A stretch of 40,118 nucleotides of DNA, from IMG/VR virus record IMGVR_UViG_3300017713_000017, positions 1-40,118 of that record. One strand, given 5' to 3'. Under the pieces are notes generated by a model. The model worked only from the letters and a program-made list of their open reading frames with translations. It was not told the DNA's origin and did not search any database. Below are positions 1 to 40,118 of the stretch, piece by piece. The stretch comes from a virus. How positions within the stretch are numbered: position 1 is the first letter of the stretch; every line of letters starts with the position of its first letter. The translations under genes were made by a program, and so were the position numbers.

Positions 1-266
1 CTTTGTGAGAACTCTTGAAATGTAAATGATCTATGTCTTAGTATTTGTCTTGCGATGTCTCTTGTTGTATTGATCTCTAGACAGATATTAACCATTTCAA
101 AAGGACTCCAATGTTTATGTTCCTTGAGATAGTTTAATAGTTTTTGCGCTGTTGATTTGTTATTTTGATTTGATGGGTTCGATACTCTAGCGCAATGTGC
201 GACAATCTCTTGTAAAGTGTCATCTGTTCCGTTAGATGTATAGGATATTAGTTTTACATGACTCAT
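1..266 (-). CDS. thyX: Flavin-dependent thymidylate synthase ThyX (partial, 3' end outside window)
   Basis: The first 88 codons are present and the rest runs off the left edge. ThyX makes dTMP from dUMP using FAD, NADPH and methylenetetrahydrofolate, feeding phage DNA synthesis. The family signature RHR-x7-S is visible at residues 77-87 (RHRSFTFQEFS), preceded by the usual helical N-terminal half with W53-S-P-F. The ATG at 266 overlaps the stop of the upstream gene as ATGA, so the two are probably translationally coupled. ThyX is a common phage replacement for ThyA in marine viruses. The motif makes the assignment firm despite truncation. Confidence 0.93.
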   Translation of the reverse strand, partial: MSHVKLISYTSNGTDDTLQEIVAHCARVSNPSNQNNKSTAQKLLNYLKEHKHWSPFEMVNICLEINTTRDIARQILRHRSFTFQEFSQ

Positions 267-967
267 AGTTTTACCTTTTCTAATTCTTTTGCGTATGATT
301 TCCAATTACTCAAGGGTTTTACTTTTAGAAACGTGATTAGTTTCTGATACTCCTCTTCATCCTCATCTGCAAGATTGTTGATCTCTACTACATGATTATG
401 TTCGTGTTTAGGATACTGATTATGTATATAACTCTTTTGGCAACTATATCGCAATGCTTCTTCCGATAGTACGTTGTGTTTAGAGTAAACTGTCTTTCTC
501 TTAACATATGTCTCAAATAATTCCGATAATGGATTGAGTTTAACAAATATGATGCTCATGTTTGTTTGTCTTACTGCGTCATAGTATTTTGTAGTATTTT
601 CCATTCCGTATTGTTCTGGGTCATATAATAGACTATGTGACTTGTTCTTATGATAGTTTACATATTCATAATTCGTACTATTTTCATTTTCCGTAATTGC
701 TGGTTTTAATACCTGTCGCAAACCTGACGTATTCATTTGAGAATATAAGTCTTCTACAGTGCTTGTTTTCTTTACATCTAGAAACATAAATTTGTTATGT
801 CGTCTTTCTTTAACACTGCTTGTAACACCAAAGACTGGCATGTTATCAACGTCTAGTCTAGTAACCACATCAAGTTTTTCAAATCCCTCATGCTCTGCTA
901 TGAGGTATCTTAACCAATCTCCAAATTCACATGGAAAATATGATACTAATACATTATTCATTTGCAT
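263..967 (-). CDS. Conserved-type hypothetical protein, 234 aa
   Basis: I do not recognise a family with confidence. The protein is soluble, has no signal peptide or membrane segment, and is rich in Tyr, Asn, Lys and Glu. The N-terminus (VLVSYFPCEFGDWLRYLI) loosely recalls sulfotransferase-type P-loop starts, but no PAPS-binding motif is clear. There are two nearby starts, at 967 and 961; both overlap the end of the upstream SGNH gene. The 3' end shares ATGA with thyX. It belongs to the same tightly packed minus-strand operon. Confidence 0.75.
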   Translation of the reverse strand: MQMNNVLVSYFPCEFGDWLRYLIAEHEGFEKLDVVTRLDVDNMPVFGVTSSVKERRHNKFMFLDVKKTSTVEDLYSQMNTSGLRQVLKPAITENENSTNYEYVNYHKNKSHSLLYDPEQYGMENTTKYYDAVRQTNMSIIFVKLNPLSELFETYVKRKTVYSKHNVLSEEALRYSCQKSYIHNQYPKHEHNHVVEINNLADEDEEEYQKLITFLKVKPLSNWKSYAKELEKVKL

Positions 968-1667
968 ACTCTAACATTTTATTTGCTATAAATTTTTGAC
1001 TAACTTCATTTGGGTGATTATCTACATCACTAGTTATATAACCATCTTTACCATATTCTTTTGTAAGCAACTCTGCCATACTAAATCCTTTATATGCTTC
1101 ATTACCAAGTGGGTGTTGTGTTATAAGACTTGGTGGCCAAATACAAGTATCCGTTCCTTGACAAGAAATATATTGTATATTTAATTTTTCACATATGACT
1201 TTTAAAGCATATATGTAATTTATGTTCGTGTTTGTGTATTGTTTCATAGTAGGAATTGATGCTGAGTTATTTTGTATAGGAAAGTTTTTACTAAAACTAT
1301 CATCATACCATTTTTCAATTAATGTATTCTCAACATCTTGATATGTTTTAACATCACGACCCCACCTATAAAGACCTTCCCATGTATTGATACTTACATA
1401 TTCTCTATTACTATTCACTAAAAAATCTTGTCTTGTCCATTGAGACCACATAACAAATACATGACTCACATCATTATTCATTATTGCTTCTAGTGTTCTA
1501 TGATATATTGCATGGTTACCATATCCACTTCTAGCAGTATTAATAACTTCACAATGCAGTTTTTCACCTACAATCTCTGGCCACATCTTAAAATCAAGTG
1601 GTTCAGGCATTGCATATTTTGGTTGATTTTTATCTGAAAAAGAATCTCCACCAACAATTATTTTCAT
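954..1667 (-). CDS. SGNH/GDSL-like hydrolase-fold protein
   Basis: Block I GDS(F) lies at residues 7-10 with the nucleophile Ser9. A block II-like ARSGYGN follows near residue 45, and DNHPNE near the C-terminus supplies the D-x-x-H pair. This is the SGNH esterase/acyl-hydrolase arrangement, in a 237 aa single-domain protein with no signal peptide. SGNH proteins of this type recur in marine T4-like phages; the substrate is unknown, and de-acylation of a surface glycan is only a guess. A second, divergent SGNH copy lies at 3762-4373. Its start overlaps the end of the endonuclease VII gene by 4 bp. Confidence 0.8.
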   Translation of the reverse strand: MKIIVGGDSFSDKNQPKYAMPEPLDFKMWPEIVGEKLHCEVINTARSGYGNHAIYHRTLEAIMNNDVSHVFVMWSQWTRQDFLVNSNREYVSINTWEGLYRWGRDVKTYQDVENTLIEKWYDDSFSKNFPIQNNSASIPTMKQYTNTNINYIYALKVICEKLNIQYISCQGTDTCIWPPSLITQHPLGNEAYKGFSMAELLTKEYGKDGYITSDVDNHPNEVSQKFIANKMLEYANE

Positions 1668-2110
1668 AACTGTTTCCTTACATATGATAATACTTTGATT
1701 GCTATATCTTCATTGTCTTGTAGATTACCCATGATTGAATTACATGGTTGACATATGATTCCTCTAAATTTCCCTGTCTTATGATCATGGTCATAAGTCC
1801 AAACTGTTTTCTTCATTGTTCCTTGAAACAACTTATACGCATTTAAAATATCTTTTTCTGATCTCTTACAACAATCACATAGATGATTATCAGGTACTGC
1901 CCCGATTTGTTTCTTTATCAATGCAACTTGTTTAGATGATTTCTTATCACACTCTATACAGTAATTCTTATATTCTGCTTCACCGTTCTTATTGTATGAT
2001 CTATGAGCAAAGAGTTTCTTATGCTTTACTTCGTTACATCTGCGACATGTTTTTGTCGGTATGTGATTGTCTGACAACTCTTCAAATAATGGATTGATAT
2101 AAATGTTCAA
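1664..2110 (-). CDS. Recombination endonuclease VII-like nuclease (T4 gp49 family)
   Basis: The C-terminal half carries the endonuclease VII signature: D107-H-D-H-K-T-G, then GIIC(120)QPCN, with zinc cysteines at C78/C81 and C120/C123. An additional N-terminal pair of CxxC motifs (C22/C25 and C51/C54) could bind a second zinc. Endonuclease VII resolves branched DNA before packaging in T4. At 148 aa it is close to T4 gp49 in size. Standalone His-Me nucleases with this signature can also be homing enzymes, so resolvase is the family name and not a proven role. Confidence 0.85.
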   Translation of the reverse strand: MNIYINPLFEELSDNHIPTKTCRRCNEVKHKKLFAHRSYNKNGEAEYKNYCIECDKKSSKQVALIKKQIGAVPDNHLCDCCKRSEKDILNAYKLFQGTMKKTVWTYDHDHKTGKFRGIICQPCNSIMGNLQDNEDIAIKVLSYVRKQL

Positions 2111-2111
2111 C

Positions 2112-2333
2112 TTACTTCCAATCTGTTCTTACTACAAAATCTTCCTTATCTTTGTAACCTACTATATATCCACCTTTGTCATGACCAAGTTTAGTAGTGC
2201 CAGACTTTTCTACTGCGTAAGTATAACCAACATCATCTTTATATCCTAGATATGTGCCGTTTGATTTGTTTGCCCAAAACTTTGCAACTCTTTCACTTCT
2301 ATGTACTGTGTATCTCTCGTATTCTTTTTTCAT
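2112..2333 (-). CDS. Hypothetical protein, 73 aa
   Basis: Small soluble protein rich in Gly, Tyr, Lys and Asp, with two similar segments (YLGYKDDVGYTYA and YIVGYKDKEDFVV) suggesting a short beta-rich fold. No family recognised. It overlaps the next upstream gene by 4 bp (ATGA) and sits one base before the endonuclease VII gene, which supports it being translated. Confidence 0.65.
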   Translation of the reverse strand: MKKEYERYTVHRSERVAKFWANKSNGTYLGYKDDVGYTYAVEKSGTTKLGHDKGGYIVGYKDKEDFVVRTDWK

Positions 2334-2632
2334 ATTAAATATGCCTTCATTAATCCCATTGCTAATATTAATGCTAGAGCACCATTTAATAATATTAATG
2401 CTCTATCATGCCATAACATTCCTACTGTAAACCAACCAATTGTACCAAACACACTAAACCATAGATCAAACATTGGCATAGTGCCTGTTGCTCTACACGC
2501 CACTGCAGCTAGAATTAAAAATGATGATACCCACTTAATATACCATGATGCATCATACTTAGGGGTAATCTTCTTGAATACTCTAGATGAGTTTAATGCT
2601 TTGATTTTATCGTTGAGTTTTAAGTCGTTCAT
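2330..2632 (-). CDS. Small membrane protein, about three TM segments
   Basis: A 100 aa protein with a basic N-terminal 28 residues followed by hydrophobic stretches near residues 33-47, 56-73 and 79-98. No catalytic motif and no holin-specific signature seen. The likely location is the inner membrane. It is coupled to both neighbours by short stop/start overlaps. Confidence 0.7.
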   Translation of the reverse strand: MNDLKLNDKIKALNSSRVFKKITPKYDASWYIKWVSSFLILAAVACRATGTMPMFDLWFSVFGTIGWFTVGMLWHDRALILLNGALALILAMGLMKAYLI

Positions 2633-2847
2633 TATATTCCTAATGCCTTAGTTACTCCTTGTTCGTCTGTTGGTAATTTCTTACCTGATTGCAACCAATC
2701 TACCATTTGTTCAAAATAAAACGCTTCGTCCTCTTTGCCTTCGCTTATCAATTGTCTTGATGCTTCCTTAAAAAACTTCATGATTGCCATTTCATTTGAT
2801 GGTTGATCTGGTTTACTTTGATAATTTGCTTTTCGTTGATTGCTCAT
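2632..2847 (-). CDS. Hypothetical protein, 71 aa
   Basis: Mostly helical and charged (MAIMKFFKEASRQLISEGKE), with a polar N-terminal tail. Not recognised. Start and stop both overlap neighbouring genes by 1-4 bp, as expected in this operon. Confidence 0.65.
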   Translation of the reverse strand: MSNQRKANYQSKPDQPSNEMAIMKFFKEASRQLISEGKEDEAFYFEQMVDWLQSGKKLPTDEQGVTKALGI

Positions 2848-3062
2848 TTTACACTCCTTTTCAAGTCGTCTCTATTGTTGACAAATACTCTAATCAATCT
2901 TGATACATCAACAGATTCCTCTTTTAATGTTTTTGGATTAGTAAAAATAACTCTACAATTATTTGCTTTCAATTGTTCATATTCTCTATCATCTACAACA
3001 ACTGCGTTATCTGTATGTTTACGCCAATCGTGTGATGAATAACCTAATATATCATTACTCAT
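2844..3062 (-). CDS. Hypothetical protein, 72 aa
   Basis: A longer reading frame opens at 3119, but the start at 3062 (MSNDILGYSS) is preferred: its ATG is embedded in the end of the small gene at 3055-3177 (ATGAGTAA overlap), and extra N-terminal residues would lie wholly inside that gene. The product is a small soluble alpha/beta-looking protein, with REYEQLKANNCRVIFTNPKT in the centre. No family recognised. Confidence 0.65.
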   Translation of the reverse strand: MSNDILGYSSHDWRKHTDNAVVVDDREYEQLKANNCRVIFTNPKTLKEESVDVSRLIRVFVNNRDDLKRSVK

Positions 3063-3177
3063 TATCATCCTCTCTTTTGTTTGGTTGTTCTTTGTTCCAT
3101 GCATAAAGCATAAAACCAATCAGACCAAATATAAGAAACAGTGGTATCAATGCGATAATAATTTGTTGAAATTGCAT
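3055..3177 (-). CDS. Small single-pass membrane protein, 40 aa
   Basis: Starts MQFQQIIIALIPLFLIFG, giving one transmembrane helix at about residues 5-27 followed by a charged tail (KEQPNKREDDNE). The ATG at 3177 overlaps the deformylase stop as TAATG, and its own stop overlaps the next start. This chain of overlaps is the main evidence that so short a frame is a gene. Function unknown. Confidence 0.6.
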   Translation of the reverse strand: MQFQQIIIALIPLFLIFGLIGFMLYAWNKEQPNKREDDNE

Positions 3178-3692
3178 TATATAAACCTATGGTCCTTTTG
3201 TACTTTCTTTGGTCTAATTACTTTTTTCATTGACCATCTTGTTTTACTTTTCATGTTAAAAGTAATACCATCTAGATGATCGTTCTCATGTTGAAAACAC
3301 TTTGCCTCATAGCCAACCAATTTTGCGGTATGCGTTTTACCTTTATTGTCTTGATATGCAACCTCAATTGCTTTTGGTCTTTTAACTTTTACTAATATTT
3401 TTGGAAATGATAAACAACCTTCTTCATCAACCATTTCTTCCGTTGCTTGTGTAATAATCATTGGGTTGTATATTACTGTCGGTTCTTTAAAATGTACAAA
3501 GTAACTACAACCAATACAAAAAAATCTTTCTGTTATTCCAACTTGATTTGCAGCCAATCCAATACCACCAGATTCAACCATCAGTGTTTTTAATTCTTTT
3601 TCAAACTCATCACTATACGAACTAGGTTCACATGGAATACTAATTTGATTTAGTGTTTCATGCGGCCAGTGATACACTTTTAGTTTAGTCAT
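3177..3692 (-). CDS. def: Peptide deformylase
   Basis: Removes the N-formyl group from new proteins. All three motifs are present: GIGLAANQ (43-50), EGCLS (91-95) and HENDH (135-139), giving Cys93, His135 and His139 as metal ligands and Glu136 as catalyst. At 171 aa it is full length for a bacterial enzyme, unlike the shortened deformylases of cyanophages, with a basic C-terminal extension after residue 145. Marine phages use deformylase to keep host or viral protein maturation going. It lies in the same window as a phage tmRNA and a phage bS21, both translation factors. Confidence 0.95.
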   Translation of the reverse strand: MTKLKVYHWPHETLNQISIPCEPSSYSDEFEKELKTLMVESGGIGLAANQVGITERFFCIGCSYFVHFKEPTVIYNPMIITQATEEMVDEEGCLSFPKILVKVKRPKAIEVAYQDNKGKTHTAKLVGYEAKCFQHENDHLDGITFNMKSKTRWSMKKVIRPKKVQKDHRFI

Positions 3693-3765
3693 ATTCTCTC
3701 ACCTTTATTAATACATACATTACAATAACTGTCACTACAATTCCTATAAAAAATAATCCTATCAT
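3685..3765 (-). CDS. Very small membrane protein, 26 aa
   Basis: The frame encodes MIGLFFIGIVVTVIVMYVLI plus a short charged tail (KVREYD): a single transmembrane helix and little else. The start overlaps the upstream gene's stop as ATGA, and the stop overlaps the deformylase ATG (ATGACTAA), so it exactly fills the gap. Function unknown. This is the smallest gene I would defend here. Confidence 0.5.
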   Translation of the reverse strand: MIGLFFIGIVVTVIVMYVLIKVREYD

Positions 3766-4373
3766 AAACTCATACCTTTGTCAATAATATTCTTTGCAAA
3801 GAAATCATGTGTTTTTTGTCCATAGTGACTATTTGTATCTGATAATTGATCATGCTGTAAATTTGATAAACATCTTCCACCAAGGTCTGGGTGTATAGGC
3901 CAACCCCAAAATCTGTCTTTATCTATTAAATCATATAAAGGATGTTGTATTATGAATTTTGCAGCTTCAAACATTTTATCTATTTTCATATGTGGCCATG
4001 GCCATAAGTCTTGATAGAATGTATAATTTAGATTCATTTGTTTTAGTGCTGATTGTAATGAGTAAAATAGATTTATATTTAAATTTGCTATTTGTTTAAA
4101 TTCTTCATCACTTATAGTCTGTAACCATTCTTGGCTTTCTTTGTTTGGTGTTTTTAATACTCTATACCACTCTGACCAAAACACATATACATGATCTATT
4201 TGTTTTTGTTGTATTGATCTAAGAACAGCATCACATATAAAATCATTTCCTACACCAGACTTAGAAACATTATCCACTTCAATATCTAACATATCTGTCC
4301 AAACAGAAATATTATTTTTTGTATAATCAGAATACTTAGGATGATGATTGCTGTCGCCTGCTACTATAATCAT
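3762..4373 (-). CDS. SGNH/GDSL-like protein (second copy)
   Basis: AGDSN at residues 5-9 gives the nucleophile Ser8, SKSGVGND near residue 37 is the block II Gly region, and DTNSHYGQKTH near the C-terminus supplies Asp and His. It has the same overall plan as the 954-1667 protein (VFWSEW here, VMWSQW there), so the two are diverged paralogues. At 203 aa it is slightly shorter. The start overlaps the dehydrogenase-like gene by 4 bp, suggesting joint expression, perhaps in surface-sugar modification. Confidence 0.78.
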   Translation of the reverse strand: MIIVAGDSNHHPKYSDYTKNNISVWTDMLDIEVDNVSKSGVGNDFICDAVLRSIQQKQIDHVYVFWSEWYRVLKTPNKESQEWLQTISDEEFKQIANLNINLFYSLQSALKQMNLNYTFYQDLWPWPHMKIDKMFEAAKFIIQHPLYDLIDKDRFWGWPIHPDLGGRCLSNLQHDQLSDTNSHYGQKTHDFFAKNIIDKGMSL

Positions 4374-5074
4374 ATATCTTTCTTTCTTTGTGTTTCATTA
4401 TAATCAATTAGTGAATCTAAGAATTTAAAATCAGTTGTATTAACAAGTCCTTTCATCACTTCAATATTCATAGGAAAACATTTACCACCCCACCCTAATT
4501 TTCCGTCATGACCTGGTACATCAAAATGATCATGTATCCACATACGCTCATCTGCAGCCATGGTATCTTTTAATTTGTTGTAATCTAATCCATGTTCTTT
4601 ACATAAGTTGTAAAGCATATTAGCAAAAGTAACTTTCTGAATAAAATATACATTTGTTGATAGTTTTGCCAACATTGCATATTCTGGTGTTGTGTAATGA
4701 AAATTACTATGAATAGAAACTTTGTTTAACATATTAAACTGTTCTGGTGTTCCACCTACTATAGATGTCTTAGGATACAAAGCATCGTAATCAGCGTATC
4801 TCTCTGTTAGAAACTCTGGGTACACTGCAAAGTTTGTATCTTTAACCCATGTAAATGGTATCGTTGATCTGATATACACACATGGGTGATTTGTAAGTTT
4901 CTTAGTGTAAATATCAACAGATGGTTCTGGTGTGCATATAAACACAGCATCTGCTTCTTGATAGATACAATGTTTACCCTGGTGTGGGTCATGTATCATT
5001 ACTTCGTGTTGTCTTTGAATTGTTTTGTGAGTTGCTTTACCAACTACTCCATAACCAATAATCGCTACTTTCAT
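4370..5074 (-). CDS. UDP-glucose/GDP-mannose dehydrogenase-like protein, short form
   Basis: The NAD-binding motif GYGVVG lies at residues 7-12, the family motif PEFLTER at 86-92, a KLSTN helix at 137-141, and the catalytic GWGGKCFP with Cys199. This family oxidises a nucleotide sugar to the uronic acid in two steps. At 234 aa it lacks the C-terminal UDP-binding domain of typical enzymes (about 390-450 aa) and ends about 35 residues after the catalytic Cys. It may be a minimal enzyme, dimerise differently, or act on another substrate. Flanking SGNH and glycosyltransferase-like genes fit a glycan role. Confidence 0.88.
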   Translation of the reverse strand: MKVAIIGYGVVGKATHKTIQRQHEVMIHDPHQGKHCIYQEADAVFICTPEPSVDIYTKKLTNHPCVYIRSTIPFTWVKDTNFAVYPEFLTERYADYDALYPKTSIVGGTPEQFNMLNKVSIHSNFHYTTPEYAMLAKLSTNVYFIQKVTFANMLYNLCKEHGLDYNKLKDTMAADERMWIHDHFDVPGHDGKLGWGGKCFPMNIEVMKGLVNTTDFKFLDSLIDYNETQRKKDI

Positions 5075-5078
5075 TATA

Positions 5079-6020
5079 TTATTCGTAAGTTGTCATAGAT
5101 ACGCCATCTTGTTCTCTAGTGACTTTTCTTACCCCTTTTACATTTTCTACTGTTTCATTTATTTTTCTATTTGCAATAGACTTTTGTTTTTTCATTTTAT
5201 TTCTATGTCTAGTTTGCAATGATCTATATTTTCTTTCTAATGCTTTTACTTTGTCTTGTTTCTTTTCTTCTTTTGCAAGTTGTGATGTTCTAAGTGATAC
5301 GTTTGCTGATACTAACAATAGTACTGCAAGAGGGTCAAACACAAATATGAATATGATAATCAATGCTCTTACGGCATGATCTAACATGTCTTTTGCATCA
5401 TCACCATATATTAATTCTGCAATATATTTTATGGGCCCTACGTCTGCCTCTTGTATTAATACTTCTCTTTCTAATTCGTATTTCTGATTATTAAGTTGTA
5501 TAATATTTTTATTTGCATCTGCGATAATTGTATTAAGTGCTTCTCTTTCGTCTTCTTGTTTTTGTCGTTCTTTAAGACCTCTAGTAACATATTCCATATC
5601 AATATATTTGTCAAGAGCTGCATCTAATCTATCTAATGTATTCTGCGATCTATCAATTTGTTTTTGTTCAAATGCAATTTGATTATCAAGTTGTGTTATT
5701 AATAATACATTATTATTTGTAGGATTAACTTGTTCTAAGTGTGCCTTTGATAAGAAACCAAAGATACCAATTGATGTGATAAAGATTAAAACTATTACTG
5801 CGATAAACAGATATGTTTTTAGTGCTAGACTAACAAGTTTGTTTCGCCAGTTTTGATATAACCAAGATGCTGTAACTAGTTTTCCAACCTCTAATACTCC
5901 ACCCATAACTGCGATCTCCAATGCAGCACCTGTGAAGATTGCCATAAGTCCTACAATAGAGTAGAATGCCGCAACGACAGAAATACTTATTGCTGATAAA
6001 AATGTTAATATACCAATCAT
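5079..6020 (-). CDS. Membrane protein with central coiled coil, 313 aa
   Basis: Hydrophobic segments lie at about residues 3-30, 34-52, 68-92 and 214-237. Between the third and fourth is a long heptad-like coiled coil (about 100-190), and the C-terminus after 240 is strongly basic and helical. Proteins of this plan are common in marine T4-like phages but have no established role. The topology would put the coiled coil on one membrane face and the basic tail on the other. No enzymatic motif. The stop lies 4 bp before the downstream start. Confidence 0.75.
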   Translation of the reverse strand: MIGILTFLSAISISVVAAFYSIVGLMAIFTGAALEIAVMGGVLEVGKLVTASWLYQNWRNKLVSLALKTYLFIAVIVLIFITSIGIFGFLSKAHLEQVNPTNNNVLLITQLDNQIAFEQKQIDRSQNTLDRLDAALDKYIDMEYVTRGLKERQKQEDEREALNTIIADANKNIIQLNNQKYELEREVLIQEADVGPIKYIAELIYGDDAKDMLDHAVRALIIIFIFVFDPLAVLLLVSANVSLRTSQLAKEEKKQDKVKALERKYRSLQTRHRNKMKKQKSIANRKINETVENVKGVRKVTREQDGVSMTTYE

Positions 6021-6163
6021 TTATCTTTCTCTATATTTGATTCAACTATATGCCTTACTAATGTAGTCCACGGGTTGAAATCAATATGTTTACTGCAACC
6101 CGAAGTTAATAAAAACAGAAACATTAACAAGAATGTTAATTGTATCATAATGTTACTAGGCAT
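6017..6163 (-). CDS. Small lipoprotein, 48 aa
   Basis: A hydrophobic signal peptide (MIQLTFLLMFLFLLTSGCS) ends in a lipobox-like LTSGC with Cys23, so the mature product would be a lipid-anchored peptide of about 26 residues. ATG at 6163 (or at 6148, six codons in); the stop shares ATGA with the next gene. Small phage lipoproteins can be outer spanins, but no inner-spanin partner overlaps it in another frame, and the endolysin is 16 kb away, so the role is open. Confidence 0.6.
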   Translation of the reverse strand: MPSNIMIQLTFLLMFLFLLTSGCSKHIDFNPWTTLVRHIVESNIEKDK

Positions 6164-6170
6164 ATTATAT

Positions 6171-6476
6171 TTAGTTGATCTTTTGGAACCCTACTGCGGC
6201 AACCACATACTTATCGTTATTGATGTGCATTATATCTTCCATAGAGGTGCTTCTTACTGCATCTTTTTTAGTTATCTTTTTGACGTTCTCGTTATTCCAC
6301 CAACCATCTTCAATGTTTTGTGTTAACATATATGCTTTTTCAAGTTGTTCATTAATAGATAAATTTTTATCCACTAATACATTGGCGACTTTTCCACCAC
6401 CTCCAAAAGCAACATGTTCCACAGTAACTAAATTATAGTTAGTCACGATGTCAAGATTTTTTTCTAGTTTATTCAA
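6171..6476 (-). CDS. Hypothetical protein, 101 aa
   Basis: Soluble alpha/beta-looking protein with a glycine run (FGGGGKVANVLV) and two Trp in GWWNNENV. It resembles small phage DUF proteins that bind no obvious ligand. Not recognised. Ten bases separate it from the upstream gene. Confidence 0.65.
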   Translation of the reverse strand: MNKLEKNLDIVTNYNLVTVEHVAFGGGGKVANVLVDKNLSINEQLEKAYMLTQNIEDGWWNNENVKKITKKDAVRSTSMEDIMHINNDKYVVAAVGFQKIN

Positions 6477-6486
6477 TTTTACATTC

Positions 6487-6723
6487 CTACTCTAAGTCGT
6501 CTTGTTTTCTTTTTACAATTTCTTTGATTTGATCAAAGTAACACCAATTAGACCCAAATGTAATTGCACCAACATAACCTAATGTTGTATCATAAGTTTG
6601 TGCATTTAAACTTGTGTCATTCTCAGCCGCAATATCAGTTTTTTCTGTTGCGATACCGATATTGATTATCTCACCTTGTCTACCTTTTTTATCTTCGATA
6701 GTATCACCTATATTAATTATCAT
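6487..6723 (-). CDS. Hypothetical protein, 78 aa
   Basis: The same frame is open from 6885, but that stretch lies over the upstream gene; the start at 6723 (MIINIGDTIEDKKGRQGEI) gives a small beta-rich protein overlapping its neighbour by only 11 bp. The opening residues look like a KOW/SH3-type barrel (GDTIEDKKGRQGEIINIGI). No firm family. Confidence 0.6.
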   Translation of the reverse strand: MIINIGDTIEDKKGRQGEIINIGIATEKTDIAAENDTSLNAQTYDTTLGYVGAITFGSNWCYFDQIKEIVKRKQDDLE

Positions 6724-7111
6724 GTATCCTCTCTGGTTTGTATTTGTTAGTAATCTGTTCGTTAAAGTCATATTTGAAACCTTGTCTTGTATTCCACAAC
6801 TGACCATAATCATTAAATAAAGTATTGTCACCTTCTGCGACATCACCAAATCTATCTTCGTATGTCTCGTAGTATTCCGAACCATGCATTATTTGAACTT
6901 CACTAGTACCTGCAAAGTTTTCTGCCGTTTCTTTATACTTCTTGTCCATTATCTTACAGACTTTTTTCTTAAAGTCGTTGTCATTAAGTCTATGTAAATG
7001 TCTCATATTAACATTTCTAAAGATCGTATGATAACTACCAAAAGGATAACCATCCTCTGGGTCATCATAGTACCTAACGTAAACTAAATGTATTGTAGAT
7101 TGAATTGACAA
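6713..7111 (-). CDS. Hypothetical protein, 132 aa
   Basis: Soluble protein beginning MSIQSTIHLVYVRYYDDPEDGYPFGSY (stopping after 20: MSIQSTIHLVYVRYYDDPED), with many Tyr, Asp and Asn. No domain recognised. The stop overlaps the 6487-6723 gene and the start is directly next to the upstream gene's stop. Confidence 0.65.
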   Translation of the reverse strand: MSIQSTIHLVYVRYYDDPEDGYPFGSYHTIFRNVNMRHLHRLNDNDFKKKVCKIMDKKYKETAENFAGTSEVQIMHGSEYYETYEDRFGDVAEGDNTLFNDYGQLWNTRQGFKYDFNEQITNKYKPERIHDN

Positions 7112-7300
7112 TTAAGCACACTCCATTTCAACAATTTCGTCAACATTATCCCAATCAATACTAAGTAGGTCTATGTTATCAACCTCCATAATTTTCATGA
7201 TTGCATCATTTTTGTTAATTACATTATCTTTAACTTCTTTGATAATCTTATCAACTGCTTTTTCGGCAACATCCATTGCCCACTGTTTTACTTTACTCAT
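7112..7300 (-). CDS. Hypothetical protein, 62 aa
   Basis: Short helical acidic protein (MSKVKQWAMDVAEKAVDKII start, two C-terminal acidic helices). The ribosome site GAGGAGTTAATATAATG is strong. A candidate promoter (7334-7362) lies inside the upstream gene. Confidence 0.65.
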   Translation of the reverse strand: MSKVKQWAMDVAEKAVDKIIKEVKDNVINKNDAIMKIMEVDNIDLLSIDWDNVDEIVEMECA

Positions 7301-7488
7301 TATATTAACTCCTCATCTAGTTGGTTATATTTAATAATATCATTTGTTTGTTTCTTTGTCAACCCATAATCTTTTACAGGATTAAGAACAAAACGAGAAC
7401 ATTCAGACACAAATGGGTCTGTAATAAATGTCCCATAGTAATTGAAACCAAGTTTATTATCGGTCTCATAGACTTTTACAGTTTTCAT
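7300..7488 (-). CDS. Hypothetical protein, 62 aa
   Basis: Start chosen at 7488 (MKTVKVYETDNKLGF) because GAGGTTAATATG gives a good ribosome site there; an upstream ATG at 7506 has none. The same leader sequence GAGGTTAATATG precedes the gene at 27345, also directly after a TAACCC-type promoter. First gene of a transcription unit. No family recognised. Confidence 0.65.
   Translation of the reverse strand: MKTVKVYETDNKLGFNYYGTFITDPFVSECSRFVLNPVKDYGLTKKQTNDIIKYNQLDEELI
7334..7362 (-). promoter_or_regulatory. Sigma70-like promoter inside gene 7300-7488
   Basis: TTGACA at 7362-7357, exactly 17 bp, then TATTAT at 7339-7334, on the minus strand. Predicted start near 7327, 27 bases before the ATG at 7300. 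It lacks the TAACCC upstream box of the other promoters. Being inside a coding region lowers certainty. Confidence 0.5.
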
Positions 7489-7517
7489 ATTAACCTCTTT
7501 CATCATCTTATATAACT

Positions 7518-7553
7518 ATAATATAGGGTTATTACCCCTAAGTCAAGGGTTAA
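7518..7553 (-). promoter_or_regulatory. Strong sigma70-like promoter with TTAACCC upstream box
   Basis: Minus-strand TTTAACCC is followed by TTGACT (7546-7541), a 17 bp spacer, and TATTAT (7523-7518). Predicted +1 is about 7511, 23 bases before the ATG at 7488. The spacer contains the inverted repeat TAGGG/CCCTA, a possible operator. One of six promoters in the window sharing the upstream box. Confidence 0.8.
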
Positions 7554-7578
7554 ATTATGGTTAAAAAGGCAAGGAAAA

Positions 7579-8208
7579 TCAAGGGTTTTTGGGTTGATTT
7601 ATTGTGTATTTGTGCCACCAACCAGATAATTTCATAGTTTTGTAATGTTGATTGAATATTACAACATCTGATTCGGCATGATTCGTTTGTGTCTGTATAG
7701 AAGAATAACCTGATGGGTGTCTTTTTGGTTTGTGTTCGTCATAGAGATACTTGTCAATTCCCTTATGATATTTTACATAATGATAATCTAAATTGTCTGC
7801 AACTTGAGAGTGTATATGAGAATAGTCACCACTCCAAGATACTATGTCACTTGAAATCTGCAAGTGATTATTATAGTAATCATCTGATTGCCAACTGCGA
7901 CTATCACATACCGTTAATTCGTCTGTGAGAAATTTATTACAATCACCTTTGATAATGACATCTATGTCAAAATAAATGTTCCTATAATGTTCTTCTCTGT
8001 ATCTATCGAACATTAACAACTTATTAAAACAACCATAATCATCTTCATACACATTGTCATTGATAACAACATATTCATCGTACTTCAAACCAGAGTACTT
8101 ATCGATCATGTATTTGTAATTGTCTTCGTACCACTGGTCAAACTTATTGCCAGTTCTTACACAGATTACTCTTATCTTCTTTTGAGGTCTAGTTGTTGTT
8201 GTATCCAT
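7579..8208 (-). CDS. Glycosyltransferase-like protein (GT-A, DxD)
   Basis: After a basic N-terminus, the segment IRVICVRTGNKF looks like the first strand of a GT-A nucleotide-sugar-binding fold, and IYFDIDVII places a D81-x-D83 metal/sugar-nucleotide motif at the expected distance. At 209 aa it is a compact enzyme. The acceptor is unknown: phage DNA, virion protein or host surface are all possible. It overlaps the upstream kinase gene by 37 bp, with ribosome site GGAAGAG before its ATG. The last gene of its unit. Confidence 0.65.
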   Translation of the reverse strand: MDTTTTRPQKKIRVICVRTGNKFDQWYEDNYKYMIDKYSGLKYDEYVVINDNVYEDDYGCFNKLLMFDRYREEHYRNIYFDIDVIIKGDCNKFLTDELTVCDSRSWQSDDYYNNHLQISSDIVSWSGDYSHIHSQVADNLDYHYVKYHKGIDKYLYDEHKPKRHPSGYSSIQTQTNHAESDVVIFNQHYKTMKLSGWWHKYTINQPKNP

Positions 8209-8864
8209 AATTTAGCTCTTCCATTTTGTATTTTTTGTCTCAATAATGATCTCACTCGTTTTGATACTTCTTTCATTATGTCTTCATTTACTTCATTATT
8301 ATCTACAATAATAAATCCTTTTTTAAAGAATAGTGAAAACTTACCTATGTTTTGTTGCACAGCTTTCCATGATTTACTTACAATACTTTCTGGCACTTTT
8401 CTTGGTCTCATTGCGTTTCTTTCTAATGCAACATCAAGAGAAGTGTTTACAAATATCATATATGTATCATAACCTATTTGTTGTAATGCTTTTGCTTCGT
8501 TTGACAACTTGTCATAATCTCTAGCAGTACCATCAAGTATTAATCCTAATCTACCTGAGATATAATTATCTTTTTTACTAGCGGTCATTCTTTTTGCTTT
8601 GTCTCTTACTGAATCTCTTTGACCTGCTTGTTTGTCTGCTAATTGAGTAGTCATGTCTAGTTCAAGTTTTGCTTTTTTCATTAAAAATTCAAATTCATTA
8701 TCTGAATTAACTAATTTTAATCCTTGTCCTATTACACCTGATCTTCCAGCAACATATGATTTACCAGAACCTGGTCCACCTGCTAAAAATATTGCTTTAA
8801 AGATGTTTGGGTCATATACACCTTCGTTTAATTCGTCATATAATTCGTCAAATGATTTTTTCAT
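8172..8864 (-). CDS. P-loop kinase / zeta-toxin-like ATPase
   Basis: Walker A GGPGSGKS lies at residues 29-36, followed by a helix and an NSD motif. LGLILDGTARD in the middle is Walker-B-like, and ALERNAMRPRKVP resembles the substrate/lid region of zeta-type and nucleoside kinases. At 230 aa it is a single P-loop domain. T4-like marine phages often carry such a gene next to the tail genes. The substrate is unknown; a nucleotide or small-molecule kinase is as likely as a toxin-like enzyme. It is two bases downstream of the tape-measure-like gene. Confidence 0.78.
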   Translation of the reverse strand: MKKSFDELYDELNEGVYDPNIFKAIFLAGGPGSGKSYVAGRSGVIGQGLKLVNSDNEFEFLMKKAKLELDMTTQLADKQAGQRDSVRDKAKRMTASKKDNYISGRLGLILDGTARDYDKLSNEAKALQQIGYDTYMIFVNTSLDVALERNAMRPRKVPESIVSKSWKAVQQNIGKFSLFFKKGFIIVDNNEVNEDIMKEVSKRVRSLLRQKIQNGRAKLWIQQQLDLKRR

Positions 8865-8866
8865 TT

Positions 8867-10636
8867 TTAATATACTCCAGCATGTGAATTTGTCAATGAG
8901 TTTGCTATTTCATCATGCGATTTAACTGGTGTTTGTTGAACCTGTGTGACACTTGAGTTTCTAGAATTATTTTGGTTTTGTTGAATAATAATATCTGATT
9001 TTCTTGTGTCTTTGGCAAACTGAACCTTGCCCTCTTCGGTAGATAAATCATAACCCATTGGATTACCAGATGCTTCAAGATTTGCTGATGCTGAACCACC
9101 AGGTGCAACTTCTAAACCTATATCATCACCTTTAGTAACTTCATTAAATACTCTTCTAAATGCTTCGCCAGGACTTTCACCACCAGGTAATATTGCTTTA
9201 ACTGCGGCTATACCACCTTTTGCCAATCCTTTAAATATTGTACCTATGTTAAATATCTTATCTTTAAGAGCACTACCAAATGCAAACATGTTGGCAAAAA
9301 ACTCTTTTACTTTTGCAACTGCTGTTAAGAGAGCACCTGTAATTGACCAATCATCAGGTATACCATCAAATCCAAATAAACCTGCTACCATGTTTATTGC
9401 AGCCCTTACTCCACTAAACACAATGTCATATAATCCACCAAAAATTTTAACAAAGTTTTCTATACTAAAGTCGCCAGAGAATAATCCTTTGATACCTTCA
9501 AATATATTTTTTATTCCACCAACAATACTATTAAAAATATCCATAACATATTTCTTCATTATGTCTATTAAAGGTGTTAAAAATTCATATATTTTCATGA
9601 ATACATTAATGATTGCACCAAAGACACTATCAGTTTCTTCTAATCCAAAGTACCTTGCAATTGCATTATACAATCCTGTTACTGCCGAGTCAAGTATTTT
9701 ATATATTGCTTGTCCAAGACCTTTAAAGATGTCAATTAATCCACCAATGATGTCACCTTGAAATAATTTTTTAAATCCACCGAAGACTAGTTCAAACTGT
9801 GGTGCTAATGATTTCATAAATTCTGTTAAATTCTCAAACATTTTACTATCTAAGAATGCTTTTAAACCAAAGAAGGCCGCAACTAATCCACCTGTTTTTA
9901 ACATGGCCATCAGTCCACCACCTGCACTTTTCATAGCATCTTTTGTTGCACCTAAAGCTTTTCCACCAAGTCCCATAATACCACTTTTTAATCCAACAAG
10001 ACCTTTACTAATACCCTGTAAAGACATTGTTTGTTTGATGTTTTGCATTCGTACTTGTCTATCAGCACGAGCTTCTAATCTTCTTTCTTGTCTTTCTATG
10101 TTAGTCGCTTTTTCTTGATACTCACGGGTACCTTTAATTTGTTCAGCAGTCATAGTATCACTAACAAGCATTTTTTCTAATACTTGTTTTTGCATTTTTA
10201 ATTCTGCTCTTGTTTGTTCTTCAGCCGCTAGTTCATTTTCACTAATTCCTCTTGATCTCATGATCAAGTCTCTAGTTGCTTGTGTTTGATCTGTTTGAAT
10301 TTTGTTATTGAGTTCTTGTAATCTATTTTGTTGTTCCAACTGAGCAATTGATTGTTTATCACTTGCCAATTGACTATTTAAAGTTTTTAATTGATCTTTC
10401 TCTACACCACTAAGTCTAGATGCAATGACTTCACCACCTTTAGTCTTTTTACCTTTTTTAAGATCACCAACAAACTTATCAATAGCACCTTGCGACTTCT
10501 TTGCTTGATCTGCTAGTTGTTTTGTTTGTTTTGCTTGATTAACGACTTCTTGTTTCTTTTGAGATACAATCTTAGCTTCTTCTTCAGCATTTTTTCTTCT
10601 AATTGTTGTGATTAAGTTTTCTACTGCAGCTGACAT
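8867..10636 (-). CDS. Tail tape-measure-like / baseplate hub protein (589 aa)
   Basis: Residues 1-200 are long charged helices with coiled-coil character (repeated KK, QAKQ and EEQ patterns). Residues 210-270 are Gly/Ala-rich and hydrophobic (GLVGLKSGIMGLGGKALGAT), and 280-480 contain several amphipathic or hydrophobic helices. The C-terminus is polar and Gln/Asn-rich. This profile is that of a tape-measure protein, and the length is close to T4 gp29 (590 aa). A gp26 gene with a frameshift, typical of tape-measure chaperones, lies just upstream. Direct homology to gp29 cannot be shown by eye. A late promoter precedes it. Confidence 0.7.
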   Translation of the reverse strand: MSAAVENLITTIRRKNAEEEAKIVSQKKQEVVNQAKQTKQLADQAKKSQGAIDKFVGDLKKGKKTKGGEVIASRLSGVEKDQLKTLNSQLASDKQSIAQLEQQNRLQELNNKIQTDQTQATRDLIMRSRGISENELAAEEQTRAELKMQKQVLEKMLVSDTMTAEQIKGTREYQEKATNIERQERRLEARADRQVRMQNIKQTMSLQGISKGLVGLKSGIMGLGGKALGATKDAMKSAGGGLMAMLKTGGLVAAFFGLKAFLDSKMFENLTEFMKSLAPQFELVFGGFKKLFQGDIIGGLIDIFKGLGQAIYKILDSAVTGLYNAIARYFGLEETDSVFGAIINVFMKIYEFLTPLIDIMKKYVMDIFNSIVGGIKNIFEGIKGLFSGDFSIENFVKIFGGLYDIVFSGVRAAINMVAGLFGFDGIPDDWSITGALLTAVAKVKEFFANMFAFGSALKDKIFNIGTIFKGLAKGGIAAVKAILPGGESPGEAFRRVFNEVTKGDDIGLEVAPGGSASANLEASGNPMGYDLSTEEGKVQFAKDTRKSDIIIQQNQNNSRNSSVTQVQQTPVKSHDEIANSLTNSHAGVY

Positions 10637-10773
10637 TTGTTTTTACCTCTAAAGTATTTATATCCAATACCTTTGTCTCTACTCTTCCATAATTTTTGCC
10701 AACTCCATACAGAGACTTTACTTGATACAGTACTGATAAAATTCAATGATGTATATACAATTCTATCGAACAT
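10621..10773 (-). CDS. Small hypothetical protein, 50 aa
   Basis: The frame begins MFDRIVYTSLNFISTVSSKV and ends KNKCQLQ. ATG at 10773 overlaps the upstream stop (TAATG), and its end runs 16 bases into the tape-measure-like gene, so coupling to both is likely. The sequence is basic with a Trp-rich centre (SVWSWQKLWKS), perhaps a membrane-surface helix. Function unknown. Confidence 0.55.
   Translation of the reverse strand: MFDRIVYTSLNFISTVSSKVSVWSWQKLWKSRDKGIGYKYFRGKNKCQLQ
10655..10662 (-). promoter_or_regulatory. T4-type late promoter
   Basis: Perfect TATAAATA on the minus strand, 18 bases upstream of the ATG of the tape-measure-like gene (10636). This octamer is the T4 late -10 read by gp55, with the gp33 co-activator that is encoded here at 20621-20860. 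Confidence 0.65.
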
Positions 10774-11117
10774 TACTTTTTCTTATCTGTTTTTTTACTA
10801 TCTGTATATGCATTTGCACCAAAATAAGCTGCAACTAATGCTGATATGGCAACAAAATATGTAGGTGCAATATCACCAATAATCTTTGCCGTACTTTCAA
10901 ATCCTAACATTGAAGTAATTAAAATACCTGCTGGATAACATAACATACCCCACAATGCAAACCATGTCATTGATCTCATTGCGTCTCTACGAGCATCAGC
11001 ATCTTCAAGTTCTTTTCTCTTAAACTCTAGATACATTTCATGCTCTCTATCAGATACTTGACCATCACCATTTGTATCTGCTGGATGGTGATCTGTTTTT
11101 TTTATTTCATCTGTCAT
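10773..11117 (-). CDS. EF-hand small membrane protein (holin candidate)
   Basis: Residues 14-25 (DTNGDGQVSDRE) form a textbook EF-hand calcium loop, with D14, N16, D18, G19, S22 and E25 in the ligand positions. It is followed by a charged helix (YLEFKRKELEDADARR) and two transmembrane segments near residues 48-70 and 80-102, then a Lys-rich tail. At 114 aa the size suits a holin or other membrane protein. The single EF-hand suggests calcium or membrane-surface sensing. It sits between tail-assembly genes, so a virion or lysis-timing role are both possible. Confidence 0.65.
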   Translation of the reverse strand: MTDEIKKTDHHPADTNGDGQVSDREHEMYLEFKRKELEDADARRDAMRSMTWFALWGMLCYPAGILITSMLGFESTAKIIGDIAPTYFVAISALVAAYFGANAYTDSKKTDKKK

Positions 11118-11121
11118 ATCT

Positions 11122-11327
11122 CTACCTTCTATGTCTATTTTTTTCTTCTTGTTCTTTTTGTTTTCTGTTTTCTTCCTTTATATGCTCTGCAAGTAGATTA
11201 ACATAAACTTCCCTCTCCCATGGCCACATTTCTTCTAGTTCAGACAACGAATATTTGTGATGTTGTAGCATCGCAAAGTTTGTTTTAAAATAATTCGTTA
11301 TCGTGTCATGTGAGAGGCCTATGCTAA
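11122..11327 (-). CDS. -1 frame extension of gp26 (tail assembly chaperone-like), reached by frameshift
   Basis: This frame is open from the gp26 slippery site to a TAG at 11122. After the shift it reads SIGLSHDTITNYFKTNFAML and continues with KYSLSELEEMWPWERE, a helical protein-like sequence that begins before any start codon; the first ATG is at 11271 (49 aa). The pattern PWEREVYVNLLAEHIKEE resembles C-terminal chaperone domains of tape-measure genes and may correspond functionally to T4 gp51. The fusion would be about 300 aa. Independent initiation at 11271 is possible but lacks a clear ribosome site. Confidence 0.75.
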
Positions 11328-12023
11328 AAAATTTGCAAGGCCCTCGATTACAACCTCACTCTTTACCTTAGTCTTAGGGTTTTCAACTTCAACCACATGT
11401 CTAAGTCTAGGCATCGTTTCATAAAATTTCATAATCTTTGACAACTGAGCACTATTAAGTGAATCAATAAATTCATTAAGGTCTTCGTTAGTAAAATCTA
11501 TTCTTTTATGAATAGTTTCACCTTCGATTACTTCATCAATACATTTTTTAATCAAATCAAAAAATCCTGTTGAACCTTGTCCTTTATCAAAATCTTTAAA
11601 GTCATCAATTAAAGGATAATTCATAGTAATACTCACATCGTCTGTAATATTTATCTTATTGCTATGATCATCTTTGACTGTCATGTCAAGTTCATCTAAA
11701 TTAATATTGACTATTGCTCGTGTTTTATTGTCATCTGGGCAGGTAACTGAAATTTTAGCAGTTTCCCCAACTGATTTTGCTCTTAGTTTAATAAAGATAT
11801 ATTCAATATCAAACATTGGAAGTTTATTAACATCCAACTTATCAAAAGTACAACTTTTAATAATATTTTTTACTGCTTCAACTATCTGTTTATCTTCCTT
11901 ACTTTCACTAGCCATCATAAGAACCTTTTGTTCTTTGACTAAGAAAGGTCGATATTTAATAATTTCTGCTGTTGACGGCAACTCTAATTCGTATGTAGCT
12001 GTTGCCAGTTTTGGTAGTGCCAT
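11319..12023 (-). CDS. 26: Baseplate hub subunit gp26-like
   Basis: The opening (MALPKLATATYELELPSTAE) followed by RPFLVKEQKVLMMASES is characteristic of the T4 gp26 family. In T4 this protein works in assembly of the central baseplate hub with gp27, gp29, gp28 and gp51. The protein is 234 aa (T4: about 208). It ends ANFLA at a slippery run, and a -1 shift would add about 67 residues. Neighbouring tube-like and tape-measure-like genes agree with a hub/tail module. The ribosome site is AAGGAGCG before ATG. Confidence 0.82.
   Translation of the reverse strand: MALPKLATATYELELPSTAEIIKYRPFLVKEQKVLMMASESKEDKQIVEAVKNIIKSCTFDKLDVNKLPMFDIEYIFIKLRAKSVGETAKISVTCPDDNKTRAIVNINLDELDMTVKDDHSNKINITDDVSITMNYPLIDDFKDFDKGQGSTGFFDLIKKCIDEVIEGETIHKRIDFTNEDLNEFIDSLNSAQLSKIMKFYETMPRLRHVVEVENPKTKVKSEVVIEGLANFLA
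11325..11334 (-). promoter_or_regulatory. Programmed -1 frameshift site in gp26
   Basis: Zero-frame codons GCA AAT TTT TTA GCA TAG contain two overlapping canonical X-XXY-YYZ heptamers: A-AAT-TTT and T-TTT-TTA. They lie one codon before the gp26 stop. A -1 slip reads AGC ATA GGC and enters the open 11122 frame. Confidence 0.78.
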
Positions 12024-12048
12024 AATTATCGCTCCTTATATATTAATA

Positions 12049-12774
12049 TTATAGTCTTCTTAACACTGCTGGAACACGACTTCTTAACTGTCGTTCAACA
12101 GTATTAACAAACACATCGCCAATTCTTTCTAGAAGTGGTTTAGGCAATTCTGCCTCATCTGTTAAATTTTTCCAATATCTATATGACCAAGTAACAGGCA
12201 TTAAGTAAATAGAGTTTAGTACACCATAATCTGCTTGTAGTTCTCCAACTGTTGATGGGTAACACTCTACTAACTCTACACCATGTCTTCTTCTATCATT
12301 CTTATCAAGTTGAAATATTTGCATAGTTCCAACGTAATCGTCATAATATCCTACTGAAAAATCTGTTCTATTTGCAGCTATTCTTTGCCAATCATCAAAG
12401 AAATTTCTTTCTCTAAAATCTGATGATACTCTAACACTTGTACTAAGCTCTGCAAAAGTTTGACCTGAAACAACTTTTCTTACAGGACCATAAATGTTTG
12501 TATCTTCTTGCGTTTCTAAAGTCATACCAGGAAATGAAACCTGTGTTGTTTCCATAGAAACTCTTCTTACTAAATCTGTTCCTTTTTGTTGCAAGCTTGC
12601 ACCAAATATATTTGAACTGGCCGCTTGTCCACCAGAACCTCTATAACCACTTGGTGGTGTAATTATTACTTCATACTTTGTAGGTCTAGCATAACCATCT
12701 TGACTTCTAAAACCTGCTAAGATTTCATTTAGTACTCCGTATGCAAACCCATCTAGTAAACTGCTTCTTGCCAT
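12049..12774 (-). CDS. Tail-tube-fold protein (baseplate tube initiator, gp54-like)
   Basis: The central part (FDDWQRIAANRTDFSVGYYD, then DYVGTMQIFQLD) and ELVECYPSTVG with a C-terminal TWSYRYW have the pattern of the T4 gp19/gp54 tube family: a long insertion-bearing beta barrel with an ECYP-type strand. At 241 aa it is longer than the tube protein gp19 (163) and shorter than gp54 (320), so tube initiator is the better guess; gp48 is already accounted for at 14524. It acts where the tube starts to polymerise on the baseplate. The gene precedes gp26 with a 25-base gap. Confidence 0.7.
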   Translation of the reverse strand: MARSSLLDGFAYGVLNEILAGFRSQDGYARPTKYEVIITPPSGYRGSGGQAASSNIFGASLQQKGTDLVRRVSMETTQVSFPGMTLETQEDTNIYGPVRKVVSGQTFAELSTSVRVSSDFRERNFFDDWQRIAANRTDFSVGYYDDYVGTMQIFQLDKNDRRRHGVELVECYPSTVGELQADYGVLNSIYLMPVTWSYRYWKNLTDEAELPKPLLERIGDVFVNTVERQLRSRVPAVLRRL

Positions 12775-12775
12775 T

Positions 12776-12994
12776 TTAATTTTTTTCCAATATTATTGCT
12801 TTGATTCCTTTAGAACCATCTATGTTGACTTCAAGCTCTGCCTTTGATTTTATACACTGATACCTTACAGACATTGTTGGTTGTCTTTCAGCTATTCTTT
12901 TACCCTTGAGGCATATGGCCATGTTTTCTTGTATTCTATGCTCTTTTATTTCGCCATTCATTATCATCAAAAGAGCCACTACTACTTCTATCAT
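12776..12994 (-). CDS. Small protein with hydrophobic N-terminus, 72 aa
   Basis: Starts MIEVVVALLMIMNGEIKEHR: a short hydrophobic stretch that is too short for a firm membrane helix, then a basic region with two Cys (C28 and C47), compatible with a disulfide-linked small fold. Not recognised. It lies two bases from each neighbour within the virion gene run. Confidence 0.65.
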   Translation of the reverse strand: MIEVVVALLMIMNGEIKEHRIQENMAICLKGKRIAERQPTMSVRYQCIKSKAELEVNIDGSKGIKAIILEKN

Positions 12995-12996
12995 AT

Positions 12997-13449
12997 CTAC
13001 TCCTTTTTCGAATGTCCGTTTCCGTTTATTCTAACCTTATCTTTTAATTCTTCAATATCTTCTAAGGCTTTTTCTAATTGTTTTGTTATAAAGTTTATGT
13101 TAACTTTATTATGCATCATATCTTCTAATTGTTTTTCTACCTTTTCAAGCGTCTTGTAAAGGTCTTCGATGAGCATGTATTGCTCGGAGTCAGCAGGTAA
13201 AGTACCCATTTCTCCTCTTGGCCATTTAATTCTAAACTCTGTATTTTTTGTTAAATCGTTTTCTAATCTCTCTATGTGAGATTGCAAATCTTTTTCTGCT
13301 AATACTGCTTTAGTCTCTAATATATTTAGACGCTCTAACATACCAAAGTATGACCATGCTCCAAGTGCCACTGCCGCAATTATAGCGAGCATATTTCTTA
13401 CTGGCATTGATACAGCAGTATCATCCGATATATCCATTCTTTTAGACAT
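12997..13449 (-). CDS. Membrane-anchored coiled-coil protein, 150 aa
   Basis: One transmembrane segment (residues 19-36, MLAIIAAVALGAWSYFGM), then a coiled coil (about 38-70), a conserved-looking block IKWPRGEMGTLPADSEQYML, and a second coiled coil to the C-terminus. I recall similar proteins with the same WPRGEMG block beside baseplate genes in marine T4-like phages, without a known role. It could be a virion or host-membrane protein. Confidence 0.7.
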   Translation of the reverse strand: MSKRMDISDDTAVSMPVRNMLAIIAAVALGAWSYFGMLERLNILETKAVLAEKDLQSHIERLENDLTKNTEFRIKWPRGEMGTLPADSEQYMLIEDLYKTLEKVEKQLEDMMHNKVNINFITKQLEKALEDIEELKDKVRINGNGHSKKE

Positions 13450-13450
13450 A

Positions 13451-14008
13451 TTATATCATCTTTCTTGAGTCTCGCCAGACTTCATTTGTTGATGCTTTCT
13501 TAAATCTTGCAACGGGCAATAATGTTGCAACAGTCCATTCGTCAGCATCTATAAGACGAAAATCAGACTTCACTCTAGTATTTAGATACCTCTTTAGTGT
13601 AGGTTTGATTAATCTTACTCTTTTTAATCTCTGATAATCTGCCTGTATTTTAGTTTTTTTTGTCAAATCTTTTGTAGATGAAAAGTCAATCAATCTATCT
13701 AATAATCTAATTCTAAGAGGAATAGGCAAGTAATGTAAGTTAATTCCTAAGAACCCATCATTGTATTGTTCTATAGGAAGTATTAAAGGAAAAGTATCAT
13801 AGTAAGGTAGTTTTGCTTTTAACTTTGGGTCATAGAAAAACATGTTGAGTTTACCAAACTCTACAGTTCTTTTTCTTTTACCGTCTCTAATAAGTTGTTG
13901 TGCGCCTGGGGTACCAAACTCTTTAATCTTGTCTTTATACCATTCAGTGCTTCTAGGTCTACCCCCAGCTGCTTTTTGTACTGATTGTATGTATTTTGAA
14001 ACTGCCAT
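13451..14008 (-). CDS. Conserved T4-like phage protein next to gp4, function unclear
   Basis: The block MFFYDPKLKAKLPYYDTFPL and GFLGINLHYLP in the middle are familiar from marine T4-like phages, where similar proteins lie near head-completion/baseplate genes. One possibility is the DNA end protector role (T4 gp2), since gp2 is near gp4 in T4, but I cannot show homology. It is 185 aa and basic, with no membrane segment. A late promoter (TATAAATA at 14025-14032) sits 16 bases before its ATG, so it is a late, probably virion-related gene. Confidence 0.7.
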   Translation of the reverse strand: MAVSKYIQSVQKAAGGRPRSTEWYKDKIKEFGTPGAQQLIRDGKRKRTVEFGKLNMFFYDPKLKAKLPYYDTFPLILPIEQYNDGFLGINLHYLPIPLRIRLLDRLIDFSSTKDLTKKTKIQADYQRLKRVRLIKPTLKRYLNTRVKSDFRLIDADEWTVATLLPVARFKKASTNEVWRDSRKMI

Positions 14009-14023
14009 ATTTATATCCTACTA

Positions 14024-14470
14024 TTATTTATAATTGGGTGCTAGGTGGTCTTCCGTTAATATCTTAAATTCATATCCTCTATCTTTGCAGTATTCCGTTG
14101 CAGAGTCAAACTTTGCTCTATTTACTGCATATGTATGAACCTCAGATAACCATCTTTTTGTTCTTCTTTTGGGATTTTTTGATGGTGGTTTAAGTTGTGA
14201 TTTTGGTTTTACTTCAATAATGAATTTTTTATTTGAACCATCTTTTTGTTTTACCTTCATATAAAAATCAGGAAAATATCTATGCAATCTACCATCGACA
14301 GGTGATGTGTAGGGTATTGCTATTTCTTCACTTCCCCACTCAATTACCTTCGTTGTTTTATCGCAATAATCCATTAATCGTCTTTCCCACATAGAACGAT
14401 AAATAATCTTTAAAGGATTACCTCTATATTTTTCTCTATTCTTCGGTATGTATCTGCCACTATAAGTCAT
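14024..14470 (-). CDS. 4: Head completion protein gp4
   Basis: From the ATG at 14470 the protein starts MTYSGRYIPKNREKYRGNPL, which aligns well by eye with T4 gp4 (SGKWVPKN, KYRGDP, YRSNWE). The following YRSMWERRLMDYCD, WGSEEIAIPY, YFPDFY and FIIEVKPKSQ give a PD-(D/E)XK-like nuclease core with D in FPDF and E/K in IEVKP. gp4 completes packaged heads so tails can join. An earlier ATG at 14503 is possible, but 14470 has the ribosome site AAAGGAGTTAATA and matches the family start. Confidence 0.88.
   Translation of the reverse strand: MTYSGRYIPKNREKYRGNPLKIIYRSMWERRLMDYCDKTTKVIEWGSEEIAIPYTSPVDGRLHRYFPDFYMKVKQKDGSNKKFIIEVKPKSQLKPPSKNPKRRTKRWLSEVHTYAVNRAKFDSATEYCKDRGYEFKILTEDHLAPNYK
14025..14032 (-). 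promoter_or_regulatory. T4-type late promoter
   Basis: Perfect minus-strand TATAAATA, 16 bases upstream of the ATG at 14008. It overlaps the last codons of gp4. A second copy at 14008-14015 touches the ATG itself and is too close to serve this gene. Confidence 0.6.
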
Positions 14471-14489
14471 TATTAACTCCTTTATAACA

Positions 14490-14497
14490 TATAAATA
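14490..14497 (+). promoter_or_regulatory. T4-type late promoter for the plus-strand baseplate operon
   Basis: Perfect TATAAATA on the plus strand, 26 bases before the gp48 ATG at 14524; it should drive gp48-gp53-gp27-IscA. The divergent minus-strand gp4 starts at 14470, so this 50 bp interval serves both directions. Confidence 0.75.
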
Positions 14498-14523
14498 GTA
14501 CAATAGTCAAGGAATATTTATCT

Positions 14524-15729
14524 ATGAGCATAATAAAAGGTTTAAAAACACAAGCAGTTAGTACAGCAGCCTCTTACGGTATCAGAAAAGTCAGTGGTAT
14601 CTTGCGTAAACAGTTAGGTTTGCAAGATGTTAATCGACAAGGTGGACCTGTATCTAAATCTAGTGCAGAATTCAATAAACCAACAAATATCTTCTCTTTC
14701 CCTCTAGATGTCACTGGTGGCCCAGGTATCGGTAATCAAGGACACTATGTTATGTTCTATATCAATGAACAACAAGACGCAGAATTAAGATTTGGCGAAA
14801 GAAAAGACGGTGAGACTTCAGTTATTGAAAATGCATCACAAGCCAATGTTCCACAATACATTACAAGAATGGTAGGTGATACTGCTGTAAGAGAAGAGAA
14901 TACAAATGGGTATGAAAATCAACAACATTTAGACATGGTTGACCCTGGGTTTAAAAAAGCATTAAGTAAAAGAAAAACTAAACCAAAACCTTATAAGGCA
15001 GGTGGTTCAACTGCATATCTAAAAAGAGCACCAACTGTAAGATTAGATACTGCGATTGCATTATACATGCCACCACAAGCAACTTATATCAATCAATTTA
15101 ATTATACTGATACTGAAATTGGTTCTGGTGCAAGAGCGGCAACAGATGCCTACGGACAAATAATGAGTGGTGCTGGGACTGCCGAAGTTATTGGTTCAAC
15201 AATGAAAAATTTAGGAACAGGTCTAAGTGAGGGTTTAATGAAAACTGCAACTGCAGCTGTTGGTGCAATACCTGGTTTACAAGGAACGAGAGAAGCATAC
15301 GAAGCGGCACAAGGTGCCATTGTTGCTGATAGAATGGAATTAGCATTCAAAGGTTTAAACAAAAGAAAGTTCCAATTTCAATTTAAATTTTTACCTAAAA
15401 ACAAAAGAGAGTCAGACGAAGTAAGAAATATTATATTTGCCTTTAGAGCAAATGCAGCACCAGAGTTTGTTGGTGGTGACAGAGCAGGTAGAAAGATGAG
15501 AGTTCCAAATACATTTGATATACAATATATGTATGATGGTAATGAAAACCAATACTTACAAAAAATATCAACATGTGTATTGGAAAATATTACAGTCACA
15601 TATGGTGGCGATAGATTTAGAACATTTACACCTAACGAAGAAGGTGCTCCACCTGTTGAAACTCAATGTACACTAGAGTTCTCAGAAATGGAATTAATTA
15701 CAAAAGAAAGAATTTACGAGGGTTACTAG
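14524..15729 (+). CDS. 48: Baseplate tail-tube cap gp48
   Basis: The C-terminal half contains KFQFQFKFLPKNKRESDEVR, IIFAFRANAAPEF, FDIQYMYDG and ENITVTYGGD, a pattern typical of T4-like gp48, which caps the baseplate and starts tube polymerisation with gp54. At 401 aa it is slightly longer than T4 gp48 (364). An Ala/Gly-rich helical insertion lies about 200-265. First gene of the plus-strand late operon, 0 bp from gp53. Confidence 0.85.
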   Translation: MSIIKGLKTQAVSTAASYGIRKVSGILRKQLGLQDVNRQGGPVSKSSAEFNKPTNIFSFPLDVTGGPGIGNQGHYVMFYINEQQDAELRFGERKDGETSVIENASQANVPQYITRMVGDTAVREENTNGYENQQHLDMVDPGFKKALSKRKTKPKPYKAGGSTAYLKRAPTVRLDTAIALYMPPQATYINQFNYTDTEIGSGARAATDAYGQIMSGAGTAEVIGSTMKNLGTGLSEGLMKTATAAVGAIPGLQGTREAYEAAQGAIVADRMELAFKGLNKRKFQFQFKFLPKNKRESDEVRNIIFAFRANAAPEFVGGDRAGRKMRVPNTFDIQYMYDGNENQYLQKISTCVLENITVTYGGDRFRTFTPNEEGAPPVETQCTLEFSEMELITKERIYEGY

Positions 15730-16266
15730 ATGTCATTTTTTCAAAACTTTCCTGTTATCCCATACGACTCCGAAGGTAATGGTGAATTAAAAGATGTAAC
15801 TAATATTTTAAGAAGAGTTGTGGTAAGAACAAAGGTAGAAGATAATACAGCTGTTTTTGATACTTACGATGTTAAAGAAGGTGAAACACCAGAAATGATA
15901 GCACACAAATTATATGGTGACATAAATCTACATTGGGTTATTTTACTATTTAATAAAGTAAAAGACAGATACCATGATTGGCCAATGACACAACAACAAT
16001 TTGATTTATACATGAAAGATAAGTATGGTATTGAAAATATTAGTGCAGTTCATCATTACGAAATTACTCAAGAGTCTGGTCATGGCAATATTAAAATAGA
16101 CGTTGGTACATCAAATACTTTATATCCAAGTGCAACTGCTATTACTAATTATGATTTTGAAGAAAAATTACAAAACGAAAGAAGAAGAATCAAACTATTA
16201 GACCCTAGATATGTAGATCAGTTTGTTGCAGAATTTAAAGAAAAAATATCAGAAACGGTGATTTAA
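15730..16266 (+). CDS. 53: Baseplate wedge gp53
   Basis: The N-terminal YDSEGNGELKDVTNILRRV and the LysM-like segment YDVKEGETPEMIAHKLYGD, followed by LHWVILLFNK, are hallmarks of T4 gp53. gp53 joins wedges into the six-fold baseplate through its LysM-like domain. Length 178 aa (T4: 196). It directly follows gp48 and is directly followed by the hub gene, so all are cotranslated. In T4 gp53 is next to gp4, and here gp4 is just across the divergent promoter. Confidence 0.9.
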   Translation: MSFFQNFPVIPYDSEGNGELKDVTNILRRVVVRTKVEDNTAVFDTYDVKEGETPEMIAHKLYGDINLHWVILLFNKVKDRYHDWPMTQQQFDLYMKDKYGIENISAVHHYEITQESGHGNIKIDVGTSNTLYPSATAITNYDFEEKLQNERRRIKLLDPRYVDQFVAEFKEKISETVI

Positions 16267-17679
16267 ATGAGTACGGTACAATATGCAGGTCAATTTGTAA
16301 TTGAGAAATGTGAATTAGTCACATCAGCAGGATTAGTCATTAATCTTAGTAGTTCTATTTTAGAAATCAATTTATTCGAAGACATTTATTCAAATGCATT
16401 AAAAGGTTCTATCCTTTGTTACGATACAAATAGTTTAATAACTAAAACACAAATTTTAGGACAAGATTATCTTAGATTAAAAATAACAACGCCAGGGTTT
16501 GAAAGCAATGATGTTGAGAAATGTTTTGATTTTACAGAAAATGTATTCTCTGTGTATAAAATTGGTGCAAGAAATGATTCATCGTTAAATGCTGAAGTTT
16601 TTGAATTATCGTTTATCTCACCAGAAGCATTGACTAATCTAAGAAAAAGAGTATCTAAAAGTCTAACTGGTAGTCCAAGTGAAATATTTGAAACACTTAT
16701 GAAAAGTGACTTTTCTATTAATACTTCTAAAAAACTTTATATTGAAGAAGCATCTGGTGTAAGAAAATATGTTGTTCCTAATATGCACCCATTTCAATTT
16801 ATACAGAGCATAGTAGAGGAGTCTGTATCTTCTAATTCACTAAGTCCTTTTTATGTTTTCTTTGAAAATACAAGAGGTTATCATTTTAGAACATTACAAA
16901 GTTTATATAATCAAGATACTAAAGGTGATTTTAATCTAGGTGACCCAGGCGAATTAGATGATGTTGGGTCTAAAGTAAAAGACATTGAAAAAGAATATCG
17001 TACTGTTCTTCAAGATGATTCAAATAACAATAGTGATATGTTAAAAAATATTGTTAGTGGTCTATTAGCAAACAAGTTAAGAACCCTTGATATTTTTAAT
17101 AAAAAGATAGAAACAAAAGAACATAATTATTTTGATGATTATAAAAAGTTTCCTAGAATTGAAAATTCTGATAAAGACAAACCAATATACAATGATGATG
17201 CTATTGAAGAAGATGGTTCAAGAATTTCAGACTACCCAGATACAAATATTCATCTGATACCATATCAAGTAGATGAAACAACAGGTGGTGATCCACTACA
17301 TTATAATAAAGAGACTGAAAGTTATAGTTATACAACTTCAACAGAAAAAGATTCTGTTCAATATCTAAAAGGTAAAATGGTTGAATTAGCAACAACACTT
17401 AGTCGTAATATGAAAGTAAACGGACACACAGCTCTTGCATGTGGTGATACAATTAATTTTACTAAACCAGATTTAACTGCCAAAGAAAATGGTTTTCTTG
17501 ATGAATTAGAATCAGGTAAGTATTTAATTACAGCTGCAAGACACATCTTTAGTACAATTAATAATAAACATGAAATGGTTATAACATGTAATAAAGATTC
17601 ACATCCTATTTCTAAAAAGAAAGATGGTTCTATCGTTAGAAGTAAATCAGTTCCAAAAGGTAAATTAATAGTAGAATGA
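16267..17679 (+). CDS. 27: Baseplate hub protein, gp27-like
   Basis: 470 aa protein starting MSTVQYAGQFVIEKCELVTS, with beta-rich domains and an HPFQFIQSIVEESVSSN block typical of phage hub proteins of the gp27/gpD type. GHTALACGDTINFT and GKYLITAARHIFS near the C-terminus form a hub-type small beta domain. The insertion 230-340 is polar and acidic. It forms the trimeric centre of the baseplate, through which DNA exits. No lysozyme domain (gp5) is attached. The next gene overlaps its stop by 4 bp. Confidence 0.78.
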   Translation: MSTVQYAGQFVIEKCELVTSAGLVINLSSSILEINLFEDIYSNALKGSILCYDTNSLITKTQILGQDYLRLKITTPGFESNDVEKCFDFTENVFSVYKIGARNDSSLNAEVFELSFISPEALTNLRKRVSKSLTGSPSEIFETLMKSDFSINTSKKLYIEEASGVRKYVVPNMHPFQFIQSIVEESVSSNSLSPFYVFFENTRGYHFRTLQSLYNQDTKGDFNLGDPGELDDVGSKVKDIEKEYRTVLQDDSNNNSDMLKNIVSGLLANKLRTLDIFNKKIETKEHNYFDDYKKFPRIENSDKDKPIYNDDAIEEDGSRISDYPDTNIHLIPYQVDETTGGDPLHYNKETESYSYTTSTEKDSVQYLKGKMVELATTLSRNMKVNGHTALACGDTINFTKPDLTAKENGFLDELESGKYLITAARHIFSTINNKHEMVITCNKDSHPISKKKDGSIVRSKSVPKGKLIVE

Positions 17680-17984
17680 TAAAATTATCAGACAATGCAT
17701 TTAAAAGATTAAAAGAGTTAAGTGAAAAAAATGATAATCAGTATGTTAGACTTGATGTCAAAGGTGGAGGTTGTGCAGGTTTTAATTATGAATGGTCTTT
17801 TACAAAAGAAGATCAAAGAAATGATTGTATAATTGATAATGTTCTTTTAGTAAGTAGAGATTACGAATTATATCTTATGGGTTTAGAATTAGATTATACT
17901 TATGATGATTTTGAATCTATGTTTAAATTTAACAATCCAAAAGCCACAAGTTCTTGTGGTTGTGGAACATCATTCGCTATATAA
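17676..17984 (+). CDS. A-type iron-sulfur carrier (HesB/IscA-like)
   Basis: A complete A-type carrier domain in 102 aa: DVKGGGCAGF with Cys33, and the C-terminal SSCGCG with Cys94 and Cys96, the three conserved cluster ligands. IscA/ErpA-type proteins hold Fe-S clusters or iron and deliver them to apoproteins. The gene is the last of the late baseplate operon and overlaps gp27 by 4 bp, so it is made with tail proteins and not with metabolic genes. It may mature an iron-containing virion part or repair host Fe-S enzymes late in infection. Confidence 0.9.
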   Translation: MIKLSDNAFKRLKELSEKNDNQYVRLDVKGGGCAGFNYEWSFTKEDQRNDCIIDNVLLVSRDYELYLMGLELDYTYDDFESMFKFNNPKATSSCGCGTSFAI

Positions 17985-18010
17985 AAAAAGGGCGACTTAA
18001 TAGCCGCCCC
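17983..18010 (-). terminator. Rho-independent terminator after the HTH gene
   Basis: Minus strand: GGGCG-GCTATTAAGTC-CGCCC hairpin (5 bp plus a 2 bp inner stem, loop ATTA) followed by TTTTTTT. It ends minus-strand transcription coming from 18303 before the convergent plus operon. Confidence 0.75.
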
Positions 18011-18017
18011 AATTCTC

Positions 18018-18038
18018 AATTTAGATAACTAAATTTTT
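18018..18038 (+). terminator. Weak plus-strand terminator after the IscA gene
   Basis: AATTTAG-ATAA-CTAAATT, a 7 bp AT-rich stem, followed by TTT. It lies 33 bases after the IscA stop and touches the end of the convergent HTH gene. Confidence 0.45.
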
Positions 18039-18303
18039 ATGCTGAGTATGCTACTTGTTTTCCAAGTACCTTGTTGATACCCGCAGCGATAATCGCTTTA
18101 GATGGTGTACCCACTCTGTATGAAACATGACCTGTTGATGTCTCGTTTTGATAGATCATCATGCCTTCGTTTCTCAATTTTCCAACCATTGCCGCTGGAG
18201 ATTTAAGATCAAATGTGTTTCTTAGAGTTTTCCAAGTCACAGCGTCACCCTTTGCAAAAAGGTTTCTGATTTTTGCAGTTTTGCTAAGTTTAGTTCTAGC
18301 CAT
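18037..18303 (-). CDS. Small winged-helix/HTH-like DNA-binding protein, 88 aa
   Basis: Begins MARTKLSKTAKIRNLFAKGD; the middle (VTWKTLRNTFDLKSPAAMVG, then KLRNEGMMIY) reads as helix-turn-helix plus a wing (GHVSYRVG). Very basic. I recall similar MARTKLSK proteins in marine phages. ATG at 18303 has AAAGGAACAATAATACT upstream; an alternative ATG at 18351 has its own site (GAAAGGACGG) and would add 16 residues. It has its own TAACCC-type promoter and is monocistronic, ending in a terminator. An inverted repeat around the promoter suggests autoregulation. Confidence 0.75.
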   Translation of the reverse strand: MARTKLSKTAKIRNLFAKGDAVTWKTLRNTFDLKSPAAMVGKLRNEGMMIYQNETSTGHVSYRVGTPSKAIIAAGINKVLGKQVAYSA

Positions 18304-18347
18304 AGTATTATTGTTCCTTTCATTGAACAGTTTAGTTATGAATGATA

Positions 18348-18396
18348 ACATGTGTTACCGTCCTTTCATTATTGTTAGGTACAGAATAACACATGT
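18348..18396. repeat. 10 bp inverted repeat around the HTH gene promoter
   Basis: ACATGTGTTA at 18348-18357 and TAACACATGT at 18387-18396 are perfect inverted copies, 29 bp apart. One abuts the -10, and the other lies in the leader beyond the predicted start, so they flank the transcription start. They look like operator half-sites. Confidence 0.6.
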
Positions 18397-18417
18397 CATC
18401 TAAGTTGTCAAGGGTTA
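18383..18417 (-). promoter_or_regulatory. Sigma70-like promoter with TAACCC box for the HTH gene
   Basis: Minus strand AATAACCC, TTGACA (18411-18406), 17 bp, TATTCT (18388-18383). Predicted +1 near 18376, giving a leader of about 73 bases to the ATG at 18303. Confidence 0.75.
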
Positions 18418-18421
18418 TTTT

Positions 18422-19324
18422 CTAACTATTTGCAAGTTTTTCAAAATAACTCATAGTGTCATCATTATCTGACCCCACTATATCTTGTGCCTTGACTTCA
18501 GGTGCCTGAGCCATTGCAGTTTGAGGATTATTGTCAGGTTGACTTACCTCATCCTTTAATGATTCTTGCACATTCCCCACAGTAGTGGTACCTGAAAGAA
18601 CAATATCCATTCTTTTTTGCAACTCTTCATAAGACTTGAAATTAGATGCATTTGTAAATTCAGACAGAGCGTATGCCTTTTGACATATCTCTTCTACCTT
18701 TGATTCATCCTCAGAGAGTTTTGAAGTTGCTTCAAATTCCGATTTATCGTAATTCCAATAACCATCTACTTTTCTAATCTTCAATTTGAAGTTAGCACCA
18801 GTAAAGGGGTCAAAGGGATTAATCGGTGTTTCATCTTGAAACTCTGGTTGCATTGCAGCCAAAAGTTTATCATAAATTTTCTTACCATATTTGTATAAGA
18901 AAACCTTACCTTCGTTCTCTGGGTGTTTGGGGTCACTCACTACATAAACATTAGAGTAGTATGATAACTTTCTCTTTTGTTTACGAGCAATCTCTTTGTC
19001 AGACTCTAGACCAGTATTCCATAGTTTAGAGTTATATTCAGATACAGGGTCTTTCTGATTAACAGTAGTTCTTGAATTTTCAATATACCACTGACCAGTT
19101 GGACCTTGAAACGCATGAGAATACATTTTAACCCATGGCAATTCTTCACCATGCACGGCAGGTAGAAATCTAAGCACAGCATAACCGTTACCAGATTTAT
19201 CTAGTTCGCCTTTCCAAATTCTCTCGTCTGTATATGATTTTTTATCAGTTGGTGCTTTCTCTGACGCTACTGCACCAAGTAGTTTGTCTAAACTATTTTT
19301 AGACCTTATGTTATCGATTGACAT
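18422..19324 (-). CDS. 32: Single-stranded DNA-binding protein gp32
   Basis: Typical T4 gp32 layout in 300 aa: a basic N-terminal B region (SIDNIRSKNSLDKLL), a core beginning with DERIWKGELDKSGNGYAVLR, and a long linker ending in an acidic tail (SDNDDTMSYFEKLA). gp32 coats single strands at the phage fork and recruits gp59 and the polymerase. The core's usual zinc ligands (His-Cys cluster) are not obvious: I see no CxxxxxxxxxxxxC-x2-C pattern, so it may lack zinc, as in other marine homologues. Gene order gp33-gp59-(one gene)-gp32 follows T4. Confidence 0.9.
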   Translation of the reverse strand: MSIDNIRSKNSLDKLLGAVASEKAPTDKKSYTDERIWKGELDKSGNGYAVLRFLPAVHGEELPWVKMYSHAFQGPTGQWYIENSRTTVNQKDPVSEYNSKLWNTGLESDKEIARKQKRKLSYYSNVYVVSDPKHPENEGKVFLYKYGKKIYDKLLAAMQPEFQDETPINPFDPFTGANFKLKIRKVDGYWNYDKSEFEATSKLSEDESKVEEICQKAYALSEFTNASNFKSYEELQKRMDIVLSGTTTVGNVQESLKDEVSQPDNNPQTAMAQAPEVKAQDIVGSDNDDTMSYFEKLANS

Positions 19325-19357
19325 TTTATTGTCTCCTTATGTTATCGTATGTTATCG
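19304..19357 (-). repeat. Three copies of CGATAACATA around the gp32 start
   Basis: Minus-strand copies lie at 19357-19348, 19347-19338 and 19316-19307. The first two are exact 10 bp tandem copies ending the upstream gene; the second is fused to the ribosome site (CGATAACATAAGG). The third, with the same 13 bases CGATAACATAAGG, forms codons 4-7 of gp32. This may be a translational operator for gp32. Confidence 0.65.
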
Positions 19358-20064
19358 TATGTTTTAAATTCCACATTAGGGCAATCTGCAATACGGCTCT
19401 TCTCAATGTATTTAAAATCATTATTAACCCAGGTAAACTTAACATTAGAAAATTCTCTAAATGTCAAATATAACTGTTGTCGCCAGTCATGAGGATTGCG
19501 TCCCTCTGCTTCTTTGGGTAGATAAAACTTACTACCCTTGTATATGTTATTTATACGTTCACCATTACTATAATTTGCAATGTCAAACCCAAACATATAC
19601 ACTTCTCTACATGCACCATCTTGACAAGCAAGATGCACCGCAGTGGTTCCAGCACCCCATTCTTTAGGGTCTGTAATCGGCATGATCATGTCTTCTTCAT
19701 TTGGATAAATGACATGAAGACCTAATTCTTTTTTTACTTTATCTTTTTCTCTACTAGAACCATTTACTACCATTTGTCCTTTATCTTTACCATAGTAATA
19801 TATGTTCTCTTCTTTAAAACCTTTACACAATTCTTCTTTTACATTAATGTCTGATGGTAATACATTCCAATCACTAAAGTAACATTGATGTCTTCTTGCA
19901 TAACCTGATTCAATAATTTCACCTTGTATTCCATAATCAACTGCAACTAGATTATCTACTTCATGATCTCTGTAGATTGCATTACAACCCCAAGATACAC
20001 CATCCATTCTAGCAACACCATATCCTATACGAGATTGTCCGTTTCCGTATATGTAATGTTTCAT
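19342..20064 (-). CDS. Conserved phage protein, Rossmann/glycosyltransferase-like, 240 aa
   Basis: Starts MKHYIYGNGQSRIGYGVARM, with WGCNAIYRDHEVDNLVAVDY following. The G-N-G-x-S-R loop and GCNAIYRD look like DUF115/sialyltransferase-type nucleotide-sugar-binding folds, where GNG/GxGPS and a 'GxN' pair hold the donor. A second conserved part is YMFGFDIAN. Function unknown. It lies between gp59 and gp32, where T4 has no gene; its stop is inside the repeats that precede gp32. Confidence 0.65.
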   Translation of the reverse strand: MKHYIYGNGQSRIGYGVARMDGVSWGCNAIYRDHEVDNLVAVDYGIQGEIIESGYARRHQCYFSDWNVLPSDINVKEELCKGFKEENIYYYGKDKGQMVVNGSSREKDKVKKELGLHVIYPNEEDMIMPITDPKEWGAGTTAVHLACQDGACREVYMFGFDIANYSNGERINNIYKGSKFYLPKEAEGRNPHDWRQQLYLTFREFSNVKFTWVNNDFKYIEKSRIADCPNVEFKTYDNIR

Positions 20065-20621
20065 TGAATCACTTTCATTAGAGCTACTTTACACTTTTTC
20101 GTATCTATTGTCAAGAGCTTTTTGTACTTTTTTATCATTTTTTTATGGTCTTTCCATATTATATCAGAATCATCCCAATCTTTGATATATCCAACTAAAT
20201 CGTCTAGAATTACCATGGTTTCTATTGATATTCTTTTTCCTAGATATTCTTTTAATAGTATAGGATGTTGATCTTCCCACTTAAATAACTCTTCAAATCG
20301 ATCTGCAAATGGTGTTATCTCATTTGTTAGATTATATGTTAAAGATTGTATTCTTTTCTTCCAATTCAAATAATTGTCTTCATTAAAATTTTTAACATAA
20401 CCATTTTTGTCTGCTAAGAAATTTGATATGATATAATTTTCTACGTCTTTTTTATCTTTATACTTCCTAGCAATCCTTGCAAAAAATATCCTGTCGTTTC
20501 TTTTATAGAAAGACATTTTCTTAGTTTTGGTTTTTCCAGCGTACTTATGATAATCATAACCTTCTCTAGAGAAGTGTGCCTTAATTGCACAATACATCAT
20601 ATAAACTTCAACGGGTTCCAT
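20061..20621 (-). CDS. 59: Helicase loader gp59
   Basis: The pattern matches T4 gp59: VYMMYCAIKAHFSREGYDYHK at the N-terminus (T4: VYKLYLMIKQHMNGKYDVIKY), then KRNDRIFFARIARKYK, NYIISNFLADKNGY, and a C-terminal half with IWKDHKKMIKKYKKLLTIDT (T4: VWNNYSIKLKAYRKILNIDS). gp59 binds gp32 and forked DNA to load the gp41 helicase. All-helical and basic, 186 aa (T4: 217). It overlaps both neighbours by 1-4 bp, in the T4 order 33-59. Confidence 0.9.
   Translation of the reverse strand: MEPVEVYMMYCAIKAHFSREGYDYHKYAGKTKTKKMSFYKRNDRIFFARIARKYKDKKDVENYIISNFLADKNGYVKNFNEDNYLNWKKRIQSLTYNLTNEITPFADRFEELFKWEDQHPILLKEYLGKRISIETMVILDDLVGYIKDWDDSDIIWKDHKKMIKKYKKLLTIDTKKCKVALMKVIQ
20086..20114 (-). promoter_or_regulatory. 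Candidate promoter before gene 19342-20064/gp32
   Basis: TTGACA (20114-20109), 17 bp, TAAAGT (20091-20086); predicted start about 20079, just before the ATG at 20064. Inside the gp59 C-terminal codons. The -10 is poor (4 of 6), so support is moderate. Confidence 0.4.
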
Positions 20622-20860
20622 TAATCGATAGGTAGTTTTCCTTTGCCTTCTACATCGCTTGAGATTAATCTTAATTCTCTTGCGTTTGCTTCTATTTTTG
20701 ATTTTAATGCCTTAGTAATTAACTTTGCTACTGTTTCTATTTCTATTTCATTTGATTCACAATAATGTGTTACTGCGTCCAAGTGATTAATTCCCTTTTC
20801 TACAGCCATTTGTTCTATCTGTAGTGAAAATGTTTTTGGTGTAATTTTAAATAAACTCAT
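20621..20860 (-). CDS. 33: Late transcription co-activator gp33
   Basis: 79 aa, containing NHLDAVTHYCESNEIEIETV and KALKSKIEANARELRLI. This is the T4 gp33 core pattern (DAVxxYCExNxIExET...K.K.EARxL). gp33 binds the RNA polymerase flap and links the sliding clamp to late promoters with gp55. The C-terminus carries a hydrophobic end (GKLPID) comparable to the clamp-binding tail. Its presence agrees with the TATAAATA late promoters in the window. It starts just after the tmRNA coding piece. Confidence 0.88.
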   Translation of the reverse strand: MSLFKITPKTFSLQIEQMAVEKGINHLDAVTHYCESNEIEIETVAKLITKALKSKIEANARELRLISSDVEGKGKLPID

Positions 20861-20932
20861 TAATAATCCTATAAAGTGGCAAGTTTCTGTTGCCAGGTAC
20901 TTGCCGACCCCGACTGTTAATTACGCTAGCAA

Positions 20933-20962
20933 TTAGGCAGCCATTGCAAAATTATTGTTTGC
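20933..20962 (-). other. tmRNA proteolysis tag frame
   Basis: Ten codons, GCA AAC AAT AAT TTT GCA ATG GCT GCC TAA, encode ANNNFAMAA. Start A-N-(D/N)-N-F and the hydrophobic-Ala-Ala end match bacterial SsrA tags recognised by ClpXP. With the alanine from charged tmRNA, the peptide added is ten residues. Confidence 0.92.
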
Positions 20963-21035
20963 ACTTATGGTTGTGAATACTCGGGTAAGATACTCGTCAG
21001 CAGTCGAAACCTATTTCACCCCCATCCTAACCACA

Positions 21036-21167
21036 CTACTTACAAAGGTCTTCATACTTAGTGGTATGTACTCTATGTTGAGATAAATCTCTACCAAGAT
21101 AACCTGGTATTTGTTTTTCTTTTTTTGTCAAGAAATTATTGAATACATTTTTAAACCATTTTAGCAT
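21036..21167 (-). CDS. 43 aa protein gene nested between the tmRNA halves
   Basis: The ATG at 21167 has a perfect-looking ribosome site (AAGGAGTCTTAA). The product starts MLKWFKNVFNNFLTKKEKQI and ends with HTTKYEDLCK, amphipathic basic helix first, then IPGYLGRDLSQHRV. The frame starts 29 bases after the acceptor CCA and stops 12 bases before the 5' half, so it exactly fills the intervening segment that normally is removed. If translated, mRNA and tmRNA precursor are one transcript. No family recognised. Confidence 0.65.
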   Translation of the reverse strand: MLKWFKNVFNNFLTKKEKQIPGYLGRDLSQHRVHTTKYEDLCK

Positions 21168-21264
21168 TTAAGACTCCTTAATGTGTTTAGGATGATGGTG
21201 GAGGTGGAGGGTATCGCACCCTCGTCCTAACTAATTTTTTACAAACCGTCATCGAATTCAACTA

Positions 21265-21302
21265 TATTTATAACATAGTTCGAAAGCAATGTCAAGGGTT
21301 AA
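21265..21302 (-). promoter_or_regulatory. tmRNA promoter with combined early and late signals
   Basis: Minus strand: TTAACCC, TTGACA (21295-21290), 17 bp, TATAAA (21272-21267). The -10 is part of TATAAATA (21272-21265), the exact T4 late octamer. Predicted +1 near 21260-21258, about 20-30 bases before the acceptor domain. The TTAACCC box overlaps the rubrerythrin stop codon. Confidence 0.85.
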
Positions 21303-21727
21303 CTTGAGCCTTCTAAGTATGCATCTAAAGTTTTTTGAAACTTACCAGCATGTGACTTCTCTGCCTTTGCTAGTGTTTCAAACCAATCTGCAATTTCATC
21401 AAAACCCTCTTCTCTAGCAGTTCTTGCCATACCTGGGTACATATCAGTGTACTCATGTATTTCACCTTTGATTGCTGAATTTAAATTTTGTTTAGTATCA
21501 CCCATTGGTTCATTAGTTGCTGGGTCACCCACTTCTTCTAAGTATTCTAAATGACCATGAGCATGACCAGTTTCACCTTCTGCTGTTGATCTGAATACTT
21601 GTGCTACTTCGTTAGCGCCTTCAATGTCTGCCTTTTGAGCAAAGTACAAGTATCTTCTATTTGCTTCTGATTCACCTTGAAATGCGGCTCTTAAATTATC
21701 TTTTGTTTTACTATCTTTTAGTTCCAT
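21299..21727 (-). CDS. Rubrerythrin-like diiron protein
   Basis: A 142 aa ferritin-like four-helix bundle with the diiron ligands of rubrerythrin: E in [11 protein letters not shown] in [12 protein letters not shown] in KGEIHEY and E..H in [10 protein letters not shown]. Opening [20 protein letters not shown] is typical. Rubrerythrins reduce peroxide. The C-terminal rubredoxin electron-donor domain is absent, so it needs an outside donor or works as a sulerythrin-type protein. It may protect the infected cell from peroxide; marine SAR11 cells live fully aerobic. It sits between a nuclease and the tmRNA. Confidence 0.9.
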
Positions 21728-21729
21728 AT

Positions 21730-22392
21730 TTACCTTTCGCTATTAAATGCCTCAATTGCTTCTGTCAATTTTGGCAAGTAGTCATGTTTTTGTTTTACAA
21801 ACTCTTGTACTTCACCATCAGATGTAACTACTAAGATTACAATTTGATCGATAGGTGTACCCGTTTGTTCTTCATACATTTCTGCATAAGCAGATGTTTG
21901 AATATAGTAATTCTCGTTATACTCTTCTTTTCTAGGTTTAGTAGAGGTCTTGAAATCTATAATTGATAGTTTGCCATTGTATTCTGCAATACAATCTACA
22001 CGACCAGCAACTTTATATTTGTCTGACCACAAGCCAGCTTCTTGAAAATGAATGTTATTAATATTGTTTAATGCCTGAGTTTTTAGTTGTCCGAATAAAC
22101 AATATGCGAGAAAGTCTTTTTTGTGTTTATCATCATCAAACTCATTGTTTAAATAATCTTCACACATATGGTGTACTTTTGTTCCACGATTTGCAGCTGT
22201 CCTTGCAATGTGATTAGCAACATCTTCGCCAACACGTTTACGCCATTCCATTAGACCTTGTTTTGATCTACTAGATAATACTGTTGTGATTGAGGGATAC
22301 TTGTTACCTTCTGGTGTAACGTAGAATCTTTTCTTATCAATATTTACAGTTTCAAGTTTTGGTATCTCTACCGTAGTCACATGATTAAACAT
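21730..22392 (-). CDS. PD-(D/E)XK exonuclease, RecB/Cas4-like
   Basis: AGRVDCIAEYNGKLSIIDFKT in the second half carries the RecB-type nuclease core: D in VDCI, then D-F-K in IIDFKT, followed by a QTSAYAEMYEEQTG helix with the Gln-Tyr pair. An N-terminal SITTVLSSR and an E/H-bearing helix complete the fold. At 220 aa it is a stand-alone domain, frequent in marine T4-like phages where it is called an exonuclease. The role is likely degradation or processing of DNA ends. No Cas4 cysteine cluster is seen. Confidence 0.85.
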   Translation of the reverse strand: MFNHVTTVEIPKLETVNIDKKRFYVTPEGNKYPSITTVLSSRSKQGLMEWRKRVGEDVANHIARTAANRGTKVHHMCEDYLNNEFDDDKHKKDFLAYCLFGQLKTQALNNINNIHFQEAGLWSDKYKVAGRVDCIAEYNGKLSIIDFKTSTKPRKEEYNENYYIQTSAYAEMYEEQTGTPIDQIVILVVTSDGEVQEFVKQKHDYLPKLTEAIEAFNSER

Positions 22393-22407
22393 AATGTACC
22401 CTTTTAA

Positions 22408-22917
22408 TTATATAAGTTCTTTTGCAGAAGCAGTTGTTTCTTCAACTCTTCTTGTCCAGCCTCTACCAAATGTATCAAACGTTGATAGTTCTTCGTAATA
22501 TGATTGTCTAGCAGATTGATAATTTTCAATCGCAGTTTCTAAACCAGTTTCTTCAACATATGTTTCTACTGCTTTCAAAGTGTTTGGGCCAATACCACCA
22601 TCGACCGTGGTTCCAATCATCCTTTGTAGAAACTTTGCAGCTCTACCAGGCCCAGCATTTACACCAAAGTCAAAGACACAAAGGTCTAATCCATTTGGAA
22701 GGTCGTCACATTTACATTTGTCCCAATAATTTTTTTTGTAAATAGGATTAACATCTTCGACTAGTAAGTCTTTCATGTCTTTTGTTCCACCCCATTCTTC
22801 ATATACTCTTTTAGTTACACCAAGATTTGTTTCACCACCTGGGTCTTTTGGATGATTTACATATCCACCTTCGTGATGCAATATTTTTTCTAAACTTGAT
22901 TCCCAATTGTTAATCAT
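22408..22917 (-). CDS. Endolysin, GH108 N-acetylmuramidase
   Basis: Residues 10-35 (EKILHHEGGYVNHPKDPGGE, then TNLGVTKRVY) are the GH108 signature with catalytic Glu16. DFGVNAGPGRAAKFLQRMIG and TVDGGIGPNTLKAV in the second half form the associated peptidoglycan-binding region. At 169 aa it is a complete enzyme with no signal peptide, so it needs a holin. The start overlaps phoH by 4 bp. Cleaves the glycan backbone at lysis. Confidence 0.92.
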   Translation of the reverse strand: MINNWESSLEKILHHEGGYVNHPKDPGGETNLGVTKRVYEEWGGTKDMKDLLVEDVNPIYKKNYWDKCKCDDLPNGLDLCVFDFGVNAGPGRAAKFLQRMIGTTVDGGIGPNTLKAVETYVEETGLETAIENYQSARQSYYEELSTFDTFGRGWTRRVEETTASAKELI

Positions 22918-23609
22918 ATTTCTACTCCTAAACCTAATTTGGTTTTTTCTATTAAATATTCTCTTACTAATCCACTTCTCACAATATCGCCGATTGTAAA
23001 TTCTGTAATAGTAAATGTTTTCATGTTTTCTAGTATTCTCATGAAGTCATGTAGACCATTTCTTTCATTTGTATCAACTAAATCTGATTGAAAGAAATCA
23101 CCTGCAAAGTTAATTTTTGTATCTGCACCTATTCTAGTGATTACAGTATCTAGTTCATGAAAATTCATATTTTGACATTCATCCACTATAACAATAGCAT
23201 TGTCAAATGTCAATCCTCTTAAAAATGATGTACTAGCAAACTGAATAGCACCTTGCGTTTTTAATCTATCGAATAACATTCTAAACGCATCATCATTTGG
23301 TTGTTTAAACATGTATTGTACCATGTTTTTATAATTTGTTTCAAACTGTTCTATGTTAGTATTATCAGATGCATTTTCTCTTGTTGGTGCAAATGCCCTA
23401 ACAATAATAATTCTACTAGGTTTTTTATCTGGGTCTAAAACTTCTTTAAGAGCATTATATAATAACACAAAAGTTTTACCTGTTCCAGCTGCACCAAATA
23501 CAAATTGATTAACACCCTTTTTGTAGTGATCAAAAACTTCTTTTTGATTATCACCAATAGGTTTAATTGCAACCATATCAGACAGTTTAATTAAATCAAG
23601 ATCACTCAC
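22914..23609 (-). CDS. phoH: PhoH-like P-loop ATPase
   Basis: Walker A GAAGTGKT (39-46) and Walker B IVIVDECQNM (Asp143-Glu144) in the PhoH arrangement, preceded by an NQ-type motif (IGDNQKEVFDHYKKG) that reads adenine. At 231 aa it lacks the N-terminal PIN domain of PhoH2. Widespread in marine phages; its role is not settled (RNA metabolism or phosphate response). Between the endolysin and a small conserved gene; overlaps both. Confidence 0.92.
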   Translation of the reverse strand: MSDLDLIKLSDMVAIKPIGDNQKEVFDHYKKGVNQFVFGAAGTGKTFVLLYNALKEVLDPDKKPSRIIIVRAFAPTRENASDNTNIEQFETNYKNMVQYMFKQPNDDAFRMLFDRLKTQGAIQFASTSFLRGLTFDNAIVIVDECQNMNFHELDTVITRIGADTKINFAGDFFQSDLVDTNERNGLHDFMRILENMKTFTITEFTIGDIVRSGLVREYLIEKTKLGLGVEI

Positions 23610-23826
23610 TTAAAGTACCTTTATCCTGTCCAAAATGTTTTTTCATACAAGCTTTTAAATCTTCGTATTCTGCAACTTGTTTCATTTCTTTTTCTATTGT
23701 CTCTATAATATCAGCATGTTCACCGATACCTACAGGTTTTTCTAACATTACTGCTACATTCGCCACATGTTTGTCGATATGTCCTTGTGCGTGAGACATG
23801 AATGCTGTATATAATTTATTTTTCAT
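23602..23826 (-). CDS. Small conserved phage protein, 74 aa
   Basis: AFMSHAQGHIDKHVANVAVM followed by PVGIGEHADI is a sequence I associate with short T4-like marine phage proteins, without known function. Several His (SHAQGHIDKHV, GEH) could bind metal. Overlaps phoH by 8 bp and the upstream gene by 4 bp. Confidence 0.7.
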   Translation of the reverse strand: MKNKLYTAFMSHAQGHIDKHVANVAVMLEKPVGIGEHADIIETIEKEMKQVAEYEDLKACMKKHFGQDKGTLSE

Positions 23827-24005
23827 TTGTCAAAGTCCTTTGCTATTTTACCTTTATTGATACCTTCTTTAATTGTATAGTCTTGCGTACCACCTGCACC
23901 TACATTTACTTCTTTTTTTAGTGAACGAGACATATTCATTTCTTTGGCTTCTTTTTCTTTTGCCTTTTGAAAGTCTGTTAGTTGTCTGTGTCTGTCTCTA
24001 GTCAT
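23823..24005 (-). CDS. Hypothetical protein, 60 aa
   Basis: Highly charged helical N-terminus (MTRDRHRQLTDFQKAKEKEA) and a Gly/Lys C-terminus. Not recognised. Tight overlap with the next gene (ATGA) supports it. Confidence 0.6.
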   Translation of the reverse strand: MTRDRHRQLTDFQKAKEKEAKEMNMSRSLKKEVNVGAGGTQDYTIKEGINKGKIAKDFDK

Positions 24006-24011
24006 AGTGTA

Positions 24012-24341
24012 TTATTTATTACTTCTTTTTTCGCCAGATTGTTTAATGATACCATGTTTACGCAATACTTGATGTGTTTTTATGTCTTTTGTAGATTTAC
24101 TTCCATATGAATCTGCTAATGCAGATGTAGGATGTGCCTCTGCAATCCTTGATAGATTTTCTTTAAATCCATTATCTACTTTTGGGCCAACTCCACCAAT
24201 ATGATCTCCAACAAGAGCAGGTGCTGATACCTTTTGTTTAAACTTAGGATTTGCCTTTAAAAATATTTCAAGATCATCCCAAGAACAAAATTCATTAAAC
24301 TCGTCACCTGTTTCAGTATTAATTAATGTATAAGTTGGCAT
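24012..24341 (-). CDS. FmdB-start-like conserved phage protein, 109 aa
   Basis: The opening (MPTYTLINTETGDEFNEFCS) resembles the N-terminus of FmdB-type zinc ribbons (MPTYEY...CG..FE) but lacks the CxxC pairs, so zinc cannot be held in that way. The C-terminal part has LSRIAEAHPTSALADSYG, conserved in my memory of marine T4-like phages. Role unknown; structural or regulatory. It ends six bases before the next gene. Confidence 0.7.
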   Translation of the reverse strand: MPTYTLINTETGDEFNEFCSWDDLEIFLKANPKFKQKVSAPALVGDHIGGVGPKVDNGFKENLSRIAEAHPTSALADSYGSKSTKDIKTHQVLRKHGIIKQSGEKRSNK

Positions 24342-24583
24342 TATTGGTTTTCCTTTTCAAATGGAAATCGTATAATTGACGTTGTAACTTTGACTTTTTT
24401 AGGGTCAACAAAAATCTTTGGTGCATCTTTATATCCAACTTTAACATTTATAGGTTTAGTTTTACCATTGTCAAGTTTTATTTTTTTAGCTTTCTTCATT
24501 TTCTTTTTTCCAAATATCTCTTCATGTCTTTTACGATATAAGTCGTTAGAAATTCTTGATTTACCATCCCATTTTCCTGGCAT
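24341..24583 (-). CDS. Small basic conserved phage protein, 80 aa
   Basis: Starts MPGKWDGKSRISNDLYRKRH, strongly basic throughout (KKKMKKAKKIKL). Probably nucleic-acid binding. A TTGACA/TATTAT promoter lies directly before it, with predicted start only about 3 bases before the ATG. The stop and the next start overlap by 1 bp. Confidence 0.7.
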   Translation of the reverse strand: MPGKWDGKSRISNDLYRKRHEEIFGKKKMKKAKKIKLDNGKTKPINVKVGYKDAPKIFVDPKKVKVTTSIIRFPFEKENQ

Positions 24584-24592
24584 ATTGTTCCT

Positions 24593-24621
24593 ATAATAAA
24601 GTATTATTAACCTTTTGTCAA
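24593..24621 (-). promoter_or_regulatory. Sigma70-like promoter, near-leaderless
   Basis: TTGACA (24621-24616), 17 bp, TATTAT (24598-24593). Expected +1 about 24586 and ATG at 24583. AGGAAC lies between -10 and +1, so the usual ribosome site would not be in the message. Confidence 0.65.
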
Positions 24622-25290
24622 GAGGTTTTTTTCCATTTGTCTAATTTTTAATATCATTTTTTTAGTTCTCTTATCATAATCATGTGTTGTAGAAAAATTT
24701 CCTAAAGTTGTAATCAATTTCATTGCATCTAAAGGTACATTTTTATCAAGCATATTTTGTCTCATTAATCTAAATGCTTTATATGCAGAATGTTCATTTA
24801 ACAATCTCATGTATTCTGTTACAGATGCACATTTAGTTTTAAACTTTCTTACACCCCATCCTGGCCAATTTTTAATTCCCTCTGGTAGTAGATGTGGTAC
24901 TTCAGATGAAAAAGTTCTAATACCAAAAAGATTATTTGCTTGTTTTGCAAACCTTGATTCGCCCCAACCACTTTCTAAAGCTGCCTGTCCAATAATCATT
25001 TCATATGGTACACGCTTTTCATATGTAGTTGTCATATTTAAAAAGTCAATACATTTATGCATTGCTTGAACAAACTGTACATTATTAACATACTCAAATG
25101 ATGGTTCATGCAAATCCATATCAATTAATTTTTGAATTAACTTTTCATCATATTCACTTTGAATATTATTAATAACTTTTGCATTTGGATTAAATGTACC
25201 ATACACAAATGTTGCAACAGAAAATAATCCAGCTGCAAATAAACATTTAGTCCAAAACCAAGTTTTATCCACTAACTTATGCCAGTCCAT
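24607..25290 (-). CDS. Membrane-anchored glucosaminidase-like hydrolase (GH73/Bax type)
   Basis: From ATG 25290 (ribosome site AGGGGGAAA) the 227 aa protein has one transmembrane helix (about 13-31, FWTKCLFAAGLFSVATFVYG) and a lumenal domain. IIGQAALESGWGESRFAKQA and NNLFGIRTF carry catalytic Glu106 of the GH73/Bax glucosaminidase fold. It would cleave peptidoglycan from a membrane-tethered position, complementing the soluble GH108 enzyme. An upstream frame extension to 25401 is unlikely because it overlaps the neighbouring gene. It overlaps that gene by 14 bp. Confidence 0.82.
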   Translation of the reverse strand: MDWHKLVDKTWFWTKCLFAAGLFSVATFVYGTFNPNAKVINNIQSEYDEKLIQKLIDMDLHEPSFEYVNNVQFVQAMHKCIDFLNMTTTYEKRVPYEMIIGQAALESGWGESRFAKQANNLFGIRTFSSEVPHLLPEGIKNWPGWGVRKFKTKCASVTEYMRLLNEHSAYKAFRLMRQNMLDKNVPLDAMKLITTLGNFSTTHDYDKRTKKMILKIRQMEKNLLTKG

Positions 25291-25840
25291 TTTCCCCCTG
25301 TAAATACCAAGACGGAATTGGTCTTGCGTTAATTTTGCCTTTCCACGTTGCGAAACCTTTTTTCTCATTGATATAATATTTATGATACGCTTTAATAACA
25401 TTATCAGTTTTACAATAATCTGGCATACATTGTGGTAGTTCAGTTAAACCAATATCAGGTATATTATTTGGTGCTCTTTGCAACCAGAAAGAGTAATTAC
25501 CTGCACCATGTTTCTTTCCGTATCTATAAGTGTATTCGCCAAGTAATGCCATGTATAAAAAGAATAACTTATAGTAATTTGATCTTGACTTCATTACCCA
25601 TAATGTATCGGGGTGTTTGATGTGTCCAGCGAGCATAAGATTATATTCTCGTTCATCATCTAGTTTCCACCTTTTTGCTCGTCTACCAGTCTTTGTTTGT
25701 CCTATGTATTCAGTTCCGTCTAATACACGATGAGCTGTACATAACATTTGACAATACTCTGTTGGCATCTTTACAACATGTTTATCTAAATGCATTTCGG
25801 AACAAATAACTGGGTCTTTATGTAATTCAAATATATTCAT
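25277..25840 (-). CDS. Conserved phage/bacterial protein of unknown function, 187 aa
   Basis: The N-terminus (MNIFELHKDPVICSEMHLDK, then HVVKMPTEYCQMLCTAHRVL) matches a family seen in many marine phages, which I know only as conserved. His/Asp/Lys of HLDKHVVKM look like possible catalytic residues. The middle has HPDTLWVMKSRSNYYKLFFL and a C-terminal ending WKGK...RPIPSWY. Automatic annotation sometimes calls such proteins pyrimidine-dimer glycosylases, but the T4 denV signature is absent. Its ATG coincides with a predicted transcription start. Confidence 0.75.
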   Translation of the reverse strand: MNIFELHKDPVICSEMHLDKHVVKMPTEYCQMLCTAHRVLDGTEYIGQTKTGRRAKRWKLDDEREYNLMLAGHIKHPDTLWVMKSRSNYYKLFFLYMALLGEYTYRYGKKHGAGNYSFWLQRAPNNIPDIGLTELPQCMPDYCKTDNVIKAYHKYYINEKKGFATWKGKINARPIPSWYLQGENGLA

Positions 25841-25846
25841 GATTCT

Positions 25847-25875
25847 ATAATAACCTATTTTACATCTATTGTCAA
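25847..25875 (-). promoter_or_regulatory. Sigma70-like promoter giving a leaderless start
   Basis: TTGACA (25875-25870), 17 bp, TATTAT (25852-25847). The +1 expected seven bases after the -10 is 25840, the A of the ATG of the next gene. No ribosome site precedes that ATG. Confidence 0.65.
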
Positions 25876-26340
25876 TATTTTATTTTCCTTGCTTTTCTTA
25901 TATTTTTTCCAATACTTCAAAGCAACTTCTTGTTTTCTATATGCCTGTCTTTCCCATGGTTGTTTTGTATATGGAAAGTTTTCGTAAATATGACCTTTCC
26001 ACCTTACAATACTACCTTTTTTGTTAAGATCAGATAACAATCCTTTTGCCCATTGTTCTACATGACAAAGTTCATGAAATACTATTGTAATAAAATCATC
26101 ACCTTTTAAATTTTTATTAAGTTCTATTTCAAACTTTCGTCTATCCATTTTATCTGCCCACCCATGAGCATCTTCAAAATCAAGAGTCTTTTCTGAAACT
26201 AATTCTATGTCTATTTCTAGACTTCTAAATCTTGACATATATCTATCAATATACCAGAATGCCATTTCAAAAACTTCAGTTCTTTGTTTTTTGTTTCCAC
26301 CAGATACACTAACAATATTTCCTACAAACTTTTTAGTCAT
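25855..26340 (-). CDS. SprT-like zinc metalloprotease
   Basis: HELCH at residues 89-93 gives the HExxH zinc site. KPWERQAYRKQEVAL-type sequence (here QPWERQAYRKQ, near 140) is the usual downstream region that can supply the third ligand Glu. At 161 aa it is a single SprT/SprT-like domain without a C-terminal zinc ribbon. Related proteins (Spartan/Wss1) digest DNA-protein crosslinks. In a phage it may clear the template or process virion proteins. Overlaps the gene upstream by 8 bp. Confidence 0.8.
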   Translation of the reverse strand: MTKKFVGNIVSVSGGNKKQRTEVFEMAFWYIDRYMSRFRSLEIDIELVSEKTLDFEDAHGWADKMDRRKFEIELNKNLKGDDFITIVFHELCHVEQWAKGLLSDLNKKGSIVRWKGHIYENFPYTKQPWERQAYRKQEVALKYWKKYKKSKENKILTIDVK

Positions 26341-26641
26341 TCTTCAAGTCTTCCTTATCTACGAGTTGATAATTTCCCTTGTTATATGCTATACTTATTG
26401 CCTTTCCCTCTGGTAATTCTAACTTAGGTAATGCTTTCTTCGGTGATACATAAGAAATTTTGTCACTGGTAGGAATCAAACATCGATTAGATTGATAATC
26501 TGGCATATCATAACCAGAAAAATCATTTGAAATAATACCTGTATCTGTGTCAATATTGACACCTAAAGATTTAATATACTCATAGTGTTTTCTACGAGAA
26601 ATTGTGTCTCTTTCTTTTTGTGAAATTTTTACTTTTGGCAT
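26333..26641 (-). CDS. Hypothetical protein, 102 aa
   Basis: Begins MPKVKISQKERDTISRRKHY, basic helix followed by a polar, probably beta C-terminal half. Not recognised. A good site (AGAGGGAACT) precedes ATG 26641. It is the first gene after a strong terminator and structured RNA, so its expression is probably controlled by that leader. A 16-base perfect palindrome (GTGTCAATATTGACAC, 26547-26562) lies within its codons. Confidence 0.65.
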   Translation of the reverse strand: MPKVKISQKERDTISRRKHYEYIKSLGVNIDTDTGIISNDFSGYDMPDYQSNRCLIPTSDKISYVSPKKALPKLELPEGKAISIAYNKGNYQLVDKEDLKND

Positions 26642-26655
26642 AGTTCCCTCTTTAG

Positions 26656-26693
26656 AAAAAATAGGGGGGCATATCCGAATGGTTGCCCCCCTA
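26656..26693 (-). terminator. Strong Rho-independent terminator/attenuator
   Basis: Minus strand TAGGGGGGCA, 12-base loop, TGCCCCCCTA: a perfect 10 bp GC-rich stem (26693-26662), followed by TTTTTT (26661-26656). Only 15 bases separate the T-run from the next ATG, with the ribosome site in between, so it acts as an attenuator if transcription comes from upstream. Confidence 0.9.
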
Positions 26694-26698
26694 CATAG

Positions 26699-26783
26699 TA
26701 CCCACTTTTCAAGTCAACCTCATAATATAGTGTGGGTATGGGTTATGCATTTTGATGATGAGGTTGAGAGGTCGCATAACCCA
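26699..26783 (-). ncRNA. Structured RNA with interleaved helices (riboswitch-like, candidate)
   Basis: Three perfect complementary pairs interlock: 26783-26774 with 26748-26739 (TGGGTTATGC), 26767-26758 with 26723-26714 (TCAACCTCAT), and 26738-26732 with 26705-26699 (TACCCAC). In 5'-3' minus order the arms run 1, 2, 1', 3, 2', 3', so no flat folding contains all three: they form chained pseudoknots or mutually exclusive states. The strong terminator follows directly, and then the ribosome site of gene 26333-26641. No coding frame of note. No known class recognised. Confidence 0.6.
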
Positions 26784-26794
26784 ATTCGTAAATT

Positions 26795-26968
26795 TTATTG
26801 TTTATCCTGTAAAGATATTCCAAAGAGACCTGAAACTAATCCTATACCTGTCATGATAAAGAACATTGCCCAATTCTCTTGACCCATACAATGACCACCA
26901 CAATCTTCGATTGCACCTACAGCCATAATTAATGATAAAATCGCAGTACTTAATAAAAACGTTTTCAT
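26795..26968 (-). CDS. Small membrane protein with signal/TM segments, 57 aa
   Basis: From ATG 26968 (site GAGAGGTGTATAAT): MKTFLLSTAILSLIMAVGAI is a signal peptide or first helix; then EDCGGHCMGQ with two Cys, then a second helix (MFFIMTGIGLVSGLFGISL). A longer frame from 27013 would overlap the upstream gene and has no site. Role unknown. Confidence 0.65.
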   Translation of the reverse strand: MKTFLLSTAILSLIMAVGAIEDCGGHCMGQENWAMFFIMTGIGLVSGLFGISLQDKQ

Positions 26969-26985
26969 ATTATACACCTCTCTTT

Positions 26986-27345
26986 CTATTTTAAGTATAA
27001 AGGACCTGTCCATTGAATGTGGTATCCACCTTCTAAAACATTTCCTCTTGCCGCATTCAAAGCAGGTTTGTTATAACCCGCAGGTTTAAATATATCACCT
27101 TTTTTGAATTTAGTATTGTTGATATTAACAAACGCAAATACAGAATTGTCTCTCACAATCTTGATGTATTTTTGTCCAGCTTTTACTTTGATTTTATCGT
27201 CCCAACCATCAACTTGTTCTTTTGTATAACCTGTTAACTCTTTGCCACCCATAGTAGACCATTTAATATAATCTTCTTTGGCACCGTTCATCATGTTATC
27301 AACTCCGTTGAATAGTGTTTCTGCCGTTTTTTCTACTTTGTACAT
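26986..27345 (-). CDS. Hypothetical protein, 119 aa
   Basis: Soluble protein; after a helical N-terminus (MYKVEKTAETLFNGVDNMMN) it has a beta-rich part with YIKIVRDNSVFAFVNINNTK and a C-terminal GGYHIQWTGPLYLK. Not recognised. First gene after a strong TTAACCC promoter, with leader GAGAGGTTAATATG. Confidence 0.7.
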   Translation of the reverse strand: MYKVEKTAETLFNGVDNMMNGAKEDYIKWSTMGGKELTGYTKEQVDGWDDKIKVKAGQKYIKIVRDNSVFAFVNINNTKFKKGDIFKPAGYNKPALNAARGNVLEGGYHIQWTGPLYLK

Positions 27346-27371
27346 ATTAACCTCTCTCTTGTTATATAGCT

Positions 27372-27406
27372 ATACTATCAAGCATATACTATTAAGTCAA
27401 GGGTTA
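27372..27406 (-). promoter_or_regulatory. Sigma70-like promoter with TTAACCC box
   Basis: Minus strand TTAACCC, TTGACT (27400-27395), 17 bp, TAGTAT (27377-27372). Expected start about 27365, 20 bases before the ATG at 27345. Confidence 0.8.
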
Positions 27407-27416
27407 ATTTGGCATT

Positions 27417-28031
27417 TTATTCAAAAAAAGCACTCTGAAAATGTGTTGATTTTCCTACGTTTCCTTTAAGTTGAATGTTCCAAGATACAGATGTTCTAGT
27501 TTTGTTCCCTTTTAATACGGGTACCCAATGAGAAATCCAACTAGGAAATATGTAGATTCGGTTCGATTCGGCCTTGTATTCTAGAACATTTGCATTGTCT
27601 AGATTTGGATTTGATTCGGGTACAATAACATTTGCTTGTGATTTGGGGTCAGAAAAACAAATGCCAGATGTGTTATCTGCGTCTAGATAAAACACACCAC
27701 TGTAAAAATTATTTGAATGTGTGTGTGGTGCGTGATACTCACCAGGTTTCAATACATTTGCCCACATGTCTGTAATTCTAATATCATCAAATATATAACC
27801 TAAGTTATCACGAATTACTTCTTTGTTTGCTTCGATAATATATTCTGCAAAATTTTTAAAGTTATTTTCTTTGTGAAGATTAGGTCTAGATTGCCAATTA
27901 GGAATATGTGGTTCGTATCCTAATTGAACAGTAGCATTTAATTCTTCTACAAATGGATAAAAATTATCGCAAGAAAAAATGTGTGTTGAGAATACTCTTT
28001 GGTGTCTGAATTTTCCGTTCATGTAGTTCAT
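27417..28031 (-). CDS. 2OG-Fe(II) oxygenase-like protein
   Basis: HAPHTHSNNFYSGVFYLD (from residue 100) holds the iron-binding H-x-H/N region, then SWISHWVPVLKGNKTRTSVS supplies the distal His and the Arg for 2-oxoglutarate. It matches the HxHxN..SGV.YL type of phage double-stranded-beta-helix oxygenases. Length 204 aa, single domain. It may hydroxylate a protein or nucleobase. It is adjacent to a second, different oxygenase. A metal-less cupin is the alternative. Confidence 0.8.
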   Translation of the reverse strand: MNYMNGKFRHQRVFSTHIFSCDNFYPFVEELNATVQLGYEPHIPNWQSRPNLHKENNFKNFAEYIIEANKEVIRDNLGYIFDDIRITDMWANVLKPGEYHAPHTHSNNFYSGVFYLDADNTSGICFSDPKSQANVIVPESNPNLDNANVLEYKAESNRIYIFPSWISHWVPVLKGNKTRTSVSWNIQLKGNVGKSTHFQSAFFE

Positions 28032-28032
28032 T

Positions 28033-28584
28033 TTACATTATCCATGTCATACAGGTATATCGATCACCTTTAGTAACTTTTTCAACTTCATGGTCAAACA
28101 TAAAGTTACTAGGAAAGACAATCACATCACCTTGGTTGAGTTTATGTCTGATAGATTGATCACACATAAGGAAGTCGCCTCCCTCATAGTCATCATTTAA
28201 AAATACTAAAGATGTTAAGTGAGGATAACCATATTGTTGACCATGACTTTTGTAAATATTGTCAACATGGTTTCTCATAAATCCACCTTTACCATAGTGG
28301 TTTATTCTAAATGCCGTATATGCGATTGGTGTAATTCTAGGATATTCTTGCGTATACCAATGAACACATTCTTTAAAAGTTTTGTCTAGTTCATTGTGGA
28401 ATTTTTTACCTGGTCGTACCCAATGTTCTCGCATACTAACACTAGACGAACCAGTGTTTTCTTTGTTGCTAGAAAACGTTGAGTCTTTCCAAATAGCATT
28501 TTCTTTGTAAAAACTAATTATGTCATTACAAAGATTCTTACTTAATTTACTTTCGTATATTTTAATGTAATCTGCAAGTTGCAA
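28033..28584 (-). CDS. 2OG-Fe(II) oxygenase, prolyl-4-hydroxylase type
   Basis: H106-x-D108, H165 and R175 (HVDNIY ... FDHEVEKVTKGDRY) give the full facial triad and the 2OG Arg, with LTSLVFLNDDYEGGDF in between as in P4H-like enzymes. 183 aa. The start is a TTG at 28584 with ribosome site AGGTGG four bases before. Such P4Hc proteins are common in marine T4-like phages; target unknown. Confidence 0.88.
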   Translation of the reverse strand: MQLADYIKIYESKLSKNLCNDIISFYKENAIWKDSTFSSNKENTGSSSVSMREHWVRPGKKFHNELDKTFKECVHWYTQEYPRITPIAYTAFRINHYGKGGFMRNHVDNIYKSHGQQYGYPHLTSLVFLNDDYEGGDFLMCDQSIRHKLNQGDVIVFPSNFMFDHEVEKVTKGDRYTCMTWIM

Positions 28585-28592
28585 TTTACCAC

Positions 28593-29081
28593 CTATGCGT
28601 CTATTCTATTAAAGTCTTCGTTCCAATTAAATGCTTGTTTAACCAAGTCTTTTGATAAACCTTTATATACTTTATGTAAAGATTTATCTTTTGCATTTAC
28701 TAACATTCTTGCTTCTGACTCATGTAAACCTTCTAACATCTGTACAAACATAAGTTCTTTTTTGTACTGAGGTGTATCTGCATCACCACCTTTGATGAAA
28801 CGATAAAGTTTTCTTGACTCTGAATGAAGTCTAGTATGTTCAGTTCCAGCTGGAACATCATTTGCTTTAAATGGTACTTCACCCTTTGGTAATATCCATT
28901 CAATTTTTGGGTCAAATGAAGATTTGATTACCATTCTTAGTGGTGCAGAATCATTTGCTTGCAAAATTTTTAGTTTATCTGCTTTTGTTTTTGCTTTGTG
29001 TACTTTATCTAACACTTCAGATATTAACAACGTACCCGAGCTGTTAGTATTAGTGTTAAATATATTTTTATTTACTGCCAT
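28593..29081 (-). CDS. Conserved T4-like phage protein, 162 aa
   Basis: The segment LLISEVLDKVHKAKTKADKL and ILQANDSAPLRMVIKSSFDP, with later IEWILPKGEVPF, matches a conserved family in marine T4-like phages for which I know no function. Helical at both ends, no membrane segments. Lies next to RNase H, suggesting early expression. Confidence 0.75.
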   Translation of the reverse strand: MAVNKNIFNTNTNSSGTLLISEVLDKVHKAKTKADKLKILQANDSAPLRMVIKSSFDPKIEWILPKGEVPFKANDVPAGTEHTRLHSESRKLYRFIKGGDADTPQYKKELMFVQMLEGLHESEARMLVNAKDKSLHKVYKGLSKDLVKQAFNWNEDFNRIDA

Positions 29082-29082
29082 T

Positions 29083-29928
29083 TTAAAAGTCTCCTATACT
29101 TTCTGTAAGTTCTTTTAATTTACTATTAATAAAAAAACTTAATATTTTACTTCGATCTCCACATGGAGCTTCGTGAAATGTTTTAAGTATATTTTCAGAG
29201 AGTTCAACAGGAACATAATCTAAGTTTATAAGTGTTTTATTTCGTTCATAATTTCTCATAACTTCTTGTGTTGCTGTAGTGCCTTCAAACTCGCCTTCTT
29301 TCCACGCTTCGATCTTCTTTTTACTTAGGGGTCTTTGTCTTATACCTTCTACAAATACATTATCATTTGACAACACATTAGGAATACCATCAGACGAATC
29401 CCCTTTTAATATATGTACTTTTATATAGTCGATTGGGTCTTCACCCTGTACTAATTTTTTTAGTATAGGACTATATTGTCGTACTTGTTTATATTTATGC
29501 AATTGTATGAAGTCTTTATCGCCACTGACAATCATCATTTTTTCATCGATGTTTTTTGCCAATACTGCAATAATATCATCTGCCTCTGCACCTTGTATCT
29601 CAAGATGTTTGTAAGGCATATAATCTTTGATCTCTTGTTTAATTTTATTTAAACATTCAAATATATCTTCCCAATTATTACCATCATTATCTCTTACCTT
29701 TTTACGATTCTTTTTGTAGTAAGGAAAGAAATCTCTACGCCAATAATGTTTACTATCATATGCTAAAACAACTTCACCATATTCTTCATTGAATTGTTGT
29801 CTATACATTCTAATAGAATTTAGAATCATGTGTCTTACTTTATCTGTTTCAACTATCTTTGTTTTTTCCATAGATAAATGCATCATTAAACTAGCAACAC
29901 TAATTTGATTCATATCAATAATAATCAT
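29083..29928 (-). CDS. rnh: RNase H (T4 Rnh, FEN-type 5'-3' nuclease)
   Basis: The 5'-nuclease acidic sites are visible: ID4 near the start, LAYDSKHYWRRDFFPYYKKN, EIQGAEADDIIAVLAK, IVSGDKDFIQLHK and LKGDSSDGIPN. At 281 aa (T4: 305) it removes RNA primers and adjacent DNA from lagging-strand fragments. Order with gp32 and gp59 in the same window agrees with a replication module. Confidence 0.93.
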   Translation of the reverse strand: MIIIDMNQISVASLMMHLSMEKTKIVETDKVRHMILNSIRMYRQQFNEEYGEVVLAYDSKHYWRRDFFPYYKKNRKKVRDNDGNNWEDIFECLNKIKQEIKDYMPYKHLEIQGAEADDIIAVLAKNIDEKMMIVSGDKDFIQLHKYKQVRQYSPILKKLVQGEDPIDYIKVHILKGDSSDGIPNVLSNDNVFVEGIRQRPLSKKKIEAWKEGEFEGTTATQEVMRNYERNKTLINLDYVPVELSENILKTFHEAPCGDRSKILSFFINSKLKELTESIGDF

Positions 29929-30275
29929 TTTTTATTTTCCAACTCTTTTATTCGTTTTTCTAATTCTACAATAACCTGTTTTAGTTTTGTTTCTTGTATT
30001 CTTAAACCTTCGATTATTCCAGCTTTAATCTTATTTAAATCAACTAACGCCTTTATCTCTTGTTTTCTTTTGTGCGATCTTTGAAAGTACTCAATCAGTT
30101 CTACAGTGACTCTTTCTTCAAACGGTTGTGTTTGTTCTTTCGCCTGTTCTTTAAATTTCTCTTCTTGATCTAATCGATTTAAATCATTGATGACTTCTTG
30201 AGTTAATTGGTTTTCATCCAACCAAGGCCCCTTGATAATTTTAGGGTCTTTATCATTATCATTATCGTTTGACAT
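29925..30275 (-). CDS. Coiled-coil protein, 116 aa
   Basis: Asp/Asn-rich N-terminus (MSNDNDNDKDPKIIKGPWLD) then a long charged helix from about residue 40 to the end, with heptads in LKQVIVELEKRIKELENK. No family seen. Between bS21 and RNase H with 1-4 bp overlaps on both sides. Confidence 0.65.
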   Translation of the reverse strand: MSNDNDNDKDPKIIKGPWLDENQLTQEVINDLNRLDQEEKFKEQAKEQTQPFEERVTVELIEYFQRSHKRKQEIKALVDLNKIKAGIIEGLRIQETKLKQVIVELEKRIKELENKK

Positions 30276-30577
30276 TAGTAACCATGATTTTGTCTAAACT
30301 CTTTTCTTTTCTTTAACCATCTGGCACGACCTGCCTTTTTCTTTTCTCTTTTAATTTCTGATGGTTTCCTGTAATGAGATTTATTTTTAATATCATCTAA
30401 AAGACCATCATCCTTAATTATACGTTTAAGTTTTCTTAATGCTTTTTGGATGTCACCATTTTTTACAATAACTTGTAACCCTTTGGGTTTTACATATTCC
30501 TTTTTTTCAAAAGGTTTGTTATTAAAACTTTTATTGTGAAAAGTTCTTTTGTTTTTATTTGCACGATTATATGCCAT
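30275..30577 (-). CDS. rpsU: Ribosomal protein bS21 homologue
   Basis: After a 32-residue basic N-terminal extension, GLQVIVKNGDIQKALRKLKR and HYRKPSEIKREKKKAGRARW are the bS21 pattern (central ALRxLKR, H-Y-x-K-P-S, basic tail). bS21 sits by the anti-Shine-Dalgarno region of the 30S subunit. Phage bS21 copies are known and may swap into host ribosomes to favour phage messages. ATG 30577 has an excellent site (GGAGG, inside the end of the preceding gene). The N-terminal extension is unusual relative to the 55-70 aa bacterial protein. Confidence 0.92.
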   Translation of the reverse strand: MAYNRANKNKRTFHNKSFNNKPFEKKEYVKPKGLQVIVKNGDIQKALRKLKRIIKDDGLLDDIKNKSHYRKPSEIKREKKKAGRARWLKKRKEFRQNHGY

Positions 30578-30697
30578 TTAGCCTCCGTTTGCTAGGTTTA
30601 AAAAAAAGTGTCCTAATATCTCAAATGTAAGAGACCAGTTCACTTGTATTAGTAACATTCCTATAATAATGTAGAATATTGCTTTTAACATAGTCAT
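30578..30697 (-). CDS. Small membrane protein, 39 aa, upstream of rpsU
   Basis: ATG at 30697 or 30691; product starts MTMLKAIFYIIIGMLLIQVN, one transmembrane helix, then SLTFEILGHFFLNLANGG. Its stop touches the rpsU ATG, and its last codons form the rpsU ribosome site. The predicted +1 of its promoter (about 30692) lies at its own ATG, so the message would be leaderless unless read-through comes from 30.98 kb. Confidence 0.55.
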   Translation of the reverse strand: MTMLKAIFYIIIGMLLIQVNWSLTFEILGHFFLNLANGG

Positions 30698-30698
30698 T

Positions 30699-30734
30699 AT
30701 AATACACCTATTAGTGTGATATGTCAAGGGTTAA
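30699..30734 (-). promoter_or_regulatory. Sigma70-like promoter with TTAACCC box for rpsU unit
   Basis: Minus strand TTAACCC, TTGACA (30727-30722), 17 bp, TATTAT (30704-30699). Expected start about 30692, next to ATG 30691. Drives the 39 aa gene and rpsU. Confidence 0.8.
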
Positions 30735-30858
30735 TTTTACTTGATTTTACTGCTTTTTCGGGGGTACAATCATACACGGACACCTCTTCGGCAGGGTCTA
30801 GCGGCGATGCTAGCGTGTCGGATTTAGAACATTTTGTGGTATTATGGACAATATGCAA
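30724..30858 (-). CDS. Possible 44 aa protein with TTG start (uncertain)
   Basis: The ribosome-site-like AGAGG at 30868-30864 is five bases before TTG 30858. The frame gives HNTTKCSKSDTLASPLDPAE as its middle and ends in SSKINP, its stop overlapping the next promoter. The same frame is open further upstream, with an ATG at 30897. Codon use is GC-richer than every neighbour (TCG, CCG, GCC, GTG), and the opposite strand is also open, so a non-coding explanation is equally good. Confidence 0.3.
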   Translation of the reverse strand: MHIVHNTTKCSKSDTLASPLDPAEEVSVYDCTPEKAVKSSKINP

Positions 30859-30876
30859 TTTTACCTCTATTTTTAG

Positions 30877-30976
30877 TGCAGGCCATCCATGGCCCATGAA
30901 TGTGTTGGCGGTGCGCCATCTTACTGACGATGTGAGTTATGAAAACTCCTACTAGGCCTAGTACTCCGAACCTGCA
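30877..30976 (-). ncRNA. Structured RNA domain at the 5' end of a transcript (candidate)
   Basis: The predicted start of the 30983 promoter (about 30976) is the first base of TGCAGG (30976-30971), which pairs perfectly with CCTGCA (30882-30877) and closes a 100-base domain. Inside are hairpins GAGTT-TTCAT-AACTC, CATC-GTCAGTAA-GATG and TGGCG-CAC-CGCCA, plus the 14-base palindrome TACTAGGCCTAGTA. Further down, GACAC/GTGTC (30819-30815 with 30783-30779) encloses CTAGC-ATCGCC-GCTAG. GC is about 47% over 30781-30960 by hand count, clearly above the surroundings. It could be a leader (riboswitch-like) for a short frame or a free RNA. No class recognised. Confidence 0.55.
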
Positions 30977-30982
30977 ATATAT

Positions 30983-31018
30983 AATCTACACTATATTGAG
31001 TATATTGTCAAGGGTTAA
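30983..31018 (-). promoter_or_regulatory. Sigma70-like promoter with TTAACCC box for the GC-rich island
   Basis: Minus strand TTTAACCC, TTGACA (31011-31006), 17 bp, TAGATT (30988-30983). The box touches the stop of the 31015 gene. Expected +1 about 30976. Confidence 0.75.
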
Positions 31019-31497
31019 ATTAGACCTTGTGATTTAAAGATCATCCAAGAAGACGCAATCAAAGTAGCACCAATTAAAAGGACAAGAATTGTAAGTAATA
31101 TACCTTCAAGTAATTGTCGTCTTCTTTCCTTTTGATCGTATATTGCTTTTTGTCTTTTCTTTCTTATATCACCCTCTGTTCTTAATAGTTCTTGCCAAGC
31201 ATTTGGGCCTCTAGAAAATATGATGATTTGTTTAAGTTCATTTCGCATATCTTCAGCCTTCTTTTTGGCCATGAAGATTTGCATTGCTTCTTCTTCAATT
31301 GAACCAGACGCAAATAACTTTTTAAATATTGGGGGTTTCTTATTGTATTCTTCAGCTTTCTTAATATCTGCTACAGCGCCCATCCAGCGCCCTAGGTCTT
31401 TTCCCATTGATTCAATATCTTTACCAATGCTAAAACCTCTTTTGACTAAATTGAATGCAGCACTAGCTGTCGCTAACGCAGTTACTGGGTCTACCAA
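31015..31497 (-). CDS. Conserved phage protein with C-terminal TM helix, 160 aa
   Basis: TTG start at 31497 with AGGAC nine bases upstream; VDPVTALATASAAFNLVKRG and DIESMGKDLGRWM at the N-terminus are familiar from marine T4-like phages. A charged helical middle (EEEAMQIFMAKKKAEDMRNE) and one C-terminal transmembrane helix (about 130-152, LLEGILLTILVLLIGATLIA). Probably a membrane-facing virion or lysis-related protein; unknown. Followed directly by a promoter. Confidence 0.75.
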   Translation of the reverse strand: MVDPVTALATASAAFNLVKRGFSIGKDIESMGKDLGRWMGAVADIKKAEEYNKKPPIFKKLFASGSIEEEAMQIFMAKKKAEDMRNELKQIIIFSRGPNAWQELLRTEGDIRKKRQKAIYDQKERRRQLLEGILLTILVLLIGATLIASSWMIFKSQGLI

Positions 31498-31509
31498 TAA
31501 TTCTGTCCT

Positions 31510-31614
31510 TTACTTTTTTGTATCGAAATTATAAGGATTCAAGTCGTCTGATATTTTATCGACAAGACGCCATGCTCCGTAAACGCCTACTGTTAAAAGT
31601 AATAACCAAATCAT
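31510..31614 (-). CDS. Small membrane protein, 34 aa
   Basis: MIWLLLLTVGVYGAWRLVDK begins with one short membrane helix and continues with a polar tail (ISDDLNPYNFDTKK). The ATG at 31614 is one base after the upstream stop (TAATATG), and the stop is followed by the next gene's ribosome site. Fills the gap exactly. Confidence 0.5.
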   Translation of the reverse strand: MIWLLLLTVGVYGAWRLVDKISDDLNPYNFDTKK

Positions 31615-31615
31615 A

Positions 31616-32062
31616 TTATTGTTTTCTCATGTTGTTTAATGGATTTTCTAACGCTTTTTGAATAGAGTTTTCAACTTCTTCTTTAAGTTCTTTAAAATCT
31701 TTAACATTTTCTCTTGCATCTTCTTTTACTCTTTGTTCTACATCTTCGACAATTTTTTCTATTCTTCTAATATCTTGTCTAAGATCGTTTTTAAGTTCTT
31801 TTGCCACATCTGCAACTAGTGTTACTTCGTCCATTATCATATTTAATTCAGATTCCATAACTTCAAGTCTTTTATCAAAACCTGATAAGTCTGGTGCAGT
31901 GTAACTTAGAATCTGTTCTTTCATATCTAAGTAATCTTTATAGAAGACAAACCCTCCCCAAAGAGCACCTATGATTGACCCGAGTAAAGGTAATATAAGA
32001 AGCATCTTACTTCCTTTTACTTTTACACCAGCAAATTCTAATTCTGTTTGTTTTTTCATCAT
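31616..32062 (-). CDS. Membrane-anchored coiled-coil protein, 148 aa
   Basis: One transmembrane segment (about 19-40, KMLLILPLLGSIIGALWGGF) then a long coiled coil to the C-terminus (MESELNMIMDEVTLVADVAK and later VEDVEQRVKEDARENVKDFK). Two adjacent ATG codons at 32062 and 32059 with site GAGAGGTCA. It has the layout of the 12997 protein. A late promoter precedes it. Confidence 0.7.
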   Translation of the reverse strand: MMKKQTELEFAGVKVKGSKMLLILPLLGSIIGALWGGFVFYKDYLDMKEQILSYTAPDLSGFDKRLEVMESELNMIMDEVTLVADVAKELKNDLRQDIRRIEKIVEDVEQRVKEDARENVKDFKELKEEVENSIQKALENPLNNMRKQ

Positions 32063-32084
32063 TGACCTCTCTACTTGTCTATTA

Positions 32085-32092
32085 TATTTATA
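32085..32092 (-). promoter_or_regulatory. T4-type late promoter
   Basis: Perfect minus-strand TATAAATA, 22 bases before the ATG at 32062 and just before the previous gene's stop. Confidence 0.6.
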
Positions 32093-32093
32093 A

Positions 32094-33899
32094 TTACTCG
32101 TACTGCATATTTACAAGATCATTCATTAAAACATCTGAACCACCAAATAAAAAATACTGACTTATATTATTTGTAGGTATATATGCGTCAAGTAGTCCGT
32201 CATCTAGATAAAATTCCATATCTTGTAATGTTAGTTGTTGGTATGTGCTAAAACCATCTTGATCTGACAATGCAATCATTAAAGCAAGTTTTGTGCTATC
32301 TAGTGCAATTGTGTCATTTGTACTTACAATTTTTGCAAGTATTTTCTGTGCGACTTTTTGTTTTGCTTTTGCGATTGCAGCTTTAACTTTTTCTTCTTTA
32401 CTTTCTTCTTTTTTTGTTTCTTCCTTTTCTTCTTTTTCTTCTACTTCTCCATTAGAATCTTCTCTGTCTTCACTTTCGTTTGCGTTATCCACTTCTCTGT
32501 CACTTGATTCTGATTCTGGTTCGGATTCTGTTTCAGGCTCAGTTTCTTGCTCTGACTCAGGTTCGGATTGTACATCGGGTTCAGTACTTGTACTTTCGTC
32601 TGTTGCTCCGTTGTCTTCCACTGACTGCTCAGCATCACTATTGGACTCTTGTACTTCGATTTCTGTAGTCTCTGGCGTAGTTTCTGTAGCGCTGTTTTCA
32701 CTTACTGTCACCTCCACTGATTCAGTACTATTTATTTCTATCTCTGGCATTTCAATTTCTAATTCTGCCATTTGCATATCAATATCTGGCATTTCCATTT
32801 CCATAGCAGTATCAGGCATATCCATAATTTCAACAACATCTATTGTTTCAATTGTTTCTACTTCTAGTTCACCACCAAACTCTGTTGTCATGTTTACTTC
32901 TACAACGTTTTCTACTTCAACAATTTCTATTTCAAAAGTCATCATTTCATCTGTAGATGTTTCAAAATTTAATTCAATTACATCTACTTCCATTTCTATT
33001 GGTTCAAAATCAAACTCTATCACTGGTTGTGGTGAGTAAACTGAATCAATTACATTTTCTTGAGTTTGTTTGATCGTGGTCATTATTGTGTAATCAATAA
33101 TATTATTAATCTGTTGTACTAGTTGAGAATATGTTACTTGAAGAAAGGCATCACTAAATCCTGGCCCATAATATCCTGTATTATAACCTCTGTCTATTCC
33201 GTAAAATTCAAGCGATGCACCATCAAAAGTTTTATTAGATACATCTTGATTAAACGCATAGTCTTGAACACCTTGCCAATTCATATTTGTATAATTATGA
33301 ACATAAGTATCTACAACACTATTACCATTTTTTAATGTTAGTGTTACTTTAAATTCATCTTTACAATCACCATTAGTTTGATTACAATTAGGAACAGTAG
33401 CGTTTGACGAATGAGAATATACTTTACCACCATAGTCTATCTCTGTCATATTATTATATTCTGAAAGATCGAAATCTACAATCGCTGATCCACCGTTCAT
33501 TGATTGATTTCCTGTAGTTATTTCTACATTACTTCCCATACCATAACAATTATTTTTAGTACTACAATCAAAAACATTTGTCATTGTACCAGTATCTTGT
33601 AATTCTGTTGTAAGTAAATTAGAGGTTTGTGTTTCTTGCAATACTAAAGTTGTTGTTTGTGTTGTACTTTCAATAGATTCAATAATTGTTTCTTGATAAA
33701 GATAAGTGTCAGTGTACTCTATAAAGTCACCGATAACCTGTGAAGTTGAGTCAGTAATTGCTGATGTTATGGTTACATCTGTAACTGTGCCACCATTTGG
33801 ACCTGTGTCACCTACTTGATATTGCTGATCGTATGCGTTAGAGTAGGAATAACAACAAACCAAAAATACTAAGGCCAGTAGCTTTCTTTTTAGCATCAT
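32094..33899 (-). CDS. Secreted/virion protein with acidic repeat region, 601 aa
   Basis: Signal peptide (MLKRKLLALVFLVCCYSYSN-A) then a Thr/Ser-rich adhesin-like domain (25-270) with four Cys (C112, C118, C173, C180) in two pairs. Residues 290-400 carry repeated Glu/Met/Ile blocks (EMEMPDIDMQM, ELEIEMPEIEI) with strand-like period. Residues 410-500 are a disordered Glu/Ser/Thr/Pro stretch (EPESEQETEPETESEPESES), then a Lys/Glu helix and a C-terminal ALDSTKLALMIALSD domain. It is probably exported and surface-exposed. No enzyme motif. Its start overlaps the preceding gene by 62 bp. Confidence 0.75.
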   Translation of the reverse strand: MMLKRKLLALVFLVCCYSYSNAYDQQYQVGDTGPNGGTVTDVTITSAITDSTSQVIGDFIEYTDTYLYQETIIESIESTTQTTTLVLQETQTSNLLTTELQDTGTMTNVFDCSTKNNCYGMGSNVEITTGNQSMNGGSAIVDFDLSEYNNMTEIDYGGKVYSHSSNATVPNCNQTNGDCKDEFKVTLTLKNGNSVVDTYVHNYTNMNWQGVQDYAFNQDVSNKTFDGASLEFYGIDRGYNTGYYGPGFSDAFLQVTYSQLVQQINNIIDYTIMTTIKQTQENVIDSVYSPQPVIEFDFEPIEMEVDVIELNFETSTDEMMTFEIEIVEVENVVEVNMTTEFGGELEVETIETIDVVEIMDMPDTAMEMEMPDIDMQMAELEIEMPEIEINSTESVEVTVSENSATETTPETTEIEVQESNSDAEQSVEDNGATDESTSTEPDVQSEPESEQETEPETESEPESESSDREVDNANESEDREDSNGEVEEKEEKEETKKEESKEEKVKAAIAKAKQKVAQKILAKIVSTNDTIALDSTKLALMIALSDQDGFSTYQQLTLQDMEFYLDDGLLDAYIPTNNISQYFLFGGSDVLMNDLVNMQYE

Positions 33900-34392
33900 T
33901 CCATTCCTCTTCTTGTTTTTCTAAGTTGTTTTCTTTTAACCACTTCTCGTAATCAGGTCTTGCCTGTGGGTCTTCTGCCCATGCTTTTGCGGCCTCTAAA
34001 CCAATTTTGCCTTTGTAAGGACATGGTGTTCCAGCCATTTCCATTGCATTAAACACTCTTGCGTCTTGACATAACATTGAAACTGCGGCCACTTTCATAC
34101 CCATACCATATAATGCTTTAGATAATTTTAGTCTTTCACAATTTAAATCTCTAACTGTAGTTCCAGCTGCGACACCTAATACCTGTGTTTGTACTGCGGC
34201 AGATACACCTGTTGAACATACGTCTTGATTGTTTACCATTACATTGGGTGCTGATGCTGTACCAGGTGTTTTATCAACTGTTGTTGTACCTGTTACTGTC
34301 GATGATACTGTATTAGTTTCTGCAAACGCAGGTGCCACAATCATGAACAACCAATATACTGATAGTATGGCAATTATCGACTTTTTAAGCAT
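33838..34392 (-). CDS. Signal-peptide protein with Cys pairs and C-terminal TM, 184 aa
   Basis: From ATG 34392: MLKKSIIAILSVYWLFMIVA-PAFAE is a signal peptide with A-x-A cleavage; four Cys (QDVC, LNCERLK, LCQDAR, TPCPY) suggest disulfides in the periplasm. A C-terminal hydrophobic end (GLSIFGLLLFLL) may anchor it. I recall similar proteins next to the acidic protein in marine T4-like phages. ATG 34410 is another start; 34392 has GAGGGAAT upstream. Its last 62 bp encode, in another frame, the signal peptide of the next gene. Confidence 0.7.
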   Translation of the reverse strand: MLKKSIIAILSVYWLFMIVAPAFAETNTVSSTVTGTTTVDKTPGTASAPNVMVNNQDVCSTGVSAAVQTQVLGVAAGTTVRDLNCERLKLSKALYGMGMKVAAVSMLCQDARVFNAMEMAGTPCPYKGKIGLEAAKAWAEDPQARPDYEKWLKENNLEKQEEEWNDAKKKATGLSIFGLLLFLL

Positions 34393-34429
34393 GTGAAAAT
34401 ATTCCCTCATAGAATTTAGTTTTTACATC

Positions 34430-34437
34430 TATTTATA
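34430..34437 (-). promoter_or_regulatory. T4-type late promoter for the exported-protein pair
   Basis: Perfect minus-strand TATAAATA, about 37 bases before ATG 34392 (19 before 34410). Confidence 0.7.
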
Positions 34438-34522
34438 AAATCAGCGTCAAAAAAATGACACCCTAGACCAAAAATAGATGCAAGTCCTATTCCATAATTG
34501 AAATATTTTGAATTAAATTTGC

Positions 34523-34650
34523 AAAAAATGAGGGGGAAATATACCCCTGTAGTATTCTACGATAGACTTTTCGTCTATTACAGCGTTGTATGAAACGCTT
34601 CTTTCTGAGTCTAATCTTCGACTGTCTAGTCAAAGGCAGACTCCTCTGTC
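34523..34650 (-). ncRNA. Hairpin-rich 3' region ending in a terminator
   Basis: After the stop at 34651, minus strand: AGTC/GACT (34608-34623), AGCGTT-TCATAC-AACGCT (34599-34582), ATAGAC-GAAAA-GTCTAT (34578-34562), then AGGGG-loop-CCCCT (34548-34531) with CATTTTTT, a Rho-independent terminator. Three or four perfect stems in 120 bases make a structured 3' UTR or a processed small RNA. The remaining stretch 34438-34522 shows no gene. Confidence 0.55.
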
Positions 34651-35343
34651 CTATGTGAGATAATGCAGTATTGCTTCGTCAAAGTCTTTATAATAGTCCC
34701 TACCCGTTTTCTTACTGTATTGTTCAGCGTATATACTATATTTATCTTTGTGAGATTTCATAACATAGTGAGAAGGTAGAAATTTTATGTTTTTGCCTGC
34801 GACTTTATTGACACTTTCCCATATAAAATTTTGTACACCATATCTAGGTACAGAAACTTTTTTATTTTCATAATAGTGTGTTTGATACCATTTTGGGTCT
34901 GAAAAATACCATTGTGCAATATATTTAAAATCGTGTGAATTAAACTTTAAAAAACTATCATGTAAATTACAATTATCATTTGTTTCATCTGTTTTCCAAT
35001 GTCTATCAATACCAAGTATTTCACTAGAGTTAATAACATGATTAATCATAGGCGATGGGTCTTTGTTCCATGTTACATCAATATCCATGTAAATAGTTTG
35101 ATCTGTTTCTTTTGCACCGATAAACTCTGGGTCAAAAAACTTCATCATGTTCCAATGAATATGTTTTTCTTTATCTTCCTCTGATAATTCATATACATTA
35201 AATCTACCATCGATACCATCATGATTATCTGTATAACAATGTAAAGCAATATCTTTTATAGGTTCAACTATTTCATTTACTAAATCAATTGTTGATCTTC
35301 CTTTTAATTCTTTACCAAATTTTAAAACACAAAAGTTTATCAT
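34651..35343 (-). CDS. Glycosyltransferase-like protein (GT-A, DxD)
   Basis: The segment INFCVLKFGKE at the start and IYMDIDVTW (D87-x-D89) fit a small GT-A fold like that of the 7579 protein. HWNMMKFFDPEF before it and GVQNFIWESVN after also recall family members. 230 aa. Last gene of the amidinotransferase operon (ATGA overlap with it), so its acceptor may be the guanidino product or a surface sugar. Confidence 0.65.
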   Translation of the reverse strand: MINFCVLKFGKELKGRSTIDLVNEIVEPIKDIALHCYTDNHDGIDGRFNVYELSEEDKEKHIHWNMMKFFDPEFIGAKETDQTIYMDIDVTWNKDPSPMINHVINSSEILGIDRHWKTDETNDNCNLHDSFLKFNSHDFKYIAQWYFSDPKWYQTHYYENKKVSVPRYGVQNFIWESVNKVAGKNIKFLPSHYVMKSHKDKYSIYAEQYSKKTGRDYYKDFDEAILHYLT

Positions 35344-36551
35344 AGATAACTTTCACAACCACCTTCCCTTACTGTATCTAGTGTTAAACAATGTAAACCT
35401 GCATCCCAAAAATGTCTATGTCTAAATCTAGTGTAGATAGGTTCTATTCCATGTTGTCTTAATTTATTGTGTACTTCTTTTTGTTTGTTAAATGATAAAA
35501 TAGTTTTTTCATCTATGCTTAACATATTAACTTCAAAGACCGACTCTTCCATAAATCCAACCCATTCTTTTAAATATAAATCAACAAAATTTCCAAATGC
35601 TGTATTATTTTTTTCCTCATCAACATACCAAAGCATATCAGCTCGTTTTTTAGCCTTATAGTCTTCATATTCTTTTGGAAACTGTTGTTCAAAATTATTT
35701 GGATGTTCAATAATCAAACAATCCCAACCAGGCAATGTTTCTTTAAAGAAATCTTTTTCCATCCATGGTGAACCAATAACTAAACCAGGTTTTGGTATAT
35801 TCATAGAACCATCATTATGTCCACCAATATCAATAAGTTTAAATTTATATTTATGGTCTGGTCTAAATTTATTATACCATTCTGAAATTCCTTTTCTATA
35901 ATTATGTTGCCCCTCATCAATAAGTATTGTATCACCTATTCTTGTTATATGTGGTGCTGCAAAATTCCAAGTTTCCCATACATACTGTCTAAATGCAGCT
36001 GGGTCTCGTTTCATGTTTATATCAAAGTATTCTTGTTCCGTCCACAACTCATTTTTTAATTCTTGTTCATTTGGTCTAAATGGACCTAATTTACTACCAA
36101 TGTTTTTCCACATATCTTTAATTAAAGTTAGATCAACATCAAACATATCTAAAGGATGTTTACCATCTATTGCCATTTGTGGATTGTACTGAGCACTTAT
36201 AAGTAAATCATTACCCATAGTAATATAATTGTCTCTAGGTGACATAAGTGGTTTTGCTAATGCCATAGGGCCTTTTGATGTTTTTGATTTTTCTAAAAAC
36301 TCTCCAAAAGTCTTATGAGGATTTAAACCAAGACTATCTGCCCAACGATCATCTACTTGAATAACTTCAACACCTAAGTCTTCTAGTGTCTTCTTGATAC
36401 CATCTAAATCTTCTTTAGTCTCATACATGACTCTTTGTAAAGAATCTCTTAACTTTGTATCTTTAACATCTTCAAAAAATTCTGGTGAAAATACATTTCC
36501 AAGAACAACTTGTTTCAAAGGTTGCCAATGAGTCCAACTATTAACTTTCAT
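35340..36551 (-). CDS. Amidinotransferase (glycine amidinotransferase-like)
   Basis: Transfers an amidino group from arginine to an amine in this family, releasing ornithine. DIGGHNDGSMNIPKPGLVIG and the C-terminal RHRHFWDAGLHCLTLDTVRE give the His/Asp and the catalytic Cys388 of the GxHCxTxxxxR motif. From ATG 36551 it is 403 aa, near GATM/StrB1 length (about 350-420). A longer frame from 36593 would overlap more of the neighbour. Substrate unknown: glycine, lysine or an aminosugar are candidates. It lies in a tight operon with PIG-L and GNAT-like genes. Confidence 0.85.
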   Translation of the reverse strand: MKVNSWTHWQPLKQVVLGNVFSPEFFEDVKDTKLRDSLQRVMYETKEDLDGIKKTLEDLGVEVIQVDDRWADSLGLNPHKTFGEFLEKSKTSKGPMALAKPLMSPRDNYITMGNDLLISAQYNPQMAIDGKHPLDMFDVDLTLIKDMWKNIGSKLGPFRPNEQELKNELWTEQEYFDINMKRDPAAFRQYVWETWNFAAPHITRIGDTILIDEGQHNYRKGISEWYNKFRPDHKYKFKLIDIGGHNDGSMNIPKPGLVIGSPWMEKDFFKETLPGWDCLIIEHPNNFEQQFPKEYEDYKAKKRADMLWYVDEEKNNTAFGNFVDLYLKEWVGFMEESVFEVNMLSIDEKTILSFNKQKEVHNKLRQHGIEPIYTRFRHRHFWDAGLHCLTLDTVREGGCESYL

Positions 36552-36873
36552 CTGGGTAGTCCCTATATAAAAAGTGTTGAATGGTTTCAACATCTACGAG
36601 TTTATTAAAGTTTACATGTTTATCATCTATACTTTTTTCATTTCTAATAATACTTGTCATTGCATCATCTAATTGTTGCATGTTATTAAAATTCATATCA
36701 ATACGAAACTCTGGTAAGTCCATAGACCTAAATCCTAGTTTTGCTCTAGTTATTCTATATGAAACCATTCTATTCATTTTAACAAGACCATCTAAGAAAG
36801 GTTTCATCTTTCCTATAAATTCTTTAGCATCTATATTTTCATGATGATCTGCGTATATTGTATATAAGTCCAT
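36541..36873 (-). CDS. Small alpha/beta protein in amidinotransferase operon, 110 aa
   Basis: MDLYTIYADHHENIDAKEFI followed by KMKPFLDGLVKMNRMVSYRI and FRIDMNFNNMQQLDDAMTSI reads as a beta-alpha-beta dimeric ferredoxin-like (ABM/DUF6614-type) fold. Role unknown. It overlaps neighbours by 1 and 11 bp, so it is made with the amidinotransferase. Confidence 0.65.
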   Translation of the reverse strand: MDLYTIYADHHENIDAKEFIGKMKPFLDGLVKMNRMVSYRITRAKLGFRSMDLPEFRIDMNFNNMQQLDDAMTSIIRNEKSIDDKHVNFNKLVDVETIQHFLYRDYPDES

Positions 36874-37310
36874 TATAAAGCTCCTAGTACTTCAAATCCT
36901 TTAAATTGATTTTTATAGTTATTGGGATTATTATAAACATCGCCTCTACCAAGATAAAGATATTTGTAACCATTTGCTTTTGCCCAATTACATTCATTTT
37001 CTAAACTTACAATACCTAATCTTAATTTTGGTGTTTTGTAATTCCATGCAAATTGTAATGCTTCTATATTGTGTTCATCTAATTCATATAATAAACTAAA
37101 TGCCACAAACTCACCTTCATGATAATATGCCATAACTTTATGTATTTTAACATCGTTTTCAAATATTGGCATAACAGATTTAAATCTTTTGTGATCACAA
37201 TATTGTTTGTAAATTTTTTGTATTTCTTTAATATTAGGTTTGTCTAATATAAGAGAGTTTTCATAAGATTTGTAATTAGTTTTAGATAGTTTAATTCGAC
37301 AGTATATCAT
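36873..37310 (-). CDS. GNAT-superfamily acyltransferase-like protein, 145 aa
   Basis: The second half (VAFSLLYELDEHNIEALQFA, then LRLGIVSLENECNWAKANGY and YLYLGRGD) has the strand-loop-helix order of GNAT/FemX/Ate1-type acyltransferases, though the acetyl-CoA R/Q-x-x-G-x-G/A loop is not plain. ATG at 37310 has GGAGTATAAAG upstream; an earlier start at 37328 is possible. Its stop meets the next start as TAATG. It may add or move an acyl/aminoacyl group in the pathway. Confidence 0.6.
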   Translation of the reverse strand: MIYCRIKLSKTNYKSYENSLILDKPNIKEIQKIYKQYCDHKRFKSVMPIFENDVKIHKVMAYYHEGEFVAFSLLYELDEHNIEALQFAWNYKTPKLRLGIVSLENECNWAKANGYKYLYLGRGDVYNNPNNYKNQFKGFEVLGAL

Positions 37311-37836
37311 CTTTATACTCCTTATCAAAATTTTTATAATAATCTTTAGTTTCTAGATACTTTCTAGCTTCATTTAATTTATCTCTACTTTGTACAAATA
37401 AAACAGGTTTACCAAAATTTAAATTCATACCACCAACTTCTTCTTTTTGCTCTGGGTGATCTTCTAACACAACGACCCCTTTACCCAAATTTTTTTGCAG
37501 ACTTTTTTTCTCGTCCAAAAGGGTTTCAAAGGTCGCTCCCTCTAGCACGATAAGAATTACATCTAACTCACCAGTCTTTAGTTTGTCATAATCAAGTGAG
37601 AATGTATCTGTTAGCACACTTACCTTTTTATCTTTCCATGCTTTCCTTGCATAAGGACATGGTGGTAGATTACCAAAAATCTTATTTGGTTTTGATATGC
37701 TCTGTTCAATCCATTTTTCAACTTCTTGTTCTAATGTCAATTCTTGTCTCTCTGCTTTGTGTAATTTTGATTGTTTTAAACCAATACCTAAAATCTTTTC
37801 TTCTTCTGGCCAGACTTCATCAAAGTATCTTTTCAT
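37291..37836 (-). CDS. Conserved-type protein with LPPCPYA motif, 181 aa
   Basis: FGNLPPCPYARKAW near residue 57 gives a CPYA motif with a reactive-looking Cys, and later VVVLEDHPEQKEEVGGMNLN. I know small proteins with NLPPCPYA motifs in other genomes near such operons, but not their function. Helical acidic N-terminus. Overlaps PIG-L by 4 bp (ATGA) and the GNAT-like gene by 20 bp. Confidence 0.65.
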   Translation of the reverse strand: MKRYFDEVWPEEEKILGIGLKQSKLHKAERQELTLEQEVEKWIEQSISKPNKIFGNLPPCPYARKAWKDKKVSVLTDTFSLDYDKLKTGELDVILIVLEGATFETLLDEKKSLQKNLGKGVVVLEDHPEQKEEVGGMNLNFGKPVLFVQSRDKLNEARKYLETKDYYKNFDKEYKDDILSN

Positions 37837-38447
37837 AGTATCATTGTATCCAACTTATAACACTCAGCATAATCTGCTTTGATGAATGAACCTCTATATG
37901 TATCAAGGCCTTTTACTCCTTTTATCCAAGCAACATTAAACAAATCGCCAAAAGCAAATATGCTATCTTCTTTATAAGTTTGAGTGTCGGTAATGTCAAC
38001 AAAAACATTTGGGTCAAAGTTACTGTACTTGTTACAATATGGATATGACTCCATGTACATAACTTGCATTGGTTGATTTCTTTGCATCGATCTAACTAGA
38101 TTATAACAAGTTTGATGATCTTGATGCCAATCTTCTTTCCAATGTGTAATTACATAATCATATTCTTTTAATTGTTTTGTAAATTGACATGTATTAATAA
38201 ATTGTTCCATGTCTTTTACAAGTTTATGATTCATTACAGGTCTTGCAGTTTCTAACAAGTGACTAGGATAAAAGATTGCTTGATGTCCTAATATTCTTGT
38301 CGTGTCATCAATAGCATCTTCTCTTCTTTTATCAGTGGTTAGGATGATGTTATCTACTGTCCCACCATCCTTTGTCCACTTCTTAACTGAGCCGCCCATA
38401 GAAAGTTCTAAATCGTCTGCGTGTGCCGTAATTACAAGTACGTTCAT
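37833..38447 (-). CDS. PIG-L/LmbE-type N-deacetylase
   Basis: From ATG 38447 (site AAGGG; a TTG at 38450 is the alternative): AHADD near residue 8-12 is the A-H-x-D-D zinc/catalytic motif, followed by MGGSVKKW; HQDH at 108-111 (WKEDWHQDHQ) is the second zinc motif. Members remove acetyl groups from GlcNAc-linked substrates (PIG-L, MshB, BtrD/LmbE). 204 aa, soluble. First gene of the amidinotransferase operon. Confidence 0.9.
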   Translation of the reverse strand: MNVLVITAHADDLELSMGGSVKKWTKDGGTVDNIILTTDKRREDAIDDTTRILGHQAIFYPSHLLETARPVMNHKLVKDMEQFINTCQFTKQLKEYDYVITHWKEDWHQDHQTCYNLVRSMQRNQPMQVMYMESYPYCNKYSNFDPNVFVDITDTQTYKEDSIFAFGDLFNVAWIKGVKGLDTYRGSFIKADYAECYKLDTMIL

Positions 38448-38451
38448 CAAC

Positions 38452-38637
38452 TTAACCCTTACTCTGATTTTTTGCTTCTTGTATTTCTTTTCTTCTTAGT
38501 TTAACACATTTACCAATTTCTGCTAATGCTTTTCTTGCCTTTGTTCCAGCAGACTTGATACCTTTTTCTGTAAATCTTTCGTTTTCCATTTTATAGACTT
38601 CGATTTGATTTAACATATATACATGTGGATTTTCCAT
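38452..38637 (-). CDS. Small conserved phage protein, 61 aa
   Basis: MENPHVYMLNQIEVYKMENE followed by SAGTKARKALAEIGKCVKLR is a helical basic protein I associate with many marine T4-like phages, unknown in function; the Lys/Arg/Ala run looks DNA-binding. Overlaps the upstream gene by 1 bp (TAATG). Confidence 0.7.
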   Translation of the reverse strand: MENPHVYMLNQIEVYKMENERFTEKGIKSAGTKARKALAEIGKCVKLRRKEIQEAKNQSKG

Positions 38638-38783
38638 TATACTACTCCTTGTTTTCTGTATGATTTATATTGTCGTTTCTTATGTTTATTCATAGAAGAC
38701 ATTTTCACGCTTCTACTTCTTCTACTTTGAGAAGTTTTTTTAGGTCTAGGTTTTTCATAACCTGATGTATTTCTTCCTATCAT
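38637..38783 (-). CDS. Small highly basic protein, 48 aa
   Basis: MIGRNTSGYEKPRPKKTSQS and a tail with NKHKKRQYKSYRKQG. About 40% Lys/Arg; probably nucleic-acid binding or a capsid-internal peptide. Start three bases after the upstream gene's stop, stop overlapping the next ATG. Related short basic proteins are common in this phage group. Confidence 0.6.
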   Translation of the reverse strand: MIGRNTSGYEKPRPKKTSQSRRSRSVKMSSMNKHKKRQYKSYRKQGVV

Positions 38784-38786
38784 AAA

Positions 38787-39041
38787 TTACCTTTTCTCCA
38801 TAGCTTTTTTAGCAGCTGCTCTTTTCGCTTCCTGTGCTAATGCTTGACGATATTTTCTTCCGTAGGGTAATTTAATTCTTTGTTCTATTTGTTTACCTTT
38901 TTTGGTAATATATTCTACTCCAATAAACTGATCTTTATAATCTCCTTGTACTGATTTAACAGCCTTCTTTAAAGATAGTTGTTCCGTTTCTTTTTCAAGA
39001 CCCGTCTCGTTCCAAAATTTGAACGTTCTCATTTTCGGCAT
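38787..39041 (-). CDS. Basic hypothetical protein, 84 aa
   Basis: Start chosen at 39041 (MPKMRTFKFWNETGLEKETE) because GGGAG lies seven bases before it; the frame is open to 39095. A helical C-terminus rich in Lys/Arg/Ala follows a beta-like LPYGRKYRQ segment. Overlaps the nuclease gene by 47 bp. Unrecognised. Confidence 0.6.
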   Translation of the reverse strand: MPKMRTFKFWNETGLEKETEQLSLKKAVKSVQGDYKDQFIGVEYITKKGKQIEQRIKLPYGRKYRQALAQEAKRAAAKKAMEKR

Positions 39042-39393
39042 CGCTACTCCCATTGTTATTATTTTTTTTATGTAGTGATACAAAATATTCTGCATCTACT
39101 AAGACTAAAGGTTTTGAATTATTGCGTTTCATTACCACAATAGGTTCATAAGTTTTAGAATTTTGTTTTGCTTGTTCGTATGATTCCCAAAGATTAATTT
39201 TCTCTTGGTTCTTACATTCGATTGAATATGGAAATTTTTGTCTGGCGTCACGAGCCATAATTAAATCTTCGCCGCCTGCACCCATCGATCTTGACTCTAT
39301 GTCTTCTTCATGGATGTTTAGTGTTTTGATTAAAAGGTCTCTAAACCACTGTTGTAGTCTTCTACCCTTTGCTTTTGCTGATTGTGTTCTCAT
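38995..39393 (-). CDS. PD-(D/E)XK nuclease, Holliday-junction-resolvase-like
   Basis: RSMGAGGEDLIMARDARQKF and PYSIECKNQEKINLWESYEQ give the D and E-x-K of a PD-(D/E)XK site in the order E/GxED...IECKNQ, typical of small archaeal-Hjc-like/VRR-type nucleases. VVMKRNNSKPLVLVDAEYF completes the fold. 132 aa, with a low-complexity Asn-rich tail (KKNNNNGSSDAENENV). May resolve branched DNA alongside endonuclease VII. Confidence 0.75.
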   Translation of the reverse strand: MRTQSAKAKGRRLQQWFRDLLIKTLNIHEEDIESRSMGAGGEDLIMARDARQKFPYSIECKNQEKINLWESYEQAKQNSKTYEPIVVMKRNNSKPLVLVDAEYFVSLHKKNNNNGSSDAENENVQILERDGS

Positions 39394-39655
39394 AATTAAA
39401 TCTTTCTTCTTCTATATCACTTTTCTCTTTTAATATATATACCTTTTCAAACCACGTCCAAAATTTTCTGTCACCGAAGAATTCAATAAGGTCTGCATTA
39501 CAATGTTCATCTTTCCAAATTTCATTTCCAATAATTCTATAATCAGTTACATCAACTCTTACTTTATATCTTGCTCGTATTGATGCACACTTTCTTAAAT
39601 GTTTTATTCTATCATGTTCGTACCCAGGGCCAAATATGACAGAATGCTTAATCAC
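39362..39655 (-). CDS. Hypothetical protein, 97 aa
   Basis: Opens MIKHSVIFGPGYEHDRIKHL, with conserved-looking RARYKVRVDVTDYRIIGNEI and FFGDRKFWTWFEKVYIL. Alpha/beta, soluble, not recognised. Overlaps the nuclease gene by 32 bp and the retropepsin-like gene by 8 bp. Confidence 0.65.
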   Translation of the reverse strand: MIKHSVIFGPGYEHDRIKHLRKCASIRARYKVRVDVTDYRIIGNEIWKDEHCNADLIEFFGDRKFWTWFEKVYILKEKSDIEEERFNYENTISKSKG

Positions 39656-40118
39656 TTCTAAACATCTTATCAGTAACGATCTTGTTTGTCAAGACATATT
39701 TTCTCTGTGGATTAACCATAACATTTAGTCTTGTCATAAAACCCCTGTTTAGTAGTATTCTTGTTCTAGTATCTGGTCGATCATCAATAGTAAATAATAC
39801 ATCTTCATATGTTTTACCTGCAAACTCAACATCTAACTTAACAACATATCTAGTTTCTTTGTAATCTCTAAGACCACCAAGGTTTACTTTTTTAATATGA
39901 TCTAAAGGTTTTGTAATAGTCTTACCAAATAGTTTCCATGTAACAGTTTTCTTAGACGCATCGTATTTAATTGTGTCACCATGAATTACAGACAATGAAG
40001 AATTACCACTATCAAATTTTGCAATGATTGGGCCAAATGGTTCAATGTTTAGCATTTCTAGATAACCACATTCTTCAGCTACATGTTCTCTTGTTGTTTC
40101 ATCTTTCCAAAGTCCAAC
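39648..40118 (-). CDS. Retropepsin-like (RimK-linked Zn_protease/DUF785-type) protein, 5' end outside window
   Basis: The frame is open through the right edge: 21 codons (GLWKDETTREHVAEECGYLE) precede the first internal ATG at 40055, so the true start is outside. FGPIIAKFDSGNSSLSVIHG has the D-S-G of a retropepsin-type aspartyl site (Asp36 counting from the edge), and RYVVKLDVEFAGKTYEDVLF with ILLNRGFMTRL follows as in the DUF785 family. Such proteins occur in marine T4-like phages; proteolysis of a phage or host protein is inferred. Confidence 0.78.
   Translation of the reverse strand, partial: VGLWKDETTREHVAEECGYLEMLNIEPFGPIIAKFDSGNSSLSVIHGDTIKYDASKKTVTWKLFGKTITKPLDHIKKVNLGGLRDYKETRYVVKLDVEFAGKTYEDVLFTIDDRPDTRTRILLNRGFMTRLNVMVNPQRKYVLTNKIVTDKMFRSD
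39664..39692 (-). promoter_or_regulatory. Weak candidate promoter in the retropepsin-like gene
   Basis: TTGACA (39692-39687), 17 bp, TAAGAT (39669-39664); expected start about 39657, next to ATG 39655. The -10 matches 4-5 of 6 and it lies in coding DNA, so chance is possible. Confidence 0.3.

Follow-up and report, generated by a model that had tools for sequence, protein, structure and literature searches.

A conserved slippery heptamer points to -1 frameshifting between gp26 and a gp51-type domain in the tail chaperone locus of a marine T4-like virus

How is a gp51-type reading frame expressed when it overlaps the 3' end of a gp26-like gene in the -1 frame: as a small protein of its own, or as an extension of gp26 reached by frameshifting? 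The locus lies on a 40-kb fragment of an uncultured marine virus, a metagenomic contig, and the window refers to the whole stretch of 40,118 nucleotides that was analysed. An earlier note on this DNA had suggested that a -1 frameshift fuses gp26 with a chaperone-like C-terminal domain, a proposal that the comparative evidence below strongly supports. The features concerned are listed here in order of transcription, with TAC denoting a tail assembly chaperone.

12049 to 12774, minus strand: tail-tube-like gene directly upstream of gp26 (phrog_45 tail tube, E=8.6e-35)
11319 to 12023, minus strand: gp26-like protein, putative short form (TAC-N), 234 aa, ATG at 12023, stop TAG 11321-11319
11341 to 11345, minus strand: Shine-Dalgarno-like GAGGG, candidate stimulator, starting 14 nt upstream of the heptamer
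11328 to 11334, minus strand: overlapping heptamer A_AAT_TTT, two codons before the gp26 stop
11325 to 11331, minus strand: slippery heptamer T_TTT_TTA in the gp26 frame, the -1 slip site proposed from conservation in relatives
11125 to 11325, minus strand: putative C-terminal domain (TAC-C) in the -1 frame, 67 aa, SIGLSHD...NRHRR, stop TAG 11124-11122
10773 to 11117, minus strand: 114-aa ORF between the chaperone and tape-measure genes (from the ORF list)
8867 to 10636, minus strand: tape-measure-like gene, 589 aa (phrog_4200 tail length tape measure protein, E=2.9e-6)

The window gp26 matches PF12322 T4_baseplate (E=1.3e-64) and phrog_150 (E=1.3e-68), and its start is preceded by its own Shine-Dalgarno sequence, AAGGAG. 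It sits between the tail-tube and tape-measure genes (phrog_45 upstream, phrog_4200 downstream), and the order tail tube, 26/51, tape measure is kept in relatives, as in lambda-type operons. The downstream tape-measure-like gene claimed in the earlier note is present at 8867-10636, after the single 114-aa ORF, and many relatives have an ORF of similar size at the same place. The window's version of that ORF shows an EF-hand-like DTNGDGQVSDREHE motif and membrane-like segments. An AlphaFold2 model of gp26 is confident (pLDDT 89.5). No solved TAC (e.g. HK97 gp13) similar to gp26 was among its PDB matches by profile or by model fold, PDB fold searches gave no match, and among good matches in a viral-model library those with names were mostly baseplate hub proteins of the gp26/gp51 type. 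As the gp26 model has no solved structural relative, we infer a chaperone function from orthology and position. Fold thus plays no part in the TAC assignment, which draws on position, architecture, orthology and literature; gp26, which would work like a TAC of the lambda gpG/gpGT type, is a candidate member of that protein family by role only.

We propose that gp26 acts as the tail assembly chaperone TAC-N and that part of the ribosomes translating it would shift back one base at T_TTT_TTA (11331-11325). The slipped ribosomes would bypass the TAG at 11321 and stop in the -1 frame at 11124-11122, yielding a TAC-NC of 300 aa with the predicted junction ...EGLANFL-SIGLSHD.... By analogy with lambda G/GT, TAC-N would cover the protein made from the downstream tape-measure gene, and the C-domain would bring in the tube protein. 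Xu, Hendrix and Duda are said to have described lambda G/GT and a conserved frameshift in siphophage tail genes in 2004. As in lambda, the short and long chaperones proposed here would share a start, with a -1 slip at the 3' end of the short form and the same location between tail tube and tape-measure genes. In contrast, the lambda heptamer differs from T_TTT_TTN, the comparison reveals no detectable protein sequence relation between the two chaperones, and the window virus, unlike lambda, is a T4-type myovirus. That such a lambda G/GT-like -1 frameshift yields both TAC-N (234 aa) and TAC-NC (300 aa) is, in our judgment, very likely on the sequence evidence; from that same evidence we infer the slippage itself, its efficiency and the effect of the Shine-Dalgarno-like element.

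Relatives were retrieved from IMG/VR with two peptide patterns from the N-terminal half of gp26, and because the patterns sit in that half, the resulting 80 loci were not picked for the slip site. Together with 7 cultured phages and the window they form a main set of 88 loci, from which 63 non-redundant sequences were taken (median protein identity 48%). Ten further, more distant phages comprised Synechococcus S-WAM1, S-E7, MC09 and Syn2, Vibrio KVP40 and D484, Rhizobium I1_9 and P10VF, Agrobacterium OLIVR6 and Pseudomonas pf16. Inspection of these sets reveals that slip site, frame and coding are all conserved. T_TTT_TTN lies in the gp26 frame within the overlap in 88/88 main-set loci, the frame of the C-domain relative to gp26 is -1 in every one of the 88, and the heptamer with a -1-frame C-domain recurs in 10/10 of the distant phages, so that the heptamer passes the check for conservation across related phages proposed in the earlier note. 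As a control, comparable Phe-Phe/Leu(TTR) codon pairs elsewhere in gp26 take the T_TTT_TTN form in only 12 of 152 cases (8%). Codon -2 is TTT in 63/63 non-redundant sequences, and codon -3, which is AAT, GAT, AGT, TCT or GCT, ends in T in all 63 while the encoded residue may be N, D, S or A. A third base fixed as T under a varying residue indicates that selection acts on nucleotides. No p-value is given for the conservation of the slip site because the sequences share ancestry and cannot be counted as independent.

The 3' end of the window gp26 reads GAG GGC CTT GCA AAT TTT TTA GCA TAG. Here T_TTT_TTA (11331-11325) fits X_XXY_YYZ when read in the zero frame, lies within the stretch that both frames share, and is followed by one sense codon, GCA, before the gp26 stop. 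Two overlapping heptamers had been put forward as the slip site, both said to end one codon before that stop. The description holds for T_TTT_TTA, whereas A_AAT_TTT ends two codons before the stop and occurs in just 5 of the 88 main-set loci; slippage at the latter was rejected on that count. T_TTT_TTA alone is the conserved site, and judging from the sequences the A_AAT_TTT overlap is probably incidental. In eight loci (L002, L020, L024, L043, L075, L085, L086 and L087) the gp26 zero frame continues 24 nt past the slip site to its stop, compared with the usual distance of 0 or 3 nt, and the short form of those loci thereby has a different tail.

The same sequences bear on whether one true fused gene has been split by an indel in the homopolymer that arose in sequencing or assembly. 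The frame change does adjoin a homopolymer, and the window does come from a metagenomic contig. However, an identical arrangement in 98 records, isolates and metagenomes alike, already refutes an artefact, to which we attach a vanishingly small probability. Nor was a homologue lacking the slippery run and carrying an in-frame start for the downstream frame, named beforehand as the observation that would count against frameshifting, found in these 98 sequences of this gene arrangement; T4 itself stands outside them, having a different gene arrangement altogether.

To return to the downstream frame, the -1 frame of the window contains no stop from 11355 to the TAG at 11124-11122. Taken by itself, this frame hits phrog_634 (baseplate hub assembly catalyst, gp51; E=4.9e-29). 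A second match is to positions 227-282 of phrog_150, at the end of the gp26 family profile (E=1.4e-7), which implies that some family members hold both parts in one protein. An AlphaFold2 model of the C-domain has three helices (pLDDT 80.8); PDB profile matches to HIV gp41 helices (E about 0.001) were dismissed as a chance helix match. Across codons 1-17 after the slip, the stretch preceding the commonest ATG, pN/pS is 0.31 in the -1 frame as opposed to 1.38 and 1.78 in the other two (n=63). Stops within these codons occur in 0/63 sequences in the -1 frame, in 63/63 and 60/63 in the other frames and in 70% of shuffles. By these sequence measures the -1 frame encodes protein right from the slip site, ahead of any start codon, and under protein-level selection, confirming the earlier reading of it as open and protein-like upstream of any start.

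This coding stretch weighs directly on the alternative that gp51 is a separate small protein, initiated at an internal AUG (11271 in the window) once gp26 terminates. Existing annotation is in line with such a protein: among 17 public records inspected, gp51 is a separate short CDS in 14, absent in 3 and given as a join in 0. An ATG is also present at codon 18 or 19 of the -1 frame in 57/63 non-redundant sequences. However, a Shine-Dalgarno sequence precedes just 2 of these 57 ATGs, as compared with 46 of 63 gp26 starts. In the window the first -1-frame start codon after the slip is ATG 11271-11269, 18 codons on, and the sequence ahead of it, ATTTTAAAACAAACTTTGCG, contains no Shine-Dalgarno. 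No start codon in the -1 frame is common to all 63 sequences, and 31/63 have none at all in their first 15 codons. Strong protein-level selection extends upstream as far as the slip site, and in the C-domain model the ATG falls within the first helix (residues 9-23), which a start at 11271 would cut. Internal initiation would also leave the invariant T_TTT_TTN unexplained. It was rejected on Shine-Dalgarno, start conservation and upstream coding, and we regard it as highly improbable. With frameshifting, the supposedly missing or separate gp51 of the window and of the 17 public records would become the C-terminal half of one frameshifted protein.

Elements flanking the heptamer were analyzed as candidate stimulators of slippage. 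The internal Shine-Dalgarno-like GAGGG, ~14 nt upstream, would probably boost slippage through pairing with 16S rRNA. GAGG is found at -14 relative to the heptamer in 52 of 88 main-set loci, window included, and the Glu codon at that position is GAG rather than GAA at 37:8, versus 440:1040 elsewhere in gp26 (p=1e-12, kinship ignored). A Shine-Dalgarno-like motif upstream of the heptamer occurs in 53/63 sequences versus 11% of control windows. The window thus carries an upstream Shine-Dalgarno-like element with a putative stimulatory effect. Downstream of the heptamer (+6 to +76), the RNA exceeds shuffled sequence in stability, with a mean z of -2.27 versus about -0.44 in two control regions. 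In the closest clade (e.g. L011, L013, L014 and L017) an 8-bp hairpin begins five bases after the heptamer, with both sides altered in 12 cells (a level reached by 1/500 shuffles) and pairing of 84%, which falls to 31-41% in slid structures. In the window three of these eight pairs are disrupted, and no downstream hairpin is predicted there (0 kcal/mol over 50 nt). RNAalifold on 13 closest-clade sequences retains just four of the pairs, so the hairpin belongs to most of the clade and not to the window, whose sequence has lost it. A strong fold that takes in the slip site (GAGGGCC/GGCCTC, -16.4 kcal/mol) was discarded as a stimulator, as a ribosome at the slip site would melt it.

These elements also speak to the possibility that the long form arises from transcriptional slippage, with RNA polymerase rather than the ribosome gaining or losing bases on the T run. 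The conserved element is indeed a run of at least six T. However, in most sequences it consists of just six T and then a C, A or G, which is short for polymerase slippage, and the conserved frame matches X_XXY_YYZ exactly. The Shine-Dalgarno-like element, along with the covarying hairpin of relatives, is moreover a typical ribosomal stimulator. We consider polymerase slippage still less probable than internal initiation. If frameshifting is ancestral to T4-like phages, a near-invariant cassette of GAGG, then T_TTT_TTN, then often a hairpin would extend across Kyanoviridae, Schizotequatrovirus, Pootjesviridae and others. What is gained here is a testable slip-site rule, T_TTT_TTN with GAGG upstream, for a principle that is itself established.

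T4 genes 26 and 51 belong to the same protein families as the window gp26 and C-domain. Unlike the window, T4 carries them as two separate, divergent genes without a frameshift, gene 26 encoding 208 aa on the minus strand and its neighbour gene 51 encoding 249 aa on the plus strand. T4 gp26 aligns to the N part only, while gp51 aligns to both N and C (phrog_150 positions 13-280, E=2.6e-84; hhalign E=2.8e-8), which indicates that T4 encodes the short and long forms as separate genes. By sequence, gp51 of T4 represents a complete TAC-NC, the fusion occurring naturally in one frame, and not merely the C-domain. The gp51 C-domain accordingly appears as an extension of the gp26 protein in the window as well, given the phrog_634 match and a T4 gp51 that covers N and C. 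The earlier equation of the two T4 proteins with the two parts seen here needs amending: the genes are separate as stated, but gp51 corresponds to the whole long form. We lean towards frameshifting as the ancestral state of the T4-like tape-measure chaperone, with the close group of T4 having secondarily replaced it by a duplicate, gene 51, that is expressed on its own.

Frameshifting in several T4-like groups, with separate genes in that of T4, was reportedly described by Vladimirov, Gautam and Davidson in 2022 (Virology 566:9-15). As far as two later papers relay that work, poly-T slippery sequences occur in the TAC-N genes of T4-like phages (PMC12846349, citing Vladimirov et al. 2022), and there are T4-like phages that instead have a short gene plus a fused gene (PMC10885494, citing the same study). 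To the extent conveyed there, the frameshifted T4-like tail chaperone is already described, and the suggestion of a T4-like phage using a lambda-type scheme, itself supported, is not new. The chaperones so described also belong to the gp26/gp51 family, with a poly-T -1 frameshift at the 3' end of TAC-N and a tape-measure gene downstream, and at this level of description no fundamental difference from the window was found. The window is a marine member minus the hairpin of its close relatives, and its sequence almost certainly makes it a well-supported further marine example. According to PMC12846349, the TAC of Vandenendeviridae and Andersonviridae uses a -1 frameshift at a GTTTTT motif, and its C part is misannotated as a separate ORF. 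These are other phage families, likened by description to the window in their -1 slip and misannotated C part.

Elsewhere in the window, 14524-17679 on the plus strand, opposite to the chaperone operon, holds T4-type genes for a baseplate tail-tube cap, wedge and tail protein. Two-piece tmRNAs are known from marine myophages such as Melnitz (PMC9004378). The window has a complete permuted (two-piece) tmRNA of the alphaproteobacteria type at 20842-21299 on the minus strand, with the tag ANNNFAMAA and matches to Rfam RF01849 (86 bits) and RF04321.

Follow-up and report, generated by a model that had tools for sequence, protein, structure and literature searches.

The window, that is, the whole stretch of DNA analysed (an IMG/VR virus record of 40,118 bases, G+C 32%, with T4-like genes), encodes a permuted alpha tmRNA whose intervening segment carries a small protein gene of its own. 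The evidence presented here makes it probable that the segment between the two halves of this phage tmRNA serves as a cargo slot, occupied here by one small protein gene and in other phages by different ones. The intervening segment of two-piece tmRNAs has hitherto been seen as the part missing from the product; in marine phages it appears to be both coding and exchangeable. The finding is wider than the preliminary description of this DNA stated.

The tmRNA of the window

The window tmRNA is a permuted alpha tmRNA that has all of the features tested, and what sets it apart as a variant is its coding, exchangeable intervening segment. The covariance check called for in the preliminary description gave matches above threshold to both the alpha_tmRNA (RF01849, 86.2 bits, threshold 50) and the tmRNA_permuted (RF04321, 79.1 bits, threshold 47) models, each complete from first to last model position and on the minus strand (20875-21299 and 20933-21246), and ARAGORN also reported a permuted tmRNA, with the tag ANNNFAMAA, which ends in the small or hydrophobic residues used as the criterion for a tag. 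Thus, the permuted arrangement originally proposed, with the acceptor half first on the minus strand, is borne out by both programs, as are the 7-bp acceptor stem, its G-U third pair, the encoded CCA, and the tag by the coordinates and the fold. On the minus strand, the acceptor half is followed by the intervening segment and then by the 5' half with the tag. The acceptor (3') half occupies 21196..21246 in the RF04321 and RF01849 alignments and consists of an uninterrupted T arm (21223-21207), the acceptor strand (21206-21200), and the discriminator (21199), as read from the alignments, with CCA encoded at 21198-21196. The 5' half, including the tag-coding part, covers 20875..21023 in the covariance match, with G1 at 21023 and the tag frame reported by ARAGORN, stop included, at 20962-20933. 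The acceptor stem pairs 21206-21200 with 21023-21017; all seven pairs are present in the minimum-energy fold, although only about one-fifth of the ensemble forms the stem. A broken or decoy tmRNA was considered and rejected, as the parts tested by ARAGORN and Rfam are intact, and group I intron families had no match in the window, nor in 20600-21700 at E values up to 5.

Upstream of the acceptor half, a candidate -35 box, TTGACA (21290..21295, minus strand), lies 17 nt upstream of TATAAATA (21265..21272, minus strand), which on paper may be either a -10 box or a T4-type late promoter and which is also found in the nearest other relatives of the window (L124-L129). The late-promoter motif is TATAAAT as given in PMC9004378, and the whole arrangement reads as a putative early promoter and equally as a T4-type late one. 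A consensus scan of 20600-21400 on both strands reported no promoter- or terminator-like site; the scanner accepts a -10 box only if its sixth base is T, and it missed this likely upstream promoter as well. The minus-strand gene order is PhoH, GH108 endolysin, PD-(D/E)XK nuclease, a rubrerythrin-like gene, the tmRNA, gp33, gp59, one further gene, and gp32, where the gp33-like late-transcription coactivator immediately downstream of the tmRNA is encoded at 20621..20860 on the minus strand (PF16805, E 3.1e-21; phrog_254, E 1.2e-23). The rubrerythrin-like gene (21299-21727) ends where the tmRNA match starts; in L129-L134 there is other sequence in its place, and in phage Mosig rubrerythrin sits elsewhere.

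The nested gene and its family

Between CCA and G1 lies an intervening segment of 172 nt (21024..21195, minus strand), which is expected to be missing from the mature tmRNA. It contains an AAGGAG ribosome-binding site (21174..21179, minus strand) 6 nt ahead of the ATG of a 43-codon gene, MLKWFKNVFNNFLTKKEKQIPGYLGRDLSQHRVHTTKYEDLCK, at 21036..21167 on the minus strand, with the stop TAG at 21038-21036. This frame and its ribosome site had been recognized in the preliminary description and are found as described (21167-21036); the further statement that the frame fills the gap exactly was slightly overstated, as it occupies most of the segment (132 of 172 nt) and leaves 28 nt before the ATG and 12 nt after the stop. 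Of 4000 dinucleotide shuffles of the segment, 190 contained a frame of at least 43 codons, and 9 had such a frame together with a ribosome site. Conservation is stronger evidence for coding than this estimate of chance. In the second check named by the preliminary description, homologues of the nested protein were found to occupy the corresponding position in related phages: L479 has a diverged one at this site of its own permuted tmRNA, identical to the window protein in 27 of 43 alignment columns, and further nested homologues are found in L667, L669, L670, L674, L680, L683, and L697. Over the last 17 codons, comparison of the window with L479 gave a pN of 0.108 and a pS of 0.927, and all pairs of the nine nested copies gave 0.163 and 0.781, a ratio of 0.21. 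By these rates, the nested copies are evidently under purifying selection, and the nested frame is, on the same evidence from substitutions, a real gene. When the window protein was first aligned with frames from L064, L103, and L217, only three columns were invariant; the relationship emerged afterwards, through L479 and sequence clustering. Exact conservation of the window gene is confined to the near-identical contigs L122/L654 and L123.

A C-terminal motif, HRxH[TS]TKYEDLC, defines what appears to be a new small phage protein family (F1, HTTKYEDLC), in which the form HRxH[TS]TKYEDLC[KM] follows a short, variable N-terminus and to which the window product conforms. A pattern scan with the window and L479 pair found 349 candidate F1 stretches in IMG/VR, and the best 80 of these, which include many near-duplicates and have 35 distinct C-termini, were analysed. 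At least 16 of the 80 are nested in a permuted tmRNA, 14 found by our script and two (L674 and L680) by Rfam; since the script missed these two true cases and Rfam was applied to 18 of the 80 loci, 16 is a lower bound. A further three lie just upstream of a tmRNA (L675-L677), three just downstream (L729, L731, and L732), and one farther off. The remaining 57 had no permuted tmRNA by script, nor did the 10 of these checked with Rfam, within the locus DNA examined. By eye, several of the stand-alone copies are preceded by genes for small membrane proteins, and among the upstream neighbours scanned, those of L666, L678, L689, and L723, only that of L678 is a recognized holin (PF11351, E 1.6e-19; phrog_3427). 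A membrane- or lysis-related role for the F1 product is weakly favoured on the basis of this one clear stand-alone gene that follows a holin gene. Neither Pfam (no match) nor PHROG (best E 0.2) identified the 43-residue product, and three other F1 members likewise had no family match in Pfam or PHROG. Among the named phages, a DNA search with the window locus returned no homologue, and tblastn with nested peptides returned nothing or weak, chance-like matches; the exceptions in these searches were the L458 tmRNA DNA, which matched the tmRNA of phage Melnitz, and cargo of the L451 type, which matched Melnitz gene 85. A glutamine riboswitch inside the window segment was also considered and was rejected, as there was no Rfam match. 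In L669 and L670 (about 3880-4510), the segment is 391 nt long, CCA included, and has two overlapping genes, one of the window family and a 77-codon hydrophobic frame beginning at the stop of the first.

Nested frames in other permuted tmRNAs

To place the window among permuted tmRNAs, these were gathered by pattern scans and through relatives, and counts are drawn from the matches listed (120 per scan; 118 for genome contigs). A gene entered the counts if it had each of the seven acceptor pairs as well as a tag-like ending, which gave 315 of 359 matches and 258 distinct sequences (253 viral and 5 bacterial); the survey counts are of distinct sequences rather than independent events. To be scored as coding, a segment needed a ribosome site and a frame that was 24 codons or longer and took up 60% or more of the segment; segment lengths include CCA. 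Among the matches listed, 174 viral segments were 100 nt or longer, and 108 of these passed, compared with 3.3% of dinucleotide shuffles, and for the frame alone, with no ribosome site asked, the figures were 151 of 174 and 23%. Since one scan had pre-selected for a ribosome site and ATG, the fairer figure for site and frame together is 92 of 151, from scans that selected on length and not on a frame. The scan for the acceptor alone yielded 80 distinct permuted genes; the segment reached 100 nt in 16 of them, and 10 of these passed. None of the 31 segments of 60-99 nt did so (shuffles, 1.5%). Among the 66 of 174 long viral segments that failed the coding test, L330, L407, and L535 look non-coding by eye.

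The 108 frames fall into 23 sequence clusters, of which the largest have 47 members (a small membrane-like protein) and 23 members (the window's family with shorter relatives) and 14 are singletons. They span 24-120 codons, a strongly hydrophobic stretch is found in 7 of the 23 clusters, and no endonuclease match was found among the inserts scanned. On codons outside the tmRNA 5' half, and with at least three differences required of each sequence pair, pN/pS in eight multi-member clusters was 0.31, 0.68, 0.22, 0.56, 0.39, 0.26, 0.57, and 0.29, and a ninth had too few differences. The value of 0.68 is that of the F1 cluster for the frame within the segment and suggests that part of the F1 frame evolves fast.

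The genome-contig scan returned mainly chance matches, with no permuted tmRNA by the first detector and five by a broader one. RF04321 was found in 270 of 289 genomes of one bacterial class, 263 of them above the cut-off. The 30 best-scoring bacterial loci, a sample biased to short segments, have segments with a median of 32 nt and a maximum of 51 nt (CCA included), and among length-selected bacterial segments of at least 90 nt, one of five (shuffles, 8%) and none of seven passed the coding test, which amounts to one of eight distinct sequences, as four were shared. Nested genes therefore look mainly like a phage feature, on what is a small bacterial sample.

Several of the loci surveyed have a more elaborate arrangement. 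The segment of L217 (1937-2709) is 502 nt long, CCA included, and contains a short frame ending in KIPKYLSGRRGMME as well as one of 120 codons that weakly matches an HP1-type holin (E 0.015). In L518 (6758-7129), a frame-bearing segment is followed by an apparent second acceptor half, where Rfam gives one tmRNA, and the locus is possibly overlapping or tandem. By eye, a second, overlapping frame with its own AGGAG lies ahead of the commonest cargo in L116, L466, L475, L483, L493, and L462, perhaps for translational coupling. A conserved YYYTPxEWSR frame in L427, L448, L505, and L414 has its stop 64 nt beyond the G1 junction, inside the tmRNA. Within 3038-3164 of L305, the segment has a frame that by eye is zinc-ribbon-like (CxxCGKEF...CSKEC); the segment shows no start codon for it, and upstream the frame stays open into the acceptor half.

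Turnover of the segment among relatives

The preliminary description had counted relatives with the tmRNA but a non-coding segment as evidence against its reading. The nearest other relatives of the window, L124-L129, are of this kind, with the same tmRNA, 22-23 nt after CCA, and no nested gene, while their gp33 (L126, L127, and L129) shares 70-74 of 79 residues with that of the window. As more diverged phages keep the nested gene under selection, we read its absence from L124-L129 as gain and loss of cargo and not as a refutation. The more distant L130-L134 have short segments too, and L683 and L697, which are more distant still, have a nested homologue ahead of gp33 and a nuclease-like gene upstream. 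This distribution, with short segments in near relatives and the gene in farther ones, suggests that the insert comes and goes, and the nested gene would thus have been gained and lost over time, in either order. The gp33 tree is based on few columns and has many unresolved forks, and it was therefore used for close neighbours alone. Exchange is suggested by L458, L529, and L496, whose gp33 proteins are identical at 59-62 of 68 residues and whose tmRNA 5' and 3' halves are 92-93% and 75-87% identical, respectively. Their inserts differ, with a segment identity of 0.52-0.58 in a forced global alignment: that of L458 is the commonest membrane-like cargo, that of L529 is an MWIYKC- frame, and that of L496 is an MRTEMKH- frame that begins in CCA and is without a recognized ribosome site. 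It seems, then, that close relatives swap, gain, or lose cargo while the tmRNA persists.

Terminal stem and junction

The two ends of the segment are predicted to pair with each other. In the window, ATCCTAA (21187..21193, minus strand; pair probabilities 0.86, 1.0, 1.0, 1.0, 1.0, 0.99, and 0.38) and TTAGGAT (21024..21030, minus strand), which adjoins G1, form in the predicted fold an unbroken 7-bp stem next to the acceptor stem. In 94 of the 108 coding segments, the two ends can form a stem of 8 bp or more, compared with 29.6% when ends are swapped between phages and 10.3% when they are shuffled. A stem of this length is also found in 42 of the 66 long segments that failed the coding test and in 28 of the 31 of 60-99 nt, and it is therefore not special to coding segments. 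The end stem thus appears to belong to the slot in general and is probably maintained by compensatory changes, with the genes lodged inside. The window tmRNA region as a whole, with the segment and both halves, folds with z = -5.2 relative to shuffles. In the predicted fold, the last part of the frame is base-paired to the ribosome site and the AUG, so that the ribosome site is mostly paired in the precursor, and on this prediction for naked RNA, unfolding may be needed for translation.

Where the frames end relative to G1 varies among the clusters. A common junction is TGAT followed by GGGGGCGAAATAG, and the commonest stop lies one base before G1 in six clusters, at +13 in the 5' half in seven, 12 nt before G1 in four, and elsewhere in the other six, three of these being in the 5' half at +42, +64, and +112. 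In the window the stop lies 12 nt before G1, within a mixed cluster whose most frequent stop is at +42 (11 of 23).

Discussion

From this layout, we propose that a single transcript would start at the promoter upstream of the acceptor half and that the tRNA-like part would be built from both halves, with the segment ends paired beside the acceptor stem and the gene in the loop, should the predicted fold form in the cell. The segment would be released through RNase P cleavage at G1 (21023) and 3'-end processing just past CCA (21196), and the product would be a two-piece tmRNA working with the host SmpB, as in the two-piece tmRNAs already known. With its own ribosome site, start, and stop, the segment could be translated into the 43-residue protein while still in the precursor or once it has been released; codon selection supports translation of the nested gene, and we infer the order of events and the RNA species involved. 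The protein belongs to the F1 family, which is often encoded elsewhere, and the contents of the slot would turn over while the tmRNA stays. It follows from the layout that, as the preliminary description suggested, one transcript may be both mRNA and tmRNA precursor, while the phage control over the order of maturation and translation that it also raised is only hinted at, by the predicted fold in which the ribosome site is hidden. A stable non-coding RNA and a message apparently share one transcript here, so that coupling between the maturation of an mRNA and that of a tmRNA can be put to the test.

A more elaborate version can be put forward tentatively, as a possibility that we would not yet call probable. 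In it, the tmRNA segment of marine phages is an interchangeable gene slot in which tRNA-processing enzymes mature an mRNA and the excised mini-mRNA is guarded by its paired ends, and the stops inside the tmRNA (7 of 23 clusters mostly at +13 and 3 more farther in) create a self-limiting circuit. With the stop inside the tmRNA, a cut at G1 would leave the message stopless, the kind of RNA on which tmRNA acts; excising the tmRNA would thereby strip the stop and make the message a substrate of the same tmRNA. Such a circuit would not apply directly to the gene of the window.

Other explanations of the nested frames have to be weighed against the cargo slot. The long segments could in principle be structured RNA or decaying DNA in which the frames are incidental, and it is true that some long segments are without a good frame and that the window tmRNA region with its segment is far more stable than shuffles, in a fold that includes the tmRNA halves. 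However, codon-level selection in several families, ribosome sites far above the level in shuffles, and frames common to phages with diverged DNA make this very improbable. Alternatively, the nested gene may be real and expressed separately from its own promoter, its position being a neutral landing place. The occurrence of F1 genes away from tmRNAs fits this, as 59 of the 80 loci (the best of 349) had no permuted tmRNA by script, and among 12 of these checked with Rfam, two proved to be nested (L674 and L680) and 10 had no tmRNA in the DNA examined, as does its occurrence just upstream (L675-L677) or just downstream (L729, L731, and L732) of tmRNAs. We nevertheless regard separate expression as unlikely, given that the gene is enclosed by paired segment ends in different phages, that the stop is often supplied by, or adjoins, the start of the tmRNA 5' half, and that 20600-21400 contains no promoter- or terminator-like site on either strand in a scan that also missed the likely upstream promoter.

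A less easily dismissed proposal is that the inserts are selfish or hitch-hiking and that the slot is a safe harbour from which the tRNA enzymes remove them, in the manner of introns in other tmRNAs, with no benefit tied to the tmRNA, and this is compatible with the layout of the cargo slot. Different inserts do turn over at one locus, and a harmless route for their removal is built in. Yet the inserts are of 24-120 codons with none of those scanned being endonuclease-like, 7 of 23 clusters have a strongly hydrophobic stretch, and the clusters scored are under selection, and we consider this account doubtful. The survey adds 23 clusters of small phage proteins that annotation may miss, as in Melnitz, where the tmRNA alone is annotated.

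The cargo slot can be compared with several known systems. The two-piece alpha tmRNA (RF01849/RF04321) shares with the window the order of the halves, the acceptor stem, CCA, the tag frame, and an intervening segment, but in bacterial permuted tmRNAs this segment is short (median 32 nt in the 30 best-scoring loci, taken regardless of length), whereas that of the window phage contains a conserved gene. The available part of PMC11915505 describes tmRNA genes with a group I intron that has a homing endonuclease (36 of 883 intron forms), which resemble the window in having a protein gene inside the tmRNA gene that is removed in maturation. In contrast, the introns there are self-splicing and lie in the T-loop region, while the window has no intron, tRNA-type end processing is expected, and no endonuclease was found. 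The same portion of that paper reports one permuted tmRNA with a tRNA-Ala gene in the intervening sequence, from a single nominally archaeal bin, which likewise is a second gene in the intervening segment, although it is an RNA gene there and protein genes in many phage contigs here. It also notes that the longest permuted intervening sequence has a repetitive element, and it does not, in that portion, mention protein genes in such sequences. In the literature searched, which mostly excluded subscription journals and preprints, no report of protein genes in the intervening segments of permuted tmRNAs was found.

Phage Melnitz, which infects OM43 strain H5P1, provides a cultured phage-host pair with such a locus. 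Its tmRNA has no gene annotated within it, and its segment (145 nt with CCA) contains an unannotated frame with GGAG six bases ahead of the ATG, beginning MFKWLSKTRLVVITRDYFRERNRKADAKIPKYLSG and continuing into the 5' half, whose predicted peptide is MFKWLSKTRLVVITRDYF. In the part shared with L683, a member of the window family, pN is 0.204 and pS is 0.726. Like the window, Melnitz has a permuted tmRNA with a PD-(D/E)XK nuclease upstream, a late coactivator downstream, and a nested frame. The part of PMC9004378 available places the tmRNA beside the late-transcription coactivator and discusses a riboswitch, with no mention there of a gene inside the tmRNA. Some cargo also adjoins the tmRNA instead of lying inside it: Melnitz gene 85, directly upstream, shares 66% identity with the cargo that L451 carries in its segment. 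Other RNA elements were noted as well: a glutamine riboswitch is located just downstream of the tmRNA in Melnitz and L364, the aptamer following a nested-gene tmRNA directly in L774 (2402-2450) and L364 (1303-1351), and phage Mosig (L178, 7089-7296) has a manA RNA motif with a score of 64.0 bits.
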